Part shown: piece after piece, positions 1 through 22,857 of the stretch
Position numbering within the stretch: position 1 is the stretch's first letter
How the letters are laid out: each line of letters opens with the position of its first letter
Virus record (IMG/VR): IMGVR_UViG_3300008217_000107
Span: 1 to 22,857 of that record
Direction: 5' to 3' (one strand)
DNA from: a virus
Length of the DNA: 22,857 nucleotides
The notes under the pieces: generated by a model
What the model was told of the DNA's origin: nothing
The model's input: only the letters and a program-made list of their open reading frames with translations
The model's database searches: none
Made by a program: the position numbers and the translations under genes

Positions 1-434
1 CCCCCGTACTTGCCACCGCCTGAACCGCCAGATCCAGCGGCCTGCCCGCCGCCGCCGCCAGCACCACCACCGCCACCCGTGGACGTAGTACCGAATCCAG
101 ACGAGTTGCTACCAGCAGCGCCAGCACCAGAGTTCACTCCAGCGCCTGACCCACCTCCCCCAACCGTCACCGTGTACGTCTGAGCAGTCAGGGTCGCTGT
201 AGCAGTCTGCATACCGCCAGCACCACCACCACCAACCGCGCCCGCACCGCCACCCGCAAGAATGAAGAAGTCGGCGCTTATGGAGCCAGCCGTCACGACG
301 AGTGACCCTGAACCGTTCCACCTAATCCATGTGTAACTGCCGTCAGTTCCCGTTGAAGGGGAACCCGTCGTTGAATACTCGAACCCGCCAGCAGAACCAG
401 CGATAGCCCCCAACAAGGCTTGGGAGAAAACCAT
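1..434 (-). CDS. Glycine-rich tail protein, partial (runs off left edge)
   Basis: The frame opens at an ATG at 434 that overlaps the stop of the upstream gene (TAATG) and stays open to base 1, so the C-terminus is missing. The first 50 or so residues are mixed and include a Tyr-Ser-Tyr-Thr-Trp-Ile stretch. After about residue 60 comes a typical phage glycine-rich domain: an FFILAGGG-type strand, a run of GGGGAGG repeats, a TQTYTVTVGGGG-like strand, then long Gly/Ser/Ala tracts up to the edge. Such domains occur in tail-tip and receptor-binding proteins of many tailed phages, where polyglycine helices or beta sandwiches form the distal fibre. It is the third gene of a leftward tail cluster. 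The tail-fibre role is inferred from the domain and neighbours. Confidence 0.75.
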   Translation of the reverse strand, partial: MVFSQALLGAIAGSAGGFEYSTTGSPSTGTDGSYTWIRWNGSGSLVVTAGSISADFFILAGGGAGAVGGGGAGGMQTATATLTAQTYTVTVGGGGSGAGVNSGAGAAGSNSSGFGTTSTGGGGGAGGGGGQAAGSGGSGGGKYG

Positions 435-1012
435 TACGAATCCAGATTACCGAAGATGTACCACTCGTTCGTTTCATGCTTGATAAGCACACACGACGAA
501 TACTGCGACTTGATCTTGTTCTTGTCGCCATCCGACCGGGTAGTCACACCAGAACCCTCAACAATAACGACCGCACCAGCCCCCAACCGGACAACCACGA
601 TCTGTGTGCCGACCGGAAAAGCAACCGACGAGTTCGGCGGGATCGTCACATTCTCACTAGACCCACTGTTGATCTCAATGACCTTCCCGGCGTCCGTCAA
701 AACCAGCGTGTAATCGGCGGTCTTGCGGTCCAGATCAACGGCCTGCCCGACAGCGACACCCGCCGTGAACGTCCCAGTGACCGTAGGAGAAGTCGTCCAC
801 GAAGTAGTAGACGTACCCGACCCGACAAGCATCGCGTTCGCAGCAGCGTTCGAATCAGTCAAACCCAACTTGGTTTCCAACGCGATAATCGCACCGGAAT
901 GATTCGTATGAACCGTGTCATGCTCATACCCGGTCGCGTCAAGGTCCGTGGTTGAACTGGGAGAAGGCTGCTGAGTGGAAGTATCAAGCGCGCCGGGGAA
1001 TGCAGTAGCCAT
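434..1012 (-). CDS. Putative tail fibre or minor tail protein (192 aa)
   Basis: A 192-residue protein translated in the same leftward cluster as its neighbours; start and stop overlap both adjacent genes by one base or a few. The N-terminus is Ser/Thr/Pro rich and followed by an HDTVHTNHSGAIIALETKLG-type segment, a short helix often seen after the N-terminal attachment region of phage fibre and collar proteins. The middle is rich in Thr, Val and Gly, as in a beta-structured fibre shaft. The C-terminal third has an NVTIPPNSSVAFPVGTQI-like strand pattern that I associate with phage tail appendages. No catalytic motif is visible. It is probably a structural appendage protein; the exact position in the virion is unknown. 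Confidence 0.65.
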   Translation of the reverse strand: MATAFPGALDTSTQQPSPSSTTDLDATGYEHDTVHTNHSGAIIALETKLGLTDSNAAANAMLVGSGTSTTSWTTSPTVTGTFTAGVAVGQAVDLDRKTADYTLVLTDAGKVIEINSGSSENVTIPPNSSVAFPVGTQIVVVRLGAGAVVIVEGSGVTTRSDGDKNKIKSQYSSCVLIKHETNEWYIFGNLDS

Positions 1013-1404
1013 CAGGCAAGCGTAATCGTTATCGCACCGGCAGCAATGGAAATAGTGTCACCGTTCGCCACCGTCTTATTCGAATCAACCGCCGTGTGAA
1101 AAAGCAGATTCCCCGAAGTCTCCGCATCCCAAATACCGATATGCGTCACCGTGCAAGCAGGCAAATTCGTCCAAGTCTCAATATCCGTATTCGCCGTATT
1201 CCCATTCGTCGCATGAGCAGCATTAAACGCAGTCTGCTGACGCGCATAGGTATAAGAACCCGCCGAAACCTCAGCACCCGAACCCGCATCCGTCGGATCA
1301 GCAGTATGCAAAGCAGTCCACACCGCCGTCGGAGCCCAATCAGCCGTGTTACGCAACACGTAATCCAGCACCTTAGTCTCCAGATAGTTAGACATCTCAG
1401 CCAT
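1012..1404 (-). CDS. Tail fibre-associated protein, Gp80-like (130 aa)
   Basis: First gene of the leftward tail cluster. The protein begins MAEMSNYLETKVLDYVLR and continues with a TAVWTALHTADPTDAGSGAEV-type segment and a YARQQTAF motif. This arrangement (short N-terminal helix, then xLHTAxPTDAGxGxEVSxxxYxRQ) recurs in small phage proteins usually annotated as tail fibre or structural proteins. The C-terminal half is beta rich and ends in an Ile/Thr/Ala strand. The ATG at 1404 has a GGAAAGG sequence about 12 nt upstream; an internal ATG at 1395 is a possible alternative start. A candidate promoter lies about 115 nt upstream. The family resemblance is from memory and the structural role is inferred. 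Confidence 0.65.
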   Translation of the reverse strand: MAEMSNYLETKVLDYVLRNTADWAPTAVWTALHTADPTDAGSGAEVSAGSYTYARQQTAFNAAHATNGNTANTDIETWTNLPACTVTHIGIWDAETSGNLLFHTAVDSNKTVANGDTISIAAGAITITLA

Positions 1405-1519
1405 AAGAAAAAGTTACCTTTCCGTAACACAACAAGACTACCAAAACAATACACACATGCTACCATCCACGCAACACCCGCGACGCACTAACACGGGCCA
1501 CATAAAACGATAGTGCCGA

Positions 1520-1548
1520 ACCCTAACTAGGTTACGTTCGCCCGTCAA
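1520..1548 (-). promoter_or_regulatory. Candidate leftward promoter for the tail gene cluster
   Basis: On the minus strand TTGACG (1548-1543) is followed after exactly 17 bases by TAGGGT (1525-1520). This fits a sigma-70/SigA-type promoter with an actinobacterial-style -10. It faces the gene starting at 1404 and would give a leader of about 110 nt. No other convincing promoter was seen in front of this cluster. Confidence 0.45.
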
Positions 1549-1556
1549 AAGGGCAA

Positions 1557-1593
1557 CTGCCCCCTGCACAAAAGCCAAGAGGCGCAGGGGCAG
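1557..1593. other. Stem-loop with 10-bp GC-rich stem
   Basis: CTGCCCCCTGC (1557-1567) pairs with GCAGGGGCAG (1584-1593), leaving one bulged C and a 16-nt loop. It lies just upstream of the leftward -35 box. There is no U-run on either side, so a terminator role is uncertain. It could insulate the promoter or be part of a leader for transcription arriving from the right. Confidence 0.45.
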
Positions 1594-1991
1594 CATCCAA
1601 CACAGTCGAAGATGCAGGTCGAACCGTGCCTACAAACGGACGGAGGGAACCCAAGGGGTGCCTACACCCAAAAACAAGCCCCACCCGGTGTCCACGCACC
1701 CCCAAACACACCAGACACATACTAAGAGAGAGGGGGTAGGGCACATCCACCCCCACAAACACCAACACTTCACCACACACACACAAACCACCGCCTCCTC
1801 ACACACCTGTAGTTTCGTTGCTTGGCTTCCCTTTGGTTTCGGGGGTGTGGGTGGGTGGTACCTTCGGCTTGTCCGCAGGGACAGAGATACCGATGTCCGT
1901 ACAGGCCGTAGAGCATGTGAGCGGGGGACACACAGTCGCCGGATCTTAGCGCCTAGCCCTCCGCGCCGGTCAAGGGACGCAGCCCGTTGGG

Positions 1992-2021
1992 TGATGACAT
2001 CCCAATGAGGGGATGTCATCA
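1992..2021. repeat. Perfect 12-bp inverted repeat
   Basis: TGATGACATCCC (1992-2003) and GGGATGTCATCA (2010-2021) are perfect complements around a 6-nt loop. It directly abuts a second inverted repeat. It could act as a terminator for leftward or rightward readthrough, or as an operator. There is no U-run of the kind seen in classical intrinsic terminators. Confidence 0.6.
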
Positions 2022-2054
2022 TTTCGTAACAAAGGATTGCGCTTTGTTACGAAA
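2022..2054. repeat. Perfect 13-bp inverted repeat, AT-rich
   Basis: TTTCGTAACAAAG (2022-2034) and CTTTGTTACGAAA (2042-2054) are perfect complements around a 7-nt loop. The low GC content and position, 10 bases before a TTGACA box, fit a protein-binding operator better than a terminator. It starts at the base after the preceding inverted repeat ends. Confidence 0.6.
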
Positions 2055-2063
2055 CTGGAACCC

Positions 2064-2092
2064 TTGACAGTCGCTCCGGTAGGCGCTTGATC
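2064..2092 (+). promoter_or_regulatory. Possible rightward promoter
   Basis: A perfect -35 TTGACA (2064-2069) lies just downstream of the twin inverted repeats, with a poor -10 candidate TTGATC (2087-2092) at 17-base spacing. The -10 is weak, so this may need an activator or may be chance. It would serve the gene at 2138. Confidence 0.3.
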
Positions 2093-2137
2093 CGTCTTAG
2101 TGTGTGTCGTTGGGGCACGCAGGATGAAGAGAGAGAG

Positions 2138-2383
2138 ATGATGATGGATGATGATGATGAGGTGAGGAACTACATCCTCTGCCTCTGTAACTCGTGTAAG
2201 CGGACGGCCCGTGACGAGTCTGGAGGGAACTCCGGCCTGCTTTGGGAGTTCCACGGCAACACGATCCGCAGAGTCAGCAGCGCCATCGTTCACGAGCACC
2301 TTGGCCCAGTACGGGACGGCCTCAGCCAAGTTTGGCCTGCCATAGCACCACAGTGGCGTGATTGTGTCCTACAAACCTGGTAG
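2138..2383 (+). CDS. Small unknown protein with CxCxxC motif (81 aa)
   Basis: First gene of the rightward block. The frame is open further upstream, but a purine-rich GAAGAGAGAGAG tract precedes three consecutive ATG codons at 2138, 2141 and 2144, so translation probably starts there. The protein begins with an acidic MMMDDDDE stretch, then has Cys-Leu-Cys-Asn-Ser-Cys, suggesting a small metal site, and a basic/hydrophobic middle. No family was recognised. A minus-strand frame (1970-2329) crosses the same DNA and cannot be strictly excluded. This start and reading are preferred for the ribosome-binding purine tract and the direction of neighbouring genes. Base composition resembles the GC-rich gene that follows. 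Confidence 0.45.
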   Translation: MMMDDDDEVRNYILCLCNSCKRTARDESGGNSGLLWEFHGNTIRRVSSAIVHEHLGPVRDGLSQVWPAIAPQWRDCVLQTW

Positions 2384-2498
2384 CAGGTGTGAGATCTTGG
2401 TGGGGTGGGGGTGAAAGCCCCTGCCCTGCCGGGTAGAAGCAAATATACACTAGAGAAAGAGATGAGACATGAGTGAACACAACCACGAGGAGGACATC

Positions 2499-3230
2499 AT
2501 GGCCTTCTCCGAGACTGACGAGACTCGTCGGTCGATCTGGTACGGGATGTTGAAGAGCATCCTGTCCAGCGCCCACCTTTGGGCGACGATGGGTTCCGGC
2601 TACATGGAGGTTGCGGCCCTTCGCAACGACTCCTACGGGTGCGTGAACATGGCGAAGGACGATCCGAAGTTGTGGATCGAAGCCGAGGCCACCAGCACGG
2701 AGGGTGAGATCCTCCACGCCATGTGTACCACTTGGCAGTTGGTCGGGACAGACGCCTGTCAGCAGTCCAACATCGGAGAGAAGGCAATCGCTAGCCACGA
2801 CGAGAACGTGGAGGCGATTCCCTTCGACGCCATCCAGATCAGGACGGGCGTGCATCCCGACACCGAGAACCGTCAGGGTGAGGAGTGCCTCTACTTCACG
2901 GTCATCGGCAAGGGGCAGAGGGTGAAGTACGCAGAGATCACCCGCTACGACCAGCCCGGTGCACCGAGGGAGTCGGTCGGGGAGGGCGTCCCCACCGAGG
3001 AGCCTCACTTGGAGTACGAAACGGTGGGGTTCGTGGAGTGCCGCCTCTTGGACTTCTGCGGGACGGACGACAGCGAACCGGCCGCACAGGCCATCACCGC
3101 CCTACAGGGAGCGTTGCGACAGTACCGCCTCGTCCACCCACTGAAGCGGGACTTCATGAGCAACGAGGACCGACGGGATGCTCACAAGGCACGCCGGATG
3201 TCCTCTTACTCGAAGCCGGTCAGCGCCTGA
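2499..3230 (+). CDS. Unknown protein, GC-rich accessory gene (243 aa)
   Basis: I do not recognise the family. The start at 2499 is chosen for the strong GAGGAGG sequence 5 bases upstream (protein begins MAFSETDETRRS); an in-frame ATG at 2469 would add 10 residues. The N-terminal 60 residues include a predicted helix with Trp-Tyr-Gly-Met and Trp-Ala-Thr-Met. The centre has scattered cysteines and a Thr-Gly-Val-His-Pro segment. A beta-rich stretch follows near residues 125-185, and the tail is basic and Ser rich. Codons end in G or C far more often than in the rightward genes after 3600, suggesting recent acquisition. It sits alone between a control region and strong hairpins, as expected for an independently expressed accessory (moron-like) gene. 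Confidence 0.75.
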   Translation: MAFSETDETRRSIWYGMLKSILSSAHLWATMGSGYMEVAALRNDSYGCVNMAKDDPKLWIEAEATSTEGEILHAMCTTWQLVGTDACQQSNIGEKAIASHDENVEAIPFDAIQIRTGVHPDTENRQGEECLYFTVIGKGQRVKYAEITRYDQPGAPRESVGEGVPTEEPHLEYETVGFVECRLLDFCGTDDSEPAAQAITALQGALRQYRLVHPLKRDFMSNEDRRDAHKARRMSSYSKPVSA

Positions 3231-3247
3231 CAGATACCGACGCCCTA

Positions 3248-3273
3248 CCTTCCCCCCATCCGTGGGGGGGAGG
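3248..3273 (+). terminator. Strong GC-rich hairpin after the 2499-3230 gene
   Basis: An 11-bp stem, CCTTCCCCCCA with TGGGGGGGAGG including one G-U pair, closes a TCCG loop and begins 17 bases after the stop codon at 3230. There is no U-run, a pattern known for many actinobacterial terminators. It probably ends the transcript of the GC-rich gene. Confidence 0.55.
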
Positions 3274-3346
3274 CGGGGTGCCCGGTAGCAACAGCGACAG
3301 AGAACCCGCCCACCGTCCCCTAACCGCAGCAAAAGAGCCAATCGCA

Positions 3347-3386
3347 GGGCATTTCCTCATCGCAAGCGAACGATGAGGAAATACCC
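3347..3386 (+). terminator. Second long hairpin, probable terminator
   Basis: GGGCATTTCCTCATCG (3347-3362) pairs with CGATGAGGAAATACCC (3371-3386): 15 pairs plus one C-A mismatch, with an 8-nt loop. It is followed by GGC and four Ts, a weak U-run. It would terminate rightward readthrough before the AT-richer gene block. Confidence 0.55.
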
Positions 3387-3408
3387 GGCTTTTCCTGACC
3401 GAGCAAGT

Positions 3409-3450
3409 GATTGATAACCTAAAGTGTTGGATTGATAGCCTAAATAGTTG
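3409..3450. repeat. Two tandem 21-bp direct repeats
   Basis: GATTGATAACCTAAAGTGTTG (copy 1, 3409-3429) is followed without a gap by a second copy at 3430-3450 that differs at three positions. A 21-bp period is two helical turns, so both copies face the same side of the DNA. This suits cooperative binding of a repressor, activator or replication protein. It sits in a gene-free control region. Confidence 0.6.
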
Positions 3451-3568
3451 ATGATATGAAAGAGGGTAGATGAAAATAAAGTTTGGTTACATGAAAGATA
3501 GTTGTTGGCCTGTGCCGTGTATGAATCCGTGGTGGATGTTTCGGATATGTGGGGTGCGGTTGACTTGG

Positions 3569-3598
3569 TTGCGTTGATTGTATCCGAGTAACTATAAG
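3569..3598 (+). promoter_or_regulatory. Candidate promoter for the small-gene block
   Basis: TTGCGT (3569-3574) and TATAAG (3593-3598) are separated by 18 bases; the -10 matches consensus at five of six positions. Transcription would start near 3605, about 23 bases before the ATG at 3628. The -35 is only moderate. Confidence 0.35.
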
Positions 3599-3627
3599 CA
3601 TATGTGGTGGATGTATGGAAAGGATTG

Positions 3628-3822
3628 ATGATGGTGTTGTTTCGTACTAACTATGATGGATATCGGATTGAGATTGTGAATGATCTGGTTGAGGGTGGGT
3701 TTGTTGGGGTGGCGGGTGAGCCGTTGAGTGATGAGTACTCTGTGCAGCGTGTTCGTGTGGTGGGTGAGTCGGTTGCGTGGGTGTTCTTGAATCTGATTGG
3801 TGCTATTGAGCATCGGTTGTAA
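3628..3822 (+). CDS. Unknown small protein (64 aa)
   Basis: A short acidic protein with no recognised family. A GGAAAGGA sequence precedes two adjacent ATGs at 3628 and 3631; spacing favours 3631 slightly. The open frame extends a little upstream to 3604, but that start has no ribosome-binding site. The sequence alternates hydrophobic and charged residues (RIEIVNDLVEGGFVGVAGEP), suggesting a small alpha/beta fold, and ends with a hydrophobic helix. It is the first gene after the candidate promoter at 3569 and precedes the zinc-site protein at 3845 by 22 bases. Confidence 0.6.
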   Translation: MMVLFRTNYDGYRIEIVNDLVEGGFVGVAGEPLSDEYSVQRVRVVGESVAWVFLNLIGAIEHRL

Positions 3823-3844
3823 TGAAAGAGAAAGGGATTAGGAC

Positions 3845-4036
3845 ATGACTGTTTCATACACGATTACTTGGGAGGACAGGCTGAAGGACTACAACAGCCC
3901 CTCGTCGCTTCACAAGTGCCCGCTCTGCGACATCAACTACAGGATCGACCGGGAGGACCCGTTCGAAGAGGACCCGATCGAAGGTGACTATCTGGTCACT
4001 GACAACTGCGAGTGCCACACTGAGCACCAGCAGTAG
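3845..4036 (+). CDS. Small putative zinc-binding protein (63 aa)
   Basis: A 63-residue acidic protein. Cys-Pro-Leu-Cys lies near residue 25 and Cys-Glu-Cys-His near the C-terminus, so four Cys/His ligands can form one zinc site. The spacer between them is Asp/Glu rich. Ribosome-binding sequence: an AAAGGGATTAGGA tract just upstream of the ATG. The codons are more GC-rich than in the genes on either side, similar to the 2499 gene. No family was recognised; phage proteins of this type may bind nucleic acid or host proteins, but nothing specific can be claimed. Confidence 0.6.
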   Translation: MTVSYTITWEDRLKDYNSPSSLHKCPLCDINYRIDREDPFEEDPIEGDYLVTDNCECHTEHQQ

Positions 4037-4039
4037 GAA

Positions 4040-4336
4040 GTGATTGGATCACGAGTTGTTACTTTGTTAGATGTAGTTGATCTTATCTGGAGAAAGAAGA
4101 ATGTCATGGAAAGTGATAACTATCTGGCTGCGCTGAAGTGGTGGCGTAGTATGAGTATGGCTCAACAGTATGAGGTCTGGTATCCGTGGGTTCTTACGGC
4201 AACTGAGAAGCCTGTTGCGATGAAGAATTTGCATCTGTATGAGTTTCATTTGATTGATCTATGGGACAAGGTGATGAGGTATGAAGAAGACGGGTTGCAA
4301 GTTGAGGCAGTTGTTGAAGAGGAATCGAGTTCGTAA
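4040..4336 (+). CDS. Unknown small protein (98 aa, or 76 aa from internal ATG)
   Basis: The frame starts with GTG at 4040 directly behind an AGGA sequence with almost no spacing. An ATG at 4106 (protein MESDNYLAALKWW) is an alternative start that looks more usual for a phage protein but has a distant GGAG. The core is aromatic rich: Leu-Lys-Trp-Trp-Arg, then Val-Trp-Tyr-Pro-Trp and a helix with Leu-Tyr-Glu-Phe-His. The tail is Glu/Ser rich. No family was recognised. It ends just before the structured RNA region at 4345, so the two may be cotranscribed. Confidence 0.6.
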   Translation: MIGSRVVTLLDVVDLIWRKKNVMESDNYLAALKWWRSMSMAQQYEVWYPWVLTATEKPVAMKNLHLYEFHLIDLWDKVMRYEEDGLQVEAVVEEESSS

Positions 4337-4382
4337 GTAAGGTCGTCGCAGCGACTGAAAACAGGCCCTTAGGCTGCGAGCG

Positions 4383-4416
4383 GCACCCCCTATCTACCCC
4401 TCTGGGTAGGGGGTGC
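4383..4416 (+). other. GC-rich stem-loop at the 5' side of the structured RNA
   Basis: GCACCCC (4383-4389) pairs with GGGGTGC (4410-4416), and inside CTACCC (4394-4399) pairs with GGGTAG (4404-4409) across a 4-nt loop, leaving a CTAT bulge. An alternative 10-bp pairing, GCACCCCCTA with TAGGGGGTGC, is also possible. No U-run follows, so it is read as part of the RNA or as a terminator after the 4040 gene. Confidence 0.5.
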
Positions 4417-4433
4417 GTGGGCATCAGGTTCCG

Positions 4434-4470
4434 TGCGTTTGTAGACGCATGGGGTCTGGCTACAACCAGA
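4434..4470 (+). other. Two hairpins with complementary 6-nt loops (possible kissing loops)
   Basis: Hairpin one is TGCGT-[TTGTAG]-ACGCA (4434-4449). Hairpin two is TCTGG-[CTACAA]-CCAGA (4455-4470). The two hexanucleotide loops are exact reverse complements. They could kiss within one molecule or between molecules; loop-loop contacts of this type hold multimeric phage and bacterial RNAs together. Confidence 0.65.
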
Positions 4471-4527
4471 TTGAGGTATAGGTGCGAACTAGATATTCCA
4501 CTTTACGCCTCAAGCCTGTGTAAGTCC

Positions 4528-4573
4528 CCTTTATAGCAATAGAGGTACGCCGTGTTGCCTCTAAAGGACACGG
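4528..4573 (+). other. H-type pseudoknot, 6 bp plus 6 bp
   Basis: CCTTTA (4528-4533) pairs with TAAAGG (4562-4567), and CCGTGT (4550-4555) pairs with ACACGG (4568-4573). The pairings interleave, and the two 3' strands are directly adjacent, allowing coaxial stacking. Pseudoknots of this form are characteristic of tmRNA and other large structured RNAs. Confidence 0.6.
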
Positions 4574-4729
4574 ATAGGGAGTTACTGGTCCCCTTAAGCG
4601 GAAGGGTTACGTCCCCCGCAACCAGTACCCACATCACGGGGGTATAAGTCGTGATGGCCTAATCCTTGGGGCTTACAAGGTGCGGAGTTGCCGGTCCCGT
4701 CTGATGGAAAGCCTTTGGCTAACCGGCAC

Positions 4730-4822
4730 GGGGGTGAATAGGTTTCGACTCATGTGACCACATGATTCGTCATCATCATGTGTAATCCTTGGGTACCGGG
4801 GTTCGATTCCCCGCACCTCCAC
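4730..4822 (+). ncRNA. tmRNA-like tRNA domain without tag reading frame
   Basis: GGGGGTG (4730-4736) pairs with CACCTCC (4814-4820) as a 7-bp acceptor stem with one G-U pair. It is followed by AATAGGTTTCGACT, matching the conserved 5' end of tmRNA, especially the GGTTTCGACT form in actinobacteria. The T arm is perfect: CGGGG (4797-4801), loop TTCGATT, CCCCG (4809-4813). Between them lies only an 8-bp stem, CACATGAT/ATCATGTG, with an 8-nt loop and a TAATCCTTGGGTA linker. A normal tmRNA is about 350-400 nt with pseudoknots and a tag frame inside; here the whole unit is about 92 nt, with no tag. No standard D or anticodon arm fits a tRNA. CCA is not encoded (A then CGCA follows). It may be an RNase P substrate, a decoy, or a tmRNA relic. 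Confidence 0.7.
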
Positions 4823-4857
4823 GCAAGGAAAGCAAGACGCATACATGGGAGGAATGG

Positions 4858-5088
4858 ATGGCAATGGTGATTGAGTATAAAGATAACGTCGAACTTACTA
4901 AAGCGTTGATGATGGTACTTGAGTTTGATGAGGATAGTAATGGGCAGATTGTGTTCTATAGCAACTGTCGTAACATTCAGACTGAAGTGTTGAATGACAT
5001 GGGTGTTGTGCGTGGTATTGCCTTTGGGATTGAGGAGTTTCCTGATAATCCGTATGTACCAGCAGGTGAACCAAGGAGTGCGAACTAA
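4858..5088 (+). CDS. Unknown small protein (76 aa)
   Basis: Starts 35 bases after the tRNA-like domain. A GGGAGGA sequence lies 4 bases before the ATG at 4858; the frame is open upstream into the RNA, but those starts would read through the T arm and are rejected. The protein begins MAMVIEYKDNVELTKALMMV, is acidic, has an Ile-Val-Phe-Tyr-Ser strand in the middle, and ends with Pro/Glu/Asn-rich sequence. The stop overlaps the next start as TAATG, so the two are translationally coupled. No family was recognised. Confidence 0.65.
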   Translation: MAMVIEYKDNVELTKALMMVLEFDEDSNGQIVFYSNCRNIQTEVLNDMGVVRGIAFGIEEFPDNPYVPAGEPRSAN

Positions 5089-5357
5089 TGGGTGAGGGTA
5101 TGTGTCCTCGTTGCGGTGAACACACGATGATGACACCGCTTCATATCAATGCGTTGAGTCGGTTGACTCGTGAGCCTGATGAACCATCGGTGTGGGTGTG
5201 TTCTGATTGTGGTAGGGATGAGGCGTTCGAGGCGCTATGGTGTAAGCAGATAAGCCCTATGGAGTTGTGGCCTCTGCATTGTAGGACATTCCATAACATG
5301 ATTGAGCAGCAGAATGTTGCGATTGCTCACTTGTATAACGAACAGGAGACAGGGTGA
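5088..5357 (+). CDS. Zinc-ribbon phage protein (89 aa)
   Basis: Cys-Pro-Arg-Cys at residues 6-9 and Cys-Ser-Asp-Cys-Gly near residue 40 frame a single zinc ribbon. The segment between contains Ala-Leu-Ser-Arg-Leu-Thr-Arg-Glu-Pro, and the second knuckle is followed by Arg-Asp-Glu-Ala. This CPxC...ALSRxTR...CSDCGxDEA layout is common in small actinobacteriophage proteins of unknown job. The C-terminal 45 residues add a Trp-rich helix. It overlaps the upstream gene by one base and the next gene by four, so it is part of a coupled operon. DNA or RNA binding is plausible but not shown. Confidence 0.75.
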   Translation: MGEGMCPRCGEHTMMTPLHINALSRLTREPDEPSVWVCSDCGRDEAFEALWCKQISPMELWPLHCRTFHNMIEQQNVAIAHLYNEQETG

Positions 5358-5512
5358 TTTCAGATAGGAATCAGCGTTTGTATCAGCAGATGCAGAATGC
5401 TAGGCAACAGCAGCGGTGTACTGAGTTGATCAAGGCTCTTGAGGTACCGGAGCCTAGTTGGTTGGATCGTTTGAAGAAGCGGTTGAAGACACCGATCTTT
5501 CGAATCAAGTAA
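5354..5512 (+). CDS. Small basic protein (52 aa)
   Basis: Starts with GTG at 5354, overlapping the previous stop (GTGA), with AGGAG five bases upstream. The protein is Gln/Arg rich at its N-terminus (MISDRNQRLYQQMQNAR) and strongly basic at its C-terminus (RLKKRLKTPIFRIK), with a Trp-Leu-Asp link between. It is predicted mostly helical. No family was recognised. The tight overlap and good ribosome-binding site are the main support. Confidence 0.6.
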   Translation: MISDRNQRLYQQMQNARQQQRCTELIKALEVPEPSWLDRLKKRLKTPIFRIK

Positions 5513-5527
5513 ACGTAAGGAGATATC

Positions 5528-5803
5528 ATGTCAGATAAGATTGCGTTGAGTTATATCATTTGTGGTGATGTAGATGGTGGTACTTATCGAAACCACACTG
5601 AAGTACAAGCAAATAACTGTGATGTAACTATACTTAAAGGTCCAGTATCCCTACGAAGGACTACTTATCTTACTCCTAATCGGTTGGAGATGACGTTCAA
5701 CTACCGTACTGAGGTAGCCATTTCGTTTGAGATGGCGAGGGCTTTACTTATCAAGTTGAAGGATATGGATCTAGAAGATGATGAACCGGAGGAAAATGAA
5801 TGA
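5528..5803 (+). CDS. Unknown protein (91 aa)
   Basis: AAGGAGA lies six bases before the ATG, a strong ribosome-binding site. The protein is beta rich in the first 70 residues, including Leu-Ser-Tyr-Ile-Ile-Cys and a Leu-Glu-Met-Thr-Phe-Asn-Tyr strand. It then has a helix (EMARALLIKLKDM) and a very acidic tail of Asp and Glu. The stop overlaps the next start (ATGA). No family was recognised. Confidence 0.7.
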   Translation: MSDKIALSYIICGDVDGGTYRNHTEVQANNCDVTILKGPVSLRRTTYLTPNRLEMTFNYRTEVAISFEMARALLIKLKDMDLEDDEPEENE

Positions 5804-6144
5804 CTGTTACAAAGGAAATGATCCGAGCAGGACTAGAGAATGGTGCTATTGATGGTGATGGACATACCATTGTTGCACCCGAATACTTTATTGAGCGTGG
5901 TTTCGATATACCTAAGTCATTAGAAACCACACAATGGAGTGGTGACGGTAAGCACCAGATCTACGATAATGAAGGCAACCCTGTTGAGAAGATGGTTGGT
6001 GTGTGGTGCTTGGACTTTCACTACTGGATTGCTGATGAGTGTGGTCTAACACATCATGAGTATGGGAGTTACGGTGGTCGTGGCTTTCAAGCACAGGCTA
6101 TTGCTAGAGCATTGGCTAAGTGGGCTAAGGAGAATGATGACTGA
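5800..6144 (+). CDS. Unknown protein (114 aa)
   Basis: Begins MTVTKEMIRAGLENGAIDGDG, with a short helix, then a beta-rich middle carrying Trp-Cys-Leu-Asp-Phe-His-Tyr-Trp and Cys-Gly-Leu-Thr-His-His, and a final amphipathic helix (AIARALAKWAKEN). The Cys and His residues could bind a metal, but spacing fits no motif I know. It is coupled at both ends: ATGA with the gene before, and a start inside its last codons for the gene after. No family was recognised. Confidence 0.7.
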   Translation: MTVTKEMIRAGLENGAIDGDGHTIVAPEYFIERGFDIPKSLETTQWSGDGKHQIYDNEGNPVEKMVGVWCLDFHYWIADECGLTHHEYGSYGGRGFQAQAIARALAKWAKENDD

Positions 6145-6385
6145 GGCTCCAGATATCAGTGAGGTCTACCGCTTCCCTGTCAAGGAGATGGGGTGGGGCA
6201 CGATGGCTAAGATCATTGAGGATCTATTGACGAGTAGCACTCGTGCTATTCATGATGCCGTGTATCATGGTGACAACTTGAATGATGCTGAGACTAGGGC
6301 ACGCACCAATATCTTGATGGCGTATAACTATCTAGAGCGTTGGGTTGATGCATACAGGGACAAGTTGGAAAGTGAGCCGTTCTAA
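6137..6385 (+). CDS. Unknown helical protein (82 aa)
   Basis: AAGGAG (6127-6132) precedes two ATGs at 6134 and 6137; the second has the better 4-base spacing. The protein starts MTEAPDISEVYRF and is predicted largely helical, with an Ala/Arg/Thr-rich helix and Tyr-Leu-Glu-Arg-Trp-Val near the C-terminus. It overlaps the gene before by eight bases and the next by one (TAATG). No family was recognised. Confidence 0.65.
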   Translation: MTEAPDISEVYRFPVKEMGWGTMAKIIEDLLTSSTRAIHDAVYHGDNLNDAETRARTNILMAYNYLERWVDAYRDKLESEPF

Positions 6386-6546
6386 TGATTGATGATTGGG
6401 AAGTTATGTATCGGGCTTTGGTTCGTAGGTTGGTGGAGATAGCCGACAATCCTAGTGCAACAGAACGAATGGTTGATTATGACAGGGTTGCTCGAACACA
6501 TGAGCAGGTAATCAAGGACCAGTGGGTGGAGTCGATTGATGAGTGA
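6385..6546 (+). CDS. Small helical protein (53 aa)
   Basis: A short frame coupled by TAATG to the gene before and overlapping the next start by eight bases. It begins MIDDWEVMYRALVRRLVEIA and continues with an Asp-Tyr-Asp-Arg-Val helix, ending VESIDE. The even distribution of Leu, Val and charged residues suggests two helices. No family was recognised. Support is the coupling and unbroken coding character. Confidence 0.55.
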   Translation: MIDDWEVMYRALVRRLVEIADNPSATERMVDYDRVARTHEQVIKDQWVESIDE

Positions 6547-6712
6547 TCCGTGGGCTACTTATGATGCATGGTTAGAAGGGCCAGCAACTGATGGGCATGA
6601 TGAGCCATGCGAATACTGTGACGATAAAGGTTGTCATCGATGTGATAGAGAGTTGGCTGCCGAGTTTGATGCTGATGTGAAGATTGATCGAATAAAAGAT
6701 GAGGGTTGGTAA
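6539..6712 (+). CDS. Small zinc-knuckle protein (57 aa)
   Basis: Contains Cys-Glu-Tyr-Cys, four residues, then Cys-His-Arg-Cys at about residues 24-35, a compact four-cysteine zinc knuckle. The N-terminus is Asp/Trp/Tyr rich (MSDPWATYDAWLEGP), a start often seen in actinophage small proteins. The C-terminal part is acidic then basic. It overlaps genes on both sides (ATG eight bases inside the previous gene; TAATG to the next). Confidence 0.6.
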   Translation: MSDPWATYDAWLEGPATDGHDEPCEYCDDKGCHRCDRELAAEFDADVKIDRIKDEGW

Positions 6713-6924
6713 TGGCTTTAGTTACAAGTGATCAGAGTATGACAGTTATTATACTTAACAATACTGAGGCTGAAGCCTTGGGAGATATACTTAATAGACA
6801 TCCAACCTTGAATGAAGATTACTCCATTCTAAATGAACTAACTAATGCTATGCTTGATGAGAAGATGGCGTTCGCTTATGAAGATGATGAAGAAACAACT
6901 GACATAGATAGGAAACGATCATGA
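6712..6924 (+). CDS. Unknown protein (70 aa)
   Basis: The start at 6712 is chosen because the ATG overlaps the previous stop; the frame extends only two codons further. The protein has a short beta segment (MTVIILNN) followed by helices rich in Glu, Leu and Asn and an acidic tail of Glu and Asp, ending in a few basic residues. No family was recognised. It is coupled to the next gene by ATGA. Confidence 0.6.
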   Translation: MALVTSDQSMTVIILNNTEAEALGDILNRHPTLNEDYSILNELTNAMLDEKMAFAYEDDEETTDIDRKRS

Positions 6925-7205
6925 TGATGTTTGATGGTGTCACATATCAGCCACACCTTGACTTTGAACGGTTGTCTAATCAGTTGGAGCGTGTGAAGGC
7001 TGCGACTTTGGATACTGGTTGGTGGACGGTGCCTGCATTGACGTTGGCAGTCGGGGGGTCGGAGACTTCCGTGTCTGCACGGTTGAGAGATCTGCGTAAG
7101 CAGAAGTTCGGTGGCTATCATGTTGAGAGTCGTCGTGTAAAAGGTGGGGTGTGGCACTACAGGGTGTCGAAGCCCTTGGATGAAACTATGAAAGGTGATG
7201 TGTGA
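6921..7205 (+). CDS. Winged-helix DNA-binding protein (94 aa)
   Basis: Residues 30-90 read as a compact winged helix: Gly-Trp-Trp-Thr-Val-Pro-Ala-Leu, then a Ser-Val-Ser-Ala-Arg-Leu-Arg-Asp-Leu-Arg recognition helix, and a beta wing Gly-Gly-Tyr-His-Val-Glu-Ser-Arg-Arg followed by Trp-His-Tyr-Arg-Val. Small phage proteins with an RDLRKxKFGG motif are widespread in actinophages and are usually called helix-turn-helix proteins. It lies directly before ssb, with overlap, so a role in replication control or gene regulation is likely but unproven. Confidence 0.7.
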   Translation: MMMFDGVTYQPHLDFERLSNQLERVKAATLDTGWWTVPALTLAVGGSETSVSARLRDLRKQKFGGYHVESRRVKGGVWHYRVSKPLDETMKGDV

Positions 7206-7612
7206 TGAGTAACGATTGGATTGGTTGGGGTAACCTGACTCGTGACCCTGAGTTGCGGTACTTTGAGAATGGTTCATCGGTGTGTAACACTGGTGTTGCT
7301 ATTAACAAGCAATGGACTGACAAGAATGGTGTGAAGCAGGAGTCCGTTGAGTTCATTGATCTATCTATTTGGGATAAGATGGGTGAGAATGTAGCGGAGT
7401 CGTTGGGTAAGGGTGATCGTGTCGTTGTTGTTGGCACGTTGAAGATCCGGCGGGTTGAGCAGGAGGATGGAAGCAAGCGTCAGTTTGCTGAGATCAATGT
7501 GAAGGAGATGGGTCCGACGATGCGTTGGGCTACTGTTTCCACTACGAAGAATGAGAAGGCTGCCTTTAATGGTGGAAGTAAGCCTGCTGCTACTACTGAA
7601 CCTGACTTCTAA
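7205..7612 (+). CDS. ssb: Single-stranded DNA-binding protein
   Basis: A 135-residue SSB with a single OB fold. Diagnostic features are Gly-Asn-Leu-Thr-Arg-Asp-Pro-Glu-Leu near residue 8, Ala-Ile-Asn-Lys-Gln-Trp near residue 32, a Trp-Asp-Lys-Met-Gly-Glu-Asn-Val-Ala-Glu-Ser helix and Asp-Arg-Val-Val-Val-Val-Gly-Thr-Leu. It would coat single-stranded DNA during phage replication and recombination. The acidic C-terminal tip ends Glu-Pro-Asp-Phe rather than the bacterial DDDIPF, and the linker is short, so contact with host SSB partners may differ. The ATG at 7205 overlaps the stop before it and has an AAAGG upstream; a GTG one codon earlier is possible. Confidence 0.9.
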   Translation: MSNDWIGWGNLTRDPELRYFENGSSVCNTGVAINKQWTDKNGVKQESVEFIDLSIWDKMGENVAESLGKGDRVVVVGTLKIRRVEQEDGSKRQFAEINVKEMGPTMRWATVSTTKNEKAAFNGGSKPAATTEPDF

Positions 7613-7842
7613 TGGGTCGGTTCAAGCACGGTGTTTCTAATTCATACAAACAGTTCAAGTGTCGTTGTAAGATATGCGAGAAGGCTTATCGTGCAGAGTT
7701 GAAGCGTCGGAGTAAGGAGCGGCGAGGTAAGCGGGATGAATCTAAGCGGTTGCCTTCTGTTACTAACTCGTTGGTGTATGACACGATGACACGAGGAGAA
7801 TTTATGAGGTTACGTGGCTACGAAACTGATAGCACCAAGTGA
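7612..7842 (+). CDS. Basic Cys-motif protein (76 aa)
   Basis: A lysine- and arginine-rich protein with His-Gly near the start and Cys-Arg-Cys-Lys-Ile-Cys-Glu-Lys-Ala at residues 18-26. The HG...YxxxxCRCxxCxxA pattern is frequent in small actinobacterial phage and host proteins that may bind nucleic acid. The C-terminal part has a Met-Arg-Leu-Arg-Gly-Tyr helix. It is coupled to ssb by TAATG and overlaps the start of the WhiB-like gene, so the three probably share a transcript. Confidence 0.65.
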   Translation: MGRFKHGVSNSYKQFKCRCKICEKAYRAELKRRSKERRGKRDESKRLPSVTNSLVYDTMTRGEFMRLRGYETDSTK

Positions 7843-8128
7843 ATTAAACCTAGATAGTTGGTGGCGGGATGCCAATTGTAAAGGGTTGAAAGTTAAACAG
7901 GTTACACCAACTGTGTGTGCTAGTTGTACTGTAACGAAGGAATGTATCTGGACTGCGATGACTAGGGATGATCGCCATGAAGAAGCAATGTTTATTCGTG
8001 GTGGTTTGACTGGGTATATACGAGATAAGTTTTGGTATCTACCTAAGTATAGATCTAATAGGTTGCAGGCTTTTGATGCAGCATGTAAAGAGGCTGAGAG
8101 AGTGAGGGAAACCATTGTCAATCAGTAA
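7814..8128 (+). CDS. WhiB-like iron-sulphur transcription factor (104 aa)
   Basis: Four cysteines, C22, C35, C38 and C44, are arranged C-x12-C-x2-C-x5-C, the WhiB pattern that binds a [4Fe-4S] cluster. Upstream is Ser-Trp-Trp-Arg-Asp-Ala-Asn-Cys, a typical WhiB lead-in. Downstream Phe-Ile-Arg-Gly-Gly-Leu-Thr-Gly (60-67) stands where WhiB proteins have G(I/V)WGGLT. The C1-C2 spacing is shorter than the usual 20-30 residues, and the tryptophan of the turn is replaced by arginine. WhiB proteins bind the sigma-70 region 4 of the principal sigma factor and are almost restricted to actinobacteria and their phages, so this is the best host clue. GTG start with GAGG four bases upstream. Confidence 0.8.
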   Translation: MATKLIAPSELNLDSWWRDANCKGLKVKQVTPTVCASCTVTKECIWTAMTRDDRHEEAMFIRGGLTGYIRDKFWYLPKYRSNRLQAFDAACKEAERVRETIVNQ

Positions 8129-8387
8129 TAAGTTGGCTGAGATTCAGAGATTAGTGAATCAGTTTAGTAGTTCTATTAAACATAAACCGTTTCATAATGA
8201 GTTGGATAAGGCACGTACTTTAGGGTTCATTGCTGCTTTGCGTAATGTGTTGGCTGGTGCCCCGAAGGTGAAATTGGAGGAGCCTGACAAGTTGTTTCCT
8301 GTTAGATCGGTTGAAGATCAGAAGGAAATTAATCGGAAGGGACTTGAGTCTCTTCGTAACCATAGAAAAGGAAATACAAATGATTAG
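8115..8387 (+). CDS. Unknown protein (90 aa)
   Basis: The reading frame starts with TTG at 8115 behind GAGGGAA, overlapping the WhiB-like gene. The protein is helical: an N-terminal helix with Leu-Ala-Glu-Ile-Gln-Arg-Leu-Val, then a second with Thr-Leu-Gly-Phe-Ile-Ala-Ala-Leu-Arg. A linker and a polar basic tail follow. No family was recognised. Its last codons overlap the start of the DUF932 gene, which suggests coupling. Confidence 0.55.
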   Translation: MSISNKLAEIQRLVNQFSSSIKHKPFHNELDKARTLGFIAALRNVLAGAPKVKLEEPDKLFPVRSVEDQKEINRKGLESLRNHRKGNTND

Positions 8388-9432
8388 TTATACTGAACCG
8401 TATGCACATCCGATGCTGAACACCAGTACGGATGTTGATTCACGTAATGCGTTGGCTGTGATGGAAGAGGCTGGTGCGTTGTTTGATGTTTATTACCCAC
8501 CTGCTGGGTATAAGAACTATGGTGATGATGAAGGCAAATACGGTCCGAACGTAGTGCCAGAAATTGAATCAGGTAAGAACATGGGTTTACCTTTGTATAA
8601 GTGGGTAAGTCGTACAGATACCAATGAACCATTGGGTCTGCATTCAGGTACGTTCGCTGAGTCTGGTAGTTACAGGCAGGTAGGCGAGATGGCTGAGAAG
8701 ATGTTCCCGAATAGCACGACATCATGCACGGTGTTCGGCAAGGGTGAGCGCATGGCGTTAACTCAGGAGATTGGCGAAGCGATTGATCTAGGTGATGGTG
8801 ATGTGATTCAGCCGTCGTTGATGTGGGTTAGTTCGTTCAATGCACAGTGGGCTACTGGGGTGTTTGATCTGATTGGTAGGTTGTTCTGTGCGAATCAGTT
8901 GGTTGGTCAGACTCCGTTGTTCAGTGTGAAGCATACGATCAATCATGACATTTCGTTTGAGCAGCGTGTTCATGTGTTGAGTCAGGCAATTGAGCGTGCT
9001 GAGCAGGTTGGACGTATGGCTCGTGTGTTGAAGGATCAGGAGTTCACCGACCGTGAGTTTGATGAGTTGATCAAGCGGGTTGTGCCTCGTCCTCCGTTCA
9101 GGAAGGATAAGGATGGAGAGTTGACTCAGGAGTTTCATGCAACTGCGGAGAAGCGGATGATTGCGAATCGTGGTGCGATGAGGACTCATTGGCAGAAGGA
9201 ATGTACTGAGTTTGGTAGTGTGCATGGTCCTGATCAGGAGCATCTGTCCTTCGATGGTACGAAGTGGTTGGCTTACAACGCTATTCAGGGTGCGGAGCAG
9301 CACAAGATCAACAGTCAGTTCCTGTCTACAGCGCAGGCTCGTGAGAATTCGTTGACGAAGGCTGTGAATGGTAAGACACCGTATGCTGAAAGGGCTTTGG
9401 TGATGCTACGTGGCGACGAGGTTAACGCTTAA
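8380..9432 (+). CDS. DUF932-family phage/plasmid protein (350 aa)
   Basis: The start at 8380 follows AAAGGAAA with good spacing. The protein fits the DUF932 (phage/plasmid-like TIGR03299) family: an early Tyr-Lys-Trp-Val-Ser-Arg-Thr, a Phe-Gly-Lys-Gly-Glu-Arg-Met segment, Asp-Gly-Asp-Val-Ile-Gln-Pro-Ser-Leu-Met, and a region with Leu-Phe-Cys-Ala-Asn-Gln-Leu followed by a His-Thr-Ile-Asn-His segment and a long helix. Members are common on phages and plasmids; the molecular function is not established, and roles in replication or recombination have been suggested by context. Here it lies between the regulator group and the nuclease genes. It is longer at the C-terminus than many members (about 100 extra residues, basic and Gln rich). 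Confidence 0.7.
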   Translation: MISYTEPYAHPMLNTSTDVDSRNALAVMEEAGALFDVYYPPAGYKNYGDDEGKYGPNVVPEIESGKNMGLPLYKWVSRTDTNEPLGLHSGTFAESGSYRQVGEMAEKMFPNSTTSCTVFGKGERMALTQEIGEAIDLGDGDVIQPSLMWVSSFNAQWATGVFDLIGRLFCANQLVGQTPLFSVKHTINHDISFEQRVHVLSQAIERAEQVGRMARVLKDQEFTDREFDELIKRVVPRPPFRKDKDGELTQEFHATAEKRMIANRGAMRTHWQKECTEFGSVHGPDQEHLSFDGTKWLAYNAIQGAEQHKINSQFLSTAQARENSLTKAVNGKTPYAERALVMLRGDEVNA

Positions 9433-9676
9433 AGAGGTACATGATCTTAGATCTGATAATGATCTGAGGATTAAAGAGAAGTATCCGTGGAATGAATGGT
9501 GTGATGGAAGTTGGTGGTTGATTGAAAGAAACAAAGATTACTTTGTTGCTGATGTTACATTTCAGAACACGGTATATAAAATGAAGGCACACTATGGACC
9601 TATACAATTGAATACGGTTCGTAGTGTGGGTTTTTTACTCAAGTGGAATGGATATGGAGATAGTTGTGGGACATGA
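9410..9676 (+). CDS. Unknown protein with YPWNEW motif (88 aa)
   Basis: A GTG at 9410 opens the frame inside the end of the DUF932 gene. The protein begins MATRLTLKEVHDLRSDNDLRI, then Tyr-Pro-Trp-Asn-Glu-Trp-Cys-Asp-Gly-Ser-Trp-Trp-Leu, a motif of small phage proteins that resembles PWxxWxDGxxW segments and is probably a beta hairpin. A Phe-Val-Ala-Asp-Val-Thr strand and a Lys-Met-Lys-Ala-His segment follow. No function is assigned. The next gene starts inside its 3' end. Confidence 0.55.
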   Translation: MATRLTLKEVHDLRSDNDLRIKEKYPWNEWCDGSWWLIERNKDYFVADVTFQNTVYKMKAHYGPIQLNTVRSVGFLLKWNGYGDSCGT

Positions 9677-10106
9677 ACTTACAGTAGGTGACGCTAGTGT
9701 TACCTTTGAAGAATTTGAAGTTGATCTAGATTATGCAGAAATTCAGGATAATCTAGACCTCAGTAATTACGTTGAAGTCAGTGATCTTGTAACGATAATT
9801 CAGGATAATCTAGACCTCAGTGATTACGTTGAAGTCAGTGATCTTCAACATCAAATTGATTACTATATGCCTGATATACATGATAACTGTATTAAAGTAA
9901 TCAAGGATTCATTAAGTGAATTCTTGGATACTTCAGAACCATGTTCATTTGGGGGTCAGTTTATTGATGCTGTTCAAAAGGCAATGATGTGGAATGGTGA
10001 GAAATTTGAAGCACTACCATCTTCTGCTAGTGCAGCACGAACCGACCTGAGACATGAGATACGAGCCGTGCTTGCTGAGATGATCGTTACGAGCCGTGCT
10101 TGCTGA
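9654..10106 (+). CDS. Acidic repeat protein, C-terminus altered by frameshift (150 aa)
   Basis: Start at 9654 (ATG behind GTGGA); another ATG lies at 9648. The N-terminal third is acidic and contains two nearly identical 19-residue repeats, IQDNLDLSxYVEVSDL plus three residues, encoded by DNA repeats at 9741 and 9798 that differ at one base over the first 48. The rest is mixed alpha helical. Near the end a 9-codon segment, Arg-Ala-Val-Leu-Ala-Glu-Met-Ile-Val (10062-10088), is followed by a near copy preceded by one extra base, which shifts the frame and ends the protein at VTSRAC. Without that base the gene would run to a TGA overlapping the ATG of the next gene. No family was recognised. Confidence 0.6.
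   Translation: MEIVVGHELTVGDASVTFEEFEVDLDYAEIQDNLDLSNYVEVSDLVTIIQDNLDLSDYVEVSDLQHQIDYYMPDIHDNCIKVIKDSLSEFLDTSEPCSFGGQFIDAVQKAMMWNGEKFEALPSSASAARTDLRHEIRAVLAEMIVTSRAC
9741..9845 (+). repeat. Two 57-bp tandem repeat units inside the 9654 gene
   Basis: Unit one starts at 9741 and unit two at 9798, period 57 bases (19 codons). The first 48 bases are identical except for one A/G difference; the last 9 bases of each unit differ. The unit encodes IQDNLDLSxYVEVSDL. The near-identity at silent positions shows recent duplication. Confidence 0.85.
10060..10106 (+). repeat. 19-bp direct repeat, 28-base period, frame-shifting
   Basis: TACGAGCCGTGCTTGCTGA occurs at 10060-10078 and at 10088-10106. The period is 28, one more than nine codons, so the second copy is read in a different frame and its own TGA becomes the stop of the gene. 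The sequence after each copy is also similar (GATG and TATG). Confidence 0.85.
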
Positions 10107-10142
10107 TATGCTATTGGGAACACCGAATGTGAATGGAGAAAC

Positions 10143-10982
10143 ATGAGATTAGCAACGACTGACACACGCTTGTTCGTACACCGTATAGCCGAGCATTGTG
10201 CTGGCGGGAACGAAGCACCCAGTACCCCTGATGACATGCGTTGGCGTGGCTCTCAGGCCGGTATGTGTGCCCGTAAGGTGGCGTATGAGACAGCAGGAGT
10301 AGAGAAGACGGACCCTCCGTCAACCGCTGACTATTGGCGTATGGGGTTGGGGTCTGTTGTTCACGAGTTGTTGAAGCCTGCCGTTGATGCTTGGTTGGCT
10401 GCCGATGACACTGTTACGATCGAAGAAGAGATCTCTGTACGGCTGGGTGAATACGGGTACGGACATGTTGACTTGGTTCTTCGCACCAACGATGGCAAGA
10501 CTATCGTATTGGAGTTGAAGACGATCAACGGGTTTGGTTACAAGATGTGCGTGGAGAAGGGCGAAGGTCCGCGTCACTCTCACGTACTGCAAGGTGCATT
10601 GTACGCTAATGCTTTGGATGCTGACTTGTTGGTGATTGGTTACTTGTCAATGGAGAACATCAGTCCTCAACGTGCTGAGTCACAGGGGATTGATGACATC
10701 GGTAGGTTCGCATCGGAGTGGCATTTTACTCCTGATGAGTTTGGCCCGTTGGCTGAACAGGAGGCTGCACGGTTGGCAGGTATCACCGATCAAATTCATG
10801 AGGGTAAGGGTGAGCCGAGTCTTATCCCTCGTCGCTTCTCTCATTCTGATCCTGACATTCCCTTCCCGGCAGAGATCGAAGATTCTCGTACCGGCAGGTG
10901 GATCATGGAGAATCAGTACGGCAAGGTGTGGCAATGCAGGTATTGTGACTATCAGACTCGTTGCATAAACGATTCGGAGTAG
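10143..10982 (+). CDS. Cas4/RecB-like PD-(D/E)XK exonuclease with Fe-S cluster (279 aa)
   Basis: A PD-(D/E)XK nuclease core is visible: a Gly-Ser-Val-Val-His-Glu-Leu-Leu helix (H74), Gly-His-Val-Asp (D110), then Glu-Leu-Lys (E124, K126) and Gln-Gly-Ala-Leu-Tyr (Q150 to Y154). A conserved cysteine, C42, lies near the N-terminus and three more, C265, C268 and C274, at the C-terminus (CRYCDYQTRC). This is the Cas4/AddB-type arrangement that binds a [4Fe-4S] cluster. Phage members process DNA ends in recombination and replication. It stands directly after the frameshifted acidic gene and shortly before the gp3/RDF-like gene. Length agrees with phage exonucleases of this group. No CRISPR array or cas gene is nearby. 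Confidence 0.85.
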   Translation: MRLATTDTRLFVHRIAEHCAGGNEAPSTPDDMRWRGSQAGMCARKVAYETAGVEKTDPPSTADYWRMGLGSVVHELLKPAVDAWLAADDTVTIEEEISVRLGEYGYGHVDLVLRTNDGKTIVLELKTINGFGYKMCVEKGEGPRHSHVLQGALYANALDADLLVIGYLSMENISPQRAESQGIDDIGRFASEWHFTPDEFGPLAEQEAARLAGITDQIHEGKGEPSLIPRRFSHSDPDIPFPAEIEDSRTGRWIMENQYGKVWQCRYCDYQTRCINDSE

Positions 10983-10985
10983 TGA

Positions 10986-11285
10986 ATGACAGACAAGAGC
11001 GGGTACCTGTGCATTGATTGGATCTTTGATCCTAATTCAGAAGAAGGGTATGAGCCTATTGCTGGACTAGGTTATTGGGAAGTGAATGCTGTTGTTGAAG
11101 CGTTGAAGCCTTACTTGAAGCAACGTCGCCAGAAGATCTCCTACTTTGAGGCTAAAGGTGAGGAGAATCGGGGGACTGAAGTGTTGCGTGAGGGATATGA
11201 ATCAGCAGAGTCATCGTTAGATATATTTACTTATGCGTTGAACAAGATGCGTGATGCATACAAGGAGGATGATGAGAGAAGTTAA
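10986..11285 (+). CDS. Unknown protein (99 aa)
   Basis: CGGAG lies six bases upstream of the ATG. The protein begins MTDKSGYLCIDWIFDPNSEEGY, is acidic, has a basic helix (YLKQRRQKISYFEAKG) in the centre and ends with an Asp/Glu/Arg helix. The 3' end overlaps the AAGGAGG and start of the next gene, so this gene carries the ribosome-binding site of the gp3/RDF-like gene. No family was recognised. Confidence 0.65.
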   Translation: MTDKSGYLCIDWIFDPNSEEGYEPIAGLGYWEVNAVVEALKPYLKQRRQKISYFEAKGEENRGTEVLREGYESAESSLDIFTYALNKMRDAYKEDDERS

Positions 11286-12108
11286 ACCGCTACGTAACCT
11301 TGGTCGTGTCCCTGAACAGGGGCGTATCAGGTTGGGGGTTAAAACTGAACGTGCAATGAAAGCACTTGACACGTTCAGGTTTACTTCCGCTGACCATGAT
11401 GCGATCTGTCAGGTTGCTGACATCTATGGTGGGGTGGTAGGTAAATGGATGCCGCCTCGTAGTAAGCAGCAACAGTGGGAAGTGATCACTGGTTCTTCTG
11501 ATATCAGAGTGTTTCTGCCTCCGAACAGCATTGATGTTTGGTATGAGCAATGGTCTGGGGGAGGATGTCTTCGCCGTTGCGATGGAGTGACTGTCTCCAT
11601 TCCCTTGAAGACTCCAGATGGCATGGACACAGACATTGAACCGTGTCTGTGTCAGAAAGAGCAGGGGCAGCAGAAGTGTTCTCCGTATACACGATTGAAT
11701 GTGATCCTTCCTGAGATCAAGTTTGGTGGGGTGTGGAGGTTGGAGTCTAAGGGATGGAATGCTGCGAATGAAATGCCTTCGATGGCGACCATGCTTCAGC
11801 AGATGCAGACTATGGGGTTGATGGAGGGACGCTTGATCCTTGAGCATCGGTCCCGTGTATCAGGTGGTCAGACCAAGCATTTCGTTGTGCCTCGTCTGGC
11901 TATGGATACGAGTCCGATGGAGATTCTTTCTGGTGAGGCGAAGGTTGGTTCGTTGCAGCAGTCCGTTGCGGCTCCTGAACTTGAGGCAGCGGATAGTGTT
12001 ATTGTTGATGCTGAGATAGTGCAGGAGGTTGAGGGATGGGACACGCCACCAGCAGGGGTATCGGTGAGGAAGAATCCGAATCCACCACCGAAATTTATTC
12101 CGGCTTAA
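11272..12108 (+). CDS. phiC31 gp3-like recombination directionality factor family protein (278 aa)
   Basis: AAGGAGG precedes ATGs at 11269 and 11272. The protein closely fits the gp3-like (RDF-like) family of actinophages and Streptomyces: Gly-Arg-Ile-Arg-Leu-Gly near the start, Leu-Asp-Thr-Phe-Arg-Phe-Thr-Ser, Tyr-Gly-Gly, Trp-Glu-Val-Ile-Thr, a Val-Trp-Tyr-Glu-Gln-Trp-Ser-Gly-Gly-Gly-Cys-Leu-Arg-Arg-Cys-Asp-Gly core, Pro-Cys-Leu-Cys and Thr-Arg-Leu-Asn-Val, and Gly-Val-Trp-Arg-Leu-Glu-Ser. In phiC31, gp3 converts the serine integrase to excision. No integrase lies in the window, so it may serve replication or recombination here; it follows a Cas4-like exonuclease. The four central cysteines suggest metal binding. 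The C-terminus is Pro/Val rich and disordered. Confidence 0.75.
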   Translation: MREVKPLRNLGRVPEQGRIRLGVKTERAMKALDTFRFTSADHDAICQVADIYGGVVGKWMPPRSKQQQWEVITGSSDIRVFLPPNSIDVWYEQWSGGGCLRRCDGVTVSIPLKTPDGMDTDIEPCLCQKEQGQQKCSPYTRLNVILPEIKFGGVWRLESKGWNAANEMPSMATMLQQMQTMGLMEGRLILEHRSRVSGGQTKHFVVPRLAMDTSPMEILSGEAKVGSLQQSVAAPELEAADSVIVDAEIVQEVEGWDTPPAGVSVRKNPNPPPKFIPA

Positions 12109-12212
12109 ATAGTCGTTATCAATGTGGTTGTTTGTCTTGTGGGGATGAGTGGACTTCACGAAGCATTCCTAGATTTTGTGGGGTTTGCCGTGGCGTTGCC
12201 TACTATTACTGA
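12036..12212 (+). CDS. Small zinc-ribbon protein (58 aa)
   Basis: The ATG at 12036 lies inside the end of the gp3/RDF-like gene with GGAGG seven bases upstream. The first half is polar and Glu/Ser rich; the second half has Tyr-Gln-Cys-Gly-Cys-Leu-Ser-Cys-Gly, then Phe-Cys-Gly-Val-Cys-Arg, a clear four-cysteine zinc ribbon ending with three tyrosines. The TGA overlaps the ATG of the HNH gene. It was too short for routine frame calling but has a good start, motif and coupling. Confidence 0.7.
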   Translation: MGHATSRGIGEEESESTTEIYSGLNSRYQCGCLSCGDEWTSRSIPRFCGVCRGVAYYY

Positions 12213-12571
12213 TGGCTAATATTTATGGGACGGGTGACAAGGGTAAGGCGACACGTTTACATGCGTTGATTACCAGAGACTTTGGTAGATGCATGAAGTG
12301 TGCTGCTACTGAAGCGTTGCAATGCGCGCATATTATTAGTCGCAAGTATTCATGGACTCGTACTGATTTGGACAATGCGTTCTGTTTGTGTGCGTCATGT
12401 CATATGTATTTCACTGACAATCCTGTTGAGTTCGGTCAGTTCACTATCGACCAGATAGGTGAAGCCAACTATGATCTGCTATTAGTGAAGCGTAGATCAA
12501 CGGCGAAGGTGGATTGGTCTGCCGAGGCAGCACGATTGCACGAGATTGCTAAGGAGCGGGGTTTGATCTAA
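12212..12571 (+). CDS. HNH endonuclease (119 aa)
   Basis: The ATG at 12212 overlaps the previous stop; the frame extends 12 codons further upstream but has no start signal there. The protein carries Cys27-x2-Cys30, then Leu-Gln-Cys-Ala-His-Ile-Ile-Ser-Arg (His40 as the first HNH histidine), Asp-Asn-Ala (N55) and Cys58-Leu-Cys60-Ala-Ser-Cys63-His64. Cysteine pairs bind zinc; the His-Asn-His triad would form the metal-dependent nuclease site. Such small HNH proteins act as homing or packaging-linked endonucleases in phages. The context, among replication-recombination genes and away from terminase, favours a recombination or free-standing role over packaging. Confidence 0.8.
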   Translation: MANIYGTGDKGKATRLHALITRDFGRCMKCAATEALQCAHIISRKYSWTRTDLDNAFCLCASCHMYFTDNPVEFGQFTIDQIGEANYDLLLVKRRSTAKVDWSAEAARLHEIAKERGLI

Positions 12572-12807
12572 TGGGTTACGAAGAGGATGAAGAATTTATT
12601 GAAGACTATCTTAGTGAACGTCCTCCTCAAGCAAATTTAATGCTTGATCCTGAAAGTAGGATTTGGAGACTAGAGATTGAAGGGTCAGCATCTTTTCTGT
12701 TACACTTCATGTTGGACGTTAGTGAGAATGGATTGACTAAGAAGTTGTGGGATGAAGCAAAGTTTGATCGTTTGATTACCTATGATCTAGGTGAGTTGAA
12801 TGAGTAA
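12571..12807 (+). CDS. Unknown acidic protein (78 aa)
   Basis: Coupled by TAATG to the HNH gene. Starts with MGYEEDEEFIEDYLSERPP, a very acidic segment, followed by a beta strand (RIWRLEIEGSASFLLHFMLD) and a helix with Leu-Trp-Asp-Glu. No family was recognised. Its last codons contain the start of the next gene. Confidence 0.6.
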   Translation: MGYEEDEEFIEDYLSERPPQANLMLDPESRIWRLEIEGSASFLLHFMLDVSENGLTKKLWDEAKFDRLITYDLGELNE

Positions 12808-12937
12808 TGAACGTCGCCGTCGTTATGTGAAGTGTTGGAACTGCAACTGTCAGGTGGATACGAAGTTGTTGCATCCAGATAACTATGACGGTGAGTGCCC
12901 GATGTGTGAGGCAGAGGGTTTAAGTGAAGAGACTTGA
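12800..12937 (+). CDS. Small zinc-binding protein (45 aa)
   Basis: A tiny protein starting MSNERRRRYVKCWNCNC, with a basic N-terminus, Cys-Trp-Asn-Cys-Asn-Cys and, about 20 residues later, Cys-Pro-Met-Cys, giving a four-cysteine zinc site. It overlaps the gene before by eight bases. The GAG in the preceding coding sequence can serve as ribosome-binding site. No family was recognised. Confidence 0.55.
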   Translation: MSNERRRRYVKCWNCNCQVDTKLLHPDNYDGECPMCEAEGLSEET

Positions 12938-13055
12938 GGATGTTCTTATATGGATGGTGAAGCAGATGGAACTTGCTATGCCTATAGAAATTGAAGAAGA
13001 ACTTACTCCACCAGAATACTTGTCTGCCAAAGAATCCCCTTCTCAGGAACATTGA
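12924..13055 (+). CDS. Small unknown protein, overlaps the convergent gene (43 aa)
   Basis: GTG start at 12924 with GAGGG five bases upstream, overlapping the preceding gene by 14 bases. The protein begins MKRLEDVLIWMVKQMELAM, a hydrophobic helix with basic start, then Glu-Glu-Glu-Leu-Thr-Pro-Pro and a polar tail. Its last 53 bases overlap the 3' end of the phosphoesterase on the minus strand. It is the last rightward gene. Support is the ribosome-binding site and compact overlap; the tail overlap is unusual. Confidence 0.45.
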   Translation: MKRLEDVLIWMVKQMELAMPIEIEEELTPPEYLSAKESPSQEH

Positions 13056-14055
13056 TCCACAGCGCCTGCTGAGGCGCTTCGAAAGCAAAGTTACCTATAG
13101 CAGCGTACTCGTCGTACCCCTTGAGACTCCCATTCAATAGGAATCCAGACGACGGAGCCATGATCAACTGATGGAAATGCCCCAGTACCATGTAGTCGAA
13201 GTCTACGTTGTTGCGTTTGCGTGCAACCAGACGCATGAGTGGAGGCCAGATGCCACCGATACCACCACCGCCTCTGGCTTGGTCACCGTGGGTAAGTAGA
13301 TAGGTAGTGTCTTGTACATCTACCATCAGGTCAGCACCAGTGGCTATGTCAAACGTGACTTTCTTGTTGTCTCTAAACTGTTGCTCAAGGTTCTGAGATA
13401 GGAACCAATCGAAGTTATCTCGTACCCGTAACTTGTGTCTTGGCTTACGTGTACGCCGACCATGATTACCTACCACGCATGGTATGTGTACGTACTTGAA
13501 GTGTTCGGCTAAAAGGTTGATACCTGCTGCGATCTGTTCTGTCCAGAAGACAACCGATCCAAGCATCGTGTCTTCATTTGTTTCAGTTAGTTCTTCGTGG
13601 ATGTCGCCGGAGAAGATGTCGCCACCAAGGAACAGCACGCATCCTTCGTATCGCATACCTGTGATGTAGTCGTTTGTTAACAGGATGATCTTCTGGAAGT
13701 AGGTTTCCAGTCGTTCGACTGCGATCTCTCTGTTGTATTCGTTGCGGTTCTGTATTTCTTCTGGCCGAACTACTTCATCAAAGTGGGTGTCGGAGAGGAT
13801 TGTACATACGACACCGCTGTCTTTCTTACCTTTCTTAGTAAGCCAGACCGGTGGTTTGTGTGTGGATTCTCTAAGACCTGTAAGTAGTTGGCCTCTCTTC
13901 TCAGCCTGTTCCAGTTCTGATTCAAGTTCTTTGATCTGTGCTTTGAGAACATCTCGTTCGGTACGGATCTTTCCCAGATTGCGGGAAAGACTGGTGATCT
14001 CTTGGATGACTTCGCCTTCGACAGCGAACTCGTTCAATGACTTATCGTCGCTCAC
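13003..14055 (-). CDS. Calcineurin-like metallophosphoesterase with N-terminal coiled coil (350 aa)
   Basis: The first 65 residues form a Glu/Lys/Leu heptad-like coiled coil. The phosphoesterase core follows with all the usual metal ligands: Ser-Asp89-Thr-His91, Gly-Gly-Asp146, Gly-Asn197-His198-Gly, then Thr-His-Gly-Asp near residue 255 and Gly-His-Phe-His near residue 295. Proteins of this fold include Mre11/SbcD-type nucleases and phosphatases; a nuclease partner role in DNA metabolism is likely for a phage, but SbcC-like ATPase is not seen here. GTG start at 14055. It is the most downstream gene of the leftward late block and overlaps genes at both ends. Confidence 0.85.
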   Translation of the reverse strand: MSDDKSLNEFAVEGEVIQEITSLSRNLGKIRTERDVLKAQIKELESELEQAEKRGQLLTGLRESTHKPPVWLTKKGKKDSGVVCTILSDTHFDEVVRPEEIQNRNEYNREIAVERLETYFQKIILLTNDYITGMRYEGCVLFLGGDIFSGDIHEELTETNEDTMLGSVVFWTEQIAAGINLLAEHFKYVHIPCVVGNHGRRTRKPRHKLRVRDNFDWFLSQNLEQQFRDNKKVTFDIATGADLMVDVQDTTYLLTHGDQARGGGGIGGIWPPLMRLVARKRNNVDFDYMVLGHFHQLIMAPSSGFLLNGSLKGYDEYAAIGNFAFEAPQQALWINVPEKGILWQTSILVE

Positions 14056-14296
14056 GGAACATCACCGTTTCTACCCGACCGGGTGTCGCATCTGCATAGC
14101 CGATTGATTGCAACCAACGGTTGATCAATTCCTTACCGATTGAACCACCGTGTCTGGCATCCCATACCTGATTGAACACATCATCTGGTAGATCATCGAT
14201 CCACGCTCTCCCATTCTTGGGACGGTTAGCGAAATCCGCTAACGATATGTCAGAGGCCACGCGGTACTTGTGGGTTCCACATGGCAGTCCATACAT
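14042..14296 (-). CDS. Unknown small protein (84 aa)
   Basis: Starts inside the 3' end of the endolysin gene and ends inside the phosphoesterase start. The protein has Tyr-Gly-Leu-Pro-Cys-Gly-Thr-His near its N-terminus, an Asn-Gly-Arg-Ala-Trp-Ile-Asp-Asp-Leu-Pro-Asp-Asp-Val stretch and a helix-turn-helix-like segment (Ser-Ile-Gly-Lys-Glu-Leu-Ile-Asn-Arg-Trp-Leu-Gln). It ends Arg-Glu-Arg-Arg. A DNA-binding function is possible but unproven. The overlap with neighbours supports it as a real gene. Confidence 0.6.
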   Translation of the reverse strand: MYGLPCGTHKYRVASDISLADFANRPKNGRAWIDDLPDDVFNQVWDARHGGSIGKELINRWLQSIGYADATPGRVETVMFRERR

Positions 14297-14966
14297 GACC
14301 GTCCACTATCCCATTAGCAGGGAGAAGAGTTGCCCTTTGTAGTTGCATCACAGCCCTTGTAGTTTTCCTACCAAAGATTCCGTCTGCTACTCCGCATGGA
14401 AAGTCTAGCGCATTGAGTCGCTGTTGTACGACACGTACCTCAGTCCCTCTGCTTCCGCGTCTAATCGGCCATTGCCCAATCTTCTTGCCGATCTCTGCGA
14501 TGAAGGCAAGTAGCCCAGCCCAATCCATGACAGGTTCAGGTTTATCGTCGTCGGGAAAGGATGTTGATGGGAACCATCCGTCTTCATTGCGTGGCTGGAA
14601 ATGCCACCATTCTCCCTTGACGGTCGGTCGAAAGCCGTATCGTTTGGCGATACTGGTGACAGTGGTACGGTTGATGCGGCCAACAATGCGTAGATCGACA
14701 GCATACGAATAGCCGTCGGGTTGTTCCTGATGAAACGAACCGTAGAAGAAACCGCCCGGTCGTTTCCAATCTGGATTGGCTGCAAGGTTGCCTCGTCCAG
14801 CACGATACTTATCGTACAGGCGTTTCTGTTCAGCGTATGAACGGCACCCTGATACGACGGCTACCTTTCCCGATACTCGCCCATCTCCGAAGAACAGTTC
14901 AAGCCGTTCTAGAAACTTGGGATGCAGCAGAGAAAGATCTACTCGTTTGCTTGTTACAGGAATCAT
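14250..14966 (-). CDS. Endolysin: M15 D-Ala-D-Ala carboxypeptidase with peptidoglycan-binding domain (238 aa)
   Basis: Residues 35-130 are an M15 (VanY/DacB-like) peptidase: Ser-Gly-Cys-Arg-Ser, Gln-Lys-Arg-Leu-Tyr, then Gly-Ser77-Phe-His79, Ala-Val-Asp91-Leu and Glu119-Trp-Trp-His122 with the usual zinc ligands His, Asp and His and catalytic Glu. The segment from His79 to Asp91 is about five residues longer than the classic SxHxxGxAxD spacing. Residues 165-230 are a PG_binding_1 domain: Arg-Gly-Ser-Arg-Gly-Thr-Glu-Val, Leu-Gln, Asp-Gly-Ile-Phe-Gly-Arg-Lys-Thr and a final Gly-Ile-Val-Asp. It would cleave peptidoglycan at lysis. There is no signal peptide, consistent with holin export. Strong AGGAA ribosome-binding site. 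Confidence 0.9.
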   Translation of the reverse strand: MIPVTSKRVDLSLLHPKFLERLELFFGDGRVSGKVAVVSGCRSYAEQKRLYDKYRAGRGNLAANPDWKRPGGFFYGSFHQEQPDGYSYAVDLRIVGRINRTTVTSIAKRYGFRPTVKGEWWHFQPRNEDGWFPSTSFPDDDKPEPVMDWAGLLAFIAEIGKKIGQWPIRRGSRGTEVRVVQQRLNALDFPCGVADGIFGRKTTRAVMQLQRATLLPANGIVDGHVWTAMWNPQVPRGL

Positions 14967-14983
14967 GACATTCCTATCTTACA

Positions 14984-16918
14984 CTAGGTTCCTTGAACGG
15001 TAGTAATCGTTACCGTCAACACGCCTTCCAACCAGCCATTGTCATCAGACCACTTGTTGATCGAACCAGCCTCATATGAAACACCTGACACATGCACCGT
15101 TCGGGACTCGTCACCCATCTCGAACGTAGCCAATGACCGATCCTCCAGCAGCGACCTGACGTACTGGTAATCATCGTAGGTATCTTGATAAACGTCACGG
15201 TTCCCATGTTGGGTCTGCGTAGTAAGAATGATAGGTAGTTGAATTATCTCCGCTACGAACGGCATAGGGACGGCTCTCACGGTCCACCGGTACATCGTTG
15301 GGGTACTGGTACCCGGTCCAGCCAGCGTCACGACAGGGGTGATGTATTCGCCTGTCACGGATGACACGGTGCTGACGTACTGTAGGTCTGCGGCAGTCAA
15401 GCCGTAGTCGGTTGGATCTTTCTGAGATGCAACCTGTACCGCTTTGATACCGGGCGTGTAGGAATCATCTAGTTCTGAAGTGGTGTAGTAGGAACCACCC
15501 GTGTCATCTGTGATCTCAATCTTGACGGACTGACTGGCAAGTAACTTGCTGTGCCTGAGATCGACAGATACGCCAGCCTTCAACTCTGTGGTACCCCACC
15601 TGAATCTACCTTCGTCTATCGACCCGGTACTTTCATAGTTGCTTGCGTGTTCCTTGTACACGCCGGAACCACTGATCGTAAACAGGCGTGTCCCGTCATC
15701 CAGAACCACACCCTGTACCGCATCAGTCTTACTCGTAACCATCAGATCGCTGGCATAGGCAGGAACCAGCGGGCCGGTTAGTTCCTTCAATGACAAACGC
15801 CCAAGGCCGGAGCGTGTAGTCGCATCGAATGGTGAGTCATAGTTCTCCCACCCGAACCAGATGAACTCACCTTGCGAATCGAATACCTCTACACCGTTGG
15901 TGATATCGATGCGTGGCCCGTACTGGATGAAACCTGTTGCCGATCCACCGAACGTATTGCCTGTAGTCAATGACATCTGTGCCAGACGGATACCCTTGGA
16001 GGTACCGAGGCAGAGCAGACCACTGTATTCAGTCAGTACGTTAATCGTTTCGCCTTGAGGTAGTTCCGCTGCGATAACTGGTGCACGTAGCGAACCAGTC
16101 GAATCGTTGATACCTATGTGGTAGATGCGGCCCCGGTTGCCACGGTTGCCTGCCGCATAGATACCAGTGGGTGTACCTATGACCGATGACCAAGTATCAA
16201 CCTGTGAAAACGACGCAGAGGTTATATCATTGGCGGTTGATTCGTCTGCATCTGAAGGAAGCACAGTGAGCCGTGGCCCGTCTGAAGCAATTAGGTAACC
16301 GTTTGCGACCCATATTCCGTCGCCTGCGGTCATCGCACTCATCGTCCAGACGTTGCCTGTGCCAGTACCAGAGACACTTGTACCCGTTATTTTCTGAACC
16401 TCTCCATTTGTACCCGCCACGTAGATGTTGGTGCCATCGCTCGCAAGGCCCAGCACGATCCCGGCGGCGGGGTTAGAGATCGTCGTAACAGACGTAAAGT
16501 TATTACTGGAAACAATTACATCCGATGCATCCGCAAGATAGGCATAAGGCGTACCATTATGCGTAGCGGTAGCGAGGTAAAGATTCGAGTTGCTACTAGC
16601 CCGCGCCAATGATGTGGTCTTATGAAGAGATAACTCGCCCTTCACCCACGGATTGATACCCGTACTGGCATAGAACTTGCGTTGTTCCGACTCAAGCATG
16701 TCAGCCTCACGCTGACCAGCCCCAAACTCCCAATCGGTACGAGTCCGCTTCCACACCCCAGCCTGATTGAGCGTCTGCTCACCCGGCGTACCCTGAGTAT
16801 CAAAGCCCTGCCGGATTGGATCTACAGTGGCACGCGCAAACCGTGACAGATCTATATTATATTTACGATTCCCTAAACGAATCGGTAAAGAGTCACGGAC
16901 TGACTGGTGCAAAGACAT
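14984..16918 (-). CDS. Large virion protein, probably tail-associated beta-propeller-like (644 aa)
   Basis: The N-terminal 90 residues contain conserved-looking Phe-Asp-Thr-Gln-Gly-Thr-Pro-Gly-Glu and Ala-Ser-Thr-Gly-Ile-Asn-Pro-Trp segments. The centre, about residues 100-440, is a run of Thr/Ser/Gly/Val-rich repeats with recurring 'GLASDGTNIYVAGTNG'-like blades, typical of beta-propeller domains. The C-terminal part is beta rich with Thr-Val-Arg-Ala-Val-Pro and Tyr-Asp-Asp-Tyr-Gln. Phage genes at this location, two genes downstream of the major capsid protein, often encode tail tubular, collar or minor tail proteins. No enzymatic motif was seen. It follows the putative head-tail gene by three bases and precedes the endolysin. 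Confidence 0.6.
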   Translation of the reverse strand: MSLHQSVRDSLPIRLGNRKYNIDLSRFARATVDPIRQGFDTQGTPGEQTLNQAGVWKRTRTDWEFGAGQREADMLESEQRKFYASTGINPWVKGELSLHKTTSLARASSNSNLYLATATHNGTPYAYLADASDVIVSSNNFTSVTTISNPAAGIVLGLASDGTNIYVAGTNGEVQKITGTSVSGTGTGNVWTMSAMTAGDGIWVANGYLIASDGPRLTVLPSDADESTANDITSASFSQVDTWSSVIGTPTGIYAAGNRGNRGRIYHIGINDSTGSLRAPVIAAELPQGETINVLTEYSGLLCLGTSKGIRLAQMSLTTGNTFGGSATGFIQYGPRIDITNGVEVFDSQGEFIWFGWENYDSPFDATTRSGLGRLSLKELTGPLVPAYASDLMVTSKTDAVQGVVLDDGTRLFTISGSGVYKEHASNYESTGSIDEGRFRWGTTELKAGVSVDLRHSKLLASQSVKIEITDDTGGSYYTTSELDDSYTPGIKAVQVASQKDPTDYGLTAADLQYVSTVSSVTGEYITPVVTLAGPGTSTPTMYRWTVRAVPMPFVAEIIQLPIILTTQTQHGNRDVYQDTYDDYQYVRSLLEDRSLATFEMGDESRTVHVSGVSYEAGSINKWSDDNGWLEGVLTVTITTVQGT

Positions 16919-16921
16919 TGA

Positions 16922-17863
16922 CTAACGACGAACACTGGTCGGAAAGCCAGACGAGATCACGCCATCCATCCTCACACCGTATTCAGCCATCAAACGACGA
17001 GCCTCTTGGCTTACCCGACGGTCATACTGCGACTGTAGTACCAATGAGTACCTTGCGCGATCACCGGGAGCGACGGCTGCGTCAATACGAGATGTCCCGG
17101 CAGCATGGGAATCAAGACGAAGACTTTCTTCCCCCATTAGAAGACTTGCTGCTGCTCCTAATGACGGAATATCTTGCATCTGAGCATTCATTTTCACAGT
17201 GGATACAAGATCAGTATCCAAGTCTAGCGTTCCTACTACAAGCGGATGGGCATACGTTATTTGGAGAGTGACTGCCTTCTCCAACGGTTCCTGTACCACA
17301 ATGGCATAACCGTTGGCGAAGTCTGTCGTGTTTGAATTCTTGTAGACCTTGACATTGGCACGAACCCATCTGTCCGTGTCATTACGCGGCGTTCTGAGCG
17401 CCTGAATAATATGAAGAAACCCCGTAGAAGAGAAGTCATAATTGATTGCATGATCTGATGTACTACTCACCGATGGACTGATAGTAGATACCCCATGCAG
17501 ATTAGCAGGCAACCCACGGATGGCGTCACGTACTGCTTCAAGGATCTGATGCCCCGTGAACCGTGGCTCAACTTCAATATCCACACCAACAGCGATGCTT
17601 GACAAAGCGGTGCTACCGTCTACGCCCCTCTGTACAGTTGCATATTCACCGTTACGAGAATGAACGTACATGGTTTCATATCCAATAGTATTATTACCTA
17701 CTGAAATATATGAACCAGCACGAATGCCGTCAGTCTGATACTTCAAATGAAGCGTAGAAGTATCAGCGGCACTAATCGCCGTGCCGACAGCATCCAATTC
17801 GGTACGTGTATTGCTATTAAGCAATCGCTTTGTACGAGTTACGGCATCACCAACGGTAGGCAT
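16922..17863 (-). CDS. Putative head-tail connector or structural protein (313 aa)
   Basis: Begins MPTVGDAVTRTKRLLNSN, a helical start common in head-tail connector proteins, then a beta-rich central region with Val-Gln-Arg-Gly-Val-Asp-Gly-Ser-Thr-Ala (reminiscent of adaptor and stopper proteins), a Phe-Thr-Gly-His-Gln-Ile-Leu-Glu-Ala-Val-Arg-Asp-Ala helix, and a C-terminal helical part rich in Arg, Ala and Leu. It lies directly downstream of the major capsid gene, from which it is separated by a strong GC hairpin. AGGA precedes the ATG by seven bases. The role is inferred from position and secondary structure. Confidence 0.6.
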   Translation of the reverse strand: MPTVGDAVTRTKRLLNSNTRTELDAVGTAISAADTSTLHLKYQTDGIRAGSYISVGNNTIGYETMYVHSRNGEYATVQRGVDGSTALSSIAVGVDIEVEPRFTGHQILEAVRDAIRGLPANLHGVSTISPSVSSTSDHAINYDFSSTGFLHIIQALRTPRNDTDRWVRANVKVYKNSNTTDFANGYAIVVQEPLEKAVTLQITYAHPLVVGTLDLDTDLVSTVKMNAQMQDIPSLGAAASLLMGEESLRLDSHAAGTSRIDAAVAPGDRARYSLVLQSQYDRRVSQEARRLMAEYGVRMDGVISSGFPTSVRR

Positions 17864-17884
17864 ATGTCGATCCTAGCCCCTAGC

Positions 17885-17912
17885 GGGGGGCAGGGGAATA
17901 CCCCCACCCCCC
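17885..17912 (-). terminator. GC hairpin between capsid and connector genes
   Basis: GGGGGG and GGGG (17885-17896) pair with CCCC and CCCCCC (17901-17912) across an AATA loop, with a symmetric CA/CA internal loop. It begins 18 bases after the capsid stop and ends 22 bases before the next start. Without a U-run it may be a partial terminator or an RNA stabiliser that raises capsid expression over downstream genes. Confidence 0.55.
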
Positions 17913-17930
17913 ACTAATCCGGCTAAAGGC

Positions 17931-19097
17931 TTAGTAGCCCGTCAGGGTGGTGAACTTGCCCATGTGCGATTCGCCCTTCACCTGAAGGCCTTCCTCACAC
18001 ACGATCTGCACCTTGTCCGCATCGCCAGTCTTAGCAAGAGCCTCCACAACGAGGGGCTGAATAACCCGTCGCGTGACGTTCTCCTTCTTGACGACGAATG
18101 CAGTCTCCTTGTGAACCCACCGGTTACGCACCAACTGTGTCTCACCAAACTCGTGGAACACAGAGGTGACCGGCACGCGGCCACGGCGCGGATCGTCAAT
18201 GACGGTACGCACACGGTCGCTGTCCGAGATGTCATTCAGCGTTGCCATCGAAGCAGGGTTCGCCAACAGCAGGTCGGGAACGCCGCCTGCGTTGTAGCAA
18301 TCCTGCATCAGAGACTCAAGCGCAGCCAACGTCAGGGTCGTCGTGGTATCAACATTGCTGCTGATCCAGTAGTTCAACCCACCAGTTGACCGCATCTTGT
18401 TAGTCGTGTCGTCAACAGGCTGACCATAAAGGAAAGCCTGCTCACGGGTGATGACGTTCTCAACCGAGCGGCCATAGACCTGCTTGGCGAACTCGTCGCT
18501 CACACCATAACGAACGACCTGCTGCTCAGTACGGCTCATGTGAATCGGCGTGGGGCCGAAAATCTGAGTGTAGTTAGAGCGGATCGTCCGGTCAGCCGAC
18601 CGAGCGGTACCGGGATCGGAACCTTCAGCAAGCGCCGTACCGAGGCAGGTAACAACGTCACCCACAGCGATAGCGGTCTGTGCCGAGTGGTTGGCCCAAC
18701 CAGCGACCGTCAAGACGCCAGTTGAATTGTTGATAGCGGTGACCCGAAGGACAGCCGCGTGCTGAACCGCACCCTCATCCATGACAGTAACGAGATCACC
18801 GACCTGAAACTTGTAGGAATTGGCAGCCGAAACCGTTACCGCAGTAACGCTCGTACCGGTGCTGCTGTTGACAGCAGATGCAGGAGCGGACGGAAGGAGA
18901 AGTTCCTCATCCATCCACTTGAAAGTAGTCTGATCAACCGGGGACGAAGACAACAATTGCCGCCCATCCGTCCCAACACCGTTGATCATCGGTGAATCCA
19001 CAGGCGAAATCATGTAAATGAGTTCGTCCATGTTGATCTTGACACCAACGTCAAGATCATAACTAGTGACCTTGCCACCATAGCCAACGATAGCCAT
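17931..19097 (-). CDS. Major capsid protein, SU10/DUF5309-like (388 aa)
   Basis: The protein has features of a HK97-fold major capsid protein of the DUF5309/SU10-like group: an N-terminal Leu-Ile-Tyr-Met-Ile-Ser-Pro-Val-Asp-Ser-Pro, an Ile-Arg-Ser-Asn-Tyr-Thr-Gln-Ile-Phe segment, Ser-Arg-Thr-Glu-Gln, a Glu-Phe-Ala-Lys-Gln-Val-Tyr-Gly-Arg helix, Pro-Asp-Leu-Leu-Leu-Ala-Asn-Pro and a closing Met-Gly-Lys-Phe-Thr-Thr-Leu. A Thr/Val/Ala-rich insertion (about residues 80-155) resembles an added surface domain. It follows scaffold and a zinc ribbon gene, as expected for a head module. AGGAG lies nine bases before the ATG. The largest and most highly expressed virion protein is expected here. Confidence 0.8.
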   Translation of the reverse strand: MAIVGYGGKVTSYDLDVGVKINMDELIYMISPVDSPMINGVGTDGRQLLSSSPVDQTTFKWMDEELLLPSAPASAVNSSTGTSVTAVTVSAANSYKFQVGDLVTVMDEGAVQHAAVLRVTAINNSTGVLTVAGWANHSAQTAIAVGDVVTCLGTALAEGSDPGTARSADRTIRSNYTQIFGPTPIHMSRTEQQVVRYGVSDEFAKQVYGRSVENVITREQAFLYGQPVDDTTNKMRSTGGLNYWISSNVDTTTTLTLAALESLMQDCYNAGGVPDLLLANPASMATLNDISDSDRVRTVIDDPRRGRVPVTSVFHEFGETQLVRNRWVHKETAFVVKKENVTRRVIQPLVVEALAKTGDADKVQIVCEEGLQVKGESHMGKFTTLTGY

Positions 19098-19109
19098 GAT
19101 TACACGCTC

Positions 19110-19469
19110 CTAAGTAGTAGTGGTTTTAGAGTTTGCTTTGTCTCGCAGCAATCCCTCATACTTAGTGCGATTATCGGCCCATTTCTTGACACCAATACGC
19201 TTACCTTCGGAGTCCAAATACGGAACGAACGAGCCGTCCTGTCTGTGTTCTCCCTTGATGCCTCGTTCCCAAGCGGGATTCGCTTGAGGCGGTGGCACCT
19301 TGTTCTTTATTGATGGTGTAGCCGCAGCCGTAGTTGCTGGAGATTGAAGAATCCGCTTTGCAGCATCCTCTCCGCATTCCCGACAAACCGTGTCTGCGTC
19401 TTCACGCATTCCTTGTACTCGTTCGTACTGAACAAAGCACTCAGAACAACGGTAAACGTATGTAGGCAT
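19110..19469 (-). CDS. FmdB-like zinc-ribbon protein (119 aa)
   Basis: The first 40 residues match the FmdB/CxxC_CxxC_SSSS zinc ribbon: Met-Pro-Thr-Tyr-Val-Tyr-Arg-Cys-Ser-Glu-Cys and, after a Met-Arg-Glu-Asp linker, Cys-Arg-Glu-Cys-Gly. The rest is an Ala/Thr/Pro-rich linker and a basic C-terminal part with Tyr-Leu-Asp-Ser-Glu-Gly-Lys-Arg-Ile-Gly. It lies between scaffold and capsid genes, overlapping scaffold by one base (TAATG), so it is probably produced with them. Function in the phage is unknown; a capsid assembly or nucleic acid role is conceivable. Confidence 0.7.
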   Translation of the reverse strand: MPTYVYRCSECFVQYERVQGMREDADTVCRECGEDAAKRILQSPATTAAATPSIKNKVPPPQANPAWERGIKGEHRQDGSFVPYLDSEGKRIGVKKWADNRTKYEGLLRDKANSKTTTT

Positions 19470-19954
19470 TATCGATTAGAATGTACCCGAGCGTCAGGGT
19501 TAGCACCGCCCGCCGCTTCCAACACAGTATGGACGAATCTTGCAGCCGAGTCTTCTTGCGAACGACCGGCGTTAATCATCTCCTGAAACTGTCGATGACC
19601 CGCGTCGTATGGGCTTTCCGTCTGATTCTCAGGTGCGATATGATCCGCAGCAAGATCCCGACGCTCCTGTGCAACACGCACATCGGCCTCAGAATTCTCC
19701 GGCTCAGGCGGTGGCGGTGGAGCAGCATCTTTAAGGATGCCTAGTTCCTCTGCCTCTGCCTTGATGAGATCTGTTTCCAGATCACCATCGTAAGCCTTGA
19801 ACAGCAGTTGTCCTGCCTTGCTATCAGTATCAACCCCGGCCTTCAGAAACGCCATCTCGCGCTTCATCTGATCAAGTTCCTGAGATGCCTTCTTGCCACG
19901 GTCAGCGGCGTCACGCAACTCCTTGATCCCACCGTATTCCTGATCTTCTGCCAT
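19469..19954 (-). CDS. Capsid scaffolding protein (161 aa)
   Basis: The start at 19954 is chosen for GGAGAGACATC-ATG; the frame extends 33 codons further upstream but has no ribosome-binding site there. The protein is acidic and helical, with a coiled-coil N-terminal half (IKELRDAADRGKKASQELDQMKRE), a Leu-Lys-Ala-Gly-Val-Asp-Thr-Asp segment and Phe-Lys-Ala-Tyr-Asp-Gly-Asp-Leu. This fits phage scaffold proteins, which direct capsid assembly and are then removed. Pro-rich and Ala/Gly-rich linkers follow. It precedes the zinc ribbon and the major capsid gene. Confidence 0.75.
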   Translation of the reverse strand: MAEDQEYGGIKELRDAADRGKKASQELDQMKREMAFLKAGVDTDSKAGQLLFKAYDGDLETDLIKAEAEELGILKDAAPPPPPEPENSEADVRVAQERRDLAADHIAPENQTESPYDAGHRQFQEMINAGRSQEDSAARFVHTVLEAAGGANPDARVHSNR

Positions 19955-20136
19955 GATGTCTCTCCTGCCTAATCGCACACAGTCGGAGGAACCGTGCGGT
20001 AGATGACTGAATAAAAAACATCCCCGGTCGTCACACTCCGGTTCTGTCTCCACTAACTACTCATCAAGGGCGTGGGCGTCCAAGATGGGATAAGCACACA
20101 CCGGCCCAAAAGAGCACACAGTGGCCTACAGAGAAA

Positions 20137-20164
20137 ACTATAACAGGTCTACAAATAAATACAA
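20137..20164 (-). promoter_or_regulatory. Candidate leftward promoter for the head module
   Basis: On the minus strand TTGTAT (20164-20159) and TATAGT (20142-20137) are 16 bases apart; the -10 matches at five of six positions. The leader to the scaffold start would be about 175 nt. The promoter lies in the 224-base gap between scaffold and the 72-aa membrane protein. No clear terminator was seen in the gap. Confidence 0.35.
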
Positions 20165-20178
20165 GTTATTGAGGCGTG

Positions 20179-20397
20179 TTATCGCTCTGCGTGCCACTTC
20201 AAATGATCAGTGTGTGAATCCCTTACAGCCCGCACATCGACCTTGACTTCCCGCACATCCTCGCCAATCGCTTCCATCTTTACCTGATTGGCTGAATGCT
20301 GATCACTGTTTTCCCGCCGTAGGCGTGCAGCAATCATAATAAAGATGCCGCTAATCAGCGCCGAGCCAGCAGCACCAACCGCCCCGATCCACTCCAT
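20179..20397 (-). CDS. Single-span membrane protein, possible second lysis factor (72 aa)
   Basis: Residues 4-22 form one hydrophobic segment (IGAVGAAGSALISGIFIMIA), followed by Arg-Leu-Arg-Arg and a long charged amphipathic helix. This is typical of small phage membrane proteins next to holins (for example DUF2746-like proteins). It could be a holin partner, antiholin or spanin-like factor. It starts one base inside the end of the holin gene (TAATG). Confidence 0.6.
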   Translation of the reverse strand: MEWIGAVGAAGSALISGIFIMIAARLRRENSDQHSANQVKMEAIGEDVREVKVDVRAVRDSHTDHLKWHAER

Positions 20398-20588
20398 TAC
20401 GACATAACTGAAGCCGACTTATCGCCAAAGCGAGAAGCAACCATGCCCTTGACAAGACTCAACGCAGCCGTAGCACCAGCCAACGCAGCAGCCTTAGCGT
20501 TACCGATATCTCCACCGACAACAAAGATACCTAGAAATGCCTGAATAAAGGTAGCGACTACCCGTTCGATAACGTCCTTAGTAACCAC
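20397..20588 (-). CDS. r1t-type holin (63 aa)
   Basis: Two short hydrophobic segments, about residues 9-25 and 31-50, are separated by Gly-Gly-Asp, with Glu-Arg-Val-Val-Ala-Thr-Phe-Ile-Gln-Ala-Phe-Leu-Gly near the start and Ala-Leu-Ser-Leu-Val-Lys-Gly-Met-Val-Ala-Ser-Arg-Phe-Gly near the end. This agrees with the r1t-like holin family of phages of Gram-positive hosts. It would form membrane lesions that release the endolysin encoded about 5.5 kb downstream. GTG start preceded by GAAGG; it overlaps the lysine-rich gene before it. Confidence 0.75.
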   Translation of the reverse strand: MVTKDVIERVVATFIQAFLGIFVVGGDIGNAKAAALAGATAALSLVKGMVASRFGDKSASVMS

Positions 20589-20682
20589 TCTTTACCTTCT
20601 TCCCGGTTTTCTTAGCGTGCTTCTTAGCAGCAGCCTTACCCTTCTTCGTATAAGCAAACTTCTTCTTACCAACCTTAGGCAT
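20578..20682 (-). CDS. Lysine-rich mini-protein (34 aa)
   Basis: A 34-residue protein beginning MPKVGKKKFAYTKKGKAAAK, with 14 lysines. Small basic proteins of this MPKVGxKxFxYTxxGKAAAKK type are frequent in tailed phage head regions; I recognise the type but not its function. It could be a DNA-binding or capsid-internal protein. Its ATG lies inside the 3' end of the large gene upstream, and its stop lies inside the holin gene. Too short to be found by length-based frame searches. Confidence 0.7.
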   Translation of the reverse strand: MPKVGKKKFAYTKKGKAAAKKHAKKTGKKVKSGY

Positions 20683-21871
20683 TAGCCGCTCCAAACCCTG
20701 TAGCAGAACCAGACATTAGCGCACCACCACCACCTGCAAAGTCTGACGCTCTGCGTGCCTTACGTGCTGCAATCATATCAGCGAGTTCCTGACCAGTACG
20801 CAACTCTCCTTCTACCAAATCACCCTTCATGCCGAACTCAATAGACGTACCGTGCGTACCCAATTCAAGATTAGCCTCTCCTATACGCTCCCTATACAAA
20901 TCTTCTTCTAGTTTCAGATTAGCGAAACCCGTCCATACGCTTTCCTGTGTCCTACCCAAAGCCGTAATCGCTTCAGCGCGCTGCTTTGTAATAGTTTCAT
21001 CCAAAGTAATGGCAGCAGCACCACCAATTGTTGCAGACTCAACAGTCTTTCTGACATTGACCCAATCCCCACCCCACTCATCATCGGGATCAAGGAAAGC
21101 AATCATCAAAGCCGCATCACTAGCAGGCCCATACCAATCCATAAACGTCTGCTTGATTTCTTCCGGTGCGTTATAGATCATGTTCGATGCAGCAGTCAAA
21201 CGCTCCGTGATTTCAGTATCACCGACACTGTTAAGAAACGTATCTCTAACAAGATTATCAAGATTCGCACCAAGAGCAGCCATACCGTAATGCTCTAACT
21301 GGCGGGCAAGAGTTCGCTCACGTTCCAAATACTCTGCTGGGGTAGGGATATCACGCGGAGCGGACAGGTAACGCTTATCTTCTCGCATCAAAGCAATACC
21401 GGGAAACCTGTCCTTGAATGCCTTCTGATCGTAGACCTCTATCATTGCCTGAGCCGAAGTAAACGTGGAATCAGCAATGAATCTGCCCTTTACCCAACCC
21501 CACAACTCATTGGTAGTCGCAGTATCAAGACCAATATCTACCATTGCTTGAAGAAAGCCCTGTTTCAAAGTTCTGAAGTTGTCATCAGACTCAAATTCGT
21601 CACCGTTGTCATCGGACTTGCCATCGGACTTGTCATCCATCCATGCATTCGTATGCACAATCGTGCCGCTATCGGCGTACTGGGCGACATCAGCCCAGCC
21701 CGGAATGCGTGCACCAACCTCAAGGCCGGAGGAACCCGGCGTAACGAGAACGCTCTCCCGAGTCTTCGGGTCGAACTCCCAATAAGACCCCTTGCGGCCC
21801 GACGGATTGACTTGTGCAACGTACTCGTCCCATGTCAACGTCCCATCGGGACCATACATCTCTACAGCCAT
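20675..21871 (-). CDS. Large virion protein, probably internal or structural (398 aa)
   Basis: Start overlaps the stop of the gene before (TAATG). The N-terminal quarter is Gly/Asp rich (MAVEMYGPDGTLTWDEY and an acidic Ser-Asp-Asp region). Residues 140-340 are helical with Ala-Phe-Lys-Asp-Arg-Phe-Pro-Gly-Ile, then Pro-Thr-Pro-Ala-Glu-Tyr-Leu-Glu-Arg-Glu-Arg. This FxxRFPGxxxL ... PAEYLxxER pattern recurs in virion proteins of several environmental phages. No enzyme motif was seen. The C-terminal tail is Gly/Ala/Ser rich. A role as an internal or portal-near protein is suggested by its place upstream of the holin and scaffold genes. Confidence 0.6.
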   Translation of the reverse strand: MAVEMYGPDGTLTWDEYVAQVNPSGRKGSYWEFDPKTRESVLVTPGSSGLEVGARIPGWADVAQYADSGTIVHTNAWMDDKSDGKSDDNGDEFESDDNFRTLKQGFLQAMVDIGLDTATTNELWGWVKGRFIADSTFTSAQAMIEVYDQKAFKDRFPGIALMREDKRYLSAPRDIPTPAEYLERERTLARQLEHYGMAALGANLDNLVRDTFLNSVGDTEITERLTAASNMIYNAPEEIKQTFMDWYGPASDAALMIAFLDPDDEWGGDWVNVRKTVESATIGGAAAITLDETITKQRAEAITALGRTQESVWTGFANLKLEEDLYRERIGEANLELGTHGTSIEFGMKGDLVEGELRTGQELADMIAARKARRASDFAGGGGALMSGSATGFGAANA

Positions 21872-22857
21872 TACCGTGCCCCAAACAACTGAAGCAAACT
21901 GCCAGTCAAGTTACTCATATTAGATTTGTAGTCATCAGTCTTCTCAAACTGAGGCTGGGTACGCGCCCACCTGCTGACCTCACGAGAATTCATAAACCTC
22001 TCATCGCCATCTTCGTTGAGAATCAGATTGTTTAATTGCTTACCGAATACGTCCTGCAACTTGACTTCGCTCGCATCCAACTCCCAGACATCTGCCAGAG
22101 TAGTCCTTATAGGAGACAGATGACTTTTCAACGACGACCCTCCAAAGGTACTGGTATCTGCACTATACGAAAAGTTATCGATCCGATCCAGTATCGATGA
22201 GCCATTCAGAAAACTGTACTGATCCCCAACCCTGCGAATGATCTCGTCATAAGCCGTCTGCCAGTTGATTTGCTCAGTCTTGACACCCTGAACCAGATCC
22301 CAAATATCCCCATCATCTATCGCTATATAGTTTTGAGTAGCAATACCTTTAAAACTGTCAAACAAATCTTGTAGCGCACCGGGTCCAATTCTAGAAGGAT
22401 CAAACTCGCTCCCAGCCTTTGTAGCGAACCCATCATCCTTAAATAATTTCTCTTCAATCTGCCTATTTGCTTCATCCGCATTCAATACTGGCAATCCATT
22501 AGAACCAACATCTGATGCAGTAAGAATCAAATTTTCCGCAAAGTCTCTTATCCTTTTACTTTCAGGATCAAGATCATCAAGCCCCTGCATCCGCAAATAA
22601 TCAGTGACATACCTTGCGGTTTCCTTCACCAACCGCTCATATTCCCCACCGGGCATCAGCGGGTCATAACGTAGTTTCTGAACAGCCTGCCAAACAGCAG
22701 TCTGTTTGGCCCACCATGTCTCCTTGTTGAGAGCAACTAAGAATTCATTTATGAAGGCTTCTTCAACATAAGCAGCCCCCCCCGAACCACCTTGAATTAC
22801 TTGAGTATTAAACTTTTCAACCCATTCACGAATAAATTCTTGTGCACGGGCAGGAGC
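21871..22857 (-). CDS. Large virion protein, partial (at least 328 aa, runs off right edge)
   Basis: The frame is open from 21871 to the right edge, so the N-terminus is missing; the ATG at 22656 is only an internal methionine. The visible part is helical and rich in Trp, Asp and Glu, with Ala-Tyr-Val-Glu-Glu-Ala-Phe near the edge, Trp-Trp-Ala-Lys-Gln-Thr-Ala-Val-Trp-Gln-Ala and a Tyr-Glu-Arg-Leu-Val-Lys-Glu-Thr helix, and a C-terminal Gly-Ser-Leu-Leu-Gln-Leu-Phe. It resembles structural or internal virion proteins of phages with transglycosylase-like or ejection proteins, without catalytic signature here. It overlaps the next gene by TAATG. Confidence 0.55.
   Translation of the reverse strand, partial: APARAQEFIREWVEKFNTQVIQGGSGGAAYVEEAFINEFLVALNKETWWAKQTAVWQAVQKLRYDPLMPGGEYERLVKETARYVTDYLRMQGLDDLDPESKRIRDFAENLILTASDVGSNGLPVLNADEANRQIEEKLFKDDGFATKAGSEFDPSRIGPGALQDLFDSFKGIATQNYIAIDDGDIWDLVQGVKTEQINWQTAYDEIIRRVGDQYSFLNGSSILDRIDNFSYSADTSTFGGSSLKSHLSPIRTTLADVWELDASEVKLQDVFGKQLNNLILNEDGDERFMNSREVSRWARTQPQFEKTDDYKSNMSNLTGSLLQLFGAR

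Follow-up and report, generated by a model that had tools for sequence, protein, structure and literature searches.

A noncoding RNA cassette of a bacterial virus that joins a Pistol ribozyme and a pseudoknotted RNA to a compact tmRNA tRNA-like domain

Phage RNA comprising little beyond the tRNA-like domain (TLD) of tmRNA is known from mycobacteriophage DS6A (PMC4131195, PMC11915505), and the same two sources relate that a TLD-only molecule strongly inhibits tmRNA in E. coli, whether it can be charged or not, perhaps via titration of SmpB (Mao et al. 2009, as described in PMC4131195 and PMC11915505). The accounts of the DS6A RNA drawn on here mention neither an ornate RNA nor a ribozyme, and our comparison with it is one of description, not of sequence. 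GOLLD and ROOL (PMC12286853) are large pseudoknotted phage RNAs that lie near or contain tRNAs, and theta (HDV-like) ribozymes beside phage tRNAs bring together a self-cleaving ribozyme and a tRNA in phage transcripts (PMC10879173). In MALAT1, the tRNA-like mascRNA sits directly behind a structured 3' end, with a presumed RNase P cut. Pistol ribozymes, by the definition taken from PMC4604425, have three stems, a pseudoknot between the P1 loop and the P2-P3 junction and usually a two-nucleotide GU cleavage junction, and known examples are described there as often lying near phage genes.

The locus described here shares something with each of these systems and differs from all of them. It is shorter than GOLLD and ROOL, its pseudoknots are modular and its partner is a tmRNA-type domain rather than a tRNA; unlike MALAT1-mascRNA, it is bacterial-viral, carries a tmRNA-type domain and has an extra ribozyme at its 5' side, and this ribozyme, being a Pistol, is of another class than the theta ribozymes and precedes a long RNA instead of occupying a tRNA 3' trailer. 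The covariance search that the original prediction had proposed for tmRNA, GOLLD and ROOL returned a tmRNA match in the window (the whole 22,857-nt stretch analyzed) and no match to GOLLD or ROOL at E up to 5, while the mascRNA-menRNA model reached 16.0 of 42.5 bits on the window, over the T arm only. A tmRNA-type partner had been thought new; given DS6A, a TLD-only tmRNA is not wholly so, and what is new, as far as the open PMC literature shows, is that an ornate RNA and a ribozyme are fused to it.

Proteins encoded in the window, a virus record of 22.9 kb in IMG/VR, include a major capsid protein with a match to the SU10 family, a PD-(D/E)XK nuclease and a single-strand binding protein; the carrier is a virus of bacteria. 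Also in the window, a 104-aa protein (7814-8128, plus strand) with a CxxCxxxxxC motif looks WhiB-like by eye, with no Pfam match at E 0.01. The noncoding RNA cassette lies between two genes at 4341-4823 and comprises, in order, the Pistol ribozyme, the ornate pseudoknotted RNA and the compact TLD (Table 1), the ribosome-binding site of the downstream gene following about 25 nt after the TLD. As had been claimed, the stretch is free of genes: no forward reading frame runs across 4341-4823, and a protein-coding alternative was rejected on this ground, with the two reverse frames of 63 and 76 aa that overlap the cassette judged to be chance (the 63-aa frame reads through the T arm of the TLD). 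At this locus, 495 nt fold with z = -3.8, none of 100 shuffles being equally stable. The cassette showed no excess of promoter or terminator consensus, so it probably belongs to a longer transcript.

Table 1. Features of the cassette and its flanking genes (positions in the window)
Feature	Position	Strand	Details
Upstream ORF, 98 aa	4040-4336	+	Pfam: no match; stop codon 4 nt before ribozyme
Pistol self-cleaving ribozyme	4341-4422	+	Rfam RF02679, 33.0 bits, E 4e-4
Pistol P1	4342-4345/4352-4355	+	
Pistol P1-loop pseudoknot	4346-4351/4374-4379	+	UCGCAG/CUGCGA
Pistol P2	4365-4368/4419-4422	+	
Pistol P3	4383-4392/4407-4416 at least	+	unusually long
Pistol predicted cut	between G4417 and U4418	+	
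Module A junction	4418-4528	+	closed by CAGG 4425-4428/CCUG 4515-4518
Module A hairpin a	4431-4437/4446-4452	+	
Module A hairpin b	4455-4459/4466-4470	+	
Module A kissing loops	4439-4444 with 4460-4465	+	UUGUAG/CUACAA
Module A remainder		+	third arm variable, then invariant GUGUAAGUCCC
H-type pseudoknot	4540-4573	+	UAGAGG/CCUCUA 4540-4545/4558-4563; CCGUGU/ACACGG 4550-4555/4568-4573
Module B copy 1	4577-4629	+	GGG(A)..(U)CCC; ACUGGU 4584-4589/ACCAGU 4621-4626; inner hairpin GCGG..CCGC
Hairpin	4632-4656 (4632-4638/4650-4656)	+	CAUCACG/CGUGAUG; sequence only
Module B copy 2	4684-4729	+	GGAGUU; GCCGGU 4690-4695/ACCGGC 4722-4727; ends 2 nt before TLD
Compact tmRNA TLD without mRNA-like domain	4730-4823	+	Rfam RF00023 4730-4824, 56.8 bits, cut-off 47
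TLD acceptor	4730-4736/4814-4820	+	GGGGGUG/CACCUCC; 7 bp, G3-U70
TLD D-like loop		+	GGUUUCGAC
TLD P2	4748-4754/4788-4794	+	ACUCAUG/CUUGGGU; one U-U mismatch; apical insert
TLD T arm	4797-4813	+	perfect
TLD discriminator	4821	+	A (A73); no encoded CCA
Downstream ORF	4858-5088	+	Pfam: no match; GGAGG ribosome-binding site ~4848

The structures that had led this RNA to be called ornate are real, but the ribozyme at its 5' side had been missed. The window Pistol lies 1.5 bits below the RF02679 gathering score of 34.5 bits, and the Rfam alignment mispairs and breaks its long P3; once P3 is drawn as a helix, the defining elements appear, namely P1 with its loop pseudoknot, P2, P3 itself and a GU junction of two nucleotides, and the strongly conserved positions of the Rfam consensus are matched. 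The Pistols of the related loci L032, L072, L131 and L102, which have a short P3, score 50.8-51.9 bits, and that of L133 scores 33.0 bits. All four helices, as well as the GU junction between P3 and P2, occur in 8 of 8 aligned sequences, with compensatory changes in P1, the pseudoknot and P3. In contrast to known Pistols, that of the window has an extended P3, scores below threshold and heads a long structured RNA ending in a TLD; as it forms the 5' part, self-cleavage probably generates the 5' end of the ornate RNA. In another virus contig (L060; 3630-3711 and 5916-6012, minus strand), a high-scoring Pistol (50.7 bits) precedes a compact TLD of the same strand by 2.2 kb, and genes lie in the interval.

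The ornate part comprises ~310 nt of pseudoknots and matched no Rfam family. The kissing-loop pair that had been suspected lies in module A; the several stems exist too, and the last of them closes at U4689-A4728 as predicted. The two pseudoknots of the original prediction exist as well, but that count was too low, considering the Pistol P1-loop pseudoknot and those at 4540-4573 (known from the window sequence only), 4577-4629 and 4684-4729, the last two being copies of module B, itself of the H type.

Pattern scans of uncultivated virus contigs revealed the Pistol together with module A in 8 distinct sequences: the window, L032 (identical to L102), L072, L126, L128, L129/L132 (opposite ends of a single contig), L130 and L131. 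In all 8 a TLD follows 3-201 nt behind module A on the same strand, and most of the eight were retrieved again by patterns without the TLD. The direct joining of an ornate RNA to a tmRNA-type domain recurs in relatives, where the modules are rearranged like beads: the order is Pistol-A-TLD in L032, L126 and L128, Pistol-A-B-TLD in L072, L130, L131 and L129/L132, Pistol-A-B-B-TLD in the window, B-TLD in L070 and L113, and Pistol-B in L133, a related phage with a downstream gene similar to that of the window, whose 33 kb contain no TLD. In L032 and L132 the TLD is followed immediately on its 3' side by another, non-canonical tRNA-like fold with acceptor CACGGG/CCCGTG and T arm GCGGGTTCGATTCCCGC, called by neither ARAGORN nor Rfam. 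Conserved noncoding blocks, for example GGGTGTACG..CACCGTGGTA..GCAGCGGG and GGGTGTGCCTGTCCTAAGCAGGTGGCACCC, which resemble further structured RNAs, lie downstream of the TLD in L072 and L082 and also in L131, L070, L113 and L132.

The check for compensatory changes in relatives, set beforehand, was passed; their absence had been named as the finding that would count against the original prediction, and the changes are there. In an alignment of the 8 related sequences, a small sample with 41 pairs and 324 cells, 98.1% of cells are standard pairs, against 89.3 +/- 1.1% when columns are shuffled and 27-46% when the register is slid, and 12 of the 41 pairs change on both sides, which none of 500 shuffles reached (the shuffles ignore kinship). 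The second stem of module B was paired in 36/36 cells over 6 variants, with 4 of its 6 pairs covarying (shuffle fraction 0.0013). The kissing loop, present in 8/8 sequences with 5-6 bp, hardly varies and is thus backed by conservation rather than covariation. As judged from these alignments, the folds of the ornate RNA are under selection.

The composite arrangement is rare and confined to one small phage group. A covariance model (R1), which scores module A of the window at 153 bits by construction, found no further homologue over 97 loci except L133, and module A nowhere else; among 77 TLD-bearing records searched, few had a Pistol. Against 50,697 phage records, the window element had no DNA match, and the composite relatives L128 and L072 matched over the TLD only. 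Further matches to module A or module B patterns beyond the known loci were coding sequence or unrelated DNA, and one candidate from the Pistol pattern (L162) was unrelated by eye. Because most compact TLDs come without a Pistol or ornate RNA, the TLD and the ornate half may work independently.

The tmRNA-like character claimed for the domain from 4730 onward held up. The RF00023 match covers 95 nt with the middle of the model deleted; no mRNA-like domain with a tag frame is present in these 95 nt, and P2 is closed by a hairpin. The acceptor, P2 and T arm all appear in the minimum-energy fold, and the tmRNA hallmarks (G3-U70, A73, a tmRNA-type D loop and the T arm) are all found, but ARAGORN run on the window missed the domain. 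A two-piece (permuted) tmRNA was rejected, with RF04321 at 18.4 of 47 bits and the acceptor strands in normal order. The apical insert is longer than in most compact TLDs. An 11-mer, TAATCCTTGGG, occurs both in the ornate RNA (4660-4670) and in the 3' strand of P2 (4783-4793); this duplication is perhaps the trace of a recombination behind the odd P2.

Compact TLDs are not limited to the composite loci. A scan of viral contigs with a pattern of D-like loop plus T arm at short spacing, in which U70, UUCGAC, the T loop and some of the acceptor were fixed, matched at least 119 stretches (L002-L120), and among the matches listed 104 had a full 7-bp acceptor; the rest, lacking it, were set aside as tRNA-like chance combinations. 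At least 70 distinct sequences, mostly 77-79 nt long, were obtained, and like the DS6A RNA they are little more than a TLD. Among the matches listed, 70 of 70 distinct TLDs have A73, G3 (not A) opposite U70 and the equivalent of tmRNA A334, which in E. coli contacts SmpB (PMC8363625), none of which the pattern forced; A15, another SmpB contact, is usually U. P2 was paired in a fixed register in 90% of cells, vs. 44% in shuffles and 34-44% in slid registers, and all six standard pair types occur in it. Most of these viral TLDs are solitary and closely follow a gene or belong to a tRNA array, as in the Streptomyces phages LuckySocke and BRock, where they are unannotated within such arrays. In prokaryotes (84,980 species, one genome each, base 70 free in the pattern), 14 of 19 matches were chance combinations and only 5 were true TLDs, all with U70; as the viral and prokaryote patterns differ slightly, the viral excess is a strong impression and not a measured ratio.

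Based on these features, we consider on balance that the cassette frees itself, with the Pistol and RNase P cutting it out of a polycistronic transcript and the TLD acting as a decoy of host SmpB. The cassette would be transcribed within a longer message from a series of phage genes that share a strand; cleavage by the Pistol at 4417/4418 would give the ornate RNA a defined 5'-OH end, and a cut by host RNase P before G4730 would trim its 3' end and free the TLD, to which the host would add CCA. The TLD would then be charged with alanine by AlaRS, bind SmpB and EF-Tu and, lacking a tag frame, compete with host tmRNA, so that trans-translation is damped during infection, while the ornate part may persist as a separate stable RNA or, if it stays joined to the TLD, form a larger RNA bound to SmpB. 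Because a ribozyme and an RNase P site bracket the ornate part, excision explains the layout most simply. The decoy function is favored because the TLD keeps the alanine-charging requirements and most known SmpB contacts, no tag frame was found in the ornate part of four homologues checked, no SmpB gene was found in 25 phages with a compact TLD, and a TLD-only molecule inhibits tmRNA; with neither tag frame nor phage SmpB, a host partner must be used. What speaks against the overall reading is the low Pistol score in the window, the mismatch in P2 and the longer apical insert of its TLD, the rarity of the arrangement beside the compact TLDs that lack a Pistol or ornate RNA, and the putative nature of the benefit that a phage would draw from blocked trans-translation.

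The close spacing of the two halves fits another reading, in which the TLD only marks where RNase P trims the ornate RNA, the role that mascRNA plays for MALAT1, the TLD fragment being waste and the ornate RNA the functional product: in the window, L032, L128, L126, L072, L131 and L132, only 2-9 nt separate the TLD from the final helix of the ornate part or from its GUCCC end. We regard this reading as unlikely, given that many phages have a compact TLD without ornate RNA and that A73, G3-U70 and the A334 equivalent, all retained in the TLDs, are dispensable for RNase P. More doubtful still is a full-length chimera escaping RNase P, whose TLD would deliver the ornate RNA to SmpB or stalled ribosomes much as tmRNA does its pseudoknot ring; the ornate part is rich in pseudoknots and adjoins the acceptor stem, and we found no feature separating cut from uncut, but a perfect acceptor stem would be a good RNase P substrate, and the 5' ends of tmRNA and tRNA are normally produced by this enzyme.

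The two remaining explanations fare worse. A relic that has decayed from a phage tmRNA or integration site and now lacks a function would account for the modest Rfam scores and for the lack of a TLD in the related phage L133, but it is contradicted by the invariant identity bases and by the compensatory changes seen in the Pistol, in modules A and B and in P2, and seems to us highly improbable. A working split tmRNA with its tag frame in trans, in the ornate RNA, is barely tenable. It draws on ARAGORN, which reads the composite element of L032 (5905-6228, minus strand) as a 324-nt tmRNA with tag AWDYNPMWVQCSA, but this call is a miscall, none of the other ten of the 11 related loci being called; moreover, no frame ending in AA, LA or AL was found in the four homologues checked, and P2 is closed on itself and the strand order is not permuted, unlike in two-piece tmRNA. 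We therefore rejected it on the tag-frame and ARAGORN results.

Returning to the self-freeing cassette with an SmpB decoy, compact tmRNA-like domains have been known from one phage in the open PMC literature, and viral contigs contain at least 70 distinct ones, which carry the alanine-charging and most SmpB bases; ARAGORN missed the one in the window and called none correctly in the 11 related loci checked. This gives grounds, open to testing, for proposing that interference with ribosome rescue is common among phages. The fusion would add a new family of structured RNAs and, with it, a natural scheme whereby ribozyme and RNase P jointly excise a noncoding RNA from a message. We tentatively postulate, as a possibility short of an expectation, that this is a new phage RNA architecture, a pseudoknotted RNA excised by ribozyme and RNase P and coupled to an SmpB- and AlaRS-binding decoy, and that it may reflect a widespread anti-trans-translation strategy overlooked by annotation programs.
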